Shown here: positions 1 through 52,616 of the stretch, piece after piece
Position numbering within the stretch: position 1 is the first letter of the stretch
How the letters are laid out: each line of letters begins with the position of its first letter
IMG/VR virus record: IMGVR_UViG_3300020193_000035
Span: 1-52,616 of that record
Length of the DNA stretch: 52,616 nt
From: a virus
Strand: one strand, 5' to 3'
Position numbers and translations under genes: made by a program
The notes under the pieces: generated by a model
What the model was told of the DNA's origin: nothing
Database searches by the model: none
The model's input: the letters and a program-made list of their open reading frames with translations, nothing else

Positions 1-195
1 AAGAGTTTCAAACCTGAATGGCTCAGCGTGGACATTGTCAATGTGTATCAGGAAGTGCGATGGTATTTCCCCAAGCTCAAGTATGGTCACTTGTTGGCAT
101 TGCCGTTGACCACGGGATCAGAACCGTTGTGTGCCTACTTCGTCAAAGAAACAAATAAGATTCCTGAAGTGCTCGACATTGCCAAGATGTGGTGA
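1..195 (+). CDS. C-terminal end of a phage protein (partial)
   Basis: Frame 1 is open from the window edge to a TGA at 193-195, giving the last 64 residues of a protein whose start lies outside. The piece is rich in aromatic residues (VYQEVRWYF, LKYGHLLALP) and ends IAKMW. It lies 12 bases before the next gene in the same direction, so it probably shares its transcript with the replication cluster. I do not recognise the family. Confidence 0.6.
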   Translation, partial: KSFKPEWLSVDIVNVYQEVRWYFPKLKYGHLLALPLTTGSEPLCAYFVKETNKIPEVLDIAKMW

Positions 196-207
196 TATAA
201 TAACAAC

Positions 208-726
208 ATGCCAGCAAAGAAAACAGCCAAGTCCAAACAAACTGCTGCTTCCAAAGAACGCAAGCTGGACCTCTTTAGAGAAGTCCTGCCGGCTTTGGAT
301 AGACGCAATCTAGGATGGTACGAACAACTGTCCGATGAGCAGAAAAAAGAATATAGTCCGTGGTTGCTGCAAAGATACGCCACGGCAGTGGAAAACAATC
401 CAGACGCACACGAGTATTTCATACAAGCATTCAACGAGCGTTCTAATCGGCACATGAATGATCTCAAGAATCATCCAGAGCTGTTGTGGATGTTGCAGGC
501 CAGCTGCGGTGTGGGTCGCAACTATCGTAGATCCTGGCTGGGTGCTGGCAAGCGTGTGCCCAAGGATCGTGTGACTGAATTCATATCCGATCTGTATCCA
601 GCTGCTGGAGAGGAAGAAATAGATCTCATGAGAGCCATCAACGATGAGAAAGATCTGCGAGAGATAGCCGAGCAGATGAACTTCAAGCGATCAGAGATCA
701 AAGAAGTATTTGGTGATGGTCGATAA
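208..726 (+). CDS. Conserved phage protein, possibly clamp-loader small subunit (gp62-like)
   Basis: 172 residues: a lysine/alanine-rich N-terminus, then a helical body containing SPWLLQRYATAV, LKNHPELLWML and RRSWLGAGKR. The arrangement (short helical protein, a central conserved PWLLQR-type segment, a basic W-containing stretch) is reminiscent of the small clamp-loader subunits of T4-like phages, and the neighbours are replication genes. That assignment is inference. The next gene starts inside its 3' end, consistent with translational coupling. The upstream ribosome binding site is weak. Confidence 0.7.
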   Translation: MPAKKTAKSKQTAASKERKLDLFREVLPALDRRNLGWYEQLSDEQKKEYSPWLLQRYATAVENNPDAHEYFIQAFNERSNRHMNDLKNHPELLWMLQASCGVGRNYRRSWLGAGKRVPKDRVTEFISDLYPAAGEEEIDLMRAINDEKDLREIAEQMNFKRSEIKEVFGDGR

Positions 727-1411
727 TATCCGATGCCGCTGGTGCGGCAAGTCGTTCCAGAAAGAAAGTACCTTGATCGCTCACATGTGCGAGACCAAGC
801 GTCGCATGCTGGCAGAGAACGATCGTCCCAATCGTATTGGTTATCATTCTTGGTTGATGTTCCGCAAACTGATGACTCCCAATGTCAAGAAAACACCTGT
901 CTATGAAGACTTTGTCAAAAACAAGTATTACTCCACCTTCGTCAAGCTGGGACATCGCATAGTGGATCTCACCATACCAGATCCAGATGCGTTTGTGCAT
1001 TTCCTGGTCATGAACTCGGTCAAGTTCTCTAACTGGTCCAAGGACTGGGTGTATGAGATGTATATACGAGAGTTGACCAAAAAAGAAACCATACAGCGTG
1101 CCAGTGAACGCACAGTGCTGCTGATGGAACAGTGGAGCATGACAGTCAATAAAGACATTTCTTGTTTCTGGGATGATGTCAGCACCACACAAGCTCTCCA
1201 TTGGATCAGGACAGGAAAACTGAGTCCATGGGTGTTGTTGGGAACCACACCAGGCAAACATCTATTGAACAGGTTTGACGAGAAGCAGCTACAAGATGTC
1301 ACGGCATATATAGAACTAGACCCTTGGCGTATCAAGATCGCACGCAACAAAAAGGAGTGCGAGTGGATGCGAGAGGTATTTGATAAGGTGAGTAAAAATG
1401 GACCAGTATAA
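716..1411 (+). CDS. C2H2-like zinc-finger T4-superfamily protein
   Basis: 231 residues from ATG 716; TTG 710 and GTG 713 are in-frame alternatives. An N-terminal zinc finger is visible near residues 6-24: CRWCGKSF, then an ESTLIAH helix with His and a following Cys. The rest is mixed helical with YEDFVKNKYYSTFVKLG and GKLSPWVLLGTTPGK. I recognise the pattern from replication-region genes of marine T4-like phages, where it has no assigned function. Nucleic-acid binding is inferred from the finger. It overlaps the genes on both sides. Confidence 0.75.
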   Translation: MVDNIRCRWCGKSFQKESTLIAHMCETKRRMLAENDRPNRIGYHSWLMFRKLMTPNVKKTPVYEDFVKNKYYSTFVKLGHRIVDLTIPDPDAFVHFLVMNSVKFSNWSKDWVYEMYIRELTKKETIQRASERTVLLMEQWSMTVNKDISCFWDDVSTTQALHWIRTGKLSPWVLLGTTPGKHLLNRFDEKQLQDVTAYIELDPWRIKIARNKKECEWMREVFDKVSKNGPV

Positions 1412-1598
1412 AGATCCGCAAGAAACCTCAGCACGTGTGGTAGAAGACAATAACCAACAGGATCTCAAGGAACTGAGATTTTTGGTTTCCAAGCTGTTCA
1501 AGAAGTTGGAAGAAGTAGAAACACGCCTGGCACGCATGGAAGATGGCAGCAAGACACATGCTACAGCGATCAGGACTTTGAGCAAGAGAACACGATGA
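1398..1598 (+). CDS. Small coiled-coil protein
   Basis: 66 residues starting inside the end of the upstream gene. Residues about 20-60 form a heptad-rich charged helix (LKELRFLVSKLFKKLEEVETRL), predicted to be a coiled coil, followed by a basic tail. The stop overlaps the next start in an ATGA arrangement, so translation is probably coupled to the DnaE-like gene. No function can be assigned. Confidence 0.6.
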   Translation: MDQYKDPQETSARVVEDNNQQDLKELRFLVSKLFKKLEEVETRLARMEDGSKTHATAIRTLSKRTR

Positions 1599-2194
1599 AA
1601 GCCCAAGGCACAGATATTGATATTGACTTGGCTGACAGGGATCAGCTGCTGAAGTTGTTGCCTCATGTGTCGGCTATGCAGAAAGACAACCGAGGCCGCA
1701 CCGTCAAACACAACACTGGTGTGTATTTCCATGATGTGCCCACGGATCCTTATACTGGATTATGCACACTGGATTTCAGACGTGCAGAAGAAGTGGGCTA
1801 CTTCAAGATAGATCTGCTGAACGTGGGCATCTATCAAGGCGTGCGTGATCCAGGACATCTAGATCGTCTAGCTGACACTGAACCCGACTGGGATATGTTG
1901 CAGCACAAATCCATCATCCAACAACTGTTTCACATACATGCGCATGCAGATCTAGTGATACGGATGCAGCCACGTAGTCTGGATCAACTGGCCATGGTGC
2001 TGGCACTGATACGTCCAGGCAAGCGCCATTTGGTAGGACGTTCCTGGGCCGATATCGAACACCAAGTATGGGATCGCAACGAGGACGATGGATACAGCTT
2101 CAAACGCAGTCATGCATTGGGTTATGCATTGGCCATCGTTACGCAGATGAATCTGTTGGCCGAACAGGCACAACAGACCAGCTCACACTTCTAG
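1595..2194 (+). CDS. Truncated DnaE (Pol III alpha)-like protein
   Basis: 199 residues that preserve, in order, short landmarks of the bacterial DnaE catalytic region: DIDIDLADR (the two-aspartate metal motif) near residues 7-15, KHNTGVYF matching KHAGGVVI, FKIDLLNVG matching the KFDFLGL motif that carries the third catalytic Asp, a LALIRPGK segment matching ALFRPGP, and YSFKRSHALGYA matching the SFNKSHAxxYA motif. PHP, beta-binding and OB domains are absent (DnaE is normally about 1100 residues). It could be an accessory or regulatory relative of the polymerase rather than an active enzyme. It is coupled to the upstream small gene by ATGA overlap and converges with speD. Confidence 0.8.
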   Translation: MKAQGTDIDIDLADRDQLLKLLPHVSAMQKDNRGRTVKHNTGVYFHDVPTDPYTGLCTLDFRRAEEVGYFKIDLLNVGIYQGVRDPGHLDRLADTEPDWDMLQHKSIIQQLFHIHAHADLVIRMQPRSLDQLAMVLALIRPGKRHLVGRSWADIEHQVWDRNEDDGYSFKRSHALGYALAIVTQMNLLAEQAQQTSSHF

Positions 2195-2593
2195 TGGCAA
2201 TTTCATCTGTGGATCTCTACAGGTCTTACGCAGTCCTCGGAACAAGAGATTCTGACTCACGATCTTGCTTTGTAGACCATCTGTGATGACAGGTATGGCA
2301 GATCTAGGATCACATTGCCCGCACATGAATATGTCCACAGCAGAATATCCTTCTTCGGGCCAGGTGTGTATGCTGATGTGGCTTTCAGACAGTACCACCA
2401 CCCCAGTCACCCCGCATTCGTCACCAAAGTAATGGAAACTGTCCGATAGCACAGTGGCTCCGGCTTCTTTTGCTGCCTTTATCAGGCAAGACCTTATGAG
2501 GTCTGAATCTTTGAGTATTTGCGGGTCTGATCCCCAGAACTCCGCGATAAGATGTATGCCAGCATAGGTGGCTTGATTAAAATGTCCGCTCAT
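2183..2593 (-). CDS. speD: S-adenosylmethionine decarboxylase proenzyme
   Basis: SpeD makes decarboxylated AdoMet for spermidine synthesis, using a pyruvoyl group formed by self-cleavage. From the chosen start (MSGHFNQ) the sequence SESHISIHTWPE places the cleavage serine at 71, His76 and Cys91, the same spacing as Ser63/His68/Cys83 of the Thermotoga enzyme. At 136 residues it has the short bacterial class 1B length. An upstream ATG at 2647 would add 18 non-family residues; the 2593 start has AAGGAG upstream, at somewhat long spacing. It faces the DnaE-like gene and overlaps its 3' end. No spermidine synthase is in the window, so polyamines for DNA packaging or replication are inferred. Confidence 0.93.
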   Translation of the reverse strand: MSGHFNQATYAGIHLIAEFWGSDPQILKDSDLIRSCLIKAAKEAGATVLSDSFHYFGDECGVTGVVVLSESHISIHTWPEEGYSAVDIFMCGQCDPRSAIPVITDGLQSKIVSQNLLFRGLRKTCRDPQMKLPLEV

Positions 2594-2732
2594 GACACAC
2601 GACGAACTCCTTAGTGCAAGTGTCAGAACCCCTTGCCCAATGGACATGTCATCCTGTGTATCAATAATTTATCATCGATGATTCGACGTAGGTCTTGTGC
2701 GTGGCCGCCAGTAGGTAGATTATTTCAGTCAT

Positions 2733-3119
2733 TTAAGGTTGAGGATCATTCTTGCGTATCAGCTGTATCTGGCGTCGTTTGATACGTTTAGTGATGACGT
2801 TCTGCAATGTGACCACATGCCCTACTACCACATCAAATTCTTTGACAGAAAACGTGTGCAAGCAATATTGGAATCTCTTGAATTTCATACCCAAGACAAT
2901 GTTGATAGGCAACCGCCGGTTGGTAGCCCACCACCATTCGTCTCCACACTCTAAAAAAGACTTTTTGTCGTCTTCTTGCAGGCGATTGAAAACATACATG
3001 CTGACGATGGTATTGTCGTAGTTCTGTATGATACCAATGTATTCTTGTCCGCTGTAGCGGGCCAGGCACAAAAATGGGAATCGTTCTAGCAGTTGATTCA
3101 CTTCTTCGTTATTAGTCAT
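2733..3119 (-). CDS. Conserved T4-like phage protein, unknown function
   Basis: 128 residues, with ERFPFLCLARYSGQEYIGII, a tryptophan triplet (DEWWWATNRRLPINI) and a strongly basic C-terminus (KRIKRRQIQLIRK). I recall close relatives in marine T4-like phages annotated only as hypothetical. It is divergent from the virion-like gene at 3167. A minus-strand TAAATA box lies only six bases before the ATG, so the transcript may begin at the start codon. Confidence 0.75.
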   Translation of the reverse strand: MTNNEEVNQLLERFPFLCLARYSGQEYIGIIQNYDNTIVSMYVFNRLQEDDKKSFLECGDEWWWATNRRLPINIVLGMKFKRFQYCLHTFSVKEFDVVVGHVVTLQNVITKRIKRRQIQLIRKNDPQP

Positions 3120-3125
3120 CAGGGT

Positions 3126-3131
3126 TATTTA
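3126..3131 (-). promoter_or_regulatory. Late-type promoter box, minus strand
   Basis: TAAATA on the minus strand, six bases before the ATG at 3119. It is arranged divergently with the ATAAATA box at 3139, with eight bases between them. Confidence 0.5.
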
Positions 3132-3138
3132 CCAAAAC

Positions 3139-3145
3139 ATAAATA
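3139..3145 (+). promoter_or_regulatory. Late-type promoter box
   Basis: ATAAATA, matching the T4 late core TATAAATA at seven of eight positions, 22 bases before the virion-like gene at 3167. Confidence 0.65.
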
Positions 3146-3166
3146 TGGTATGGCACGGAAAAAGGC

Positions 3167-3922
3167 ATGACAGTAGCTTACGTATATGAACAGATCCTGG
3201 ATATAATGGTCCGGGAAGGAACCCTAAGGAACACACCTATGAATGAGCGTAGATACATTGCTTACATAGGCGTCGATAACACCATTGACTTGCAGTTCAA
3301 GAACAGAGACCGCAAGCCTTATGATATCACGCTTAAAACAGTCATTTGGCAGATGACAGATCCCACCACGGGTGATGTATTGGTCAGGAAGCCCGCACCT
3401 GCCCAAGATGCAGCAGCCGGTCGTGCTCGTTTGGTGCTGCTGGATCATGACACAGCGGGTTTGCAGCCTGGCATATATCATGTGGGCGTGATGATGGTCA
3501 GCAGCGACGGCATCACTGCTGCCAGCTACACTGATCTCAACTATGATGCACGTGCCGAAATAGAACTGCGCAATGGGGCCTACGAACAGTTTCGTTCCAG
3601 TGCGACCACATATCAGTTCTCTGGACCATTTGATGCACCAGGCTCAAGCGAGGCGTTGCGTGCCACAGGATTGGTCAGCAATGTCAGCACCTTGAACACT
3701 GCTGCTGTCTACATGACCAACTACACCGGCGATGTGATTTGGCAGACAAGTTTGGAAGACACCCCGGTCAACTGGGCGGACATTGGCGACACTGCCAGTT
3801 ACTCTGGATTCACTGGCATAGCGGATTTCAACATCGATACACGCGCCAAGTGGTTGAGAATCAGATACAATCCTGATCCTCTGAATGCCGGCACTATTGA
3901 CAGGATCATCAATAGAGCATAA
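3167..3922 (+). CDS. Putative virion/baseplate-associated beta-rich protein
   Basis: 251 residues. The first ~110 residues read like a beta-sandwich of the BppU N-terminal kind (IDLQFKNRDRKPYDITLKTVIWQM, GIYHVGVMM), and the C-terminal half looks like a discoidin-like surface domain (WQTSLEDTPVNWADIG, KWLRIRYNPD). A late-type ATAAATA box at 3139 sits just upstream, which supports late, structural expression. The exact virion position is not visible. Confidence 0.7.
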   Translation: MTVAYVYEQILDIMVREGTLRNTPMNERRYIAYIGVDNTIDLQFKNRDRKPYDITLKTVIWQMTDPTTGDVLVRKPAPAQDAAAGRARLVLLDHDTAGLQPGIYHVGVMMVSSDGITAASYTDLNYDARAEIELRNGAYEQFRSSATTYQFSGPFDAPGSSEALRATGLVSNVSTLNTAAVYMTNYTGDVIWQTSLEDTPVNWADIGDTASYSGFTGIADFNIDTRAKWLRIRYNPDPLNAGTIDRIINRA

Positions 3923-3931
3923 AATAGTCTT

Positions 3932-4909
3932 GTGAATCTTATACAAGACACCATAAAATCCCACGCGAGAGGACTGCGTTCCACACCCAAAGGTTGGTGG
4001 ACCACCAACTGTCCCATGTGCTTGACTTTTGGACAACCGCGTCCAGACACACGCCGGCGCGGCGGATTCATCTTTCATCCAGACGGTGCCACTGCCTATC
4101 ACTGTTTCAACTGTGGTTTCAAAACCAAATGGCGCCCTGGCCAGACTATGGGTCACAAGCTCAAGAGCTTGATGAAACAGATAGGCGTAGACGAAGCAGA
4201 GATACAGCGTATCAACATGCGGCTGTTGGCTGAAAAAGACGACACAGTTGATCAGGCACCAGTAGACGACAAACCAATATGGCGTCCAGCATGGCCTCCT
4301 TGCGATGTTCCTGGTACCAACCAGCTGCCAGATGATGCATTCGAATATCTAGACAACAGGCGCATGCTGGATCTTGCTGACTGGCATTACAGCAACGACA
4401 ACAAGTTTTGGAATCTAGATCGGCGTGTGATATTGCCTTATGTGTGGCAAGGTGCCACTGTAGGATATTCTGCCAGATGGATAGGAGATCCTCCCAAAGG
4501 GTCACCCAAGACACTGCGCAAAGCACCACCAGACTTTGTGTTCAACCTTGATCCTCAAGGTGCACCACGGCGTTTTGTATTGGTGGTAGAAGGTGAATAC
4601 GACGCCTTGGCCATCGACGGTGTAGCTGTGTTGCATAACGATATCAATGCCAGGCAAGTGCAGCTGATCACAGATCTAGACGTGGAACCCATAGTGGTTC
4701 CAGACCAAGACAACAGCGGAGGACGACTGGCTGAGCGTGCGATTGAATTGGGATGGAGCGTGGCATTTCCAGAATGGGATCCAGGTATCAAGGATGCAGC
4801 AGACGCAGCTAGATCATATGGCCGCGTGGCTGCGCTAAACAGCATACTACAATCAAGAGAAGACAATCAGTTGAAGATCAAAATAAGATTAAGGAAAAGC
4901 AATGGCTGA
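3932..4909 (+). CDS. T4 gp61-like DNA primase
   Basis: 325 residues from a GTG start. A zinc-binding domain is visible as CPMC (Cys27, Cys30) and CFNC (Cys58, Cys61), and a TOPRIM-type catalytic region as LVVEGEYDALAI followed by VVPDQDNSGGR around residues 256-264. The enzyme makes RNA primers with the gp41-type helicase. The helicase gene begins inside its last codons (8-base overlap), so the two are probably made together in the primosome. Confidence 0.93.
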   Translation: MNLIQDTIKSHARGLRSTPKGWWTTNCPMCLTFGQPRPDTRRRGGFIFHPDGATAYHCFNCGFKTKWRPGQTMGHKLKSLMKQIGVDEAEIQRINMRLLAEKDDTVDQAPVDDKPIWRPAWPPCDVPGTNQLPDDAFEYLDNRRMLDLADWHYSNDNKFWNLDRRVILPYVWQGATVGYSARWIGDPPKGSPKTLRKAPPDFVFNLDPQGAPRRFVLVVEGEYDALAIDGVAVLHNDINARQVQLITDLDVEPIVVPDQDNSGGRLAERAIELGWSVAFPEWDPGIKDAADAARSYGRVAALNSILQSREDNQLKIKIRLRKSNG

Positions 4910-6389
4910 CAACAACGAAGTCAAGGAATATTCAGATGATCTGCAAAAGCTGTTCTTGGAATTCCTGATTGCCGACGGAGAGCTGGCCAGCCGATGCCAA
5001 GGCATCATGAGCCACGAGTATTTCTCCAGGCGTTTGGCACCAGCAGCAGAGTTCGTCAAGAAATATGTGGACGAGTATTCCAATGTGCCCACTGCCGAAC
5101 AGATCAATGCCACATGCGGTACCTCTCTACAGCAGTTGGGCGAAGAAGTGCGCATACACAGCGAATGGTTTTTGGTCGAGTTCGAACAGTTCTGCAGATA
5201 CAAGGCTCTAGAGAAGGCCATCCTCAAGAGTGCAGACATGCTGGAGAAGCAGCAGTATGGCGGCGTGGAAAAGCTCATAAGAGAAGCCACACAGATTGGC
5301 CTGGCCAAGAGCTTTGGTACAGATTATTATGCTGATCCGCGTTTGCGATTGACCACGCTGAAAGATTCCAACGGACAGGTCTCTACTGGTTGGAGGACCG
5401 TGGACGAAAAACTGTATGGCGGATTCAATAGAGGCGAACTCAACCTCTTTGCAGGTGGCTCAGGTGCAGGTAAGAGTCTGTTCTTGCAGAACATTGGATT
5501 GAATTGGAGCCAGGCAGGCTACAACGTAGTCTACTTCAGTCTCGAACTGAGCGAAGGCCTGACCAGCTTGCGACTAGACAGCATGATCACTGGTATGCCT
5601 ACCAAGGAAGTGTTCCGCAACATCGACGATGTGGAACTCAAGGTCAAAATGTCAGGCAAGAAAGCAGGCAAGCTACAGATCGTCCAGCTGCCCAACGGCA
5701 TCACCATTAACGACCTGCGTGCATGGTTGAAAGAGTTCCAGGTCCAGACAGGACAAAAGGTAGATGCCATCATCGTAGATTACTTGGATCTCATGATGCC
5801 AGCAGGGCAGAAAATTTCGGTATCAGACTTGTTCGTCAAAGACAAGCTGGTATCCGAAGAACTGCGTAACTTGGCCATCCAGCTGAACTTGCTCTTGGTC
5901 ACAGCATCACAGCTGAATCGTTCAGCAGTGGAAACAGTGGAATTTGACCACAGCCATATCGCAGGTGGTTTGAGCAAGATCCAGACAGCCGACAACGTGC
6001 TTGGTATCTTCTCCAGCATCGTGTTGCGTGAACGTGGGCGGGTGCAGATACAGTTCATGAAGACTCGCAGTTCCAGCGCAGTTGGACAGAAGATGGAACT
6101 GGCATTTGATGTGCACAGCCTGCGCATACGAGACATGGATCCAGATGCCGATGACGGACCCAGTGATGCTGATGTGCTCTACAACAGGATGAAAAATCAA
6201 AGAGGCCAAGAAAAAAGTGTCACTGGTGTGGCCAGTGACACTGCTGTGGTCAAACGTGTCGCTAGTGCTGAACAGCTGAGAGCCATGTTGCGCAAAACTC
6301 CCAGCGTACCGGAATCATCTCCTCCGGTCAAATGGGAAAAAGCGACCGGTATTCCTGCTTGGGAAAAACCAACGCAGGATTCAGGTTAA
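4902..6389 (+). CDS. T4 gp41-like replicative DNA helicase
   Basis: 495-residue DnaB-family hexameric helicase. An N-terminal helical domain is followed by a RecA-like core with Walker A GGSGAGKS at about residues 185-192, Walker B IIVDYLDLM, a glutamine motif TASQLNRSA and an arginine-rich segment near the end of the core. It moves 5' to 3' on the lagging strand and recruits the primase encoded just upstream. The last ~60 residues are low-complexity and lack obvious motifs. It converges with the minus-strand gene at 6386. Confidence 0.95.
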   Translation: MADNNEVKEYSDDLQKLFLEFLIADGELASRCQGIMSHEYFSRRLAPAAEFVKKYVDEYSNVPTAEQINATCGTSLQQLGEEVRIHSEWFLVEFEQFCRYKALEKAILKSADMLEKQQYGGVEKLIREATQIGLAKSFGTDYYADPRLRLTTLKDSNGQVSTGWRTVDEKLYGGFNRGELNLFAGGSGAGKSLFLQNIGLNWSQAGYNVVYFSLELSEGLTSLRLDSMITGMPTKEVFRNIDDVELKVKMSGKKAGKLQIVQLPNGITINDLRAWLKEFQVQTGQKVDAIIVDYLDLMMPAGQKISVSDLFVKDKLVSEELRNLAIQLNLLLVTASQLNRSAVETVEFDHSHIAGGLSKIQTADNVLGIFSSIVLRERGRVQIQFMKTRSSSAVGQKMELAFDVHSLRIRDMDPDADDGPSDADVLYNRMKNQRGQEKSVTGVASDTAVVKRVASAEQLRAMLRKTPSVPESSPPVKWEKATGIPAWEKPTQDSG

Positions 6390-6778
6390 GCAGCAGGTTC
6401 CTGCTGCTTTTTCAGATCCTGCTTGATGCGTGCTACCAAACTGTTATCGTCGCCGATTAGATCCATCAGCGTGGTCATCACGTCCAACATGACCATGCGC
6501 TGTGGGCTGCTCAATGAATTGCCAGCCATCAGTGCTTTCATGGCTGTGCCAAGTGCTGAAACTTGTCCTTTGTCAACCAAGCCATTTTGGGCCAAGCTAT
6601 ACATGCGGCTGATAGCTCTCTGCGTTTTGTTGCGCTCTTCGGCATCGCTTTGTCCTGCAGGTTGTGCATCGTCAATTTTGGCACTGATTCCTGGCTGTTC
6701 CTTTGGTGCTTCTTCCAGCTCTGATTCCAGTATGGCCAAACGATCGATGATGTCTCTGATTTGTTGTGTTGCTCGCAT
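6386..6778 (-). CDS. Helical phage protein, unknown function
   Basis: 130 residues. An N-terminal charged helix (IRDIIDRLAILESELEEAP) is followed by a Pro/Gln/Asp linker and a helical C-terminal domain (QRAISRMYSLAQNGLVDKGQVSALG, MTTLMDLIGDD). Its GGAGGATT ribosome binding site and a minus-strand ATAAATA box at 6801-6807 suggest late expression. The box forms half of a palindrome shared with the divergent gene at 6836. Confidence 0.7.
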   Translation of the reverse strand: MRATQQIRDIIDRLAILESELEEAPKEQPGISAKIDDAQPAGQSDAEERNKTQRAISRMYSLAQNGLVDKGQVSALGTAMKALMAGNSLSSPQRMVMLDVMTTLMDLIGDDNSLVARIKQDLKKQQEPAA

Positions 6779-6800
6779 GGGTGCAATCCTCCTATGGATC

Positions 6801-6807
6801 TATTTAT
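6801..6807 (-). promoter_or_regulatory. Late-type promoter box, minus strand
   Basis: ATAAATA on the minus strand for the gene starting at 6778. It forms one arm of a perfect 17-base palindrome with the plus-strand box. Confidence 0.65.
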
Positions 6808-6810
6808 GCC

Positions 6811-6817
6811 ATAAATA
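6811..6817 (+). promoter_or_regulatory. Late-type promoter box
   Basis: ATAAATA for the genes from 6836 to 8995; the other arm of the palindrome at 6801-6817. Confidence 0.65.
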
Positions 6818-6835
6818 CATTTGGGAGCCAAGATC

Positions 6836-7087
6836 ATGAAGAAACAAACCCGGAGTTTATTGCAAGAAATCAATGACCTGGTACCGCAGCGCGACATACA
6901 TTTTTTCGTGGAAAGCAAAGCGGTGCAAGCTATTGCCAGTGTGCAAAACCTGATCAGGCTCATCGAAAACAACTACAAGCCAGAAGAGTCATCAGACTTG
7001 ATCAAGCGTCTGTTCAACAGCATGAAAAGTGGCGATCAGGAAAAATTCCGTCGTGGCGTAAAGAACATAAGAGAGTCTAAGCAATGA
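6836..7087 (+). CDS. Small conserved phage protein
   Basis: 83 residues beginning MKKQTRSLLQEINDLVPQR. ATG 6836 is preferred over the in-frame TTG at 6821 because GGGAG lies just ahead of it. It is predicted all-helical, with SVQNLIRLIENNY and a basic C-terminus. Its stop overlaps the next start (ATGA), so it is likely coupled to the KWDG protein. I recall relatives beside that family in marine T4-like phages. Confidence 0.7.
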   Translation: MKKQTRSLLQEINDLVPQRDIHFFVESKAVQAIASVQNLIRLIENNYKPEESSDLIKRLFNSMKSGDQEKFRRGVKNIRESKQ

Positions 7088-8232
7088 AGTTTAGCGATCT
7101 GAACGAGCGACGCCAGCTTACCGAAGCCAAAGTAGGCAGAGATCTACAGCATCTGGAGGACTATCTCATAGTGGATGGTGCTGAAGGTGGTATGGACAGC
7201 TTGGTCGAGCTCAAGAAGATGTCACAAAGCGCAGGTTCTGCATCTGTCAAATGGGATGGCACCATGGCCATATACTGGGGCAATGATGCACAGGGCAAGT
7301 TTTATCTGGTTCCAAACGCACAGTGGGCCAAGAGCCTGGTGTTGGATCGCGAAAGCCTGGCTCAAGAAATACAAAATACTGGACGCAAACGTCCAGATCA
7401 GAGCGACGAACAATTTGCTGCCAACCGCAAGTCGCTCAGCGACAAATACATAAAGCTGTGGGACGTTTTTGAAAAAGCCAGTGCTGGCACCCGGGGTTTT
7501 TTCAAAGGTGACATAATGTTTGCTGAAAAGCAGTCGCCAGACAAGAGTGGCAACTATGTGTTCACCCCCAACAAAGTCACTTACACTGTGGCTCCCAAAG
7601 GATTATATGGCAAGATGCCCACTGCTGAAGTTTTCGTCACGGTGCATGGCAAGGCCGAAGAGCTGGGTTCATCCAAACTGGTAGCAGCCAATCCTGCCGA
7701 AATCAAACGTCTGAACAGCACAGCTGAACTGATAGCCTTGGACATACAGCGTCCCTCACAATCGACCACTGTGAACACCACAGGTGTGGACAAAGCACTG
7801 GCCTTGGTCAAGCAAAATGCAGGAGCCATCAATGCCATAGCCAATTTCACAGCTCCCAAGTTCACCACGCTCAAGCAGATACTATACAGTTATGCAGTCA
7901 AGCTGGGCAAAAGCCACGATTCATTGAACTTTGATGATTGGTTGCTGACTGCCAAGGTCAGCGAGCCACAGAAGGTGATACTGAAACAGCTACAGGCCAA
8001 AACCGAATGGCGTGTGTTCTTGAGCACGTTCTTGGCCATCAAGCGTGCCAAGCAAGAAGTGTTTGACCAACTGACACAAAAACACGGTGATGAGATGGCA
8101 CGCAGCCTGGGCGTGACACAAACCATCAATGGACGAGCCGGCGGAGAAGGTTATGTGACCCCGGCAGGAAAGATAGTGAACCCACATTTCCGCAGCGCAC
8201 CAGACAATCCCAGGTTTACCGGAGAGATATAA
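7084..8232 (+). CDS. KWDG-motif protein, putative nucleotidyltransferase-fold
   Basis: 382 residues. Near residue 57 it reads VKWDGTMAIYW, which looks like motif I (KxDG) of covalent nucleotidyltransferases such as ligases and capping enzymes. About 90 residues later FFKGDIMFAEK could be motif III, with KVTYTVAPKG after it. I associate the family with DUF6267-type proteins of marine T4-like phages. Ligase-like activity is inference: a clear EGxMxK motif IV and a KxKxxY motif V were not found. It is coupled to the upstream small gene and sits two bases before the next. Confidence 0.8.
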   Translation: MKFSDLNERRQLTEAKVGRDLQHLEDYLIVDGAEGGMDSLVELKKMSQSAGSASVKWDGTMAIYWGNDAQGKFYLVPNAQWAKSLVLDRESLAQEIQNTGRKRPDQSDEQFAANRKSLSDKYIKLWDVFEKASAGTRGFFKGDIMFAEKQSPDKSGNYVFTPNKVTYTVAPKGLYGKMPTAEVFVTVHGKAEELGSSKLVAANPAEIKRLNSTAELIALDIQRPSQSTTVNTTGVDKALALVKQNAGAINAIANFTAPKFTTLKQILYSYAVKLGKSHDSLNFDDWLLTAKVSEPQKVILKQLQAKTEWRVFLSTFLAIKRAKQEVFDQLTQKHGDEMARSLGVTQTINGRAGGEGYVTPAGKIVNPHFRSAPDNPRFTGEI

Positions 8233-8233
8233 C

Positions 8234-8995
8234 ATGGATCAAAATCTAAAACAAGAAATAGACGAAGCTTACAAGAGCATATTCTTGGAGAGCAAACTGT
8301 TCAGAAGCAAGAGTGCTGTGGCCGGCATGAGCATCAAGGACGTGGCTGATTATACATTCATGAACATGATAGCATTGTGGATAATGTATAACGAACCCAT
8401 CACCTCAGGTGCTGCTGCTGGATACGCTGACAGGACTGCCAGTTTTGGCAATTTCAAAGCCGAGCGCAACATGGCTACGGATCTCTATGTGGCACTGAAC
8501 ACCTTGGTCGATCCTGAGACTACTATCAGCAAGCGACTGGCTGACCAAGCAGAAAACGTGGCCGACCGTCGCAGCATCAGAGTCAATCAGTTGGTGGTCA
8601 AAACCTTCTTGGATGACATGGCTTCTCGCAGGTCGGATTCCACTGATGCAGCCAGATTCTTGCTGCGACTGGAACGCATGCTCAACATCAAGAACATGAC
8701 TTATCGCAGCATACGCAGATTGGCACAGGAGTGGAATGCCATAACTCCGCACGAACGCAACTTGGTCATGACTCGACTGTTGCAGTATTTCAACCTACAT
8801 GCCAAGCGCAGCGAGCTCAAACCACTGCTGGATGATCTTGCCTTGACTGGTGGCTACAAGCTGGACAGGATCGACAAACCCGGCAAGGAAGACTTGGCTG
8901 ACAAAGCCAAGCTGCTGGCCTTGGCTGCCGCCAGCATGTATGGCGGTTACAGGCTGGGCAAAGCATTGATAGATCCTAAATCTCTGCTGAAATAA
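8234..8995 (+). CDS. Helical phage protein, unknown function
   Basis: 253 residues, predicted almost entirely helical, with DYTFMNMIALWIMYNEP, FLLRLERMLNIKNMTYRSIRRLAQEW and a glycine/alanine-rich C-terminal helix (LLALAAASMYGGYRLGKALI) that could touch a membrane. It directly follows the KWDG protein and probably shares its transcript. Function is not visible. Confidence 0.7.
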   Translation: MDQNLKQEIDEAYKSIFLESKLFRSKSAVAGMSIKDVADYTFMNMIALWIMYNEPITSGAAAGYADRTASFGNFKAERNMATDLYVALNTLVDPETTISKRLADQAENVADRRSIRVNQLVVKTFLDDMASRRSDSTDAARFLLRLERMLNIKNMTYRSIRRLAQEWNAITPHERNLVMTRLLQYFNLHAKRSELKPLLDDLALTGGYKLDRIDKPGKEDLADKAKLLALAAASMYGGYRLGKALIDPKSLLK

Positions 8996-9026
8996 CACAA
9001 TCTCGGGCCAAAAGAAAGTGCTGAGC

Positions 9027-9032
9027 TAAATA
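9027..9032 (+). promoter_or_regulatory. Late-type promoter box
   Basis: TAAATA in the 90-base gap before the virion-like gene at 9085. Confidence 0.6.
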
Positions 9033-9084
9033 ACAGCATGAGAGACATAGTCTTTCTAGAGATTGAATATCAAGGAGATATAAT

Positions 9085-9459
9085 ATGCCAACTCGTATCA
9101 ATGGTTCAGTAGGAACCGAAACCGGCGGAATTTACAGCCCAGGCGTAAGCACCGCTTTCTACCTCGTTACCGTCAAGAATGCCGCTGCTGCTGCTGTCGA
9201 CCTCCGTCCAGAATCAGAAACAGACGAAGCCATCGAGCATGTTGTTCGTGCTATCCCCAGCGTGATCGTTTATGACATCGCCAACGCTGCTACAGGCGTG
9301 ATCCATGCCATCAGTGATGGCCATGCTGCATCGTCAGCTGCTGCTCTGCAGACAGCTATCCGGGCACTGGGCACAACTGTTGGTGTCAACAGCATCGACG
9401 TGTCTGGTACCACTGTCCAGGCAGGTCTTGGTTTCTCAGTCAGCACAACTGCTGTCTAA
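9085..9459 (+). CDS. Small, probably abundant virion-like protein
   Basis: 124 residues, alanine/valine/threonine-rich with a repeated beta pattern (STAFYLVTVKNAAAAAVDL, SSAAALQTAIRALG). It has its own late-type TAAATA box at 9027, a strong AAGGAGATATA ribosome binding site and a private rho-independent terminator at 9483-9506. That isolated, highly expressed unit suggests a structural or decoration protein, but this is inference from context. No homologous fold is recognised with certainty. Confidence 0.75.
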   Translation: MPTRINGSVGTETGGIYSPGVSTAFYLVTVKNAAAAAVDLRPESETDEAIEHVVRAIPSVIVYDIANAATGVIHAISDGHAASSAAALQTAIRALGTTVGVNSIDVSGTTVQAGLGFSVSTTAV

Positions 9460-9482
9460 TAACCAAGTTGTTTCACCCTAAG

Positions 9483-9506
9483 GAAAGCCGCCGCAAGGCG
9501 GCTTTC
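9483..9506 (+). terminator. Hairpin terminator
   Basis: Perfect 10-bp stem (GAAAGCCGCC with GGCGGCTTTC) and GCAA loop, 20 bases after the small virion-like gene. Confidence 0.85.
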
Positions 9507-9517
9507 TCATGACCAGT

Positions 9518-9523
9518 TAAATA
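9518..9523 (+). promoter_or_regulatory. Late-type promoter box
   Basis: TAAATA just after the terminator at 9483-9506 and 24 bases before the GTG at 9547. Confidence 0.65.
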
Positions 9524-9546
9524 GTCTGATAACAAAGGCCTCAAGC

Positions 9547-9993
9547 GTGACACGACAGGTACAAAAAAAATCAGACGACATGGATCATTTTGTGTGCTAT
9601 ACACTGGTCGACATCACCGATACCAAGGTATCTGATCCTGCACGTGCATTGCCTTACCAACAGTTTCAGAATCTCAACACCTTGATTCAATGCGTGGGAC
9701 TGCGTGCTCAGCCATTTGCCATAACTGTGCAAAAGAAACTTCAGCAAGATCTGCAGGGTTATGCATTCGGAACTGACTATCAAGGACAACACAACATATG
9801 GGTGATGACATGGTCCACGGAAAAACTGGGCTATGTTTCTGTGCACAATCTCATCGGCGACAGCGAAGGCTTGCCCATACACACAAGGTTGGAAGAAACT
9901 GTGTTTTTGCCCACACAAATGTTGGAACCCAGAGACACAGTCCGACTCAATACCTATTTTGTCAATACCAGACCGGTAGCATTAGACACATAA
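9547..9993 (+). CDS. Conserved phage protein, unknown function
   Basis: 148 residues from a GTG start behind a TAAATA box at 9518. The protein is beta-rich, with MDHFVCYTLVDITDTKV near the start and NIWVMTWSTEKLGYVSVHNLIGDSEGLP in the middle. It forms a single-gene unit between two late-type promoters. Relatives that I recall in T4-like phages are unassigned. Confidence 0.7.
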   Translation: MTRQVQKKSDDMDHFVCYTLVDITDTKVSDPARALPYQQFQNLNTLIQCVGLRAQPFAITVQKKLQQDLQGYAFGTDYQGQHNIWVMTWSTEKLGYVSVHNLIGDSEGLPIHTRLEETVFLPTQMLEPRDTVRLNTYFVNTRPVALDT

Positions 9994-10007
9994 ACCTAAT
10001 TCAAAGC

Positions 10008-10013
10008 TAAATA
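10008..10013 (+). promoter_or_regulatory. Late-type promoter box
   Basis: TAAATA, with an unusually long leader of about 130 bases before the gene at 10152. The leader shows no ORF with a good ribosome binding site. Confidence 0.55.
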
Positions 10014-10151
10014 ATGCAGCGGTATTATCGCCGTTTTGGTCAGCTCAGGTCTCCATGACAACACCCCTTATTTTGATCACACAGGCATCTTTGGGTCTAT
10101 GTAAACAGCACATCTCTACCGATGGATGTGCAATGATATTGGAGACGATAG

Positions 10152-10445
10152 ATGATGGCTTCGAATACGACGAAATTAGAGAAAGAAAATCTCGAAGCGC
10201 ATGTTGAGCTTTGCGCTGAAAGGTATCTGCGGTTGGAAGAAAAGTTTGAGGCCATGACCAGCAGGCTTGAGGCTGTGGAAGAAAAACTGGAGACCATGAC
10301 TCTCCGTGCTGCCACTGCACACGAAGAACTCAAGAAGATGGTAAGAGAAGGTCAAGAAAGCAAATTCAAAGTCATGGTCACCACAGCTGGATCTGTGATC
10401 GCTGCTCTGTTGGCCACACTGGGTTATTTGATAGCAAAAAAATGA
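10152..10445 (+). CDS. Coiled-coil membrane-anchored small protein
   Basis: 97 residues. Residues 8-70 form a long charged helix with heptad pattern (LRLEEKFEAMTSRLEAVEEKLETM). The last 25 residues form one transmembrane helix (VMVTTAGSVIAALLATLGYLIA) ending KK. The layout resembles small phage inner-membrane proteins with a cytoplasmic coiled coil. GGAG lies seven bases before the ATG. Its end overlaps the next start. Confidence 0.7.
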   Translation: MMASNTTKLEKENLEAHVELCAERYLRLEEKFEAMTSRLEAVEEKLETMTLRAATAHEELKKMVREGQESKFKVMVTTAGSVIAALLATLGYLIAKK

Positions 10446-10732
10446 GACTGTACGAGCTTTTCGAGGATGAGGAAGAAGAGATCACCGAAGCCAAACTGGT
10501 ATGGGCCAGGCGTGGCAAAAAGGTGGTGCGCAAGGTGCGATGCACATCTGGCAAGCGCAGAGGTCGCGCCGTGGCATCTGCTGCCAGCTGCGGCAAGAGG
10601 ATAGACATGAAAAAGCGTTTCGTGATGAAGCGCACCCAACGACGCTACAAAGCACGCATCAAGATCAAAGCACGACGCACAAAGAAATTCAATCCTGCCA
10701 GTCGCAGGGTGGCCAAGCTCAACAGAAGGTAA
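10442..10732 (+). CDS. Very basic small protein
   Basis: 96 residues: an acidic N-terminus (LFEDEEEEITEAK) followed by about 75 residues dominated by Lys and Arg (RRGKKVVRKVRC, MKKRFVMKRTQRRYKARIKIKARRTKK). The composition suggests nucleic-acid binding or an internal head protein that packs with DNA; this is inferred from composition only. The start lies within the last codons of the membrane protein gene, implying coupling. Confidence 0.65.
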   Translation: MRLYELFEDEEEEITEAKLVWARRGKKVVRKVRCTSGKRRGRAVASAASCGKRIDMKKRFVMKRTQRRYKARIKIKARRTKKFNPASRRVAKLNRR

Positions 10733-10738
10733 CCACAC

Positions 10739-11236
10739 ATGACACACAAGAAAAAGCAGTTGGTTGAAAAACTGTCCCAGGCCGTGGATCGCGCTCAGGA
10801 ACTGCTCGATGAAGATTTTGTCAGTGCCAGCAAGTTCTGTGCTCGTGCGCAGAAAAATGGTCCAGACATGGTGTTTGACAATGGGTTCGTGATCCGTACC
10901 AAACTAGTCACATGGTTGGGCAAGCACAAGAATTTCTACGATGTGTATGATGCCAAGACTGGCGCCAAGCATGGTCAGGACCTGGGACTGTTCATATCAG
11001 CCATGGCCTTGGTCAAGATAAATTCCACCAAGCGTGCCAGACGCTTTCTGGATTCACAACAAATAGTGTCAGCAGACGGGCGTTATCAGCATCATCTTAA
11101 TGATGCAGCCCTGTTCAGCTTGAGGCTGAAAAAGAACAGTATAGATTCGTTCAAACGGGATTTCTACACGATACGCATGGAAGAAGCCATGCTGCAATGC
11201 AAGACAGCCAAGCGCGAATTACTCTCTTTCGTCTGA
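10739..11236 (+). CDS. Conserved phage protein, unknown function
   Basis: 165 residues, starting six bases after the basic protein. It is helical at both ends with a central beta-like part (DMVFDNGFVIRTKLVTWLGKHKNFYDVYD). I recognise no domain. It shares the unit that begins at the TAAATA box at 10008. Confidence 0.65.
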   Translation: MTHKKKQLVEKLSQAVDRAQELLDEDFVSASKFCARAQKNGPDMVFDNGFVIRTKLVTWLGKHKNFYDVYDAKTGAKHGQDLGLFISAMALVKINSTKRARRFLDSQQIVSADGRYQHHLNDAALFSLRLKKNSIDSFKRDFYTIRMEEAMLQCKTAKRELLSFV

Positions 11237-11243
11237 GCAATAA

Positions 11244-11249
11244 TAAATA
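11244..11249 (+). promoter_or_regulatory. Late-type promoter box
   Basis: TAAATA within AATAATAAATAT, 23 bases before ATG 11272; it supports that start over ATG 11197. Confidence 0.65.
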
Positions 11250-11271
11250 TCTCCATAGGAAGGTTATCAAC

Positions 11272-11946
11272 ATGAAATTAAACGATCTCGAAATATCGCA
11301 GCCGCAAAAGAACAACAAGGCCAGACGCTTTCTGGAGAGCCAGCATCGCGTCAAGGTCAATGTTGATGTCAACAAAGCCAACGAACTACTGGCGCGGGTG
11401 CACAAGCTCAAGGAAGAGCAGTTTTACTCCAAAGAAAACTTCCATCTGGATCCAGCATATACCAAGCTGGCCATGTTGGAGCAGTTGCTACGTGAAACAA
11501 CGGAAAATGGTCCTACTGTGATCGCCGAAGAAGACATGGCAGCACCAGCAGTGTCAGGCGAAAGCCTGGAACAAGCCGAATTGATACTGGCTGTGCAAGA
11601 CATGATCGACGATGTCATGGGCATGGCTGAGGACATCGCAGAGATGCAGGTCCAGAAGATGATGCCAGTGACCGCCAAGATGAAAACAGCATATGGTATG
11701 AACAAAGCACAGGCATTTGAAACATCAGCCAATGCAGCATTGTCAGCTGCGCTGGATGCCATGAAAGCATGCCACGATTCTATGACCGATGCCGTGGCCG
11801 TGCTACAGGGTGCAGCACCTGCCACAATGACACCAGAGATCTCCACAGACTCCGAAGACACCACGGATGCTTTGGCTGCTCATGACGCTGCCAGCGGTCC
11901 AGAACAAGAACCACTGGGACGCGGACTCAAAGATGAAGCTATTTGA
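11272..11946 (+). CDS. Helical, acidic virion-associated-like protein
   Basis: 224 residues from ATG 11272, which has AGGAAGG upstream and a TAAATA box at 11244; an in-frame ATG at 11197 lies before the promoter and is rejected. The N-terminal third is charged. The middle is methionine/alanine-rich helix (DMIDDVMGMAEDIAEMQVQKMMPV), and the acidic C-terminus is low-complexity. The style resembles prohead-core or internal proteins of T4-like phages, but the family is not certain. Its stop lies 14 bases inside the next gene. Confidence 0.7.
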   Translation: MKLNDLEISQPQKNNKARRFLESQHRVKVNVDVNKANELLARVHKLKEEQFYSKENFHLDPAYTKLAMLEQLLRETTENGPTVIAEEDMAAPAVSGESLEQAELILAVQDMIDDVMGMAEDIAEMQVQKMMPVTAKMKTAYGMNKAQAFETSANAALSAALDAMKACHDSMTDAVAVLQGAAPATMTPEISTDSEDTTDALAAHDAASGPEQEPLGRGLKDEAI

Positions 11947-12241
11947 AGTTGATGCGCAGCTGGATGATCTGCGCGATGAGATACAAGGACTGGTGTTAGC
12001 GTCCAAAGCCGCTGGCATGCAAGAGATATCTCCCAATCAGCTGCTGTTTGATCTGCGTCGTTCAGGCAACAAGATTGGTATGGACGAGCTGATGTTGATA
12101 CTGAAAGGTCTTCCGGGGATTGAAACATCCAATCCTAGAATGATAACCATGACCACGACTTCACCAGAAGAAAAGCTCAAGAACAAAGACGACGAGATCA
12201 TATCCAAGATGGCTTCAAAGTCACTAGACAGGAAAATGTAA
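11933..12241 (+). CDS. Small helical phage protein
   Basis: 102 residues (MKLFEVDAQLDDLRDEIQG) overlapping the previous gene by 14 bases. The first 40 residues form a charged helix. A central SPNQLLFDLRRSGNKIGMDELMLIL stretch resembles a small helical DNA- or protein-binding fold, and the C-terminus is charged. No function is assigned. Confidence 0.6.
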   Translation: MKLFEVDAQLDDLRDEIQGLVLASKAAGMQEISPNQLLFDLRRSGNKIGMDELMLILKGLPGIETSNPRMITMTTTSPEEKLKNKDDEIISKMASKSLDRKM

Positions 12242-12242
12242 G

Positions 12243-12587
12243 ATGCCTACATATACCCCCATGCTGACAGCAACAGAGTCAAGATCCAAGAGTCGCAACG
12301 ATCGAGTGATCTTTGATGAAATACGAGACATCGAATCTGCTATATTGGATGCTGTCGACGCAGGGAATTATGAAACTACTCTGGACGATACCTTGATGAC
12401 CGATTCCGGTGCTGGCATCGCAGTGGCCAGGCAGTATTATGCCACATGGACAGCAGTGGACCAGGATCGAAAAAGAGCAGTCCAGATGAATTCGGTTATC
12501 GACTATTTTATTGCCATCGGTTACTCGATCGAACGACGTCTCAATTCTGCCACAGGTGACACCTTTATTTGGTATGTGGCCTGGTAA
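12243..12587 (+). CDS. Conserved phage protein, unknown function
   Basis: 114 residues, one base after the previous stop. It contains FDEIRDIESAILDAVDAG, then a segment with QYYATWTAVDQDRKRAVQMNSV and an aromatic end (GDTFIWYVAW). It closes the late-type unit; the next gene has its own host-type promoter. Confidence 0.6.
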   Translation: MPTYTPMLTATESRSKSRNDRVIFDEIRDIESAILDAVDAGNYETTLDDTLMTDSGAGIAVARQYYATWTAVDQDRKRAVQMNSVIDYFIAIGYSIERRLNSATGDTFIWYVAW

Positions 12588-12590
12588 AGG

Positions 12591-12619
12591 TTGACACCTG
12601 TCAAACAATCGCTTATACT
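12591..12619 (+). promoter_or_regulatory. Sigma70-type promoter
   Basis: TTGACA, 17 bases, TATACT. The -10 box ends seven bases before the ATG of the nuclease, implying a leaderless or nearly leaderless mRNA. Confidence 0.85.
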
Positions 12620-12626
12620 GTAAGCG

Positions 12627-13298
12627 ATGATCACAATAAATCCTCCTGTAACATATCACCGTTTGGAACGCCTTGATGGCCCTGGTGGCCGCAAGTATCT
12701 CAATCCCAATGGCGGCGAAAAGCTGCCGTCGGTGACCGAGATCCTGAGCAAGACCGGGGACAAGACTGCATTGATCGAGTGGCGCAAGCGAGTAGGCGAT
12801 GCAGAAGCCAATCGCATCTCCAAAGAGAGCACAGGACTGGGCACTTTGGTCCACAAACATGTAGAGAACTTCATACTGGGCGAAGAACGTCCTGCTGGTA
12901 CCAACGAGGTACGTGTGATGGCCAAGGCTCTGGCTGACAGCATCATTGGTCAAGGTCTCATCGAGGTGGATGAGATATGGGCCATGGAACAGCCGCTTTA
13001 TTATCCAGGGCTGTATGCAGGCACAGCAGACTTGATTGGTGTGTTCCGAAGCCAAGCAGCCATCATGGATCACAAGACTTCTAGACTGATCAAGAAAGAA
13101 GAGCGGGTGCAGGATTATTTCATGCAGCTGGCAGCATATGGCCTGGCCCACAACGAAGTGTATGGCACTGACATCAAGTCTGGTGCTATTTTTATGGCTG
13201 CAAGAGACGGAGGCTACAAGACCTTCGTGTTAGAAGGCAACAAATGGCAAGAAGTATGTGATGCTTGGACCCGCCGCGTGGAAGAGTTCTATAGCTAA
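12627..13298 (+). CDS. PD-(D/E)XK nuclease, RecB/Cas4-like
   Basis: 223 residues with the motifs of phage RecB-family exonucleases: LGTLVHKHVENFIL (His of the family's helix) near residue 75, GTADLIGVF (metal-binding Asp) near residue 133, AIMDHKTS (the D-x-K catalytic pair) near residue 147 and QLAAYGLA in the following helix. It probably trims DNA in recombination or host-DNA breakdown. A near-perfect sigma70 promoter ends eight bases before the ATG, so the mRNA should start at or next to the initiation codon. No Shine-Dalgarno is present. Confidence 0.85.
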   Translation: MITINPPVTYHRLERLDGPGGRKYLNPNGGEKLPSVTEILSKTGDKTALIEWRKRVGDAEANRISKESTGLGTLVHKHVENFILGEERPAGTNEVRVMAKALADSIIGQGLIEVDEIWAMEQPLYYPGLYAGTADLIGVFRSQAAIMDHKTSRLIKKEERVQDYFMQLAAYGLAHNEVYGTDIKSGAIFMAARDGGYKTFVLEGNKWQEVCDAWTRRVEEFYS

Positions 13299-13301
13299 AT
13301 A
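13296..13301 (+). promoter_or_regulatory. Late-type promoter box
   Basis: TAAATA overlapping the nuclease stop codon, 22 bases before the fibre-like gene. Confidence 0.6.
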
Positions 13302-13322
13302 GCTCTGAGCGAGGTTAAAACG

Positions 13323-13985
13323 ATGACAGATACCCTGATTTCTCGGATACAACTAAGGCGCGGACTCTTAGAAGAGCTGCCTATCCTAAAGGAAGGCGAG
13401 CTAGGTTACGCCACAGACAAGAAAAGGCTTTTTATTGGCAATGCATCTCAGACCATTACGTCTGGCGGTGGATCCACTTACGAGTTGGAATTCCGTATCG
13501 CTCGTCCCAGCCAGATCAAAGTATTCGTAGACAACACGCAGAAAACACCAGGTGTGCATTATACCACTTCAGGCACACAGTTGGTGTTCAATGCTCCAGC
13601 ACCCGTGGCTGGGCAGGTCATCAACATCGGAGTCAACAATGAAATCGTCCTGGACAAGGCTGATGGAATTTTTGACACTTTGCCTATCTTGGCAGCAGTC
13701 AGTGACACTTTTACCGGTATCTTTTTTGATGTCACTGTTTACAATACAGCTATCGTTGATTACAGCCTCAAAGACACATCTGGCAACATGCAGGTAGGAC
13801 AGATACGCATAATATCCAATGGCATAAACATCAGTGTGTCTGACAACAGCAACGCTATAGGATCGCCCACCGTGACCTTTTCAGGAGAGATCGATGGCGA
13901 TGACATATTCCGTCTGAACTATACCAACAGTTCAGCCGCAGCAGGAACCCTTTATTACACGATCAAGCTCTGGTACACACAGTGA
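13323..13985 (+). CDS. Tail-fibre-like protein with Mtd-type N-terminus
   Basis: 220 residues. The start (RIQLRRGLLEELPILKEGEL, then GYATDKKRLFIGN) matches the short N-terminal repeat seen in many phage fibre proteins and in major tropism determinant. The rest is beta-rich with a C-terminal jelly-roll-like pattern ending YYTIKLWYTQ. A TAAATA box at 13296 overlaps the stop of the preceding gene. A tail or baseplate fibre is likely; its exact place is unknown. Confidence 0.75.
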   Translation: MTDTLISRIQLRRGLLEELPILKEGELGYATDKKRLFIGNASQTITSGGGSTYELEFRIARPSQIKVFVDNTQKTPGVHYTTSGTQLVFNAPAPVAGQVINIGVNNEIVLDKADGIFDTLPILAAVSDTFTGIFFDVTVYNTAIVDYSLKDTSGNMQVGQIRIISNGINISVSDNSNAIGSPTVTFSGEIDGDDIFRLNYTNSSAAAGTLYYTIKLWYTQ

Positions 13986-14437
13986 ATTGGGAATCAACAC
14001 CTGAGTCTAGGTTGGTTCTCTGGCGGTCTTTCCGCAAGACACTGGAGGGTCATGATCTACTGGAATCTGCGCAGCGGGTCGCTGAGTGGTGGGCACAAGT
14101 GCCTACGCTGTCTAAAATATCTACTCCATGGGCCACGGATACATGGCCCGATCCTTGGACCCTGCTGGCATTCGGCCCACTGGATCATACCCTGACCAGC
14201 GTGGCCATGGCCTACAGCTTGTGGATGGTGATGCCTCTGGATCAAAGACCCAGGGTCACTCTGGGTGTGCTGAACGACGTCGAAAGACGGCAGATAATAC
14301 TGGTTCCGGTCATAGACAATCGCTGGTTGATCAATTATAATGCAGGACAATTGATCGACATGAGTCGGTTGGATAAAAGAACGGAAATGCTATCGTCCCA
14401 CGCCTACGAGGTCTTTAAGAACCGTATAAAGGCGTAG
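13982..14437 (+). CDS. Conserved phage protein, unknown function
   Basis: 151 residues from a GTG that overlaps the fibre gene stop (GTGA). Tryptophan-rich N-terminal half (LVLWRSFRKTLEGHDLL, AEWWAQVP, WPDPWTLLAFGP), then a beta-like segment ERRQIILVPVIDNRWLINYN. The coupling to a fibre gene suggests a virion or assembly role, unproven. Confidence 0.65.
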   Translation: MNWESTPESRLVLWRSFRKTLEGHDLLESAQRVAEWWAQVPTLSKISTPWATDTWPDPWTLLAFGPLDHTLTSVAMAYSLWMVMPLDQRPRVTLGVLNDVERRQIILVPVIDNRWLINYNAGQLIDMSRLDKRTEMLSSHAYEVFKNRIKA

Positions 14438-14458
14438 ATATAGAAGTGGACTGAGATG

Positions 14459-14464
14459 TAAATA
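14459..14464 (+). promoter_or_regulatory. Late-type promoter box before nrdA
   Basis: TAAATA 34 bases before nrdA. An nrd operon is usually early/middle in T4, so either the box is fortuitous or nrd is also expressed late here. Confidence 0.5.
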
Positions 14465-14497
14465 CCTCATCCTCGACAGATTCAATGAGAAGAAAAC

Positions 14498-16801
14498 ATG
14501 ACAGACAAGAATCCAATATACGTGATAAAGAGAGACGGACGCAAAGAGCAGCTGGATATAAACAAGATACACAGGATGGTCGAGGAAGCAGTTGACGGAC
14601 TCAGCGGAGTCAGCGTCAGCCAGGTGGAAATGAATGCAGACCTGCAATTCCATGATGGCATGACCACAGCAGATATCCAAGAAATCCTGGTACGCAGCGC
14701 CAGCGATCTCATCAGCCTAGAAAAACCCAACTATCAATATGTGGCAGCTCGTCTGTTGCTTTACGGACTACGCAAGGAGGTGTTTGGACAATTCAACTAC
14801 ATTTCATTGATCGGACTGGTCAAGCAGAACGCAGCTCGCGGTGTGTATGACAAGAGCATCGTGGAAGCATATTCCATTGACGAATGGGAAACTCTTGATG
14901 ATTATATGAACCATGACAGAGATCTGCACTTTACCTATGCAGGCATGAGGCAGATCGTTGACAAGTATTTGGTACAGGATCGCAGCAATGGCAAGATCTT
15001 TGAAACCCCACAATACATGTATATGTTGATCGCAGCCACTTTGTTCCAGCGATATCCACGCGACAAGCGCATTTCCTATGTCAAGAAGTATTACGATGCC
15101 ATCTCCACTTTCAAGATCAACATCCCTACACCTGTGATGAGCGGGGTCAGGACCCCCATCCGACAATTCGCCAGCTGTGTGTTGGTCGATGTTGATGATA
15201 CACTGAACAGCTTGTTCAACAGCAGCACCGCGATTGGCTACTACATAGCCCAGCGTGCAGGTATTGGGTTGAACATGGGAAGGGTGCGTGCCATTGGCAG
15301 TAAAATCCGAGGAGGTGAAATCGCACATACCGGTGTCATCCCCTTCCTTAAAGTCTACGAAGCAGTGGTACGAAGCTGCACACAAAATGGTGTGCGTGGT
15401 GGATCAGCCACAGTTCATTTCCCAATTTGGCACAAAGAAATCGAAGACATCATCGTGCTCAAGAACAACAAGGGCACAGAAGACAACCGTGTGCGCAAGT
15501 TAGACTATTCGATACAGCTCAGCAAGATATTCTATGAGAGGCTGCTGTCTGGTGGAGATATAACCCTTTTCTCGCCCCACGATGTTCCGGGATTGTATGA
15601 AGCATTTGGCGACAACGAACAGTTTGATGCGCTCTATCTCAAGTATGAAGCTGACAAGAGCACGCCCAAGAAAAGCATCAATGCCATGAAGCTGTTCACA
15701 GAGATCCTGAAGGAACGTGCCGAAACTGGACGCATCTATATCATGAACATAGACCATGTGAACAGCCATAGCAGCTTCCTGGATCCTGTGCGCATGAGCA
15801 ACCTATGCCAAGAGATCACTCTACCAACAGATCCAATCCAGAGCCTGTCGGGCGATGGTGAGATCGCGCTCTGTATCCTGAGTGCTATCAACGTCGGTAC
15901 CTTGAGAAATCTAGATGATTTTGAAAATCTGTGTGATTTGGTTGTTCGTGCTCTGGACGAGATCATCGACTATCAAGGTTATCCTGTAGCAGCAGCAGAG
16001 CGCAGCACCAAAGCACGACGCAGTTTGGGCGTTGGTTATATTGGCCTGGCACACTATCTTGCCCGCCTCAGACTGTTCTATCACAGCCCCGATGCACCAC
16101 AAGCAGTGAACAGGCTCACAGAAGCATTCCAGTATTATCTGCTTCGAGCATCAGTGAACCTGGCCAAGGAAAAAGGACGTTGTGAGTTCTTTGACCGTAC
16201 CAAGTATGCGCAAGGCATTTTGCCTGTTGACACATACAAAAAAGAAGTGGACGAATTTCTTGATTCAAAATTACACTACGATTGGGAAGGATTGCGCAAT
16301 GATATCAAAGAACATGGCCTCCGCCACTCTACGCTTTCAGCACAGATGCCAAGCGAGTCGTCGTCAGTGGTTTCTAATGAAACAAATGGAATCGAACCAC
16401 CGCGAGCTTTCCTTTCAGTCAAGAAATCCAAGAAAGGACCTCTCAAGCAGATCGTCCCCAGCTATCAAGGTTTGAAGAACTACTACACCTTGTTGTGGGA
16501 CATGCCCAGCAACGAAGGCTACTTCAAGGTCATCGCTGCTATGCAGAAGTATTTTGACCAAAGCATCTCAGGCAACTGGAGTTACAATCCCACACAGTAT
16601 CCCAACAACGAAGTGCCCATGAGCGTGTTTGTCAAAGACATGCTGATGACCTACAGGTGGGGATGGAAGACTTCCTACTACCACAACACATACGACATGA
16701 AGAACGACGACAGTGTGGATGATGCACCACCTGCATCATTGGCTGCTGCCGAACCAATCAACAACAGCGACGACGCTGCATGCGATTCATGCACAATTTA
16801 A
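14498..16801 (+). CDS. nrdA: Ribonucleoside-diphosphate reductase class Ia, alpha subunit
   Basis: 767 residues, close to E. coli NrdA (761). An N-terminal ATP-cone domain begins at VIKRDGRKEQLDI. The catalytic core shows QFASCVLVDVDDTLNSL (first redox Cys), MSNLCQEI (the N-x-C-x-E radical and catalytic residues) and GEIALCILSAINVGTL (partner Cys). The C-terminus CDSCTI supplies the mobile dithiol. It reduces NDPs to dNDPs with NrdB and is recharged by the glutaredoxin encoded downstream. There is no intron or intein. It lies behind a TAAATA box at 14459. Confidence 0.97.
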   Translation: MTDKNPIYVIKRDGRKEQLDINKIHRMVEEAVDGLSGVSVSQVEMNADLQFHDGMTTADIQEILVRSASDLISLEKPNYQYVAARLLLYGLRKEVFGQFNYISLIGLVKQNAARGVYDKSIVEAYSIDEWETLDDYMNHDRDLHFTYAGMRQIVDKYLVQDRSNGKIFETPQYMYMLIAATLFQRYPRDKRISYVKKYYDAISTFKINIPTPVMSGVRTPIRQFASCVLVDVDDTLNSLFNSSTAIGYYIAQRAGIGLNMGRVRAIGSKIRGGEIAHTGVIPFLKVYEAVVRSCTQNGVRGGSATVHFPIWHKEIEDIIVLKNNKGTEDNRVRKLDYSIQLSKIFYERLLSGGDITLFSPHDVPGLYEAFGDNEQFDALYLKYEADKSTPKKSINAMKLFTEILKERAETGRIYIMNIDHVNSHSSFLDPVRMSNLCQEITLPTDPIQSLSGDGEIALCILSAINVGTLRNLDDFENLCDLVVRALDEIIDYQGYPVAAAERSTKARRSLGVGYIGLAHYLARLRLFYHSPDAPQAVNRLTEAFQYYLLRASVNLAKEKGRCEFFDRTKYAQGILPVDTYKKEVDEFLDSKLHYDWEGLRNDIKEHGLRHSTLSAQMPSESSSVVSNETNGIEPPRAFLSVKKSKKGPLKQIVPSYQGLKNYYTLLWDMPSNEGYFKVIAAMQKYFDQSISGNWSYNPTQYPNNEVPMSVFVKDMLMTYRWGWKTSYYHNTYDMKNDDSVDDAPPASLAAAEPINNSDDAACDSCTI

Positions 16802-16831
16802 TAAAATTTTTAATAAAAGAAGAGACGAGAA

Positions 16832-17926
16832 ATGTCCACAATATTCAACCGGAACAAGATCGACTTCACCAAAGAAATGATGTTCTTTGGTGCCGAACCC
16901 AACACACAAAGATATGATGTTTTCAAGTATCCTGTATTCGACAAGCTGACGCAACAGCAGCTGGGTTATTTTTGGCGACCAGAAGAAGTCAGCCTTCAGA
17001 AGGATCGTGGTGATTATCTTGAGTTCCGCGACGAACAGAAGTTTATCTTTACTGCCAATCTCAAATATCAGACACTGCTGGATTCGGTACAAGGTCGCGG
17101 AGTGCTACAGGCGTTTGGTCCCTATTGCAGCCTGCCAGAGCTGGAAAGCTGCATGAATACATGGCAGTTCTTTGAGAACATACATAGTCGATCATACACG
17201 TATATCGTCAAGAATGTGTATAGCAACCCAGCCGAGGTATTTGATACCATCCTGGATGACGAGAAGATCGTTGCACGTGCCAAGAGCGTGACCGAAGCGT
17301 ATGATCGATTCATTGACTATGCCAAGACTTGGAAAGTGACCGGAAAAGGCGATGCCAAGGAACTGCGTCGTTTGTTGTTCCTGGCGTTGATGAATGTCAA
17401 CGCCTTGGAAGGTCTGCGTTTCTATGTCAGCTTTGCTTGTACCTTTGCATTTGGTGAATTGAAGAAGATGGAAGGCTCTGCCAAGATAGTGAGCCTGGTC
17501 GCTAGAGACGAGTCACAGCATCTGGCCATCAGCCAACACATCATCAAGAACTGGCAACGCGGTGACGATCCGCTGATGCTGGAAGTGATGAAAAACTGTG
17601 ACGACGATGTGTATGAGATATATTGCAAGGTCGTGAACGAAGAAAAAGAATGGGCCAATTACCTGTTCAGTCATGGCGCAATCGTAGGCCTCAATGAAAA
17701 ACTGTTGCATGGTTATATCGAATACATGGCCAATCGCCGTTTGCGTGCCATGAACTACAACGAGATATATGAACGCCGATCAGACAATCCTCTGCCTTGG
17801 ACTCAGCATTGGTTGAGCTCCAAAGGCCTACAGACTGCTCCACAGGAAACCGAAATCGAGAGCTACATAGTAGGAGGCATCAAACAAGACATCACCGCAG
17901 ATACATTTGCGGGATTCAAATTATAA
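16832..17926 (+). CDS. nrdB: Ribonucleotide reductase class Ia, beta subunit
   Basis: 364 residues, of the di-iron tyrosyl-radical family. WQFFENIHSRSYTYI carries the Glu and His iron ligands and the radical Tyr at the spacing of E. coli Glu115/His118/Tyr122. Further ligands are seen in ALEGLRFYVSFA and ARDESQHLAISQH. It generates the radical used by NrdA. It lies 30 bases downstream of nrdA and 12 bases ahead of the glutaredoxin gene, forming one nucleotide-supply operon. Confidence 0.96.
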   Translation: MSTIFNRNKIDFTKEMMFFGAEPNTQRYDVFKYPVFDKLTQQQLGYFWRPEEVSLQKDRGDYLEFRDEQKFIFTANLKYQTLLDSVQGRGVLQAFGPYCSLPELESCMNTWQFFENIHSRSYTYIVKNVYSNPAEVFDTILDDEKIVARAKSVTEAYDRFIDYAKTWKVTGKGDAKELRRLLFLALMNVNALEGLRFYVSFACTFAFGELKKMEGSAKIVSLVARDESQHLAISQHIIKNWQRGDDPLMLEVMKNCDDDVYEIYCKVVNEEKEWANYLFSHGAIVGLNEKLLHGYIEYMANRRLRAMNYNEIYERRSDNPLPWTQHWLSSKGLQTAPQETEIESYIVGGIKQDITADTFAGFKL

Positions 17927-17938
17927 AAGGAGGCATAC

Positions 17939-18205
17939 ATGGAAATCGTCAATCAGGCCAGACCCTTGGTGGAAATATACGGGACCAAGGTTTGTCCATA
18001 CTGTGTTCGTGCCAAGAATCTTGTCGCACGCAAAGAATGGGAACTCAAAGAATACAAGGTGGATGAGCAAGAAACACTCAGAGAAGAAATGCTCCATCGT
18101 GCAGGTCAAGAAGTCAGGACTGTGCCTCAGATATTCGTCAATGGTACCTATGTTGGCGGATACACTGATTTCGTAGAGTTCCTGGACACCACTGAACTGG
18201 TCTGA
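17939..18205 (+). CDS. Glutaredoxin
   Basis: 88 residues with the CPYC redox motif at about residues 19-22, the TVPQIF cis-proline loop and GGYTDFVEF, all diagnostic of glutaredoxin. It probably reduces the NrdA dithiol. AAAGGAGG precedes the ATG at good spacing. It is the last gene of the nrd operon, followed by a strong terminator at 18231-18254. Confidence 0.95.
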   Translation: MEIVNQARPLVEIYGTKVCPYCVRAKNLVARKEWELKEYKVDEQETLREEMLHRAGQEVRTVPQIFVNGTYVGGYTDFVEFLDTTELV

Positions 18206-18230
18206 ATCCTTTTCAGATCTCGCATGAAAA

Positions 18231-18254
18231 GGCCCGTTTTACACGGGCTTTTTT
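18231..18254 (+). terminator. Rho-independent terminator of the nrd operon
   Basis: GCCCGT/ACGGGC stem with TTTAC loop, followed by six T. Confidence 0.88.
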
Positions 18255-18260
18255 GTTGGG

Positions 18261-18266
18261 TAAATA
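18261..18266 (+). promoter_or_regulatory. Late-type promoter box
   Basis: TAAATA directly after the glutaredoxin terminator, before the Sm-like gene and the large tail genes. Confidence 0.65.
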
Positions 18267-18285
18267 GTCTATAATGGAGGATTTC

Positions 18286-18597
18286 ATGCTATTGATTAAC
18301 GTAACCAAACCTGGAGACATCGTCAGCTTGAAGTTGGTATCTGGAGACGAAGTGGTAGGTAAATTGGTATCGACAGAAAACGATATCTATACGCTGGACA
18401 AGCCAGTGGTGTTGGCCATGGATCAACAAGGTGCTACCATGGTACCTTACATGCTGACAGCAGACCCCGGTGTGCATCAATTCCAGTTCATCAAGTCTCA
18501 TGTGCTGACTTGTGTGAACACAGCTAAGACGTTGGCCAATCGGTATATACAAGGAACCACAGGCATCATGCCCGCGAATGCTGGCATCCTGAAGTAA
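18286..18597 (+). CDS. Small Sm-like-fold phage protein
   Basis: 103 residues from ATG 18286, preferred over ATG 18274 because GGAGG sits six bases upstream. KPGDIVSLKLVSGDEVVGKL followed by DIYTLDKPVVLAM resembles the beta-strand pattern of Sm/Hfq folds. RNA binding would be inference. A TAAATA box at 18261 follows the nrd terminator. The next gene, a large virion protein, starts 12 bases later. Confidence 0.7.
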   Translation: MLLINVTKPGDIVSLKLVSGDEVVGKLVSTENDIYTLDKPVVLAMDQQGATMVPYMLTADPGVHQFQFIKSHVLTCVNTAKTLANRYIQGTTGIMPANAGILK

Positions 18598-18609
18598 GAG
18601 GTAACATCG

Positions 18610-21273
18610 TTGGCCAATTTCATATCAGGTTGGGGTGCTTCTCGCTCTGGTGGATCAAGAGCGCACGCCGGCGGCGATTATGCTGCTCCGCGCGGCACTC
18701 CTATGTTCAACAACAGCGATATGAAATTGGGTCGTGTGCTCGACAGCGGTCCATATGGCAAGCGTGTGGAACTGATAGACGATAATGGTACAGTCTATCA
18801 AAACGCACACCTTGAAAACTTTGGCGACATAGGCAAATATCAACCTGGTGACACCATACCCAAAGGCACATGGATTGGATCTGTGGGCGATAGTGGTAAT
18901 GCCAAAGGAACGCCGACTCACAGTCATTTCGAAGCACGCCCACAGTCAGATGGGAACTTTGCCGATGGAAAAGGTCCTCAAAGCCAGACCAATCCCGAAC
19001 TGATAGATCCAAAGACTGAAAAGCCCTACGCAGATGCTTTTTCGATGGGCAGACCAGATGCTGGCAGCTTGCATACCGACAGAGGTGGTATCACAGGTGA
19101 TCCCAAGTATGACAAAACAGGTGACGATCGGGCAGTGGCACAGCCCGACGAGTCTCGCAACGAAAACGATCCAACCAAGAAACCTGGAGAAAATCCGCCC
19201 GAAGGTGTCAAACAACCAGTCAAGCAAGGCAGCCAAAGAAGACCTGCGGGTCGTGTGCACAGATTGACTGATCGAAACTCTGCTGGTGGTGTGATCGATC
19301 TCTGCGTGGCCAAGACGGTGTTTGTGGACAATCTTCCCATCAGCACTGACGGTAGCCAAGGCACAGAACATCCACCATGCGATGACGACGATGACGAAAA
19401 TGATACCAATCATTGCTATCATTATTGGTTCACCGATAACGGCAGCAAGAGTGTGTTTGTAGAAAATCGACCTGTGAACTTTGAAGGCAACGCAGACACC
19501 TGCGGTCATGTCAGGATCGAAGGGTCTCCGGATGTGTTTGTAGGAGACTCCGGCGCCGAAGGGCGGCGGGGGATCGCCAGTCCACCGGTGCGAGCATTGG
19601 GCTATGATAGTCCTGCAAGAAACTACAAAGAAGCCAATCGCGGAGGCAATGCCAGCCCCAGCAACATACGCTGCCGACAGAAAGGACTTGATGATCTAAA
19701 GAAAAAAGCAGATCCCAATGATCCCAACGCAAATGGTCCACAATGGACAGCTGACCCAGACGATCCCAACAAACCTACCGGATCCAATCCGGGTGTTCCT
19801 GCTGGCATCATACCCACAGATGGTCAGACCAGCAGAGATCGACTGATACAACAGATGGATCAAGATTATTCCAATAGAGATCAATGGAACGGCGGCAAGA
19901 GTTCTCCAGCAGGACAAGCAGCATTCAGCAATCTCGGTTTTGGTGGTATGCCAAATGGAACAGCTTGGTGCGCGGTTTATGTGAACAGCAATCTCAAAGA
20001 CTCCGGGGCAGGATATGCTCCCAGTATGGCAGCAGCTTCTCCCAAGTGTTTCAAACAGGTACAACCCAGCCAGGCCAAGCCCGGAGACATCTTGGTGTTT
20101 AGCGGACACACGGCCTTGGTGAGAGAAGTCAAGTCCAACGGCAATATAGTGTTGCAAGGTGGTAATCAAGGCGGCGGAGCAGGTGCAGTCACACGCAATA
20201 CCATAAGTGCCAGCAACGGTTACAACTATGGCGGACAAGGTCTGGTGGGTGTGTATGATCCACACGACAAGAACTGGAACGACGCCAATGTTTCCAGGGA
20301 TTGCAAACCAGGCGGCAGTCCAGCAGATCCCAACAACACTCGACCATCAGCACCTATCAATGGTTCAGATTGTCCTGCAGAGACTGTAGGAGAAAAAGCA
20401 GCAGCCGAAGGCAAAGGCATCAAGACAGACCAAGATGGCGTCGATCCAGGACCAGATTCTGGACGACCACCTGACTCTACATTTGGTGGGTCCAGCAGTA
20501 TATTGGCAGGAGTATCTATTGGCGGCACAGGTGGTACGACACCAGGTGGCATCACTGGTTCTATATTGGGTGGAATGGGACAGTCGGGGTTTGGTGCTGG
20601 CGCGGGCCGCGGCTTTATCAATCCTCCGTTGGTTGATCCTACCAAAGGACCTTATAATGCTCCAGCACAGGTCGATTCGATCAAACAAGCAGCAGCAGCA
20701 TTTGATTCAGCGATGACCAGTGATCCAGGACCTGCGATTTCTCCCATGAGCACATGTGATCGTGCATTGGAACTGGCAAGAGAAGCAACAGGCAAACAGT
20801 ATCCATCAGGAACAGAAGTAGCAGCACAGCTGGCAAACGCACAGAAACTGTGGTGGAACGAAACTACGGCTGCCAACAATCATAGATATACCAAATTGGT
20901 AGCAGCATACAAGCAAGCAGGTATAAACATCTATCGTCCAATGAAAGCGGAAACCATGACACGCATGATGGCTTATCAAAGCGGATGGGGCGATTCAAAG
21001 TGCGTGAAGAATTCAGCATATAACAAAAACAATCCCATTGGTGTGGGTTGGGACGGCAATTCATGGTACGAATATCCCAGCAAGGCCGCAGGCTACACAG
21101 CCATGTGGGGTTTCTTGACACTAGGTACAGATGGTAGTTTGGGCAGATATATGTTGCCTCAGAATCTAGAAGATACTGTTTCAGCGGAAGTTGATTACAT
21201 CTACAAGCAAGGGCTGACCGATGGAACAGTCCCTCCGGCTGTGATGTTGATCAAGGATCCCAACACGATTTAA
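18610..21273 (+). CDS. Multidomain baseplate/tail hydrolase: M23 peptidase, PAAR-like, CHAP
   Basis: 887 residues from a TTG start with AAGAGG upstream. Residues 1-120 are an M23/LytM-type peptidase: His19 and Asp23 (HAGGD), His67, and His104-x-His106 (HSHFEARP). Residues ~220-320 hold two Cys/His-containing PAAR-like segments (VFVDNLPISTDG; VFVENRPVNFEG, GSPDVFVGD) separated by an acidic run. Around residues 440-540 a CHAP/NlpC-like amidase appears (AWCAVYVNS with Cys454; FSGHTALV with His500). A C-terminal ~200-residue domain has unknown fold. It could puncture the envelope and digest peptidoglycan during infection. Confidence 0.85.
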   Translation: MANFISGWGASRSGGSRAHAGGDYAAPRGTPMFNNSDMKLGRVLDSGPYGKRVELIDDNGTVYQNAHLENFGDIGKYQPGDTIPKGTWIGSVGDSGNAKGTPTHSHFEARPQSDGNFADGKGPQSQTNPELIDPKTEKPYADAFSMGRPDAGSLHTDRGGITGDPKYDKTGDDRAVAQPDESRNENDPTKKPGENPPEGVKQPVKQGSQRRPAGRVHRLTDRNSAGGVIDLCVAKTVFVDNLPISTDGSQGTEHPPCDDDDDENDTNHCYHYWFTDNGSKSVFVENRPVNFEGNADTCGHVRIEGSPDVFVGDSGAEGRRGIASPPVRALGYDSPARNYKEANRGGNASPSNIRCRQKGLDDLKKKADPNDPNANGPQWTADPDDPNKPTGSNPGVPAGIIPTDGQTSRDRLIQQMDQDYSNRDQWNGGKSSPAGQAAFSNLGFGGMPNGTAWCAVYVNSNLKDSGAGYAPSMAAASPKCFKQVQPSQAKPGDILVFSGHTALVREVKSNGNIVLQGGNQGGGAGAVTRNTISASNGYNYGGQGLVGVYDPHDKNWNDANVSRDCKPGGSPADPNNTRPSAPINGSDCPAETVGEKAAAEGKGIKTDQDGVDPGPDSGRPPDSTFGGSSSILAGVSIGGTGGTTPGGITGSILGGMGQSGFGAGAGRGFINPPLVDPTKGPYNAPAQVDSIKQAAAAFDSAMTSDPGPAISPMSTCDRALELAREATGKQYPSGTEVAAQLANAQKLWWNETTAANNHRYTKLVAAYKQAGINIYRPMKAETMTRMMAYQSGWGDSKCVKNSAYNKNNPIGVGWDGNSWYEYPSKAAGYTAMWGFLTLGTDGSLGRYMLPQNLEDTVSAEVDYIYKQGLTDGTVPPAVMLIKDPNTI

Positions 21274-21289
21274 GAGGATACATAGTAAT

Positions 21290-24200
21290 ATGGCATTGGT
21301 AAATGTAGGAATCGGCGCAAACACATTAAAGGTAGGTTTGCCAACGGAATTGGACATCAAGCGTCTGCTTTGTGCATTGCTGGCTGGCGATATCAACAAT
21401 CTGTTGAAAGGACCATTGGTCTGTATAAACATCGCAATTGAGGATCTCCTGGGTCAATTGCCATCCAGCGCACTGACTGATGCGTTAAGGAATCTACAGA
21501 ATGGCGTAGGCGATCTGCTGCAACAGTCAGGCATCAATGATACCTTGGGTCGATTGAACAGCGCGACAGCACAGCTGGAAAGCCTGTTTGGTCTTGGCGG
21601 CATCTGCCCTGTGCCTTTCACGCTGCCTCGTATCGGCAACATATTAGGAGACATGGTCAATGCTTATTCAGCAGCAGCCAGAGGTATCATCCAGGATATC
21701 GCTGACCTAGAGCAAGCACTCAGCAACATCTGCTTGGGCACAGGAGGCATCGGCGCCAACTGGAACAATATGGTAGGTGGATCTCTCAAGAGACTCAAGA
21801 CCGACATAGACAATTTTGGTACCAATCTGCCCGGTAATGTGATCGCCCAGTATACGGCACAGCTCAATCAGTCTAAAACAGCCATTGGTGGAATCATTAA
21901 TAGGATGAGTGGCGGCGGCGGCAATGATGCAACACGGGTCGCAGCAGCAGCAGGTCTTGCTTTCCAACTGAACGGTTTGTATGATCGCATTGGTTCATAT
22001 CCTGTAACAGATGGCAACATCGTGTATGACAATGTGTTCAAGATGTTCCTTGATCCAGATGTGTATGATGCGCTGATCGCTGTGCAAGGTGGATCATCGC
22101 TGATCACCCAAGAACAACCTGTGCTGGACAACTGCGGACGAGTGATATCAACCAAGACCGTGGTTTTGCAAGGCGACATAGCAGCAGCACCGTTTGATGC
22201 TACCATAGATGCCACCACAGTTCCTATCCCTGCGCCAGCCTTGGGTGATTTCAAATTCCGCGAACAAGATGGCAGTTTCAAAGTCAATTTACTGAGCGGA
22301 AACAATCCGAAAGTGACCTTGATCAAAGGTCGTAGCTACAACATCGCACTGGAAACAGAAAATATCGGGGTCAACATACTGTATCCCAACAACAATCAAT
22401 TCTACAGCGAAGGACTGTTCCACGAAGACGGAACATCAGGCAATAGCGCACAGAACAAGAAGTCTGGTTTCTTGACCTGGAACATACCCATCGATGCTCC
22501 AGATGAACTCAAGTATCAAGACGTAGGTGGAACTCAGACTGGTACGATCAAACTGCAAAATGTCAGCGTGGCTGGCATACCTTTGCCACCGGACCCTTCG
22601 GGAGTCAACAGCTTTGGTCGATTGACAGTCACTGGTGGCAGCCCAATCGAAGCCGGACAACCAGGAGACACACTGGCACTTTCAGCTGGTAATAATATCA
22701 CATTCGTCACTGATCCTGTGAACAAAATATTGACCATCAACAGTACCGGAGGCGGTGGAGGTGGAGGTGGAGGTGGAGATACGTTCAAGACCATACGTGT
22801 GGGAACCACAGATGTCGTAGCCGATTCAGGAGAGGATGTTCTCACGCTGGCAGCAGGTTCCAACATTGTGTTGGCAGCAGATCCTGCTACCGATACCATA
22901 ACCATATCCAGCACAGGCACATCATCCAATAGCTTCAATAATTTTGTGGTTGACACCACTACCATCACTCCTGATCAGCCAGACGATACACTGACTTTTG
23001 TTGCAGGCCGAGGAGTGGCACTGACTGGCAATGCCACATCCGATCAGATCACCATAGCCAATGCATTGGAATTCTTAGCTGGCCCAGGAATCAATATCGC
23101 ACGTGATGATATTACCAACACAGTGACCATCACCAATATTGGTGGGGGTGGAGGCGGAGGCGGCAACAATTTTGCTATCGTAGCTGTTCCAGGGCAGAGC
23201 AACATCGTGGCTGAAACTGCCAATGACACGTTGACCATAGCAGCAGGATCCAATGTTACCATAACTACAGATTCTGCGACCGACACGTTGACCATAGCAG
23301 CCATAGCAGCTTCGCAGCCAACTTTTAGAAACGTAATAGTAGGCGCTACCACGGTGGTCGCTGACGGACCCGAAGATACACTGACCTTGGTCGCTGGACC
23401 CAATGTCACATTGACTGCCAATGCTGCAACCGATACTATAACCATCGACAGCACCGCAGCCAGCGACACATTCAAGACAGTCAAGGTGGGTGCGACCGAT
23501 GTGGTTGCGGATTCTCCCAACGATACGCTGAACATCGTGGCAGGCAACGGCATACAGATAACCGCAAACGCTACAACCGATACCATAACCATCGCAAGCC
23601 TGACTTCAGGTAACACAGCATTTGTGCAGTTTGATGTTGCGGGACAAAACAGCGTGGTAGCAGATAATGCCAGCGATGTGGTGACATTCGAAGCAGGTGC
23701 AGCGATCACATTGACAACAGATGCTGCTACCGACAAAATCACATTTGCTGTCACTGATAATCCTATCATCCCAGGTACGCAATACATGCGTGTGCCTCGT
23801 GGTGCAACAACAGCAAGACCAGCATCTCCTCAAAATGGCATGCTGAGGTACAATACCACTACTACAGCATTTGAAGTCTATTACAACACCATATGGAAGA
23901 GTCTGATAGACGAAGTGGTCAGTGTAGGCACAGGAACCAATGTTATCAAATCAGTGACTGATGCCAAAGTAGAAATACGCAGCATCAAGGCCGGTACAGG
24001 TATTTCGGTTACCACAGACGGCGATGACATAACCATAACATCCACTGCCGCGGGCTCGATTACTGGTATCAATGTAGGAACTGGCACAGGTGTGTTCAAA
24101 GAAAAGACCGGAGACCAGCTGATATTCCGCAGCATCAAGGCTGGTACAGGTGTTTCGGTCACCACAGATGGCAACGACATAACTATCTCATCGCCCAGAG

Positions 24201-24565
24201 ATCAATATGTCGAAGCAGGCACGGCCACAACAACTGACGCAGCTTTCACCAACATAGTTTGGTCCAACACACTGGCTCCAGCCAACAACAGCTCTTGGTT
24301 CTTTGAAGCTACCTTTATCGGACGCAGGACAGGCGGAGTGGTCGAACGCAATGCGTTCAAACTGGAAGGCGTGCTGGACAACACTTCGGGTGTGATCAGT
24401 TTGGTTGGACCAGCTGCCAAGACCACTTACCAAAACAACGCCACACAATGGGATGTGGATGTCAGTATCACATCCAATCAAGTTCGATTCCGAGTCAAAG
24501 GCGAAGTCGGCAAGACCCTCAAATGGACGGGTTGGTTGAGATATCAGCAGGTCACTGAGGTATAA
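21290..24565 (+). CDS. Large repeat-containing fibre/structural protein
   Basis: 1091 residues. The first ~440 form a helical then beta-rich head. Residues ~441-823 hold seven related ~47-residue beta repeats with a VGATxVVADxPxDTLxxVAG-type core. Two polyglycine stretches (10 Gly at 487-496, 8 Gly at 618-625) act as likely hinges. Then come a YMRVPRGATTARPASPQNGM fibre motif and two copies of RSIKAGTGxSVTTDG. The C-terminal ~110 residues resemble a receptor-binding or trimerisation jelly roll (WFFEATFIGRR, LKWTGWLRYQQ). It is probably a tail fibre, located directly after the tail hydrolase. Confidence 0.85.
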   Translation: MALVNVGIGANTLKVGLPTELDIKRLLCALLAGDINNLLKGPLVCINIAIEDLLGQLPSSALTDALRNLQNGVGDLLQQSGINDTLGRLNSATAQLESLFGLGGICPVPFTLPRIGNILGDMVNAYSAAARGIIQDIADLEQALSNICLGTGGIGANWNNMVGGSLKRLKTDIDNFGTNLPGNVIAQYTAQLNQSKTAIGGIINRMSGGGGNDATRVAAAAGLAFQLNGLYDRIGSYPVTDGNIVYDNVFKMFLDPDVYDALIAVQGGSSLITQEQPVLDNCGRVISTKTVVLQGDIAAAPFDATIDATTVPIPAPALGDFKFREQDGSFKVNLLSGNNPKVTLIKGRSYNIALETENIGVNILYPNNNQFYSEGLFHEDGTSGNSAQNKKSGFLTWNIPIDAPDELKYQDVGGTQTGTIKLQNVSVAGIPLPPDPSGVNSFGRLTVTGGSPIEAGQPGDTLALSAGNNITFVTDPVNKILTINSTGGGGGGGGGGDTFKTIRVGTTDVVADSGEDVLTLAAGSNIVLAADPATDTITISSTGTSSNSFNNFVVDTTTITPDQPDDTLTFVAGRGVALTGNATSDQITIANALEFLAGPGINIARDDITNTVTITNIGGGGGGGGNNFAIVAVPGQSNIVAETANDTLTIAAGSNVTITTDSATDTLTIAAIAASQPTFRNVIVGATTVVADGPEDTLTLVAGPNVTLTANAATDTITIDSTAASDTFKTVKVGATDVVADSPNDTLNIVAGNGIQITANATTDTITIASLTSGNTAFVQFDVAGQNSVVADNASDVVTFEAGAAITLTTDAATDKITFAVTDNPIIPGTQYMRVPRGATTARPASPQNGMLRYNTTTTAFEVYYNTIWKSLIDEVVSVGTGTNVIKSVTDAKVEIRSIKAGTGISVTTDGDDITITSTAAGSITGINVGTGTGVFKEKTGDQLIFRSIKAGTGVSVTTDGNDITISSPRDQYVEAGTATTTDAAFTNIVWSNTLAPANNSSWFFEATFIGRRTGGVVERNAFKLEGVLDNTSGVISLVGPAAKTTYQNNATQWDVDVSITSNQVRFRVKGEVGKTLKWTGWLRYQQVTEV
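22610..23760 (+). repeat. Seven ~47-residue coding repeats in the fibre gene
   Basis: Diverged tandem units encoding a beta pattern around VxDTLTxxAGxNxTxTxDxATDTITI, interrupted by two glycine-codon runs (22748-22777 and 23141-23164). Confidence 0.8.
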
Positions 24566-24570
24566 ACTCA

Positions 24571-24599
24571 TTGACTTCCTGTGTTGACACTGTTATCAT
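24571..24599 (+). promoter_or_regulatory. Sigma70-type promoter
   Basis: TTGACT, 17 bases, TATCAT, 30 bases ahead of the gene at 24630. Another TTGACA lies inside the spacer. Confidence 0.6.
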
Positions 24600-24629
24600 A
24601 TAGTCAACTTTTTCAAAACAGGACATGTC

Positions 24630-25175
24630 ATGAATACTGATTTAGATCAGACTCTCTGTACCAAATATCCCAAACTCTTTAGAGACCGCCATGCACCCAT
24701 GACCGAAACCTGCATGTGCTGGGGGTTTGATTGCGGCGATGGCTGGTACAACATCATTGATCAGCTGTGCTGGTCGATCCAAAGCTACCTTGATTCGAAA
24801 CAGGAACAACACGATCGTGATGTGGTATACAACGTAATGATACAAGCTGGCTTGGCCGGAGATCTCACACTTTTGAATGAGTATTACAAGAGAGGTCTCA
24901 ATTCGAATCAATATATACAAGAAGCCTTGATCAAAGGCCCAAGACAAGTGGAACCGTTGATACCGCAGGTGGTGGTCACGCAAGTCAAGGAAAAGTTTGG
25001 AACTTTGCGTTTTTACTACAGCGGCGGCGATGACTACATCAGTGGATTGGTATCCATGGCCGAAGTCATGTCAGCAGTGACCTGTGAAGAATGTGGCGTA
25101 CCGGGAAAACGGCGTCATGGCGGATGGATACGAACTTTGTGCGACACACACGAGCAAGAACATCAGAATCGTTAG
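24630..25175 (+). CDS. Conserved phage protein with Cys motifs
   Basis: 181 residues. MCWGFDCGDGWYNIIDQLC, KEKFGTLRFYYSGG and CEECGVPGKRR are landmarks I recognise from a widespread phage hypothetical family. The C-terminal CxxC...C arrangement looks zinc-binding. It begins a short cluster (24630-26532) behind a host-type promoter at 24571. Confidence 0.8.
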   Translation: MNTDLDQTLCTKYPKLFRDRHAPMTETCMCWGFDCGDGWYNIIDQLCWSIQSYLDSKQEQHDRDVVYNVMIQAGLAGDLTLLNEYYKRGLNSNQYIQEALIKGPRQVEPLIPQVVVTQVKEKFGTLRFYYSGGDDYISGLVSMAEVMSAVTCEECGVPGKRRHGGWIRTLCDTHEQEHQNR

Positions 25176-25184
25176 GAGAATAAA

Positions 25185-25505
25185 ATGCCAATATGGAAAC
25201 CAGCATCAGTTGATCGGGCACCCGAGGTGACCATGAGCGAATGGCGTATCATGGAAGTGACCAGCCCTTACTGGGATGGTGCTAGCAGACACTTCGTGGG
25301 TCATAATGTGACCGACGGTGAAGGCCGTGTCAGCAGCAACATCGTTGAGTTTGACAAAGAAAAGATGGTAGGTATCACTCGCAGTGGTCGTGTATATCAT
25401 TTGGTAGGTTCTTCTAGACAAGATGCAGATGCCGGTTATGTGTGGAATCAATGGAAAAAAATCAATCACGTCGATTCAGAACTGGATGTATCGGAGAGCA
25501 TATGA
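25185..25505 (+). CDS. Conserved small phage protein
   Basis: 106 residues, beta-rich, with WRIMEVTSPYWDGASRHFVGHNV and SGRVYHLVGSS. It follows the Cys-motif protein by nine bases behind an AGGAG ribosome binding site. The family is not recognised beyond being phage-like. Confidence 0.65.
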   Translation: MPIWKPASVDRAPEVTMSEWRIMEVTSPYWDGASRHFVGHNVTDGEGRVSSNIVEFDKEKMVGITRSGRVYHLVGSSRQDADAGYVWNQWKKINHVDSELDVSESI

Positions 25506-25506
25506 G

Positions 25507-25650
25507 ATGTCAGACGAACGCGGTTATCAGCTGCTGGAGGAAAGGCTCAATAGTTTTATGAGTATAACCGAAAAACTATTTTTTATCGAAATCATTGGAT
25601 TATGGGTAGCCATATTTTTATTGATGTTGTTAATCATTATGAAAAAATGA
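25507..25650 (+). CDS. Small single-span membrane protein
   Basis: 47 residues starting one base after the previous stop. A charged N-terminus (MSDERGYQLLEERL) is followed by one hydrophobic helix (FFIEIIGLWVAIFLLMLLII) and MKK. The orientation is probably N-in. Roles in lysis control or superinfection are possible, but nothing in the sequence decides this. Confidence 0.6.
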   Translation: MSDERGYQLLEERLNSFMSITEKLFFIEIIGLWVAIFLLMLLIIMKK

Positions 25651-25662
25651 AAGGAGGGTTTG

Positions 25663-26532
25663 ATGTCCAGAAGATACTATTCAGATTCGCGTTTTTTCAA
25701 ATGGTTACGAGTTAATGTGTTCAAAGTGGACAAACCCGTGGCGTTGGAATGGGGTGGATGGGACAAGTGGGATGAAAAGACCAAAGCCGAACGTCCGTTG
25801 GCTTATTTCTTCACAGAAACTCTCCCTGACTGGTTGGAGAAGCCAGCTGAGTGGTTGATCGATCCCATCTATGACGTAAAGTATTACATAGTCAATCGCT
25901 GGATAGACAAGACACATGTCCTGGAGTCGAAACTTAGTAAGGGCAAATGGCACGAGCTTGAAACACGGCTGCTGCACTGCATGTTTGACGAGTTGATCAA
26001 TCATGTGGAAATTGAAATGGCCTGGAGCCACATAGCTTGGAGCGACCAAGAAGAACGTGCCAAGTATCACGCACCCTGGTATGCCACAGGCTGGTTCCGC
26101 ACACGCACCTGGCGCTGTCCTGAAGCAGCATTGGATCATCTGCACTGGGAACAAGGGCTGGTGTGGAAGGCCGAAGAAGTAGGCGAAGATAGCGAGCTGG
26201 TAGGACAGCGCATGGACCAGGCCGTACGGGCGGACGAAATACTTGCACTCTACACTTGGTGGAAAGAAACAAGACCCAGCCGCGGCGATGCCTGGGACGT
26301 CACTGGTTTCCGTGCGTTTTGGGAAAGCATGGATGCAAAATATGATGATTCTGATGGAGAACGCACCAGCTGGATAAACTTCAAGAAAAACGACAAAAAT
26401 CTCACACCAGAGGAAGACGCCGAATACTGGCGCTTACACAAACTGGTTGAACAGCAGGAACAAGCATGGGAAACTGAAGATGAAAACATGATGATACGTC
26501 TGATCAAGGTCCGACGTGGGCTTTGGACTTGA
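25663..26532 (+). CDS. Tryptophan-rich conserved phage protein
   Basis: 289 residues from ATG 25663, with AAGGAGGG ideally placed upstream (the in-frame TTG at 25660 is not needed). It is rich in Trp and acidic residues (LEWGGWDKWDEKT, IEMAWSHIAWSDQEER, WKETRPSRGDAWDV). I recall similar proteins in large phages without assigned function. A 9-bp hairpin at 26519-26541 overlaps its stop. Confidence 0.7.
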   Translation: MSRRYYSDSRFFKWLRVNVFKVDKPVALEWGGWDKWDEKTKAERPLAYFFTETLPDWLEKPAEWLIDPIYDVKYYIVNRWIDKTHVLESKLSKGKWHELETRLLHCMFDELINHVEIEMAWSHIAWSDQEERAKYHAPWYATGWFRTRTWRCPEAALDHLHWEQGLVWKAEEVGEDSELVGQRMDQAVRADEILALYTWWKETRPSRGDAWDVTGFRAFWESMDAKYDDSDGERTSWINFKKNDKNLTPEEDAEYWRLHKLVEQQEQAWETEDENMMIRLIKVRRGLWT

Positions 26533-26541
26533 TCCAAAGCC
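26519..26541 (+). terminator. Hairpin at the end of the Trp-rich gene
   Basis: 9-bp stem (GGCTTTGGA with TCCAAAGCC), CTTGA loop, overlapping the stop codon. No T-run follows, so it could stabilise the mRNA end rather than terminate. Confidence 0.45.
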
Positions 26542-26569
26542 TAATGTCCGTTGGGCATCGCCGATGGGT

Positions 26570-26575
26570 TAAATA
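26570..26575 (+). promoter_or_regulatory. Late-type promoter box, copy 1 before prkA
   Basis: TAAATA in the first unit of a 24-base tandem repeat. Confidence 0.65.
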
Positions 26576-26593
26576 CAGTCATAGCCGATGGGT

Positions 26594-26599
26594 TAAATA
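26594..26599 (+). promoter_or_regulatory. Late-type promoter box, copy 2 before prkA
   Basis: TAAATA in the second repeat unit, 54 bases before the prkA ATG. Confidence 0.65.
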
Positions 26600-26653
26600 C
26601 AATCATAAGAAGAACATAATAGGGCCGTGACGAGCCACCCCAGAGGAGTCGTG

Positions 26654-28594
26654 ATGACAAACATTTTTGATCGCTTCAGGAAAGAACAGATCGCTCGCAG
26701 TGTAGAGTATATTGGCTTCAATGAATACCTAGACTTTTGCAAGGATGACAGGCTGGCATACGCTACCGCAGCTGAACGCATGCTGTCAGCCATCGGCGCA
26801 CCAGAGCTGATAGATACCAGCAGAGATCCAAGACTCAGCAGGATATTCCTCAACAGGACGGTGCGTAGATATCCGGCCTTTTCTGATTTTTATGGCATGG
26901 AAGAAGCCGTCGAACGCATAGTAGGTTATTTCAAGCACGCAGCCCAAGGATTGGAAGAGCGCAAGCAGATACTTTATCTGTTGGGTCCTGTGGGTGGAGG
27001 AAAAAGCTCATTGGCTGAACGTCTCAAAGAATTGGTACAATCGTATCCTATATATGTGTTGGCAGCAGAAGATGGAACTCTCAGCCCTGTGATTGAAACA
27101 CCGCTGAATCTTTTTGATCCAGCGAAATATGCAGATGCTCTCAAAGACGAATATGGCATCGAACGCAGGTACATCTCAGGTATCGCTAGCCCTTGGGCGA
27201 TCAAACGCCTGAAAGAGTATGGCGGCGACATCAGCCGCTTCCAAGTGGCCAAGGTATGGCCCAGCAAGCTGGAACAGATTGGTGTGGTCAAGACCGAACC
27301 CGGAGACGACAACAATCAAGATATCTCGGCACTGGTTGGCAAAACCAATATCCGCATGCTGGAACATTACAGTCAAAGCGATCCTGACAGCTACAGCTTC
27401 AGTGGTGCCTTGTGTCGCGGCAACCAAGGTATAGTAGAATTTGTAGAAATGTTCAAGGCACCGATCAAGATGTTGCATCCACTGCTGACAGCAACACAAG
27501 AAAGCAACTATATCGGTACTGAAGCCATTTCGGCTATTCCATTCAACGGTGTGGTTCTGGCACACTCAAACGAAGCGGAATGGCAGACCTTCAAGAGCAA
27601 CAAAAACAACGAAGCATTCATTGATCGTATCAATGTGGTCAAGATTCCCTACTGCCTCAGGATAACAGATGAAATATCCATCTATGAAAAGATGCTGGAA
27701 GTTTCCAGTCTTGGTTCGGCACCATGCGCACCACAGACTCTGAACATGCTGGCCAAGTTCAGCGTGCTCACTCGTTTGAAGGAGCATGAAAATTCCAACC
27801 TTTACAGCAAGATGCGTGTGTATGATGGTGAGGCGGTCAAGGATGTTGATCCCAAGGCCAAGAGCATGCAAGAATACAGAGATGCTGCTGGAGTAGACGA
27901 AGGCATGGAAGGCATTTCTACTCGTTTTGCTTTCAAGGTCTTGTCAAAGACGTTCAACTTTGATCCAGCCGAAGTATCTGCAGATCCTGTGCATCTCATG
28001 TATATACTCGAGGATGCCATCCGTAGAGAACAATATTCCGACGAAAAGCAAAACGAATACATCGGCTTCATCAAAGAGTATCTCAGTCCCAAATACGCTG
28101 AGTTCATTGGACATGAGATACAGAAGGCCTATCTTGAAAGTTACTCAGACTATGGTCAGAACTTGTTTGACCGTTATGTAGAATATGCTGATGCTTGGAT
28201 GCAGGAAATCGATTTCAAGGATCCAGACACAGGTAACTTGTTTGATCGTGACATCTTGAACAATGAACTGGAAAAGATCGAAAAGCCAGCAGGCATCGCC
28301 AATCCCAAAGATTTCCGCAACGAAGTGGTCAATTTCGTGTTGCGTGCACGTGCCAAGAACACCGGTGGCCTGGTCAAGTGGACCAGTTACGAAAAGCTGC
28401 GCGAAGTGATCGAAAAGAAGATGTTTGCCAGCACCGAAGAGCTGCTGCCCATCATCAGCTTCTCTGCCAAAGGCAACAGCGAAGATCAGAAAAAGCACGA
28501 AGCCTTTGTTGACAGGATGGCCAGCAAAGGTTACACGCCCAAACAGGTCAAGAGGCTAGTGGAATGGTACATGCGTGTTCAGAAGAGCTCATGA
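26654..28594 (+). CDS. prkA: PrkA-family serine protein kinase
   Basis: 646 residues from ATG 26654 (GAGGAG upstream), near the length of E. coli YeaG (644). The start MTNIFDRF, RYPAFSDFYGME and the Walker A GPVGGGKSS at about 111-119 match the PrkA family, which has an AAA+-like N-domain and a kinase C-domain. In bacteria PrkA/YeaG works with YeaH and SpoVR/YcgB in stationary-phase and starvation responses. Here the three genes are consecutive. Tandem TAAATA boxes upstream suggest late or boosted expression by the phage. Confidence 0.95.
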   Translation: MTNIFDRFRKEQIARSVEYIGFNEYLDFCKDDRLAYATAAERMLSAIGAPELIDTSRDPRLSRIFLNRTVRRYPAFSDFYGMEEAVERIVGYFKHAAQGLEERKQILYLLGPVGGGKSSLAERLKELVQSYPIYVLAAEDGTLSPVIETPLNLFDPAKYADALKDEYGIERRYISGIASPWAIKRLKEYGGDISRFQVAKVWPSKLEQIGVVKTEPGDDNNQDISALVGKTNIRMLEHYSQSDPDSYSFSGALCRGNQGIVEFVEMFKAPIKMLHPLLTATQESNYIGTEAISAIPFNGVVLAHSNEAEWQTFKSNKNNEAFIDRINVVKIPYCLRITDEISIYEKMLEVSSLGSAPCAPQTLNMLAKFSVLTRLKEHENSNLYSKMRVYDGEAVKDVDPKAKSMQEYRDAAGVDEGMEGISTRFAFKVLSKTFNFDPAEVSADPVHLMYILEDAIRREQYSDEKQNEYIGFIKEYLSPKYAEFIGHEIQKAYLESYSDYGQNLFDRYVEYADAWMQEIDFKDPDTGNLFDRDILNNELEKIEKPAGIANPKDFRNEVVNFVLRARAKNTGGLVKWTSYEKLREVIEKKMFASTEELLPIISFSAKGNSEDQKKHEAFVDRMASKGYTPKQVKRLVEWYMRVQKSS

Positions 28595-28600
28595 CATCGC

Positions 28601-29896
28601 ATGGCAGATTATCAGATAATTGATCGCAGGAAGAACCCCAGCGGCAAGAGCCTTTCCAACCGCCAGCGTTTCCTACGCAAAGTAAAAAAGCACCTTCGGG
28701 ATCAAATCCGGGAGGCCATGAACAGTCGCAAGATCGAAAGCAAGGACGGCGAGGAAATCGTCGTCCCTGGCGACGGAATCAACGAACCCAACTTTGATTA
28801 CGATCGCAACACAGGCGAACGGGAAAGGATCTTGCCTGGCAACAAAGGATTCATTGTTGGTGACAAGATCAACAAGACGCAGCAGGGCAGCGGCGGCCAA
28901 GGACGTCAGGGCAGCACCAGCGGCCCAGATCAAGATGAATTTCGTTTCAGCATAACCAGAGACGAGTATCTTGATCTGGTGTTTGAAGATCTTGAGCTGC
29001 CAGACATGATCAAGAAAAACGAAAAGGCCGCAGTGGCCTTCCAGAAGCAGCGTGCAGGATATCAAGTCATTGGTTCTCCAAGTGCATTAGACATGATACG
29101 CAGTCTCAAGAACAGCCTAGGACGTAGATTGGCTCTAGGCCGTCCCAAAGAAGAAGAAATAGAAAAAGCCAGGCTGTTGGTTGAAGAATTGGAAAGCAAT
29201 CCAAGATCCACACCTGAGATGTTGGCAGATGCTAGATTCTTTTTGGACAGCATGCTCAAAAAACGCAAGTTGGTGCCTTGGGTCGATCCCATAGACATAC
29301 GCTATCGTCGCTGGGATCAAAAGCCCATACCCAACGCACAGGCAGTGATGTTCTGTCTCATGGATGTGTCAGGATCCATGGGCGAAGCCGAAAAAGAAAT
29401 AGCCAAACGATTCTATCTACTGTTGTACCTGTTCCTGCAAAGAAAATACGAGAAAGTGGATATCGTGTTTGTTCGTCATACTGAACATGCCAAAGAATGC
29501 GACGAAGGCGAGTTCTTCAACAGCCAGGAATCAGGCGGCACGGTCATCAGTACCGGATTGGAACTGGTCAACGATATCATCAACAAGAGATATCCTCTCG
29601 ATGCCTGGAACATATATGTGGTGCAGGCCAGTGACGGAGACAACTTCGCGCACGATAATGGTCGTGTGAAAGACCTTTTGGATCTCATGCTGCCCAAGGT
29701 ACAATACTATGTGTATGCCGAAGTCAAGGATGTGCCGCGTCAGCAGTCGTTCATGTATGGAACACATGATACTCATGTGTGGGCCATAATGAAAGAAATG
29801 TCAGAGGCCTATGATCAGCTGTGTTATATAAAGATAGAGAACATACAGCAGGTCGTTCCTACCTTCAGGAAAGTGTTTTCCAAGGAGATCAAATGA
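28601..29896 (+). CDS. yeaH: YeaH/YhbH-family (DUF444) protein with vWA domain
   Basis: 431 residues. A basic N-terminus (IDRRKNPSGKSLSNRQRFL) is typical of UPF0229. A central glycine-rich linker is followed by a von Willebrand A domain with the MIDAS motif MDVSGSMG at about residues 254-261 and SGGTVISTGLEL. YeaH is the partner of PrkA/YeaG. Its stop overlaps the SpoVR start (ATGA). A 38-base piece of this gene recurs at 47520. Confidence 0.95.
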   Translation: MADYQIIDRRKNPSGKSLSNRQRFLRKVKKHLRDQIREAMNSRKIESKDGEEIVVPGDGINEPNFDYDRNTGERERILPGNKGFIVGDKINKTQQGSGGQGRQGSTSGPDQDEFRFSITRDEYLDLVFEDLELPDMIKKNEKAAVAFQKQRAGYQVIGSPSALDMIRSLKNSLGRRLALGRPKEEEIEKARLLVEELESNPRSTPEMLADARFFLDSMLKKRKLVPWVDPIDIRYRRWDQKPIPNAQAVMFCLMDVSGSMGEAEKEIAKRFYLLLYLFLQRKYEKVDIVFVRHTEHAKECDEGEFFNSQESGGTVISTGLELVNDIINKRYPLDAWNIYVVQASDGDNFAHDNGRVKDLLDLMLPKVQYYVYAEVKDVPRQQSFMYGTHDTHVWAIMKEMSEAYDQLCYIKIENIQQVVPTFRKVFSKEIK

Positions 29897-31368
29897 CGAC
29901 CCCATTGTTTGAAGGTTCAGAATGGAACTATCAGCTGCTGGAACGTGCCATGGACGAATGTGCCAGGATAGCACACGAAGAACTACGACTAGACACATAC
30001 AAGAACCAAATAGAAATCATATCCAGCGAACAGATGTTGGATGCTTATGCGTCGGTAGGCATGCCTATATTCTATAGGCATTGGAGTTTTGGCAAGAAAT
30101 TCAGCAGAGAGCGCGACCTATATCAAAAAGGCAAACGTGGGCTGGCCTATGAACTGGTGATCAATTCAAATCCTTGCATCAATTATCTCACGGAAGAAAA
30201 CACGGCCTGCGCACAGACTTTGGTGATCGCCCATGCTGCATTTGGTCATAATCATTTCTTCAAGAACAATTATCTGTTTCGCCAATGGACAGATGCAGAT
30301 GGCATCATTGACTATCTAGTGTTTGCCAGGAACTATGTTGCACAGTGCGAAGAAAGATATGGGGAGCAAGCAGTAGAACAAACTTTGGACGCTGCACACA
30401 GCCTCATGATGAATGGTGTGGATCGTTACAAGAGACCCAGGAAGTTGAGCCTGGCCGAAGAAGAAAAACGCCAGAAAGAGCGTGTGGCCTACATCGAAAA
30501 AAACATCAACGACCTATGGAGGACACTTCCTACCAGTCCCGAACACAAAGAATCAAAGGAAGAACGTTTTCCCAAACAACCAGAAGAAAACATACTCTAC
30601 TTTTTGGAGAAGAACAGTCCTACTCTCAAGATATGGCAGAGAGAACTCCTACGCATCGTGCGCAAGACTGCACAGTATTTCTATCCACAATACCAAACCA
30701 AGGTCATGAACGAAGGTTGGGCCAGTTTCTGCCACTATTACATCATGAATCGTCTGTATGAAAAGGGCTTGCTCACAGATGGAGCCATGATGGAGTTTTT
30801 GCAGCTACACACGTCTGTGCTCTGGCAACCGGCATTTGACAGTCCATACTATTCGGGCCTAAATCCTTACTATCTTGGATTTGAGATGTTCCAGGACATA
30901 CGTCGCATCTGTACCGAACCCACCGACGAGGATAGAGAATGGTTTCCAGATCTTGTGGGGCAGGACTGGTTGGAAGTCTGTTTGGATGCAGTGGCCAATT
31001 ACAGGGACGAAAGTTTTATCAGGCAATTCCTCAGTCCGCATCTCATACGCAAGTTGAAGCTGTTTTCCTTGGTCGACGATGCCAGGTTGGAAGATTATGT
31101 GATCAGCAACATACATGATTTTGGTGGTTACAAAAAGATCAGGTCCATATTGGCCAGTCAGTATGAGTTGGAAGAATGGGCTCCCAAGATAGAAGTGACT
31201 GAAGCGGATCTCAAAAACACTCGAAAATTGGTGTTGACTTATTATCGCAGGAAAGGCCGAGACCTCAGCGACTCGTGGTTAAATATGCTGATAAACATCA
31301 AACAACTCTGGGGACACAAGACCGTGTTGCAGACACAGAGAGGAAATGTGATAGGCGAAGATGAATAA
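29893..31368 (+). CDS. spoVR: SpoVR/YcgB-family protein
   Basis: 491 residues from ATG 29893, coupled to yeaH by ATGA. Family landmarks include YASVGMPIFYRHWSFGKKF, LAYELVINSNPCI, AHAAFGHNHFFKNN and NEGWASFCHYYIM, with several conserved His. Known relatives are Bacillus SpoVR (spore cortex) and E. coli YcgB, which acts with YeaG/YeaH. Its biochemical activity is not established. E. coli YcgB is about 510 residues, so this copy is near full length. Confidence 0.95.
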   Translation: MTTPLFEGSEWNYQLLERAMDECARIAHEELRLDTYKNQIEIISSEQMLDAYASVGMPIFYRHWSFGKKFSRERDLYQKGKRGLAYELVINSNPCINYLTEENTACAQTLVIAHAAFGHNHFFKNNYLFRQWTDADGIIDYLVFARNYVAQCEERYGEQAVEQTLDAAHSLMMNGVDRYKRPRKLSLAEEEKRQKERVAYIEKNINDLWRTLPTSPEHKESKEERFPKQPEENILYFLEKNSPTLKIWQRELLRIVRKTAQYFYPQYQTKVMNEGWASFCHYYIMNRLYEKGLLTDGAMMEFLQLHTSVLWQPAFDSPYYSGLNPYYLGFEMFQDIRRICTEPTDEDREWFPDLVGQDWLEVCLDAVANYRDESFIRQFLSPHLIRKLKLFSLVDDARLEDYVISNIHDFGGYKKIRSILASQYELEEWAPKIEVTEADLKNTRKLVLTYYRRKGRDLSDSWLNMLINIKQLWGHKTVLQTQRGNVIGEDE

Positions 31369-31951
31369 CCAACCCTTTTGTTTTCCTACCGATCTCACTT
31401 TTGAGCTCGACAAGATATTAGAAGAATATCGTTACCTCATGAGCCAGGTGCTCTACGAGGATGCCAACACCTGGGTTGGCAAAGACTTTGATATTAACCT
31501 GGTGCACCGGCCAGAAAAAGAAGGTCGTGATAGATTCTTCGCAGAAGCTGCACAGCCTTATACCTATACTGCCAAGTTCAAAGAATCCGAATACACTGAG
31601 TTTGTCAAAGAACTGCGCGGCGGGTACCTGCATCATATCTATGAAATACTGAACAAACGCAGTGAAAAAGGTCTGCGCAAGTTCCGATTGCACAACAGAG
31701 GCCCGGGCAAATACATATCTTGGCACACGGATCCTCACAGCGGACAACGCTATCACATAGCCATGTGGACCAATGATGCTTGCCTTTTGTTGGCCAAGAA
31801 AGAAAAAGATATCAATCAAGGACAGATGACTGTGCACATACCTACAGACGGTCGTGTTTGGGAGCTCAAAGCATATGAATATGAGCATGCGGTCATCAAC
31901 ATGGGAAACAGTTATCGTTGTCACCTATTGGCCAGTGACTGGAGCGATTGA
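31361..31951 (+). CDS. 2OG-Fe(II) oxygenase-like protein
   Basis: 196 residues. SWHTDPHSGQRYHIAMW supplies an H-x-D iron motif (His122, Asp124), and YEHAVINMGNSYRCHLL supplies a distal His176 and an Arg that could bind 2-oxoglutarate. This is the pattern of aspartyl/prolyl hydroxylase-like enzymes, common in T4-like marine phages. It overlaps the spoVR end by eight bases and so belongs to that operon. The substrate is unknown. Confidence 0.8.
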   Translation: MNNQPFCFPTDLTFELDKILEEYRYLMSQVLYEDANTWVGKDFDINLVHRPEKEGRDRFFAEAAQPYTYTAKFKESEYTEFVKELRGGYLHHIYEILNKRSEKGLRKFRLHNRGPGKYISWHTDPHSGQRYHIAMWTNDACLLLAKKEKDINQGQMTVHIPTDGRVWELKAYEYEHAVINMGNSYRCHLLASDWSD

Positions 31952-31954
31952 TCC

Positions 31955-31961
31955 ATAAATA
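31955..31961 (+). promoter_or_regulatory. Late-type promoter box
   Basis: ATAAATA, 18 bases before the small zinc-ribbon gene. Confidence 0.6.
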
Positions 31962-31979
31962 TCCCGAAGGAGGTACCAC

Positions 31980-32150
31980 ATGGCAGTGAAACTATGGCGT
32001 CACCAGTGCATGGAGACCGGCAAAGAAGAGATCAATTACGAAGGCGAGGATTGTCCTCATTGCGGCGAAAAAAGCCCTGAGCCAGGCGAAAAAAGCCCTG
32101 AGCCCAAATTCAATGGATCTTTTCCAAATCCTCCAATGTTTTTGCCTTAG
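31980..32150 (+). CDS. Small CPHC zinc-ribbon-like protein
   Basis: 56 residues beginning MAVKLWRHQCMETGKEE. A Cys at 10 and CPHC at 25-28 could bind zinc. Two copies of GEKSPEP follow, encoded by a 20-base direct repeat at 21-base period. It has GAAGGAGG and an ATAAATA box at 31955 upstream. Codon spacing and ribosome binding site support translation; the function is unknown. Confidence 0.6.
   Translation: MAVKLWRHQCMETGKEEINYEGEDCPHCGEKSPEPGEKSPEPKFNGSFPNPPMFLP
32064..32104 (+). repeat. 20-base direct repeat in the zinc-ribbon gene
   Basis: Two identical 20-base units at 21-base period, encoding GEKSPEP twice. Confidence 0.85.
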
Positions 32151-32221
32151 CCAGCAGACAATTCAGCACCTACCGAAGATTAACGGTAGCACAAGTCAAT
32201 GACATTCTGTGAGCATTGTTG

Positions 32222-32229
32222 TATAAATA
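32222..32229 (+). promoter_or_regulatory. Late promoter of the tmRNA, perfect TATAAATA
   Basis: The only full eight-base match to the T4 late consensus that I found. Transcription would start near 32236, just before the acceptor piece of the tmRNA. Confidence 0.75.
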
Positions 32230-32235
32230 TGTCTG

Positions 32236-32690
32236 TAGCGTTGAAGCAAGCTGAAAAGCATACTGGACGCGGGGGCGGTACCCGCCGCCTCCACCATAAG
32301 GAAATTGAATGAATATTGAAACACATTTTAAAAATCAAGTAGATTCCGGTGCTACGAAAATGTTCTTTTACGGACTTGAAAATGAAGACCAATCCAAGGT
32401 TGAAATTAAAAGTCACAAAGGTACATTGGAAAGTTTTCCAAATACACTAGAATATATTAGACATTTAAGTGAAGGTATTCCATTATTCAAAGTTTCTTTA
32501 TGATGGGGGCGAAATAGGATCGACAGGTGTGTAATAGGCAAGTGGAGTTACCGGGCGCAAGCACCGTTATCGCAAGAAAACAAGTAACTGCAAACGATAA
32601 TTTCTTTGCACTGGAAGACAATCGCCTAGCGGCGTAATTCTTTCGGGGTTTTGGTGGTTGCACCTGGCAACAGAAGCAATCACCGCACAG
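32236..32690 (+). ncRNA. ssrA: Circularly permuted (two-piece) tmRNA
   Basis: The acceptor piece comes first (about 32240-32296). Its T-stem is 32269-32273 with 32281-32285 and it ends ACCA at 32293-32296. The coding piece begins at 32505. Bases 32505-32511 (GGGGGCG) pair with 32286-32292 (CGCCTCC) into a 7-bp acceptor stem whose third pair is G-U, the alanine identity element. A further helix joins 32527-32532 to 32258-32263. The tag frame 32590-32637 encodes ANDNFFALEDNRLAA, ending in an LAA degron. A 9-bp helix (32653-32661 with 32676-32684) closes the coding piece. The T-loop (GGCGGTA) is non-canonical. The permuted order is known mainly from alphaproteobacteria. The 5' and 3' ends are estimates. 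Confidence 0.9.
32309..32503 (+). CDS. Small ORF nested in the tmRNA intervening segment
   Basis: 64 residues starting MNIETHFKNQVDSG. It occupies nearly all of the 208 bases between the tmRNA acceptor CCA (32296) and the coding-piece 5' end (32505). AAGGAA lies seven bases before the ATG. The segment is visibly more AT-rich than its neighbours and uses A/T-ending codons, suggesting separate origin. The protein is soluble, with no recognised domain. Whether it is translated before or after tmRNA processing is open. Confidence 0.6.
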   Translation: MNIETHFKNQVDSGATKMFFYGLENEDQSKVEIKSHKGTLESFPNTLEYIRHLSEGIPLFKVSL

Positions 32691-32729
32691 TTGTCACAGA
32701 GAGTGACACACAGTAACAGGAGAATAGAA

Positions 32730-32969
32730 ATGGCACAATCAGGATACGAAATCCGTCTCGAATTACTCAAGATGGCAAAAGAGCTGCTGGAGCAGGAATA
32801 CAACTCCAAGCGAGATTTGATCATGAGCGAATATGGTTACAAGTGCGGTATAGCGATGGACGCTAAGACTGAACTCCCACCATTGCCCACCTTACCTAGC
32901 ATGCCAACCATGCAGGAAATCGTGGACAGGGCAGGCGAACTCAATCAGTTCATCAACCAGAAAAGCTGA
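32730..32969 (+). CDS. Small conserved T4-like phage protein
   Basis: 79 residues from ATG 32730 (AGGAG upstream). The N-terminus MAQSGYEIRLELLKMAKELL forms a helix, and a proline-rich segment (LPPLPTLPSMPTM) leads to a short C-terminal helix. The pattern is familiar from T4-like phages but unassigned. It lies 40 bases after the tmRNA coding piece and may share its transcript. A hairpin terminator follows at 32991-33014. Confidence 0.75.
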   Translation: MAQSGYEIRLELLKMAKELLEQEYNSKRDLIMSEYGYKCGIAMDAKTELPPLPTLPSMPTMQEIVDRAGELNQFINQKS

Positions 32970-32985
32970 AATTCAGCTTGAACGG

Positions 32986-32991
32986 TAAATA
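32986..32991 (+). promoter_or_regulatory. Late-type promoter box
   Basis: TAAATA abutting the hairpin at 32991-33014; it would drive the 40-residue membrane protein. Confidence 0.5.
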
Positions 32992-33014
32992 ATAGGGCCC
33001 GAAAGGGCCCTATT
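32991..33014 (+). terminator. Hairpin terminator after the tmRNA unit
   Basis: 10-bp stem (AATAGGGCCC with GGGCCCTATT) and GAAA tetraloop, followed by TTCATT. Confidence 0.75.
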
Positions 33015-33032
33015 TCATTGGAGCATAACATC

Positions 33033-33155
33033 ATGCTAGACATTCTACTTTTGGTTGCCGTTGGTGTATTTGTGGGCTGGAACTTCCCACAGCCATTTTG
33101 GGCCAAGGCCATACAGGACAAGATTTCCGGATTTTTTGTCAAGAAAAACGGTTGA
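33033..33155 (+). CDS. Tiny membrane protein
   Basis: 40 residues: a hydrophobic N-terminal helix (MLDILLLVAVGVFVGW) and a basic amphipathic tail (KAIQDKISGFFVKKNG). GGAG lies upstream. Its size, composition and position between a terminator and a promoter fit a small phage membrane peptide. There are no homology cues. Confidence 0.5.
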   Translation: MLDILLLVAVGVFVGWNFPQPFWAKAIQDKISGFFVKKNG

Positions 33156-33163
33156 GAAGACTC

Positions 33164-33192
33164 TTGCGCCTTGTCTGATTATATTGCATAAT
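33164..33192 (+). promoter_or_regulatory. Sigma70-type promoter
   Basis: TTGCGC, 17 bases, CATAAT, ahead of the HTH gene. A near-palindrome follows at 33207-33228 and could be its operator. Confidence 0.5.
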
Positions 33193-33206
33193 GTCCTTAC
33201 GATTTA

Positions 33207-33228
33207 AGGCAGAGCCTTAATCGATATG
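33207..33228. promoter_or_regulatory. Possible operator of the HTH gene
   Basis: GATTTAAGGC CA/GA GCCTTAATC near-palindrome between the promoter and start of the HTH gene. Confidence 0.35.
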
Positions 33229-33245
33229 ATTAAAGGAAACTTATT

Positions 33246-33542
33246 ATGACTCTTCAGACCAGGTCAATCAGGTCTTTCGACCTTGATACCAAGCAAGGCC
33301 GCCTTTTCAAGGCACTCGTGCTCAAAGGCGAAACGCTCACCGAGAGCCAGATTGTCAAGCGTTTTGGCATCGCCAATCCCACTGCTACGATCTCTACGAT
33401 CCGCCAGCGTGGTTATGCCGTTTATGCCAACCAGCGCACTGCTGGCAATGGCGTGAAGGTAACCGAGTACCGCCATGGTAACGCAAGCCGCAAGATGGTT
33501 GCTCTTGCTTACAAGGCACAGAGCCTAGGCATTACTGTCTAA
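33246..33542 (+). CDS. Winged-helix/HTH phage DNA-binding protein
   Basis: 98 residues. ESQIVKRFGIANPTATISTI reads as a helix-turn-helix, followed by a wing-like RQRGYAVYANQRT and a basic C-terminal helix. I recall the family (MTLQTRSIRSFDL start) from T4-like phages. Autoregulation is plausible: a near-palindrome GATTTAAGGC...GCCTTAATC lies at 33207-33228 between its host-type promoter and the start. A strong terminator follows. Confidence 0.8.
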   Translation: MTLQTRSIRSFDLDTKQGRLFKALVLKGETLTESQIVKRFGIANPTATISTIRQRGYAVYANQRTAGNGVKVTEYRHGNASRKMVALAYKAQSLGITV

Positions 33543-33576
33543 GAACTCGAACATAAAAAACTAATCTTCAAACTTT

Positions 33577-33606
33577 AAGCCACCCTTTCATGGGTGGCTT
33601 TTTTTT
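33577..33606 (+). terminator. Rho-independent terminator
   Basis: AAGCCACCC/GGGTGGCTT stem with TTTCAT loop and a T-run, after the HTH gene. Confidence 0.92.
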
Positions 33607-33614
33607 GATTTTGC

Positions 33615-33643
33615 TTGACAACCCACGCAGAGCTAACTATACT
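33615..33643 (+). promoter_or_regulatory. Sigma70-type promoter of the kinase/ligase unit
   Basis: TTGACA, 17 bases, TATACT, 25 bases before the kinase ATG. Confidence 0.85.
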
Positions 33644-33668
33644 ATGCGCATATCATAGGAAAAAGACC

Positions 33669-34160
33669 ATGAAAGCCGCAGATGTTACCAAGACTGTTTT
33701 GTTCCTGATCGGACCTCCGGGTTCGGGCAAGACCACATGGGCACAACCTTATTTGGATCAAGGATGGACGCATATTTCAACGGATCAATGGATCGAACGA
33801 GTAGCTCGTGATCAAAAGAAAACCTACGGCGAAGTGTTCCAGTCTGAGATCAAAAATGCCGAACAAGACATGCAAGCTCGTTTGGACGCTGCTATTCAGG
33901 AAGGTCGCAACATCGTGTGGGATCAGACCAACATGAGTCGCAGAGGACGGCGTGCCAAGCTAGACAAATTGATCTCTGCAGGTTATACGGTGGATGCACA
34001 TGTGTTCATGCCCGACGGCCTGGAATTGAACCGTAGGCAGATGAAACGTGCTATAGAAACTGGCAAGACCATACCGCAGAGAGTGATTGACATGATGATG
34101 GACAATTATGAGTCTCCAATCGAAGCTGAAGGATTTGCCAGCATAACCGACCATGCCTAG
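33669..34160 (+). CDS. 5'-polynucleotide kinase (P-loop), PseT N-domain-like
   Basis: 163 residues from ATG 33669. The P-loop GPPGSGKTTWA at residues 15-25 is followed by WDQTNMSRRGRRAKL, matching the T4 PseT DTNLNPERR region. The phosphatase domain of PseT is missing, so it is a kinase-only version. It would phosphorylate 5'-OH ends of cut RNA for the ligase encoded six bases downstream. Host-type promoter at 33615-33643. Confidence 0.85.
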   Translation: MKAADVTKTVLFLIGPPGSGKTTWAQPYLDQGWTHISTDQWIERVARDQKKTYGEVFQSEIKNAEQDMQARLDAAIQEGRNIVWDQTNMSRRGRRAKLDKLISAGYTVDAHVFMPDGLELNRRQMKRAIETGKTIPQRVIDMMMDNYESPIEAEGFASITDHA

Positions 34161-34166
34161 GAGAGC

Positions 34167-35348
34167 ATGATGAATTATGAATTTCCGCGCATCGAATGTA
34201 TAGAAGATGTTTTGCCAGCCATCAAAGGCCGCGACGAATTCGTAGTGGCTCATCGTGAATGGGGCACTGTGATCAACTATATGGTTTCCATGTCTGATAC
34301 TTTTCCGGACGTGGACTCTCCAACGATGGCCTTGCGTCGTGAATGTCGTGGGCTGCTGTTCTATCCAGACGGTCGCATCATGAGTCGTCGCCTGCACAAG
34401 TTCTTCAATGTGAACGAGCGCGAGGAAACTGCTGCGCAACGGATCGATCTGAGCCGGCCGCATGTGATACTGGAAAAGCTGGATGGATCCATGATCACTC
34501 CAGTCTATACCGACAAAGGTATACGTTGGGGCACCAAGATGGGCATCACTGATGTCGGCCAGCAGGCTGAACAGTTTGTCAACCGTCATAGTGTTTATCA
34601 GGAGTTTGCGGCCGAATGTCGTATCGCGGGTGTGACTCCCATCTTTGAATGGTGCAGCCGCAAGCAGCGCATCGTGGTAGACTATCCTGAAGATCGGCTG
34701 GTGTTGATAGCCATGCGCAACAATGTGACTGGCGCTTACACTTCTTTCCAGACTCTGAAAGGACTGGGTTCATACTGGCATATACCTGTGGTGCGTGCCT
34801 ATGCTGGAACCAGCCACAACATGCAGAGCCTGGTAGATGAGACTCGGGCCAGCGAAGGCATGGAAGGTTGGATCATACGTTTTGATGATGGGCAGATGCT
34901 CAAGGTCAAAGGCGAATGGTATCTACGTATCCACAAGACCAAGGACGGGCTTACTTTAGAAAAGAACGTGATCGATATGATCGTAAACGAAAAACTAGAC
35001 GACGTCAAGCCGTTCATGTTGGACGAAGATCGTCGGCGTGTGGAAGCCTTTGAGAAAGAGTTCTGGGATGGAGTAGCCAACAGTGTGGAAATATACGAAC
35101 GCTATTTCCAATCTGTTGTCAGCTCAGGACTGGATCGCAAGAGCTATGCATTGCAATATATGCCCACCGTCAAGGACAATGATCCTTTTGCTCCGTCATA
35201 CGTGTTTGCACGGTTTGACGGCAAAGATCCGCGCACCTTGGTATTGGAAGCTATCCGCAAGAACATTGGCACTCAGACCAAGGTAGATGCTGCCCGAAAC
35301 TTGTGGCGCGGTGCTCGGTGGAACTATTTGTTTGACGGAGATGCATGA
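34167..35348 (+). CDS. rnlA: T4 Rnl1-type RNA ligase
   Basis: 393 residues. Nucleotidyltransferase motifs are in order: EKLDGSMI with Lys104 as AMP acceptor (Lys99 in T4 Rnl1), FEWCSRKQR (motif III), EGMEGWIIRF (motif IV) and LKVKGEWYL (motif V). It seals RNA 5'-phosphate and 3'-OH ends. With the kinase upstream it makes a tRNA-repair pair like T4 PseT-RnlA, which counters host anticodon nucleases. This fits the large tRNA array in the same window. Confidence 0.93.
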   Translation: MMNYEFPRIECIEDVLPAIKGRDEFVVAHREWGTVINYMVSMSDTFPDVDSPTMALRRECRGLLFYPDGRIMSRRLHKFFNVNEREETAAQRIDLSRPHVILEKLDGSMITPVYTDKGIRWGTKMGITDVGQQAEQFVNRHSVYQEFAAECRIAGVTPIFEWCSRKQRIVVDYPEDRLVLIAMRNNVTGAYTSFQTLKGLGSYWHIPVVRAYAGTSHNMQSLVDETRASEGMEGWIIRFDDGQMLKVKGEWYLRIHKTKDGLTLEKNVIDMIVNEKLDDVKPFMLDEDRRRVEAFEKEFWDGVANSVEIYERYFQSVVSSGLDRKSYALQYMPTVKDNDPFAPSYVFARFDGKDPRTLVLEAIRKNIGTQTKVDAARNLWRGARWNYLFDGDA

Positions 35349-35413
35349 TGTTTGATTTTTTGCTAGAAGCCACACTATCCGAAAACATTAACCAAGAAGG
35401 AGTAGAATCATGA
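35348..35413 (+). CDS. Possible 21-residue leader peptide
   Basis: A short frame MFDFLLEATLSENINQEGVES whose ATG overlaps the RNA ligase stop (TGATG) and whose TGA overlaps the next start (ATGA). The strict double overlap suggests translational coupling, although AGAAGGAG near its end also serves the next gene directly. It may be only a spacer. Confidence 0.3.
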   Translation: MFDFLLEATLSENINQEGVES

Positions 35414-35934
35414 TCACTATGAAAGAATTTTTGGAAGTTATCGACTATCGTATCACCGAAGGCAGCGACTATTGCTGGAAATCCTTTGGACCAAATGCAC
35501 GCTGGCTGGACAGCAACACCAGCGATGACTATTCTGCCAGCATCATCTTTGATTCAAAGACACAGGAGGTGTATCGTGCTGAGGTATGCGACCACATAAA
35601 CGATCGCGCCTATCGTCTGACCAATCCGACCTATGCAGAAGCCGTCAAACAGGAAGCCAAGGAACGAAACAACGACGATCTCCAGGCCTGGGACGAAGTA
35701 AAATGGACCGAGCTAGAGACCGCAGAGGATTGGGTTGAAAAGGCCACTGCTATACGCGATGGTCGGGAATACGACACACGTGTATCCATTCCGTTGGATC
35801 TGCCACACGATGTTCTTTTCCAACTGATGCGCATGGCACACGAGAAAGATATCACGCTGAATCAGATGATGATACAAATGGTCATGACAGCCGTTGACCG
35901 TGTGGATTTTAATCACGAAATGGACAAAGCATGA
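35410..35934 (+). CDS. Conserved phage protein with RHH-like C-terminus
   Basis: 174 residues; GAAGGAG lies upstream. The N-terminal ~80 residues are beta-rich (DYCWKSFGPNARWLDS, DYSASIIFDSKTQEVYRAEV). The C-terminus VSIPLDLPHDVLFQLMRMAH, then EKDITLNQMMIQ, resembles a ribbon-helix-helix. DNA binding is inferred. It is transcribed with the RNA ligase. Confidence 0.75.
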   Translation: MITMKEFLEVIDYRITEGSDYCWKSFGPNARWLDSNTSDDYSASIIFDSKTQEVYRAEVCDHINDRAYRLTNPTYAEAVKQEAKERNNDDLQAWDEVKWTELETAEDWVEKATAIRDGREYDTRVSIPLDLPHDVLFQLMRMAHEKDITLNQMMIQMVMTAVDRVDFNHEMDKA

Positions 35935-36002
35935 TGCAGGAGATTCATTGGTTCATTATCGCATTAGCAATCGCTTTCATGCTTATGGGAATCTATTTAT
36001 GA
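35931..36002 (+). CDS. Tiny hydrophobic peptide
   Basis: 23 residues (MMQEIHWFIIALAIAFMLMG, then IYL), one transmembrane helix. Its ATG overlaps the previous stop, and AGGAG lies inside its own start region. It is probably coupled to the upstream gene. It resembles small phage membrane peptides, but no role can be inferred. Confidence 0.4.
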   Translation: MMQEIHWFIIALAIAFMLMGIYL

Positions 36003-36051
36003 ATAGGCCAATGTATGAAACTCATGTCAACAGACAAACAATCCGAGACGT

Positions 36052-36057
36052 TAAATA
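36052..36057 (+). promoter_or_regulatory. Late-type promoter box
   Basis: TAAATA 24 bases before the exported PPVYYP-repeat protein. Confidence 0.6.
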
Positions 36058-36081
36058 AGCATAGTGAAAGGAGTGCCTGAC

Positions 36082-36393
36082 ATGAAGAAGTTGGTACTCG
36101 TAACAATGTTGGCTTGTGCTGCTTTGCTTTCTGCACCAGCACAAGCACGCCATAGAGGATACCAGTGGGTTCCGCCAGCGATTGGTGGTGTCATAATCGG
36201 TGGGATCATCGTGGATCAATACTATCGTCATTCACCTCCAGTTTACTATCCACCTCCAGTTTACTATCCACCTCCAGTTTACTATCCACCCCCAGCCGTT
36301 TATGTAGATCCGCCCTTCTATCCTAGAGAGTGTAGGCGATACCGCAGAGTGGATGCCTGGGGCAATTGGATCATAGTGGAAAAATGCTTTTGA
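36082..36393 (+). CDS. Exported protein with PPVYYP repeats
   Basis: 103 residues from ATG 36082 (AAAGGAG upstream). A signal peptide (MKKLVLVTMLACAALLSAPA, QA) is followed by a short glycine/isoleucine segment that may contact membrane. Three PPVYYP repeats, encoded by three identical 18-base units, lead to a cysteine-containing tail (RECRRYRRVDAWGNW). There is no lipobox, so it is probably periplasmic or surface-located. A TAAATA box at 36052 precedes it. Confidence 0.75.
   Translation: MKKLVLVTMLACAALLSAPAQARHRGYQWVPPAIGGVIIGGIIVDQYYRHSPPVYYPPPVYYPPPVYYPPPAVYVDPPFYPRECRRYRRVDAWGNWIIVEKCF
36233..36286 (+). repeat. Three identical 18-base tandem repeats
   Basis: Units at 36233, 36251 and 36269 encoding PPVYYP in the exported protein; a degenerate fourth begins at 36287. 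Confidence 0.92.
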
Positions 36394-36414
36394 TTCGATG
36401 CGTTAGCACACTGG

Positions 36415-36443
36415 TTGACACAGCCCACAGATGCTGTTAAAGT
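36415..36443 (+). promoter_or_regulatory. Sigma70-type promoter
   Basis: TTGACA, 17 bases, TAAAGT, 34 bases before ATG 36478. A TTAGCAC box lies at 36403. Confidence 0.7.
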
Positions 36444-36477
36444 CAAGATGTTAGGTTAAAACAACACGGAGGCCAAG

Positions 36478-36663
36478 ATGGGCTATCGCGTAATCAGCAA
36501 GACAGAAGACATCTTCCAGGGCTTTGGTCCGCGCAAGGGCCTCGAAGGTCCTTTCTATTATGATGGTCGCATCCTGTATTATGACCCCCGGGCTGGCCAG
36601 TATTGGGACCCACGCACCGACTTCTACGTGGAAAGCGACGAGCTGGCCCAGATCATCAGATGA
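36478..36663 (+). CDS. Small conserved phage protein
   Basis: 61 residues, aromatic-rich (GPFYYDGRILYYDPRAGQYW, DPRTDFYVES). GGAGG precedes the ATG and a host-type promoter lies at 36415-36443. The repeated YYDxR pattern suggests a small beta fold. The next gene starts in its stop (ATGA). Confidence 0.6.
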   Translation: MGYRVISKTEDIFQGFGPRKGLEGPFYYDGRILYYDPRAGQYWDPRTDFYVESDELAQIIR

Positions 36664-36881
36664 CACCAACCCAAGAAGATTACAAAGAAGCCCATGCAGT
36701 GTTTACTGCCATGGATGCAGTTCAGATGGGCGCGGATGATTTTGGACACGTGCTCACATTGGTAGATGCTGACTTTGCTGCATCCTTGCTGGAGGTGCTG
36801 GAGCGCAATCTAGCTCTGAAAAACCCACCAGAAATCAGGGTTTTTACGGAAGAAAAAATCCTAAAGAAATCAGTGGGTTAG
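36660..36881 (+). CDS. Small helical phage protein
   Basis: 73 residues (MTPTQEDYKEAHAVFTAMDA) coupled by ATGA to the preceding gene. It is acidic and helical with a basic end (EEKILKKSVG). The last codons lie in the first unit of a 36-base-period direct repeat (36855-36920). Confidence 0.55.
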   Translation: MTPTQEDYKEAHAVFTAMDAVQMGADDFGHVLTLVDADFAASLLEVLERNLALKNPPEIRVFTEEKILKKSVG

Positions 36882-36920
36882 CCTAGACTAAAAATCCTAA
36901 AGAAATCAATGACTTAGCAC
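36855..36920 (+). repeat. Direct repeat with 36-base period
   Basis: An 18-base identical core at 36855-36872 and 36891-36908, each followed by a related TTAGC-containing segment. Confidence 0.75.
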
Positions 36921-36951
36921 AGGTGTTGTATTTTTGCAACACCTGTATTTT
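36920..36951 (+). terminator. Rho-independent terminator
   Basis: CAGGTGTTG/CAACACCTG stem, TATTTTTG loop, then TATTTTT. The core recurs in inverted orientation at 37781. Confidence 0.8.
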
Positions 36952-36965
36952 TCGTGATTTTTCGG

Positions 36966-36994
36966 TTGACCGCACCTAAAACGGGTGCTATACT
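36966..36994 (+). promoter_or_regulatory. Sigma70-type promoter of the RMF-like unit
   Basis: TTGACC, 17 bases, TATACT; start expected near 37001, giving a 24-base leader. Confidence 0.8.
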
Positions 36995-37024
36995 GTGAGC
37001 ATGAATAAGGGAACGGAGAACACG

Positions 37025-37192
37025 ATGGAGCGAATCAGGGAATACGGAGAGAAGGCCGCCTATGAGCAAGGTCAGTGGGGACGGCGTGTCGAGAGGCGCG
37101 CAGTCCTAGCGAACCCCTACAAGGATTCGGCGTTCGAGTTGGCCTGGGAGCAGGGCTGGCTGGACGAGGATAACGCCCTGCGCAATGGGTAG
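37025..37192 (+). CDS. RMF-like (ribosome modulation factor-like) small protein
   Basis: 55 residues: AYEQGQWGRRVERR, NPYKDSAFELAWEQGW and a short tail. The spacing of the Gly/Arg-rich stretch, NPY and W..GW resembles ribosome modulation factor (A..G..G, CPY, W..GW). A ribosome-binding or translation-modulating role is inference and needs a profile search. GGAG lies eight bases before ATG 37025; the in-frame ATG 37001 lies at the likely transcription start. Confidence 0.6.
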   Translation: MERIREYGEKAAYEQGQWGRRVERRAVLANPYKDSAFELAWEQGWLDEDNALRNG

Positions 37193-37403
37193 GGGATTGG
37201 ACTTTTATGTAAAATGGACAGCGACCTCTGTGATAGTGGCTGCTGCGATGACCACCTCGTTTGACATCGTGCCGCTGAACAAGGTGCTGTTCTTGCTCGG
37301 ATGCATGTTATGGACATGGGTAGGCTTCCTTTGGAAACAACCTAGCCTGTGGTCCTTGAACATCTTTTGTGGAACACTCTACATGATAGGATTCATGCGA
37401 TGA
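37185..37403 (+). CDS. Small multi-span membrane protein
   Basis: 72 residues with two or three hydrophobic segments (WTATSVIVAAAMTTSF, VLFLLGCMLWTWVGFLW, LNIFCGTLYMIGFM). It overlaps the RMF-like gene and the next exported protein, so the three form one unit. Function unknown. Confidence 0.6.
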   Translation: MGRGLDFYVKWTATSVIVAAAMTTSFDIVPLNKVLFLLGCMLWTWVGFLWKQPSLWSLNIFCGTLYMIGFMR

Positions 37404-37780
37404 AACTGCGCACGGCAGCAGCCGCTTTGGTCCTGGCAATGTCTTCCGCTGCGATGGCCGACGAGGTCAATCGCAAGTGGGATTGCTGGGACACCTACAC
37501 GGACATCAAGATCGGCAGCGACCACACTGGCTGGGAACTGTCGATCACACCCAATCGAGTGACCTTGGTCTCTGCCGAAGGGCAGATCGTTGGATCCGTC
37601 GCGCGGAATGTGCGATTCGACCAGAACTGGATCAGCTTCGAGGCTTTTGCCATAGACCATGTGCTGACAGCCACATGTCGCAAGAACGATGTTGGACTGG
37701 TCGTGCACGGCGTGCCCTATACACTCCAACGCGGCAGCTGGACTCGTCGCTATGATGTGAGACCGCTGTGGGTGGACTGA
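37400..37780 (+). CDS. Exported protein, periplasmic, unknown function
   Basis: 126 residues. MKLRTAAAALVLAMSSAAMA is a clear signal peptide with cleavage after AMA. The mature part is beta-rich with two Cys (WDCWDT, TATCRKND) that could form a disulfide. It is coupled to the upstream membrane protein (ATGA). It could alter the cell envelope of the infected host. Confidence 0.7.
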   Translation: MKLRTAAAALVLAMSSAAMADEVNRKWDCWDTYTDIKIGSDHTGWELSITPNRVTLVSAEGQIVGSVARNVRFDQNWISFEAFAIDHVLTATCRKNDVGLVVHGVPYTLQRGSWTRRYDVRPLWVD

Positions 37781-37800
37781 GTGTTGCAAAAATACAACAC
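37781..37800 (-). terminator. Inverted copy of the 36920 hairpin
   Basis: GTGTTG, CAAAAATA, CAACAC: the exact reverse complement of 36923-36942. On the plus strand it forms a hairpin one base after the exported protein stop but lacks a T-run; on the minus strand it lacks one too. Confidence 0.5.
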
Positions 37801-37824
37801 CCTAAAAAATCTCAAAAGAAATGG

Positions 37825-37853
37825 TTGACAGCTCAGCGGTTTGGGTGCATAAT
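37825..37853 (+). promoter_or_regulatory. Sigma70-type promoter
   Basis: TTGACA, 17 bases, CATAAT, before the gene at 37886. Confidence 0.8.
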
Positions 37854-37885
37854 TATGAAACTGAAACACTAAACAGGAGCGAAAA

Positions 37886-38206
37886 ATGTATGAAGTTGAC
37901 AGTGCAGTGCGAGAAGCTCGTGCAGAAGCCGCTAAGGCTACCAAGGACTTCATCGCCAAGCACGGCGATAACGACCTTTGCGGCTTTGCATGGGTCACGG
38001 TCCGCGAGAAAGGCAGCACCAAGATGGGTCGTGCGCTGATCAAGGCAGGCTTCCGTAAAGAGTATGGGGGTGGTCTTCAGATGTGGAACCCGTCGGGTCA
38101 CATGACTCAGGCCATCACTGCCAAGGAAGCGGGTGCAGAGGCTGCGGCCCGAGTGCTTCGTGAGAAGTTGGGCGTGAATGCCTACGCTGGTTCGCGTTTG
38201 GATTAA
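37886..38206 (+). CDS. Conserved phage protein, unknown function
   Basis: 106 residues. EVDSAVREARAEAAKATKDF is an N-terminal helix, and LCGFAWVTVREKGSTKMGRAL with KEYGGGLQMWNPSG resembles a family seen in many phages. CAGGAG precedes the ATG, and a host-type promoter lies at 37825-37853. Confidence 0.7.
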   Translation: MYEVDSAVREARAEAAKATKDFIAKHGDNDLCGFAWVTVREKGSTKMGRALIKAGFRKEYGGGLQMWNPSGHMTQAITAKEAGAEAAARVLREKLGVNAYAGSRLD

Positions 38207-38225
38207 GCCACACCGGGCGGATTGG

Positions 38226-38254
38226 TTGACAGTCCGCCCAAATGGCTGCATAAT
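38226..38254 (+). promoter_or_regulatory. Sigma70-type promoter
   Basis: TTGACA, 17 bases, CATAAT, 27 bases before ATG 38282. Confidence 0.8.
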
Positions 38255-38281
38255 GGGAACATGAACACTCGGGAGAACGCA

Positions 38282-38530
38282 ATGAGCAACTACCCAAATA
38301 TGAGCTATTGCCAGTTCGAGAACACTCTGCTGGCCCTCAAGCAGGTGCTGGACACTATGGAAGATGAAGGTCCTATGTTCCTCAAGGAAATGAGCCGTAC
38401 GGAGCGCCGTGCGTTTGAGGAACTGTTTGGCTACTGCAAGAGCTTCCTTACCCTCAGCGAAGAGCTTGAGGACGAGATGAGCCGCGAGGAGTATGACGGA
38501 CAGCCCGACGAAGCTCAGGAAGCAGTATAA
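38282..38530 (+). CDS. Small acidic helical phage protein
   Basis: 82 residues from ATG 38282, preferred over ATG 38261 because GGGAG sits just ahead and the transcription start is near 38261. It is highly acidic (LSEELEDEMSREEYDGQPDE). Such acidic early proteins can mimic nucleic acid or bind host factors, but that is speculation here. The stop overlaps the next ATG. Confidence 0.6.
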   Translation: MSNYPNMSYCQFENTLLALKQVLDTMEDEGPMFLKEMSRTERRAFEELFGYCKSFLTLSEELEDEMSREEYDGQPDEAQEAV

Positions 38531-38826
38531 TGAGCACACTCACCATCCAGCAAGTCAACTCTGCAATCATGCAGCAGACTTGGACCAACGATCAGCTGAA
38601 CAGCATGGGCTCGGCCGTCAAGTATGCGCGAGCCCAGCTGGGTCGACAGACTGTGAGAGAGCTGCGCATGAGCTTGTGCACCCGCGATGGTGTGCTAGTT
38701 CGTTTCGTTGATCGTTCAGGACGTTATATCACTGGTACGGTTCTTGAGTGCAAGCTCAAGAACGTGATCGTTGAATGCGGCCGCACTCGTTACCGTGTGC
38801 CTGCTTCCATGTTAGAGGTCATATGA
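38530..38826 (+). CDS. Conserved small phage protein with SH3-like tail
   Basis: 98 residues. A helical N-terminal half (QQVNSAIMQQTWTNDQLNSM) precedes a basic beta-rich half (VLVRFVDRSGRYITGTVLEC, RTRYRVPASMLEVI) like a small SH3/KOW barrel. RNA or protein contact is inferred. Overlaps the previous stop by one base. Confidence 0.65.
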   Translation: MSTLTIQQVNSAIMQQTWTNDQLNSMGSAVKYARAQLGRQTVRELRMSLCTRDGVLVRFVDRSGRYITGTVLECKLKNVIVECGRTRYRVPASMLEVI

Positions 38827-38843
38827 ACCCGGAGGGTAAGAAA

Positions 38844-39014
38844 ATGTTCACAGGCTTGATTGGTACCATCATAGGTGGTGTGGTGTTGTATTACCTGCCA
38901 GGCATCGTGAGCAAGATCGCACGTGGTGCCGGGCGGTATGGAAATGATCTAGCAGATCATCTGGAACGAGACTTTCCAGATGGCAAGGTCAACTTTGGCA
39001 ACAAGAACAAGTGA
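38844..39014 (+). CDS. Small membrane-associated protein
   Basis: 56 residues from ATG 38844, chosen because GGAGGG lies upstream; ATG 38823 (overlapping the prior stop) would add seven residues. An N-terminal hydrophobic helix (FTGLIGTIIGGVVLYYLPG) is followed by a basic then acidic soluble part. Confidence 0.5.
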   Translation: MFTGLIGTIIGGVVLYYLPGIVSKIARGAGRYGNDLADHLERDFPDGKVNFGNKNK

Positions 39015-39021
39015 GCCTATC

Positions 39022-39195
39022 ATGATCCGATTCATGCTTGGTCTCTTCATAGTGTTTGGTGCTGTCGGAAATCTGGATTACGATCCAGAAGCCAGCTTGC
39101 TGGCCAACACCATCCTGGCTGTCATTGGGCTTGCGCTCTGTTGGTGGCCAATTTTGGACAAGACGCTGGTTGACGACAGCCCGTCTTTTTGTTAA
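39022..39195 (+). CDS. Small two-span membrane protein
   Basis: 57 residues (MIRFMLGLFIVFGAVG; NTILAVIGLALCWWPIL) giving two predicted membrane helices joined by an acidic loop. The 3' end overlaps the promoter of the next gene. Confidence 0.5.
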   Translation: MIRFMLGLFIVFGAVGNLDYDPEASLLANTILAVIGLALCWWPILDKTLVDDSPSFC

Positions 39196-39198
39196 ACT
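39170..39198 (+). promoter_or_regulatory. Sigma70-type promoter
   Basis: TTGACG, 17 bases, TAAACT, inside the end of the upstream membrane protein gene, 46 bases before ATG 39245. Confidence 0.7.
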
Positions 39199-39244
39199 GA
39201 CTATAACGTCACCGAAGTGACATACACAGAGAAGGAAATATCAT

Positions 39245-39538
39245 ATGACTGACAAGACCTATACCATCGTTGGCACCTCTGTCTGCAATGGCAAGATGAA
39301 GGTCCGTTGGGCCACTGACATGATGCGCATCAAGGTTCTCCAGCGCACCGGTCACACCGACATCGAGCTCTTTGAGCTGCCTGAAGCCATGAACAAGGCT
39401 GACGCTGTGCAGTTCATGCTGGACAAGCATGGTGCCGCTATGACGCCTGAGCGCATGAAGGCAGCACGTTCTGCTCTGAACAAGCGCGGCGTTGAAGTGT
39501 CCGCAGAGGACGTGGTCGCTGAAGCTGCAAACGGGTAA
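39245..39538 (+). CDS. Conserved phage protein, unknown function
   Basis: 97 residues. The N-terminal beta segment (KTYTIVGTSVCNGKMKVRWA) and the lysine-rich helical C-terminal half (TPERMKAARSALNKRGVEVS) match a family I recall from T4-like phages without function. GAAGGAAA lies upstream, and the host-type promoter 39170-39198 drives it. Confidence 0.65.
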   Translation: MTDKTYTIVGTSVCNGKMKVRWATDMMRIKVLQRTGHTDIELFELPEAMNKADAVQFMLDKHGAAMTPERMKAARSALNKRGVEVSAEDVVAEAANG

Positions 39539-39549
39539 TGAATGGGCAA

Positions 39550-39608
39550 GTGCTAAGTCATTGATTTTGCTAGAGAAAAAAATCTCCGCAATTTCAATGA
39601 CTTAGCAC
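39550..39608. repeat. Inverted pair of a 15-base repeat
   Basis: GTGCTAAGTCATTGA (39550-39564) and its exact complement (39594-39608) flank 29 bases; a third copy is at 36906-36920. Confidence 0.85.
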
Positions 39609-39631
39609 CAGAAAAACCCATAAAATAACGG

Positions 39632-39660
39632 TTGACAAACGGGTGGGTATGCACTAAAAT
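39632..39660 (+). promoter_or_regulatory. Sigma70-type promoter
   Basis: TTGACA, 17 bases, TAAAAT, before the lipoprotein gene at 39693. Confidence 0.8.
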
Positions 39661-39692
39661 AGTGACATAGAGTTAGGAGACAGAGGCAGGTC

Positions 39693-39947
39693 ATGAAACG
39701 GATTCTTGCAGCAGGTGCGGTAGTAGCGGTTGCTTTGTCTGCCAGTGGTTGTGCAGTCCATCATGGGCCGCATGATCCCTACTATCAAGGCCACCATCGA
39801 GCGATCCAAGGACCTACTATCTATCCTACTCCTTATCATCGTCCGTGGTCACATACAGACCGCCAGAGTGCATATGAGCAGCATCAGTGGCATCGCTGGT
39901 ATTCTTGCCAACGATACTACGGCGACCGTGGTCGTTGTGTCCACTAA
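39693..39947 (+). CDS. Small lipoprotein, His/Tyr-rich
   Basis: 84 residues. MKRILAAGAVVAVALSASGC is a lipoprotein signal with lipobox ASGC. The mature part is rich in His, Tyr and Pro (HHGPHDPYYQGHHRA). AGGAGAC and a host-type promoter (39632-39660) lie upstream. It is likely anchored in the outer or inner membrane; metal binding by the histidines is possible. Confidence 0.7.
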   Translation: MKRILAAGAVVAVALSASGCAVHHGPHDPYYQGHHRAIQGPTIYPTPYHRPWSHTDRQSAYEQHQWHRWYSCQRYYGDRGRCVH

Positions 39948-39950
39948 ATA
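39945..39950 (+). promoter_or_regulatory. Late-type promoter box
   Basis: TAAATA overlapping a stop codon, before the glycine-zipper lipoprotein. Confidence 0.6.
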
Positions 39951-39971
39951 ATGCTGAAGGAGAGATCAATC

Positions 39972-40310
39972 ATGAAGAAGTCAATGCTCGTATCGGTAGT
40001 AGCAGTATCCTTGGTCCTGACAGGTTGTGCACAGATGGGTCCTAATCAGACCGTGGGCACAGGTGTAGGTGCCGTGGGTGGTTATGCGGTAGGGCGTGCT
40101 CTTGGTGGTGGTTTTGTTGGTTCGGCGTTGGGTGCAGTAGTAGGAGCCACAGTGGGTGGCAACGTGGGACAGAGCATGGATCGACCTCCGGCAGTCTACT
40201 ACGAGAGGCCTACGGCAGGCTACTACGAGAGGCCGCGCTGTCATATCGAACACCATTGGGATCATTACTACGGTGCCTACGTGGAACGCCGTGTGTGCCA
40301 TCGTTATTAA
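39972..40310 (+). CDS. Glycine-zipper lipoprotein (17 kDa antigen-like)
   Basis: 112 residues from ATG 39972 (GGAGAG upstream). The signal and lipobox LTGC are followed by a glycine-zipper segment (GAVGGYAVGRALGGGFVGSA), as in rickettsial 17-kDa antigen and SlyB/OsmB-like proteins. A tyrosine-rich tail ends with two Cys. Late-type TAAATA at 39945 overlaps the previous stop. It is probably an outer-membrane lipoprotein. Confidence 0.8.
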   Translation: MKKSMLVSVVAVSLVLTGCAQMGPNQTVGTGVGAVGGYAVGRALGGGFVGSALGAVVGATVGGNVGQSMDRPPAVYYERPTAGYYERPRCHIEHHWDHYYGAYVERRVCHRY

Positions 40311-40311
40311 G

Positions 40312-40467
40312 ATGGTGTTGGTAGTGTCCAGCCTGGCCTTGATCGGATGTGCACAAGTGCAGAAGGTGTGTGACGCAAACGATCGTAGTCCAATTGAATC
40401 AGGCAACAGCCAGACAGGCAACAGCCAGGGATGTGTTGTCCCTGCGCTGATCAAGATAAGGTTTTAG
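40312..40467 (+). CDS. Possible short lipoprotein
   Basis: 51 residues. MVLVVSSLALIGC gives a short hydrophobic start and a lipobox (LIGC) but no basic residues before it. A GNSQTGNSQG repeat and a hydrophobic end follow. It begins one base after the previous stop. Its similarity to lysis or entry-exclusion lipopeptides is only in size. Confidence 0.45.
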   Translation: MVLVVSSLALIGCAQVQKVCDANDRSPIESGNSQTGNSQGCVVPALIKIRF

Positions 40468-40476
40468 AGTTTGAAC

Positions 40477-40553
40477 GCGCCTGTAGCTCAATTGGTCAGA
40501 GCAGCGGACTCATAATCCGTTGGTTGGGGGTTCGAGTCCCTCCGGGCGTACCA
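40477..40553 (+). tRNA. tRNA with CAT anticodon (Met or Ile2)
   Basis: Cloverleaf with a 7-bp acceptor, anticodon CAT at 40511-40513, T-loop TTCGAGT and encoded ACCA. It lacks initiator features. The anticodon-arm context (CTCATAATC...TTGGTTG) is closer to Ile2 (lysidine-modified) than to the second CAT tRNA at 43424, so isoleucine is possible. Confidence 0.93.
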
Positions 40554-40616
40554 TCTTTTCGCAGGAAAGAAAAAGAAGTTTTTTGGCTAACTCAACCTTG
40601 ATTGAAGTTGACCAGA

Positions 40617-40622
40617 TAAATA
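40617..40622 (+). promoter_or_regulatory. Late-type promoter box
   Basis: TAAATA (GATAAATAG) before the small ORF at 40643. Confidence 0.5.
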
Positions 40623-40642
40623 GACATCATACTATGAGGACT

Positions 40643-40798
40643 ATGATGCAAACAACGTCGGTAACATCAATGTTGGAAACATGCTCACCCGAGATCGAGG
40701 AACGCCAATCTTTTGGCAACACACTCGGTCACCAGTGGTATGCCAAGCCAGCAAGTAGTGATCCGGTCAGGTCCTCGTTGGGGGGCTGTTCCAAGTAA
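40643..40798 (+). CDS. Small hypothetical protein between tRNA genes
   Basis: 51 residues (MMQTTSVTSMLETCSPEIEE), hydrophilic, between the first tRNA and the main array. A TAAATA box at 40617 and GAGG lie upstream; a terminator follows at 40823-40852. Weakly supported. Confidence 0.4.
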   Translation: MMQTTSVTSMLETCSPEIEERQSFGNTLGHQWYAKPASSDPVRSSLGGCSK

Positions 40799-40822
40799 GA
40801 ACAGACTCAACAAACAACAAGG

Positions 40823-40852
40823 ACCCCGGATCGAAAGATACCGGGGTTTTTT
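40823..40852 (+). terminator. Rho-independent terminator
   Basis: ACCCCGGATC stem with GAT-A-CCGGGGT (one bulged A), GAAA loop, then six T. Confidence 0.88.
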
Positions 40853-40872
40853 ATTCATCGGACACAAAGAGG

Positions 40873-40901
40873 TTGACTGGCGCAACGAAGCTTAGTATAG
40901 T
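40873..40901 (+). promoter_or_regulatory. Sigma70-type promoter of the first tRNA run
   Basis: TTGACT, 17 bases, TATAGT, after a terminator and ~140 bases before tRNA-Pro. The leader 40908-41045 holds no convincing gene, only a small CTGCG/CGCAG hairpin near 40982. Confidence 0.75.
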
Positions 40902-41045
40902 ACCATCACTACGTGCGATGCGGAACGAGACTGCGGAAGGCACGCTAAACTTCTTCCATATGGGCGGAGGCCAGGATGAAATCTGCGGCGGTAACGCAGA
41001 GAGTAAAATTGGTCGGCGATCATTGGAACGAATGTTAAAGTATAT

Positions 41046-41124
41046 CTCGGTGTAGGATAGTCTGGTTCATTCCGCCTGCTTTGGGAGCAGGATGTCGCAA
41101 GTTCGAATCTTGCCACCGAGACCA
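41046..41124 (+). tRNA. tRNA-Pro(TGG)
   Basis: Perfect 7-bp acceptor (CTCGGTG with CACCGAG), anticodon loop TTTGGGA with TGG at 41082-41084, TTCGAAT T-loop and encoded CCA. First of a run of closely packed tRNAs behind the promoter at 40873. Confidence 0.95.
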
Positions 41125-41128
41125 TTAT

Positions 41129-41202
41129 TGGGGATTCGTCTAACGGTAGGACGTCGGATTTTGATTCCGACTATGGTGGTTCGAGTCCATCATCCCCAGC
41201 CA
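41129..41202 (+). tRNA. tRNA-Gln(TTG)
   Basis: Acceptor TGGGGAT with ATCCCCA, anticodon TTG at 41161-41163, discriminator G and encoded CCA. Confidence 0.95.
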
Positions 41203-41214
41203 ATTAGCCAATTT

Positions 41215-41289
41215 GGAGCGTTCGTCTATCGGCTAGGACGCTGGCCTTTCACGCCGGAAAGAGGGGTTCGATTCCCCTACGCTCTACCA
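41215..41289 (+). tRNA. tRNA-Glu(TTC)
   Basis: Acceptor GGAGCGT with ACGCTCT (first pair G-U), anticodon TTC at 41248-41250, T-loop TTCGATT and encoded CCA. The discriminator is A where G is usual. Confidence 0.94.
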
Positions 41290-41316
41290 AACACCATACT
41301 ATTTTGTATATTTAAT

Positions 41317-41394
41317 GTACCGATACCAGAGCGGTCTAATGGCTACGCCTGCAAAGCGTGTGATTCGTAGGTTCAAATCCTACTCGGTACTCCA
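41317..41394 (+). tRNA. tRNA-Cys(GCA)
   Basis: Acceptor GTACCGA with TCGGTAC, anticodon GCA at 41351-41353, discriminator T (the cysteine identity base) and encoded CCA. Confidence 0.94.
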
Positions 41395-41402
41395 AACGAA
41401 AT

Positions 41403-41485
41403 GCGCTAGTGGCGGAATTGGTAGACGCACTGGATTTAGGTTCCAGCGGGCAACCGTGGGGGTTCGAGTCCCTCCTGGCGCACCA
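41403..41485 (+). tRNA. tRNA-Leu(TAG)
   Basis: Acceptor GCGCTAG with CTGGCGC, long variable arm, anticodon TAG at 41437-41439 and encoded CCA. Confidence 0.95.
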
Positions 41486-41494
41486 ATGATCAAT

Positions 41495-41570
41495 GGGGGT
41501 GTAGCTCAGTTGGGAGAGCGTTAGCTTTGCAAGCTAAATGTCGTCGGTTCGATCCCGTCCACCTCCACCA
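41495..41570 (+). tRNA. tRNA-Ala(TGC)
   Basis: Acceptor GGGGGTG with CACCTCC, including the G3-U70 pair recognised by AlaRS. Anticodon TGC at 41528-41530, encoded CCA. Confidence 0.95.
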
Positions 41571-41577
41571 AATCAAT

Positions 41578-41656
41578 TCCGCAGAACCCGAGCTAGGTGC
41601 ATGGGCGTGACTGTTAATCACTGGTTAGCTGAGTTCGAATCTCAGATGCGGAGCCA
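41578..41656 (+). tRNA. tRNA-Asn(GTT)
   Basis: Acceptor TCCGCAG with ATGCGGA (mismatch at the seventh pair), anticodon GTT at 41613-41615 with one imperfect stem pair, T-loop TTCGAAT, discriminator G and encoded CCA. More degenerate than its neighbours but probably functional. Confidence 0.88.
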
Positions 41657-41660
41657 ATTT

Positions 41661-41739
41661 GACTCGTTAGCATAGTCTGGCCTATTGCGCCGCCCTGTCA
41701 CGGCGGAGGACACCGGTTCGAATCCGGTACGGGTCGCCA
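41661..41739 (+). tRNA. tRNA-Asp(GTC)
   Basis: Acceptor GACTCGT with ACGGGTC, anticodon stem CCGCC/GGCGG, anticodon GTC at 41697-41699, discriminator G and encoded CCA. Confidence 0.94.
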
Positions 41740-41746
41740 TATAAAT

Positions 41747-41823
41747 GAGTCAGTAGTTCCAATTGGCAGAACGGCAGTCTCCAAAACTGCATGTTGTAGG
41801 TTCGAATCCTACCTGGCTCGCCA
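41747..41823 (+). tRNA. tRNA-Trp(CCA)
   Basis: Acceptor GAGTCAG with CTGGCTC, anticodon CCA at 41781-41783, discriminator G and encoded CCA. Last tRNA before the minus-strand cupin gene. Confidence 0.94.
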
Positions 41824-41861
41824 GTTTAGTTTGTTTGATTTTTTTCGGTTTTGCTCTTTTA

Positions 41862-42518
41862 TCACTTGGCTAGATAGGTACGATTGAGCATGGTGTGGTT
41901 GTGGTCGGTAGGACCCCAATCACCATCAGGATGGAAAGCAATCACAGTCATGAAACTGTTTTCTGTGCGAAAGCGATGGCGTTCCTGCTCGGACAGAGAA
42001 AAGGTAGTGCCCGTGAGCAATGCATCTTCTTCTATCGCACCTGTTTCACCGTGGCTGCTGAATCCTTGTCCATCGATCACACAACCTATGCGTATGCTGG
42101 GGTGACGATGGAAAGTCTGGTCGATGCCAGGCGGGAAGTAAAGTAGATTGAGACTGCTGTCGCCCATGCGTGCTGGATACACCAGCAAGCTGTCGCTGCA
42201 CCCATCGATGTAACTGAGTCGGCCTTGTTTTTCGACCCAGCCGATGGTGTTCATGACCATGTATCCTAGGCGCAAGACCAAGAACAAACGATCTTCGGCC
42301 ACGCCGTTGACCTTATTGGCTACGCTGAGTCCAAAGTATTGTCTTGCTTCCAGGTGATGTGTTTTGCCATCCACTTCCAAGTGGGAGTTGCCATAGCTGT
42401 AGCCATAGATAGAACAATACTTGGCGAACTCAGGCAATTGGAACTTTTCGTTGTGGAACATGTGTCCTTTGGTAGGATACATACTGGTGAGTTGGTCAAG
42501 ATTTTTGCCGATAAGCAT
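41862..42518 (-). CDS. Cupin-domain phage protein
   Basis: 218 residues. The C-terminal half has the cupin pattern: FPPGIDQTFHRHPSIRIGCV (His-x-His with upstream Gly) and, further on, HRFRTENSFMTVIAFHPDGD with a second metal His. An N-terminal ~100-residue domain precedes it. It could bind metal and act on a small molecule or sugar. It is antisense to the flanking tRNA genes, with a minus-strand ATAAATA box at 42542-42548 and AAAGGA upstream. Confidence 0.75.
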   Translation of the reverse strand: MLIGKNLDQLTSMYPTKGHMFHNEKFQLPEFAKYCSIYGYSYGNSHLEVDGKTHHLEARQYFGLSVANKVNGVAEDRLFLVLRLGYMVMNTIGWVEKQGRLSYIDGCSDSLLVYPARMGDSSLNLLYFPPGIDQTFHRHPSIRIGCVIDGQGFSSHGETGAIEEDALLTGTTFSLSEQERHRFRTENSFMTVIAFHPDGDWGPTDHNHTMLNRTYLAK

Positions 42519-42541
42519 TTGAAATATTTCCTTTCAATGAA

Positions 42542-42548
42542 TATTTAT
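42542..42548 (-). promoter_or_regulatory. Late-type promoter box, minus strand
   Basis: ATAAATA on the minus strand for the cupin gene starting at 42518. Confidence 0.6.
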
Positions 42549-42600
42549 TGTTCTAAAGAACAACCATGTCTGCCTCGAGCTAGGTTCGGGGCCGCGAATT

Positions 42601-42666
42601 CATTGCCGCCTGGTACATGCCAGTGAATGTTGGGTGCGAAAAGCCCAATACGGAGACATAACCGTA
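42601..42666 (+). other. Run of three short hairpins before tRNA-Tyr
   Basis: CTGG/CCAG with an outer CATT/AATG (42601-42629), TTGGG/CCCAA (42630-42648) and TACGG/CCGTA (42649-42666). The 130-base stretch holds no ORF and ends 15 bases before tRNA-Tyr. Confidence 0.4.
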
Positions 42667-42680
42667 GCGAACGAGATCGC

Positions 42681-42767
42681 GGGGAAGCGGCGAAGTTGGA
42701 GAGTCACGGCAGACTGTAAATCTGTTGCCTTAGGGCTGAGTTGGTTCGAATCCATCCTTCCCCACCA
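42681..42767 (+). tRNA. tRNA-Tyr(GTA)
   Basis: Class II tRNA with acceptor GGGGAAG/CTTCCCC, anticodon GTA at 42716-42718, long variable arm and encoded CCA. A TAAATA box begins at the base after the CCA. Confidence 0.94.
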
Positions 42768-42773
42768 TAAATA
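42768..42773 (+). promoter_or_regulatory. Late-type promoter box after tRNA-Tyr
   Basis: TAAATA begins immediately after the tRNA CCA. It would drive the iron-permease-like gene at 42910 with a ~125-base leader, which contains a small GATGT/ACATC hairpin and no gene. Confidence 0.55.
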
Positions 42774-42909
42774 TCCCAACCAAAAGATTTGGTCAAACAC
42801 AAGGATCAACCATGCCAAGCAGTGGTAGTATCTAGTCGATATTGACAAGTTAGATGTATCACATCTCCTGTTGGTATCGACGCAATATTCGCGTTAGCAG
42901 GAGAAGATC

Positions 42910-43224
42910 ATGGGCTCCTTCATCCAAAATAGATTCGAGATCCTGGCACATTGGATCTCAGCGAACCTAGGACATCCTTATGCTTTCACCAGCGCACTTT
43001 TTGTCGTGACGCTGTGGGCAGTGACAGGACCGGTCTTTGGTTACTCAGACACGTGGCAGCTGGTGATCAATACCAGCACCACCATCATCACTTTCCTCAT
43101 GGTGTTCTTGTTGCAGAATACTGGCAACAGGACCATTGAGGAACTGCACGAGCGCCTTAGGGTGCTTGAAGAACAGAACAATGAATTGTTACACGAGATC
43201 AGGCAGATGCGAGCTGCCGATTGA
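42910..43224 (+). CDS. Low-affinity iron permease-like membrane protein
   Basis: 104 residues. An amphipathic start leads to two hydrophobic segments (YAFTSALFVVTLWAVTGPVF and TSTTIITFLMVFLLQNTGNR) and a coiled-coil tail (EELHERLRVLEEQNNELL). SDTWQLVINT and TFLMVFLLQNT match the PF04120-type family named for low-affinity iron permeases. The transport role in that family is poorly established. CAGGAG precedes the ATG. Confidence 0.75.
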   Translation: MGSFIQNRFEILAHWISANLGHPYAFTSALFVVTLWAVTGPVFGYSDTWQLVINTSTTIITFLMVFLLQNTGNRTIEELHERLRVLEEQNNELLHEIRQMRAAD

Positions 43225-43262
43225 TGAGATACAACATTGGTTATATACTTTTTGCTGTTTGC

Positions 43263-43337
43263 GGGCGGTTAGCTCAGTGGTAGAGCGCCTCGTTTACACC
43301 GAGGATGTCGGGAGTTCGACCCTCTCACTGCCCACCA
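43263..43337 (+). tRNA. tRNA-Val(TAC)
   Basis: Acceptor GGGCGGT with ACTGCCC, anticodon TAC at 43295-43297, encoded CCA. Opens the second tRNA run. Confidence 0.95.
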
Positions 43338-43342
43338 GACAT

Positions 43343-43417
43343 GCCGGATTAGCTCAGCGGTAGAGCAGCGGTTTTGTAAACCGAAGGTCGGGAGTTCAAT
43401 CCTCTCATCCGGCACCA
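43343..43417 (+). tRNA. tRNA-Thr(TGT)
   Basis: Acceptor GCCGGAT with ATCCGGC, anticodon TGT at 43375-43377, T-loop TTCAATC and encoded CCA. Confidence 0.95.
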
Positions 43418-43423
43418 ATTTAT

Positions 43424-43499
43424 TGCGGGTTACGTCAGTGGTCAGACTATCAGGCTCATAACCTGAAGGACGGAGGTTCGAATCCTTCACCCGCAACCA
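43424..43499 (+). tRNA. tRNA-Met(CAT), elongator
   Basis: Acceptor TGCGGGT with ACCCGCA, anticodon stem CAGG/CCTG, anticodon CAT at 43457-43459, discriminator A and encoded CCA. No initiator-type GC run in the anticodon stem. Confidence 0.93.
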
Positions 43500-43537
43500 T
43501 ACCAAAATAATTAACGCAGTTGGCATTGAAAAATTAA

Positions 43538-43629
43538 GGAAGTGTGGCAGAGCCCGGTTTAATGCACCTGACTTGAAATCAGACGAGGGGGCGACTCCTC
43601 CGTGAGTTCGAATCTCACCGCTTCCGCCA
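43538..43629 (+). tRNA. tRNA-Ser(TGA)
   Basis: Class II tRNA; acceptor GGAAGTG/CGCTTCC, anticodon TGA at 43574-43576, long variable arm, discriminator G and encoded CCA. Confidence 0.95.
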
Positions 43630-43657
43630 AACCTGGTTTGGCTGTTTTGAAGATTAA

Positions 43658-43749
43658 GGTGGGTTGGCCGAGAGGTTGAAGGCACTGGTTTGCTAAACCG
43701 GCGTACCTTGTAAAAGGTACCATTGGTTCGAATCCAATACCCACCGCCA
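43658..43749 (+). tRNA. tRNA-Ser(GCT)
   Basis: Class II tRNA; acceptor GGTGGGT/ACCCACC, anticodon GCT at 43692-43694, variable arm with a GTACC/GGTAC helix, discriminator G and encoded CCA. Confidence 0.95.
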
Positions 43750-43753
43750 TATC

Positions 43754-43830
43754 GCCTCCGTAACTCAGTGGACTAGAGTCATGCGCTTCGAACGCATTGG
43801 TCGGGGGTTCGAATCCCTCCGGAGGCTCCA
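43754..43830 (+). tRNA. tRNA-Arg(TCG)
   Basis: Acceptor GCCTCCG/CGGAGGC, anticodon stem ATGCG/CGCAT, anticodon TCG at 43788-43790, encoded CCA. The discriminator is T, unusual for arginine. Confidence 0.92.
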
Positions 43831-43847
43831 GGGCATATAGTTCAGTT

Positions 43848-43921
43848 GCGGGCGTGATGTAATGGAAGCCTGAAACCCTGCCATGGTTTACGCACGAGTT
43901 CGATTCTCGTCGCCCGCTCCA
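43848..43921 (+). tRNA. tRNA-Gly(GCC)
   Basis: Acceptor GCGGGCG/CGCCCGC, anticodon GCC at 43880-43882, discriminator T as usual for glycine, encoded CCA. Confidence 0.94.
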
Positions 43922-43974
43922 CTTTATCCCACCTAGTATTCTCACGGACATCGCAATGGGAGTTTGGTGACTTT

Positions 43975-44050
43975 GGGCCGGTAACTCAATAGGTAGAGTA
44001 TCAGACTTTTAATCTGAGAGTTGTGGGTTCAAGTCCCACCCGGCCCCCCA
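43975..44050 (+). tRNA. tRNA-Lys(TTT)
   Basis: Acceptor GGGCCGG/CCGGCCC, anticodon TTT at 44008-44010, T-loop TTCAAGT, encoded CCA. The discriminator reads C, which is unusual. Confidence 0.93.
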
Positions 44051-44054
44051 AACT

Positions 44055-44137
44055 GCAAGCATGGTGGAATTGGCAGACACGAGAGACTTAAAATCTTTTG
44101 CTTAGGCGTGCCGGTTCGAATCCGGCTGCTTGCACCA
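44055..44137 (+). tRNA. tRNA-Leu(TAA)
   Basis: Acceptor GCAAGCA/TGCTTGC, anticodon TAA at 44089-44091, class II variable arm, discriminator A and encoded CCA. Confidence 0.94.
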
Positions 44138-44160
44138 GGAATACCAAAATAATTTTTTCA

Positions 44161-44243
44161 GCCCTAGTGGTGGAATTGGTAGACACGCCTGACTCAAAAT
44201 CAGGTTCGCAAGAGTGGGGGTTCGAGTCCCTCCTGGGGCACCA
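44161..44243 (+). tRNA. tRNA-Leu(CAA)
   Basis: Acceptor GCCCTAG/CTGGGGC, anticodon CAA at 44195-44197, class II variable arm, encoded CCA. Sequence very close to tRNA-Leu(TAG), suggesting duplication. Confidence 0.95.
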
Positions 44244-44246
44244 AAA

Positions 44247-44252
44247 TAAATA
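44247..44252 (+). promoter_or_regulatory. Late-type promoter box
   Basis: TAAATA four bases after tRNA-Leu(CAA), before the oxygenase-like pair. Confidence 0.55.
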
Positions 44253-44269
44253 AAAAACTGCGAGAGAAC

Positions 44270-44821
44270 ATGTTCTTTACAAAGCTAAAATTACCTGTTG
44301 AATTGAAGCCATATGATTATGGAATGAACAACCCAGAAGAATTCTGCGAGTTGGAAATGTCAATGGACCATATCAATAGAGAGTTGCATGACTTTTTACG
44401 CAGTCTAAATTTAGAAATAATAAAGCCTCGATATTTTCACAGCGGCCCTCCACATATATATCGCTTGCACATAGACATTCCAACAAGACCAAATCGTTAC
44501 ACAAGGCTGAACTGGGTGTTTGGTGGTGCAGGAAGCGAAATGGTTTGGTATGCATCGAAACCAGGCAAGGTTCCAACTGTGATGCAAAATAACTTGGGTG
44601 AAAATTATCAAATATACGACCTTGAGGATTGTGACGAAATTGGACGAGGACATGTTATTGGTCCAAATCTTGTGGACGTGGGTACCATACACAATTTAAT
44701 AGGTGGTAGCGAACAGCGACATTGTTACTCTTTCTTTCTTAGAGATAAGAAAGGAAACGGTGATAGACTAGAATGGTCACAAGCGATTGAGAAATTTGCT
44801 CCGTTCATGGAGAGATCATGA
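44270..44821 (+). CDS. 2OG-Fe(II) oxygenase-like protein, paralogue A
   Basis: 183 residues. YRLHIDIP gives His67-x-Asp69, followed by RLNWVFGGAGSEMVWY. A distal His appears in VGTIHNLIGG and an Arg in SEQRHCYSFFL. The fold pattern is a double-stranded beta helix of the oxygenase or cupin type. The DNA is more AT-rich than the surrounding genes. It is coupled by ATGA to a clear paralogue, and a TAAATA box lies at 44247. Confidence 0.7.
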   Translation: MFFTKLKLPVELKPYDYGMNNPEEFCELEMSMDHINRELHDFLRSLNLEIIKPRYFHSGPPHIYRLHIDIPTRPNRYTRLNWVFGGAGSEMVWYASKPGKVPTVMQNNLGENYQIYDLEDCDEIGRGHVIGPNLVDVGTIHNLIGGSEQRHCYSFFLRDKKGNGDRLEWSQAIEKFAPFMERS

Positions 44822-45384
44822 ACGCTACCTCTGACAGATGCTATAGAAATATCAATATACCAGTGGATTTCAGGCCATGGGACTTTGGTTATGCAAACAA
44901 AAATGAATTTTGTGAGCTTGATATCAAGCCCAACATGGTCAATACAGAAATACATGATTTTTTTGATTCAATTGGTCTTGTGCTTTTACGAGGAAGATAT
45001 TTTCATTGTTTGCCCGGTGTGAGATACAATTTACACACAGACAATAAATTTGAATCCAGTAGAGAACTGATAAAAGTCAATTGGGTATTTGGTGGTGCAG
45101 GCAGCAATATGATTTGGTACAATCTTAAACCAGGTAAAGGTCCTAGGATCTATAAAAATAGCATGGGCGAAGAAATAGTAGGGTACAATGAAGAAGACTG
45201 TGTTGAAATATGCCGTGCACATATTCCCAAACTGGCGATTGTAAATGTTGCGGTTGTGCATACAATACAAAATGCAAACGAATTTAGAGATTGCTATTCT
45301 ATGGTATTGGCGCACAAGCATAATAAAGTAAGATTGGAATGGAATGAGTCTATGGAAAAGATGTCTCCATATATCACAAATTAG
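44818..45384 (+). CDS. 2OG-Fe(II) oxygenase-like protein, paralogue B
   Basis: 188 residues, colinear with the preceding protein: both have FCELxxxxxxxNxExHDFxxS near residue 27, NLHTDN (H-x-D), VNWVFGGAGSNMIWY, a VVHTIQNANEF distal His and a C-terminal LEWxxxxEKxxP. Tandem duplication followed by divergence is evident. The substrate is unknown. AT-rich like its partner. Confidence 0.7.
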   Translation: MNATSDRCYRNINIPVDFRPWDFGYANKNEFCELDIKPNMVNTEIHDFFDSIGLVLLRGRYFHCLPGVRYNLHTDNKFESSRELIKVNWVFGGAGSNMIWYNLKPGKGPRIYKNSMGEEIVGYNEEDCVEICRAHIPKLAIVNVAVVHTIQNANEFRDCYSMVLAHKHNKVRLEWNESMEKMSPYITN

Positions 45385-45385
45385 G

Positions 45386-45414
45386 TTGTTCTAAAACAAG
45401 CAATCTGTTATATT
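45386..45414 (+). promoter_or_regulatory. Weak sigma70-type promoter
   Basis: TTGTTC, 17 bases, TATATT, ahead of the tRNA-like fragment and the phosphoesterase gene. Confidence 0.4.
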
Positions 45415-45422
45415 ACAATATT

Positions 45423-45447
45423 GCGAGCGTGGAGAAATTGGTAAACA
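45423..45447 (+). pseudogene. 5' fragment of a tRNA-Leu-like gene
   Basis: GCGAGCG TGGAGAAATTGG TAAAC reads like the acceptor strand and D-arm of the nearby leucine tRNAs (GCGCTAG TGGCGGAATTGG TAGAC), then stops. No anticodon arm or CCA follows; the sequence passes into the AAGGAGG of the phosphoesterase gene. A recombination relic is likely. Confidence 0.55.
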
Positions 45448-45459
45448 AAGGAGGGCACG

Positions 45460-46062
45460 ATGCCTAGCGTATTCTTAGTAAGCGATACGCACTTTGGTCA
45501 CGAAAAGTGCTGCACGGTCTTCAAACGTGTAGACGGTAACCCGTTGCGTCCTTTTGCTTCAGCAGAAGAAATGGACGAAACCATGATCGCACTCTGGAAC
45601 GAACGTGTGCGCCCTTCTGACAAGGTCTACCACTTGGGTGATGTAGTGATCAGCCGCAAATACCTCAAGACGTTGAGCCGGCTCAATGGCGACAAGGTCT
45701 TGATCCGTGGCAATCATGATATCTTCCACTTGGAGGACTACCTGGAGCATTTCCGTGACGTGCGTGGTTACCATGTGATGAACGGACTTATTTTAAGTCA
45801 TATCCCTGTCCACGAATCAAGTCTTGGTAGGTTTGGTTGTAATATACACGGACACTTACACGCCAACAGAGTTATGAAGGCGAGAGGTGTCGATGTTAGA
45901 ACTGGTGAAATCTTATACAGCGATGAGATTGATCCAAGATACTGGTGTGCCTGTGTTGAACAAACAGACTTCGCTCCTATCCTGTTCGAGGATGTCTTAA
46001 AGAGGATTACGGAACAAGGTGGCACCGTGGGATTTAGAAACGGCAATGGGCCCACGATGTGA
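45460..46062 (+). CDS. Calcineurin-like metallophosphoesterase
   Basis: 200 residues with the full motif set: SDTHFGH (Asp9, His11), HLGDVV, RGNHD, LSHIP and GHLH. These ligate a two-metal centre. Small phage members can act on nucleotides or RNA ends; the substrate here is not visible. AAGGAGG, lying just after a truncated tRNA-Leu-like sequence, serves as ribosome binding site. Confidence 0.88.
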   Translation: MPSVFLVSDTHFGHEKCCTVFKRVDGNPLRPFASAEEMDETMIALWNERVRPSDKVYHLGDVVISRKYLKTLSRLNGDKVLIRGNHDIFHLEDYLEHFRDVRGYHVMNGLILSHIPVHESSLGRFGCNIHGHLHANRVMKARGVDVRTGEILYSDEIDPRYWCACVEQTDFAPILFEDVLKRITEQGGTVGFRNGNGPTM

Positions 46063-46065
46063 GTG

Positions 46066-46095
46066 TTGACACCGTGGGCTTCATGCATATATAAT
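46066..46095 (+). promoter_or_regulatory. Sigma70-type promoter of tRNA-Gly(TCC)
   Basis: TTGACA, 18 bases, TATAAT (perfect -35 and -10), 18 bases before the tRNA; the barrel gene downstream may share it. Confidence 0.85.
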
Positions 46096-46113
46096 GCCTG
46101 TGTGAAAAGATAT

Positions 46114-46188
46114 GCGGGTGTAGCTCAGTGGTAGAGCTTCTGCCTTCCAAGCAGAATGTCGTGGGTTCGAATCCCATCGTCCGCTCCA
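46114..46188 (+). tRNA. tRNA-Gly(TCC)
   Basis: Acceptor GCGGGTG/CGTCCGC, anticodon TCC at 46146-46148, discriminator T and encoded CCA. Separate from the main array and served by its own host-type promoter at 46066. Confidence 0.95.
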
Positions 46189-46220
46189 TTTTCATGCATT
46201 TACATAGAGGAAATCTAAAT

Positions 46221-46709
46221 ATGAAAAAAATCATCATCGCAGCACTGATGTCAATTGGTATCATGGGCGCAGCTAGCGCACAAAGTATCGTTACCGACGG
46301 TAAGACTTATGTTTCAGTTGGCGCCGGACGTGTGACAGCGTCCAACGACAAACGCACTGACTACAGTGTGACAGTTGGTCGTGAAATTGATCAGCAGCTA
46401 CGTGCTGAACTGTCATATGACTATCTTGATCCAAATTCAACGACGAATGTTGCACGCGGTCAGGCAGTGATGGGCAACGCCATCGGCCAGTTCAAGGTCC
46501 CCGGAACCATCTTTGTTCCTTATGCTCTTGTGGGTACCGGTTATGGCTGGGACACCTTTGGCGATCGCGCACTGTACCAAGCAGGTGCAGGCGTGCGTGC
46601 TGAAGTTACCAAGCAGGTTGATCTGGATCTGCGCTTTAGGCGTATCGGCAATTTTGATAACGATGCACACAGCAATGTTGTCGCTGCTGGTGTCAGCTTC
46701 AAGTTCTGA
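46221..46709 (+). CDS. Outer-membrane beta-barrel protein
   Basis: 162 residues. Signal peptide MKKIIIAALMSIGIMGAASA, then alternating hydrophobic strands (KTYVSVGAGRVTAS, DYSVTVGREIDQQLRAELSY, IFVPYALVGTGYGW), ending in a C-terminal Phe (NVVAAGVSFKF), the signature recognised by the BAM machinery. It resembles small 8-stranded OmpA/OmpW-like barrels. A phage-made barrel could block receptors or alter permeability. It follows tRNA-Gly. Confidence 0.85.
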   Translation: MKKIIIAALMSIGIMGAASAQSIVTDGKTYVSVGAGRVTASNDKRTDYSVTVGREIDQQLRAELSYDYLDPNSTTNVARGQAVMGNAIGQFKVPGTIFVPYALVGTGYGWDTFGDRALYQAGAGVRAEVTKQVDLDLRFRRIGNFDNDAHSNVVAAGVSFKF

Positions 46710-46714
46710 TTGAT

Positions 46715-47503
46715 ATGAAGCTGGGCATCGTCGGAGTTGGTGTGATTGGTCGTGCGGTGCTTGCCGCCGCAGAGTCCAAAGGCTTCGAGACGGTGCTGGT
46801 AGATCATGCTTTGCAGGATTCACACAGCCTGCAAAGCATGTTATCTCAAAATACAGATGCCATCTTCATCTGCTTGCCTACTCCGGCATCGCCAGATGGA
46901 GGTTGTGACATTTCGACATTGCGTTCTGTATTGAATAGGATAGCATACAGAGGATATGATGGTCCCATCATATCGCACAGCACGGCTCCGTGGAAGTTTT
47001 ATGAATCCTGGAGCCAGATCATGCGCAATCTTGTGCACGTGCCAGAGTTTGTGACAGGCGCTGGTGCCAATCAAGAATACAAACAACAACAGCGCATGAT
47101 AATTGGTGGTGAGCTTTGGTCGACCAAAGCTGCTGCCGTGATACTGAATGCTTTGCTGTCACCGCAAGAGCTGATCCACATGCAAATAGGTGAAGCAGCT
47201 TTTGTGAAGTATCTGGCCAATTCGTTCCTGGCCACCAAGGTGGTATTCATGAATCAGATGTATGATCTTTGTCGTGCAGCTGGTATGGATTGGAACAACG
47301 TGAGTGGCGCAGCCCAGAGAGATACTAGGTTGGGAAACACACATTGGCAAGTACCGGGTCCAGATGGTCAGAGAGGATTTGGGGGAGCATGCTTTCCCAA
47401 GGACACTGATGCATTGTTACATCAGTCTGATCAGCTGGGGATCAGACTTTCGATATTGGAAGCGGCCCTAAAGGCCAACGAAAAGTTACGTAAGATATAT
47501 TAA
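46715..47503 (+). CDS. UDP-glucose/GDP-mannose dehydrogenase-like protein (short form)
   Basis: 262 residues. An N-terminal Rossmann motif (GIVGVGVIGRAV) and FICLPTPASPDGG start it. The central helical domain contains KYLANSFLATKVVFMNQM, and GFGGACFPKDTDAL holds the catalytic Cys of nucleotide-sugar dehydrogenases. The C-terminal UDP-binding domain is absent (usual length ~390-450). It may oxidise a nucleotide sugar for envelope or DNA-linked glycans. It starts five bases after the barrel gene. Confidence 0.85.
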   Translation: MKLGIVGVGVIGRAVLAAAESKGFETVLVDHALQDSHSLQSMLSQNTDAIFICLPTPASPDGGCDISTLRSVLNRIAYRGYDGPIISHSTAPWKFYESWSQIMRNLVHVPEFVTGAGANQEYKQQQRMIIGGELWSTKAAAVILNALLSPQELIHMQIGEAAFVKYLANSFLATKVVFMNQMYDLCRAAGMDWNNVSGAAQRDTRLGNTHWQVPGPDGQRGFGGACFPKDTDALLHQSDQLGIRLSILEAALKANEKLRKIY

Positions 47504-47522
47504 GGGGTTTGTATATCATGAC

Positions 47523-47603
47523 ATGATCAAGAAAAACGAAAAGGCCGCAGTAGCCTTTAAGCAGCGCATCTTTCGTGGATGCAGCGATGGGAAAGACATA
47601 TAG
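47523..47603 (+). pseudogene. Short duplicate of an internal yeaH segment
   Basis: Bases 47520-47557 match yeaH bases 29003-29040 with one mismatch, and similarity resumes after a three-base deletion. In frame, the fragment reads MIKKNEKAAVAFKQR then an unrelated tail to a TAG at 47601. It sits between the dehydrogenase stop and a terminator. A relic of illegitimate recombination is the simplest reading; a functional small peptide or pairing RNA is possible. Confidence 0.6.
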
Positions 47604-47624
47604 AACAATATAGATCAGCAAACG

Positions 47625-47650
47625 GAAAGCGGTGCTCTAGCACCGCTTTC
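47625..47650 (+). terminator. Hairpin terminator
   Basis: Perfect 11-bp stem (GAAAGCGGTGC with GCACCGCTTTC), TCTA loop, after the dehydrogenase and the yeaH fragment. Confidence 0.85.
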
Positions 47651-47687
47651 TCTTGAGTGCCCCAAGATCATCTCATTATAGGCTACG

Positions 47688-47694
47688 ATAAATA
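47688..47694 (+). promoter_or_regulatory. Late-type promoter box of the PP-loop operon
   Basis: ATAAATA 48 bases before ATG 47743 and just after the terminator at 47625-47650. Confidence 0.65.
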
Positions 47695-47742
47695 TTTGCA
47701 AGAAACATCACAACAGACAACCATGTTATTAAGGAACACACT

Positions 47743-48366
47743 ATGAAGATGACGATCATCGATTACAGCAACGAAGGCATACTGTATGTGGGCGACAGCC
47801 AAGCTGTAGTCAATCAGCTCAAGGCTGGTTTGGTAGATACAGAGATGCGCATGTTCTATCCACGTCATCCCAGTTACAACAAGATCATACGCGAAGAGAT
47901 CATGTTGCAAGACAAGCATGTGTTCGTCAAACGAGACAATTCCGTGGTCGAGCTGCCAAAGACAGCTTTCAATCCTGCATACCTAGAACGACGCCGAGTA
48001 ATCAGGCTGCGTGCACCTCTCATGGAGATGCTGATACGCTTTACATGGACCAGCACACAGATCTGCAGACAAACAGCATGGGAAGGGTTGGAGAACAATC
48101 TACAGTTTGCTCTGCGTGACTGTGATCCCAATGCTGGCGTGTGGAGCGATGCCATACAAGAATACTCGCAGATCAACAACATAGAACCCGAGTATGCTTA
48201 CAGAGAAATCAAGCTACAGATGGACAATATACACAGCGTCAAGATGCGTGTGTATGGCTTTCTCAAACATTTTTCAGACAAGATCAATCAGGTGCAAGAC
48301 GAAGAACAAGCCCGCAAGATTGCTGCAGATATGGAAAACAAGTTTTTCAAGGACACATGGATATGA
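47743..48366 (+). CDS. First gene of the PP-loop operon, unknown function
   Basis: 207 residues from ATG 47743 (a second ATG lies at 47749), with AAGGAAC upstream and an ATAAATA box at 47688. Beta-rich start (TIIDYSNEGILYVGDSQAVV), then a helical body with RLRAPLMEMLIRFTWTSTQI and a charged C-terminus. The end overlaps the next gene by ATGA. No known domain is recognised; constant coupling to the ATPases suggests a pathway partner or carrier. Confidence 0.7.
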   Translation: MKMTIIDYSNEGILYVGDSQAVVNQLKAGLVDTEMRMFYPRHPSYNKIIREEIMLQDKHVFVKRDNSVVELPKTAFNPAYLERRRVIRLRAPLMEMLIRFTWTSTQICRQTAWEGLENNLQFALRDCDPNAGVWSDAIQEYSQINNIEPEYAYREIKLQMDNIHSVKMRVYGFLKHFSDKINQVQDEEQARKIAADMENKFFKDTWI

Positions 48367-49460
48367 GATCTGCATACTGTTTCAACGCCAATCGATTCAA
48401 GGATCTGCCAGGCGAAGATGTGCGCCGCTGGAACACTTTGTTTGAGCTCATCAACTTCAACGTCACATTCATCGATCGCACTGGTGGTATCACCATGCCC
48501 ATACGCAGTTCCTTTCCCAAACAGTTGACCATGCCTGTTTACGATTCAAACTTTGACATGACCTATGAAGAATGCTGCCAGGCACGTGTGAGAGAGATCC
48601 TGGCCAAACAGATAGAGAAGGATGTGCCCATACGTTTGCTCTACAGCGGTGGTATCGACAGCAGCCTCATCCTGACCAGCTTCATCAAGGAAATTGGCCA
48701 GGCTGAAACCGAGAAACGTGTGCAGTTGGTGCTCAGTGTAGAAAGCATCGAAGAAAATCCTTGGATGTGGGAACGTGTGTTGCGCCGCAGCCGTTTCCAG
48801 ATGCTGAACGGAGAGGCACATGCTGGAGACTGGAGACAGGATCGCATCTTGATCGGGGGCGAGTTCAACGATCAGGTGCTGGGATCAGATCTATACAAAG
48901 ACGTGGTGCGCTGGAAGGGTGATGCCATACTGGACCAACCTTGGACAGAAGATCTCATGACCGAATACTACATGAGAAAGATCAGCCGTGAAGACGCAGA
49001 AATGTGGACACGCATATTCAGCCAGCATCTACGCCGTGCTCCGTGTTCGGTAGAAACTGTGGCTGACTGGTGGTGGTGGATCAACTTCAGTTGCAAGTGG
49101 AACTCGGTCTACTTCCGCATCTTGATGTATGCACGCGATCATGCCAACATCAACGAAGACTATCTCAACAACTATTACTACCAGTTCTACGGCGACGAAA
49201 ACTTCCAGCGTTGGAGCATGGTCAATCGAACAGACAAGATCAAAGGCAGCTGGCATACCTACAAGTGGAAGGCACGTGAGCTGGTGGCTGATTTCTGTGG
49301 ACAAGAATATCTGCAGAAGATGAAGCGCGGCAGCCTGTGGCGCTTGTTGGGCTACAAGCGCGGAGCCGAACTGATAGATGACCAGTATGACTATGTGATG
49401 GACGTCACAGCAGCTGATTGGTATGAACCCAACAATTCGTTTAGAAAGGACGCACGATGA
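48363..49460 (+). CDS. PP-loop ATPase A (asparagine-synthase/ExsB-like)
   Basis: 365 residues. The PP-loop LLYSGGIDSSL lies at about 92-102, typical of enzymes that adenylate a carboxyl or carbonyl group (asparagine synthase, QueC, tRNA-modifying ATPases). FNDQVLGSDLYKDVV downstream matches the EhxDElFGGY-type region of asparagine synthase-like enzymes only loosely. The glutaminase domain is absent. It is coupled to genes on both sides by ATGA. The substrate is unknown. Confidence 0.82.
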   Translation: MRSAYCFNANRFKDLPGEDVRRWNTLFELINFNVTFIDRTGGITMPIRSSFPKQLTMPVYDSNFDMTYEECCQARVREILAKQIEKDVPIRLLYSGGIDSSLILTSFIKEIGQAETEKRVQLVLSVESIEENPWMWERVLRRSRFQMLNGEAHAGDWRQDRILIGGEFNDQVLGSDLYKDVVRWKGDAILDQPWTEDLMTEYYMRKISREDAEMWTRIFSQHLRRAPCSVETVADWWWWINFSCKWNSVYFRILMYARDHANINEDYLNNYYYQFYGDENFQRWSMVNRTDKIKGSWHTYKWKARELVADFCGQEYLQKMKRGSLWRLLGYKRGAELIDDQYDYVMDVTAADWYEPNNSFRKDAR

Positions 49461-49906
49461 AGAAGATCAAGACTGCCCCAGACGCCAAGGGAGAACTGTT
49501 GGATGTGTATTGGCAAGACACCTTGGTCAACTGTCCGGCCATGAGCACTCTTCTCAAGGTATATGCTGAGACTCTGGACCGGGGTTATGCCAATCCTTAC
49601 GTGACATGGAGCAACAAGAATCGCGTGGTCTGGGCACAGTCCAGAGCCCAAGTCATCGTGGGTGGTATCTGCTATGAGTATGTACCAGAACCCAAGATGG
49701 GCTGGATCGTGCTCAGCTTTACAGACCCTGCTTGGCGTGGCCGTCGCATCAATGAGATGTTGCACACGGTCATGGAAGAAGATGTCAAGAAGCTGGGCGG
49801 TGAGCGCATCTCTAGCTTGGTGCATGTGGACAACATCAGCCGGCAGAAGTCAGCTGAACGTGTGGGACTCAAGCCGCAGTTTTATCGCATGAACAAGGTT
49901 CTTTGA
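49457..49906 (+). CDS. GNAT-family acetyltransferase
   Basis: 149 residues with the GNAT core: WIVLSFTDPAWRGRRINEML holds motif A (the acetyl-CoA-binding R/Q-x-x-G-x-G/A analogue), and HVDNISRQKSAERVGLKPQ is motif B. It sits between two PP-loop ATPases, joined by ATGA at its start and TGATG at its end, so it is part of the same pathway or complex. Confidence 0.8.
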   Translation: MKKIKTAPDAKGELLDVYWQDTLVNCPAMSTLLKVYAETLDRGYANPYVTWSNKNRVVWAQSRAQVIVGGICYEYVPEPKMGWIVLSFTDPAWRGRRINEMLHTVMEEDVKKLGGERISSLVHVDNISRQKSAERVGLKPQFYRMNKVL

Positions 49907-51075
49907 TGCCCAAGAAGTTGGTATGGTTCCATGACAATCTCTTGCTGTCCTATCACAATCCGTTGCTGACCGAAATAGCGGCCAACAACCAGTATCTACA
50001 GCGCCTGGTAAAACCAAAGCACTCGCAAAATCCCAAACTGCTTTGGCATCAGACCATGCATGTGGTGTGCCAGACCAACATGACCATGATCGACCAATCT
50101 GGTACCAGCCGAGATCATGGTGACGGTATGAACATAGTGCCAACCTCTCACCTGGCAGGATTGCCCTCCAGCTTTGATCACACACGCGGCTCTTACATAG
50201 ATCAGCATTTCAAAGACTCTGCCATGCAACGTGTTGATCAACTGTATGACCAAGCCGAGAGGATCGGCGCAGAAGAAATACGCATCAGCTGGAGTGGAGG
50301 CATAGATTCCAATGCTGCATTGGCGTCAGTGATGATGCATCCTCGAAGTATGCTGTGGATGCGCGACGGCCGCATCGTGATCTATACCACACCCATGGCC
50401 AAGAGGGAAGACATAGACATATGGAACTGGTTGGTGTCTTCGGGACTGCCTGTGAGATATCTCGATTATGATGCCTTGGTAAAAGATCAAAGCAAATGGT
50501 TGTTTGTGACAGGCGATGGAGAACCATATGGCAGCACGTTTTGCAAGCTGCACAAATCGCACGTCGCACAAGAAGACATAAGATACGGACATTGGTCACA
50601 GATAGAACCTTATATGTTGGAAAAAGATCCAACAGGCTTGGCCTGGAACTATTTCAAGGCCTTGATAGCCAAGAGTCCCATTGCGATCGACACCAGTTTA
50701 CATGCATGGTGGTGGCTGGAGGCAAACATCACCGAGCAGAATTTCTTCTACAGGATACCCAGCTACTCAACAGCCGGCGCGATCGACCCAGCTCTGGCAT
50801 TGCCAGGCGAAAGGATGTTTTGGTTCTTGGGTTCACAGGATTTTGCGGATCATGGCATATACTCCGTGGTCAACAGGCTGATACCAGAACAGGATGATCA
50901 AGTCAAGCTACGACTGAGAGAGCTGGTGGCACAATGGCAAGGATGGACAGAACCCAAACCCAAGAAGAAATACTTCAGCCAGTTCCTGATACCCAAGCGC
51001 ATCAGGAAGACACGCATATACGAGGATCTCACATGGGATTTCTGTTTGGATTTTGAGGATTGGTTCAACACATGA
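49906..51075 (+). CDS. PP-loop ATPase B
   Basis: 389 residues from ATG 49906, overlapping the previous stop. The PP-loop SWSGGIDSNAAL lies at about 128-139. The rest differs clearly from ATPase A, apart from a shared aromatic WWW segment (HAWWWLEANITEQNFFYRI versus DWWWWINFSCKWNSVYFRI), so the two are ancient paralogues. Adenylation chemistry is expected. Coupled to the last gene by ATGA. Confidence 0.82.
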   Translation: MPKKLVWFHDNLLLSYHNPLLTEIAANNQYLQRLVKPKHSQNPKLLWHQTMHVVCQTNMTMIDQSGTSRDHGDGMNIVPTSHLAGLPSSFDHTRGSYIDQHFKDSAMQRVDQLYDQAERIGAEEIRISWSGGIDSNAALASVMMHPRSMLWMRDGRIVIYTTPMAKREDIDIWNWLVSSGLPVRYLDYDALVKDQSKWLFVTGDGEPYGSTFCKLHKSHVAQEDIRYGHWSQIEPYMLEKDPTGLAWNYFKALIAKSPIAIDTSLHAWWWLEANITEQNFFYRIPSYSTAGAIDPALALPGERMFWFLGSQDFADHGIYSVVNRLIPEQDDQVKLRLRELVAQWQGWTEPKPKKKYFSQFLIPKRIRKTRIYEDLTWDFCLDFEDWFNT

Positions 51076-51602
51076 AAAAATGGGAAAATCTGTTAGTGGT
51101 CATTGACAAGTCAACAGAAAGATTGGTATTCCGATCGTTCTGGACGGAATGGCCACAAATGATACCTGGCAACAATAGATTTGCAGTGCGCAACTGGCGA
51201 GGCTGGAATGATTGGACCAATGACGATTGGAACAACTTTACTCTAAGGTGGCACAATGTCATGCATCCAGTTGAGCGTGCAACACCGGACGATGTTCTTT
51301 CTGATGAAGATCGTGCACGTTTACCTATCGAAAGAGAAAAGTCTGCCGTGGCATGGCACTGGCTGAATGTGTTGCATGCGCTTCATCGCAGCACCGAAGG
51401 CATGATACAAGGCATACACATGTATGATTCAGCTGCTGAAAAAGAACTCTTGGAACAGGAACATCAGGCTGTGAAAGATCTGATACGACGGGACTTGTCT
51501 CAGCATTGGGCAAGGATATGGAATGCCTCCACCATGGAGGAAATAGAAAACCTGGCTGAAGAACTGAGATTTACCAGTCGCAACAGCCAGGCTTATTTTT
51601 GA
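51072..51602 (+). CDS. Last gene of the PP-loop operon, helical protein
   Basis: 176 residues from ATG 51072. The N-terminal part is tryptophan-rich (SFWTEWPQM, NWRGWNDWTNDDWNNFTLRW), followed by long helices with His and Glu (WHWLNVLHALHRSTEGMIQG). No family is recognised. It completes the five-gene coupled operon. Confidence 0.7.
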   Translation: MKKWENLLVVIDKSTERLVFRSFWTEWPQMIPGNNRFAVRNWRGWNDWTNDDWNNFTLRWHNVMHPVERATPDDVLSDEDRARLPIEREKSAVAWHWLNVLHALHRSTEGMIQGIHMYDSAAEKELLEQEHQAVKDLIRRDLSQHWARIWNASTMEEIENLAEELRFTSRNSQAYF

Positions 51603-51617
51603 ACGACTACAATCGCA

Positions 51618-51914
51618 TCAAACGATGCTGGTGTTGCGACTGTTAGCGATGTTGTTGCTGTCGTTGTAAGCATTACGGGTATTGAAATGTGCCTGGCAAA
51701 CAGGATCCGCCAGATACTCGTTCCAAGTAGGTTCATCTTTCCACATTGTGGTGATGACTTGCGTGGTCTTGTCTTCGCTCAATGTGGTGGTGCTGCTGAG
51801 TATCTTGCCCGAATCCATGTATGCTGCATTGTAGTGTGTCATAAACTCATCAGCGGGCCGATAGAATGGCACGTTGTTGTTTTGACGAGTAAAAACCCTC
51901 TGAACTAGAAACAT
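51618..51914 (-). CDS. ABM-superfamily-like small phage protein
   Basis: 98 residues, minus strand, converging with the PP-loop operon. VQRVFTRQNNNVPFYRP, STTTLSEDKTTQVITTMW and KDEPTWNEYLADPVCQ resemble ferredoxin-like antibiotic-biosynthesis-monooxygenase folds; this is a weak structural impression. AGGAG precedes the ATG, and a minus-strand ATAAATA box lies at 51970-51976. Confidence 0.65.
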   Translation of the reverse strand: MFLVQRVFTRQNNNVPFYRPADEFMTHYNAAYMDSGKILSSTTTLSEDKTTQVITTMWKDEPTWNEYLADPVCQAHFNTRNAYNDSNNIANSRNTSIV

Positions 51915-51969
51915 ATCGTTTTCTCCTATAGAGTGCGCCCAACAAATGGGTGTGAGCTACATCTTTTTT

Positions 51970-51976
51970 TATTTAT
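51970..51976 (-). promoter_or_regulatory. Late-type promoter box, minus strand
   Basis: ATAAATA on the minus strand, 55 bases before the ATG at 51914. Confidence 0.55.
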
Positions 51977-51982
51977 CCGCCC

Positions 51983-52011
51983 TTGACACGATTCACGTGC
52001 GATCGTAAAAT
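51983..52011 (+). promoter_or_regulatory. Sigma70-type promoter
   Basis: TTGACA, 17 bases, TAAAAT, about 100 bases before the exported protein at 52113. The leader holds an AT palindrome at 52069-52083. Confidence 0.7.
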
Positions 52012-52112
52012 ACACAAGTTGACATCTAAATGAACTGGACATCTGTTGCTACAGTAGCTGACGACCTGCTATATATTATATAGACCGCAAAACACTGAAA
52101 GGATTAGGTTTG

Positions 52113-52505
52113 ATGAGATCTATCATAGACAAGATGCTAACCCATAGTCCAGTAGTGCTTCTAGCCGTCATCCTCGCAGGCTCGGCTGAGGCCCAAACCA
52201 AGCCGTATCGTATGCAAATTCCAGTCATATGTGGGCCGGTTGAACAAATGACGGACCCTGTCATGAGTAACAAGGGGGAGTATAAGGAACAGCCGTATAT
52301 TGGTTGGGCCGTTCAAGATGGGTTATTTGGAGTCATAACACTGAATCATGAGACTAAGACTTCTACAATATTCTTAATCAAAGAAGACCAGGCCTGCATT
52401 TTGACTAGCGGCACCGATACTAAGATATATGAACCAAGAAAGGGGGTGACCCCCTTTCTTCAAAATCCGCAAGAAAGGGGAACCGGGGAACATGATAAAA
52501 AATGA
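52113..52505 (+). CDS. Exported small protein
   Basis: 130 residues from ATG 52113, preferred over the TTG at 52110. Signal peptide MRSIIDKMLTHSPVVLLAVI, then LAGSAEA. The mature domain has two Cys (PVICGPVE, QACILTSG) and beta strands (DGLFGVITLNHETKTSTIFL). The C-terminal coding sequence contains a perfect 11-bp hairpin (52436-52460). Host-type promoter at 51983-52011. Confidence 0.65.
   Translation: MRSIIDKMLTHSPVVLLAVILAGSAEAQTKPYRMQIPVICGPVEQMTDPVMSNKGEYKEQPYIGWAVQDGLFGVITLNHETKTSTIFLIKEDQACILTSGTDTKIYEPRKGVTPFLQNPQERGTGEHDKK
52436..52460 (+). other. Perfect hairpin inside a coding region
   Basis: 11-bp stem (AAGAAAGGGGG with CCCCCTTTCTT) and TGA loop within the 3' part of the exported protein gene. 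Confidence 0.6.
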
Positions 52506-52616
52506 TCACTGAAATACCGCGTCCCAAAAGACGCAGTTGACTATGTTGCTGGCAAGATTCGTGCCGGAGGCAAAGGTGTCTGAAGACAGATTCAATGCCT
52601 GCCCAAGCATATACCG

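Follow-up and report, generated by a model that had tools for sequence, protein, structure and literature searches.

The spacer of a circularly permuted tmRNA gene in a T4-like bacteriophage holds a small protein-coding gene. The stretch of DNA analysed, hereafter the window, is a complete IMG/VR virus record of 52,616 bases from a virus of bacteria. Permuted tmRNAs of phages are already known, and the new element is the protein gene nested in the spacer. This gene was overlooked in the preliminary description of the window and is the main peculiarity of the locus. We consider it probable that the locus represents an intact permuted phage tmRNA whose spacer now serves as a slot in which one small protein gene can be exchanged for another, with translation of that gene and maturation of the tmRNA in competition. 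Judged from sequence, the tmRNA is intact, the nested frame is conserved, the helix joining the spacer ends covaries, the border signals are common to many phages and the cargo is independent of the tmRNA backbone. The features of the locus, all on the plus strand, are as follows.

32199..32229, +, promoter-like element, ATGACA (32199-32204), 17 nt, then TATAAATA (32222-32229); a consensus match only
32236..32296, +, tmRNA acceptor piece, the 3' half of the tRNA-like domain, encoded first; start approximate (the RF04321 match begins at 32235)
32269..32285, +, T-arm within the acceptor piece
32286..32292, +, acceptor-stem 3' strand CGCCTCC, followed by discriminator A (32293) and CCA (32294-32296)
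32297..32504, +, intervening sequence of 208 nt between CCA and H1 position G1
32297..32307, +, panhandle left arm TAAGGAAATTG, including the Shine-Dalgarno AAGGA (32298-32302); from covariation and predicted fold
32309..32503, +, nested cargo gene P0001, 64 aa, its TGA stop separated from the coding piece by 1 nt
32490..32504, +, panhandle right arm AAGTTTCTTTA plus TGAT, flush with G1 and containing the cargo frame end and stop; from covariation
32505..32728, +, tmRNA coding piece, the 5' half of the tRNA-like domain followed by the mRNA-like domain; 3' end approximate
32505..32511, +, H1 5' strand GGGGGCG of the coding piece
32590..32637, +, tag reading frame ANDNFFALEDNRLAA with its stop codon

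A permuted tmRNA is called by ARAGORN at 32204-32728 with the tag ANDNFFALEDNRLAA, and the region matches the Rfam models alpha_tmRNA (RF01849; 32195-32684, 121.9 bits, E = 8.4e-33, cut-off 50) and tmRNA_permuted (RF04321; 32235-32637, 108.4 bits, cut-off 47). The preliminary description had read the locus in this way from the letters alone, and its main elements are borne out by these matches: the acceptor half precedes the coding half, the acceptor stem forms all seven of its pairs including G3-U70, and the tag frame ends in LAA, a hydrophobic AA ending. No group I intron family is among the Rfam matches of the window and the T-arm is uninterrupted. These features indicate a complete, intact circularly permuted (two-piece) tmRNA. 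No SmpB is encoded on the 52.6-kb contig, which may be partial, and the SmpB of the host is assumed to serve. Two oddities claimed earlier disappear on comparison. The T-loop GGCGGTA, described as atypical, is the alpha_tmRNA consensus and is found in most alphaproteobacterial tmRNAs inspected, and the occurrence of a permuted tmRNA in a phage is not unusual, two-piece phage tmRNAs having been described already in a published survey (PMC9004378). The window tmRNA by itself is therefore ordinary.

The gene content of the contig agrees with the proposed T4-like phage, and the Rfam matches with kinship to alphaproteobacterial tmRNA; the capture from the host that was proposed along with these is no more than a possibility. 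The phage character is seen in the gene complement. Its T4-like traits comprise a DnaB-like helicase and primase, an exonuclease, a class Ia ribonucleotide reductase, baseplate-type proteins, T4 RNA ligase 1 and 21 tRNA genes (40477-46188), mostly clustered 8-14 kb downstream of the tmRNA. The contig also carries PrkA kinase, DUF444 and SpoVR genes in a row (26627-31368), a bacterial stress-type set. Upstream of the tmRNA, a perfect late promoter had been proposed together with use late in infection. The T4-late motif is indeed present, with a single TATAAATA at 32222-32229, and the window contains 13 copies of ATAAATA where 3.7 are expected, an enrichment reached in 0 of 100 shuffles. However, ATGACA, 17 nt and TATAAA also fit sigma-70, so the element matches both patterns at once, an exclusively late promoter or expression is not supported, and late use in infection is not secured. 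Sigma-70-like promoters with at most 2 mismatches of 12 precede 47 of 101 phage permuted tmRNAs, compared with 3.5 expected, and are often fused to ATAAATA. The window element itself is not listed by a stricter scan because that scan demands that the -10 box end in T.

The nested gene fills the 208-nt spacer with 64 codons, from ATG at 32309 to TGA at 32501-32503. Its Shine-Dalgarno sequence, AAGGA, lies 6 nt upstream of the ATG and directly after the encoded CCA. The product, P0001, has no Pfam match at E 0.1 and no PHROG match at E 0.001, and falls outside the S23p and endonuclease families of both collections. AlphaFold nevertheless predicts a confident fold (pLDDT 91.6), for which no solved relative was found below E 0.1; among viral proteins the best match to the fold, at E = 3e-6, is a phage protein that is itself uncharacterised. 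Two pattern-seeded scans placed relatives of P0001 at no fewer than 45 viral loci, at least, and a pattern-seeded scan of cellular genome contigs returned no homologues. Named phages yielded no relatives of either the window gene or the window tmRNA. At five of the viral loci (L002-L006) the gene again occupies a tmRNA spacer, at the same position and with 80-86% identity to that of the window, and dN/dS between the window gene and the other in-spacer homologues is 0.16-0.26. Among these carriers the acceptor stem is kept by compensatory change (GGGGGCG, GGGGGUG, GGGUCGG and GGGCCUG).

At most other loci the gene is free-standing, sometimes near a cargo-less tmRNA (L029/L030, L024, L009). Four of the free-standing homologues lie near a tRNA-Pyl gene with a CTA anticodon, amber suppressor-like, called by ARAGORN (L009, 2250-2325; L010, 1413-1487; L012, 2380-2454; L016, 2746-2821), which hints at amber recoding in these phages. 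A 117,666-bp contig (IMGVR_UViG_3300032288_004815) holds two copies of the free-standing locus in opposite orientation (L014/L015), an arrangement that could reflect either an inverted repeat or faulty assembly. In L005 (62-1093) a cargo-bearing permuted tmRNA is followed about 0.8 kb downstream by a second, cargo-less one, and between the two lies a gene related to that of a GIY-YIG endonuclease.

The arrangement extends well beyond this gene. Scans for the left border, an alpha-type acceptor and the right border, retaining only fully paired acceptor stems, gave a first sample of at least 103 distinct permuted tmRNAs. Seventy-six of the 103 listed have cassette-type spacers of at least 100 nt, which fall into 43 types. 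In 34 of these 43 types a single open frame begins 9-16 nt after CCA and ends either no more than 15 nt short of G1 or past it; shuffled spacer interiors gave a mean of 1.3 such types and a maximum of 5 in 500 trials. The remaining nine types fail this rule, some of them holding shorter, shifted or apparently broken frames. A second sample was drawn by the tag region, without regard to the spacer; among the matches listed it yielded 99 resolved permuted tmRNAs, mostly with short, frameless spacers. In ten of its 12 spacers of at least 120 nt, nevertheless, an open frame 25 codons or more in length extends to the right arm, and several of these framed spacers have borders unlike those of the first set.

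The cargo proteins are mostly unrelated, forming 37 families by BLAST when all frames of at least 25 aa are counted, those of alpha-type spacers included. One is a thioredoxin with the motif WCGPC (PF00085, E = 4e-21) and another has relatives in Lak phages. A 123-aa cargo modelled at low confidence (pLDDT 68.5) has weak matches to GNAT acetyltransferases, suggestive only of such a function. The spacer frame of L058 (5255-5394; MIICICRDIRESHF...CCGSC), which extends beyond G1 into the coding piece, resembles by eye a bacterioferritin-associated ferredoxin and has no Pfam match. In the other cargo families with enough changes dN/dS is mostly 0.04-0.25; families 2 and 6 reach about 0.65-1.4 in some close pairs, with few changes. 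These ratios point to purifying selection in most of the comparable families. All of the cargo-bearing tmRNAs come from metagenome contigs. By these comparisons the spacer is a general slot, in which unrelated protein genes evidently stand at one position in related phages.

Cargo and backbone have also been exchanged. The tmRNA backbones of L208 and L199 are 97.4-98.9% identical and their cargo genes are unrelated, and a third cargo gene is found in L110, the backbone of which is 92-96% identical. Conversely, the P0001 gene resides in an alpha-type backbone in the window, a beta-type backbone in L002/L003 and others in L004 and L006. Median backbone similarity, a noisy measure, is 0.61 for pairs sharing a cargo and 0.60 for pairs with different cargo. 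Only high backbone identities were used, since unrelated sequences reach about 0.75-0.8 in the gap-tolerant alignment from which they are taken. A low identity between L077 and L130 was discarded as an artefact of a deletion in L130. Homologous recombination within the conserved tmRNA halves would account for the swapping of cargo.

The slot is bounded by a helix. The terminal 10-11 nt at the two ends of the spacer pair with each other, prolonging the acceptor stem into a panhandle that the fold predicted for the window precursor also shows. Standard pairs make up 749 of 810 panhandle cells in the tag-seeded sample, as against a shuffle maximum of 542; the first sample, biased because its border patterns prescribe one helix arm, gives 549 of 594 and a shuffle maximum of 490. 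Where cargo is present, the left arm usually reads TAAGGAA, which is the Shine-Dalgarno sequence, the TGA of the right border is the stop codon, and the cargo start is nearly fixed, lying 11-12 nt after CCA in 57 of 66. In a purely thermodynamic model, which takes no account of ribosomes, proteins or pseudoknots, the probability that the Shine-Dalgarno sequence is unpaired is 0.04 in the fuller precursor and 0.60 in nascent RNA that lacks the right arm (32 cargo types), and the nascent form is predicted to be the more accessible in all 32. Predicted start-codon accessibility runs against this trend, being slightly lower in nascent RNA.

From these features we propose that a single transcript serves as both tmRNA precursor and messenger. 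In nascent RNA the exposed Shine-Dalgarno sequence would allow the cargo protein to be made. Once the right arm and the coding piece have been transcribed, the helix would close, shutting off initiation, and the acceptor stem would become available to RNase P and the enzymes of 3'-end processing, which would remove the spacer. Cargo translation and tmRNA maturation would therefore compete, and the mature tmRNA would rescue stalled ribosomes with host SmpB. The fullest form of this proposal is that of a general exchangeable slot that takes its start and stop signals from the maturation helix, the transcript toggling between accessory-protein mRNA and ribosome-rescue RNA; we advance it tentatively, as a reading whose chances fall a little short of even.

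A passive slot without regulation is a serious rival, with a substantial though less than even chance of being correct. The spacer would be the sole insertion-tolerant place in the gene, ordinary accessory genes would profit there from a strong promoter, and the overlap of their signals with the helix would have no regulatory meaning. The diverse and functionally unconnected cargo speaks for this reading, as do the frames that stop at -13 or extend past G1. So does the presence of TGAT before G1 in 83 of the 99 tag-sampled tmRNAs, most of them cargo-free, because of which the stop codon must be regarded as structural first. The burial of the Shine-Dalgarno sequence predicted for the closed precursor of all 32 cargo types modelled and the nearly fixed start position weigh against passivity, but neither is proof of regulation.

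The cargo could instead be a selfish mobile element with tmRNA spacers as its target, akin to intron-encoded homing endonucleases. A GIY-YIG endonuclease gene (PF01541) lies immediately upstream of the free-standing P0001 homologue in L007, relatives of it adjoin the tmRNA in L004/L005, and the window gene is found in different backbone types. However, more than 30 cargo types share only their borders, with no recognised endonuclease among those scanned, and we consider this explanation unlikely. Less likely still, and in our view improbable, is that the tmRNA has decayed or been repurposed and, as a relic, merely gives structure to an mRNA. Some variants are damaged, such as L130, which lacks part of the coding piece present in L077 with the same cargo, but the G3-U70 acceptor stem, T-arm and AA-ending tag are kept across carriers with compensatory changes, and the Rfam scores are far over the cut-offs. 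That an ordinary permuted tmRNA has an open frame by coincidence, or that the locus is a chimera of assembly, is scarcely credible: a single 64-codon frame could arise by chance in an AT-rich spacer, but the shuffles, dN/dS, confident fold and same-position homologues in independent contigs contradict it.

The translation-maturation reading that we prefer gives the spacer a new significance. The intervening sequences of permuted tmRNAs have so far been treated as short throw-away spacers and here would form a working gene slot, which would explain the great length of some phage tmRNA genes and reveal a pool of small phage genes likely to be missed by automated annotation. The locus would be a natural example of a transcript acting as mRNA and structural RNA in turn, and it would tie ribosome rescue to phage accessory genes in a way that can be tested.

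Among known systems, the closest are other phage tmRNAs. The available part of the survey cited above counts 133 unique tmRNAs in 402 phages, 53 of the 133 being two-piece, and describes that of Methylophilales phage Melnitz without mention of a nested gene (PMC9004378). The two-piece tmRNAs of Melnitz, X1, Rb1, QDWS359 and S-CAM1 resemble that of the window in permuted order, acceptor stem and tag frame. No nested spacer gene is present in the four isolated-phage tmRNAs inspected: the spacers of Xanthomonas phages X1 (126 nt) and Rb1 (107 nt) and Stenotrophomonas phage QDWS359 (110 nt) have no frame filling them, and that of Synechococcus phage S-CAM1 is just a few nucleotides long, unlike the 208 nt of the window. 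The permuted tmRNAs of S-CAM1 (L223, KU686192.1; 1408-1722) and QDWS359 (L222; 1302-1719) are overlapped by annotated hypothetical proteins (AOV57467.1 and UQM93886.1, respectively), and that of X1 (L221; 1297-1747) is unannotated.

Alphaproteobacterial ssrA (RF01849) has in common with the window the T-arm GGGGGCGGTACCC, the GGGGGCGAAATAGGATCGAC start and the permutation, but its spacers have a median of about 33 nt in those inspected. A search of 190 genomes, with inspection of the 30 best-scoring loci and selected long ones, revealed no nested spacer gene, and the three confirmed long spacers (115, 165 and 232 nt) contain no cargo gene with a Shine-Dalgarno sequence. A 356-nt spacer (L360) was ignored as a wrong pairing that lacked CCA and a T-arm. 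A bacterial origin of the cargo borders was likewise set aside, no tmRNA being recognised at any of six genome-contig matches. The accessible part of a tmRNA database paper covering 97,179 sequences mentions a tRNA gene and a repeat as spacer contents and no protein genes, and our literature searches found no protein genes in tmRNA spacers.

Protein genes nested in structural RNA genes are known in two other settings. Group I introns with LAGLIDADG endonuclease genes also place a protein gene inside a tmRNA gene (PMC11915505), but they interrupt the T-loop, are self-splicing and carry endonuclease cargo only, whereas the window cargo occupies the spacer at the acceptor end. The intervening sequence of 23S rRNA in Coxiella burnetii, with its S23p frame, is like the window in holding a protein frame inside an excised spacer of a structural RNA; its protein is reported apparently not to be made (PMC4990558). 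The S23p system comprises a single protein family, whereas the phage slot accommodates many unrelated proteins, its Shine-Dalgarno sequence is conserved and its frame is under selection.
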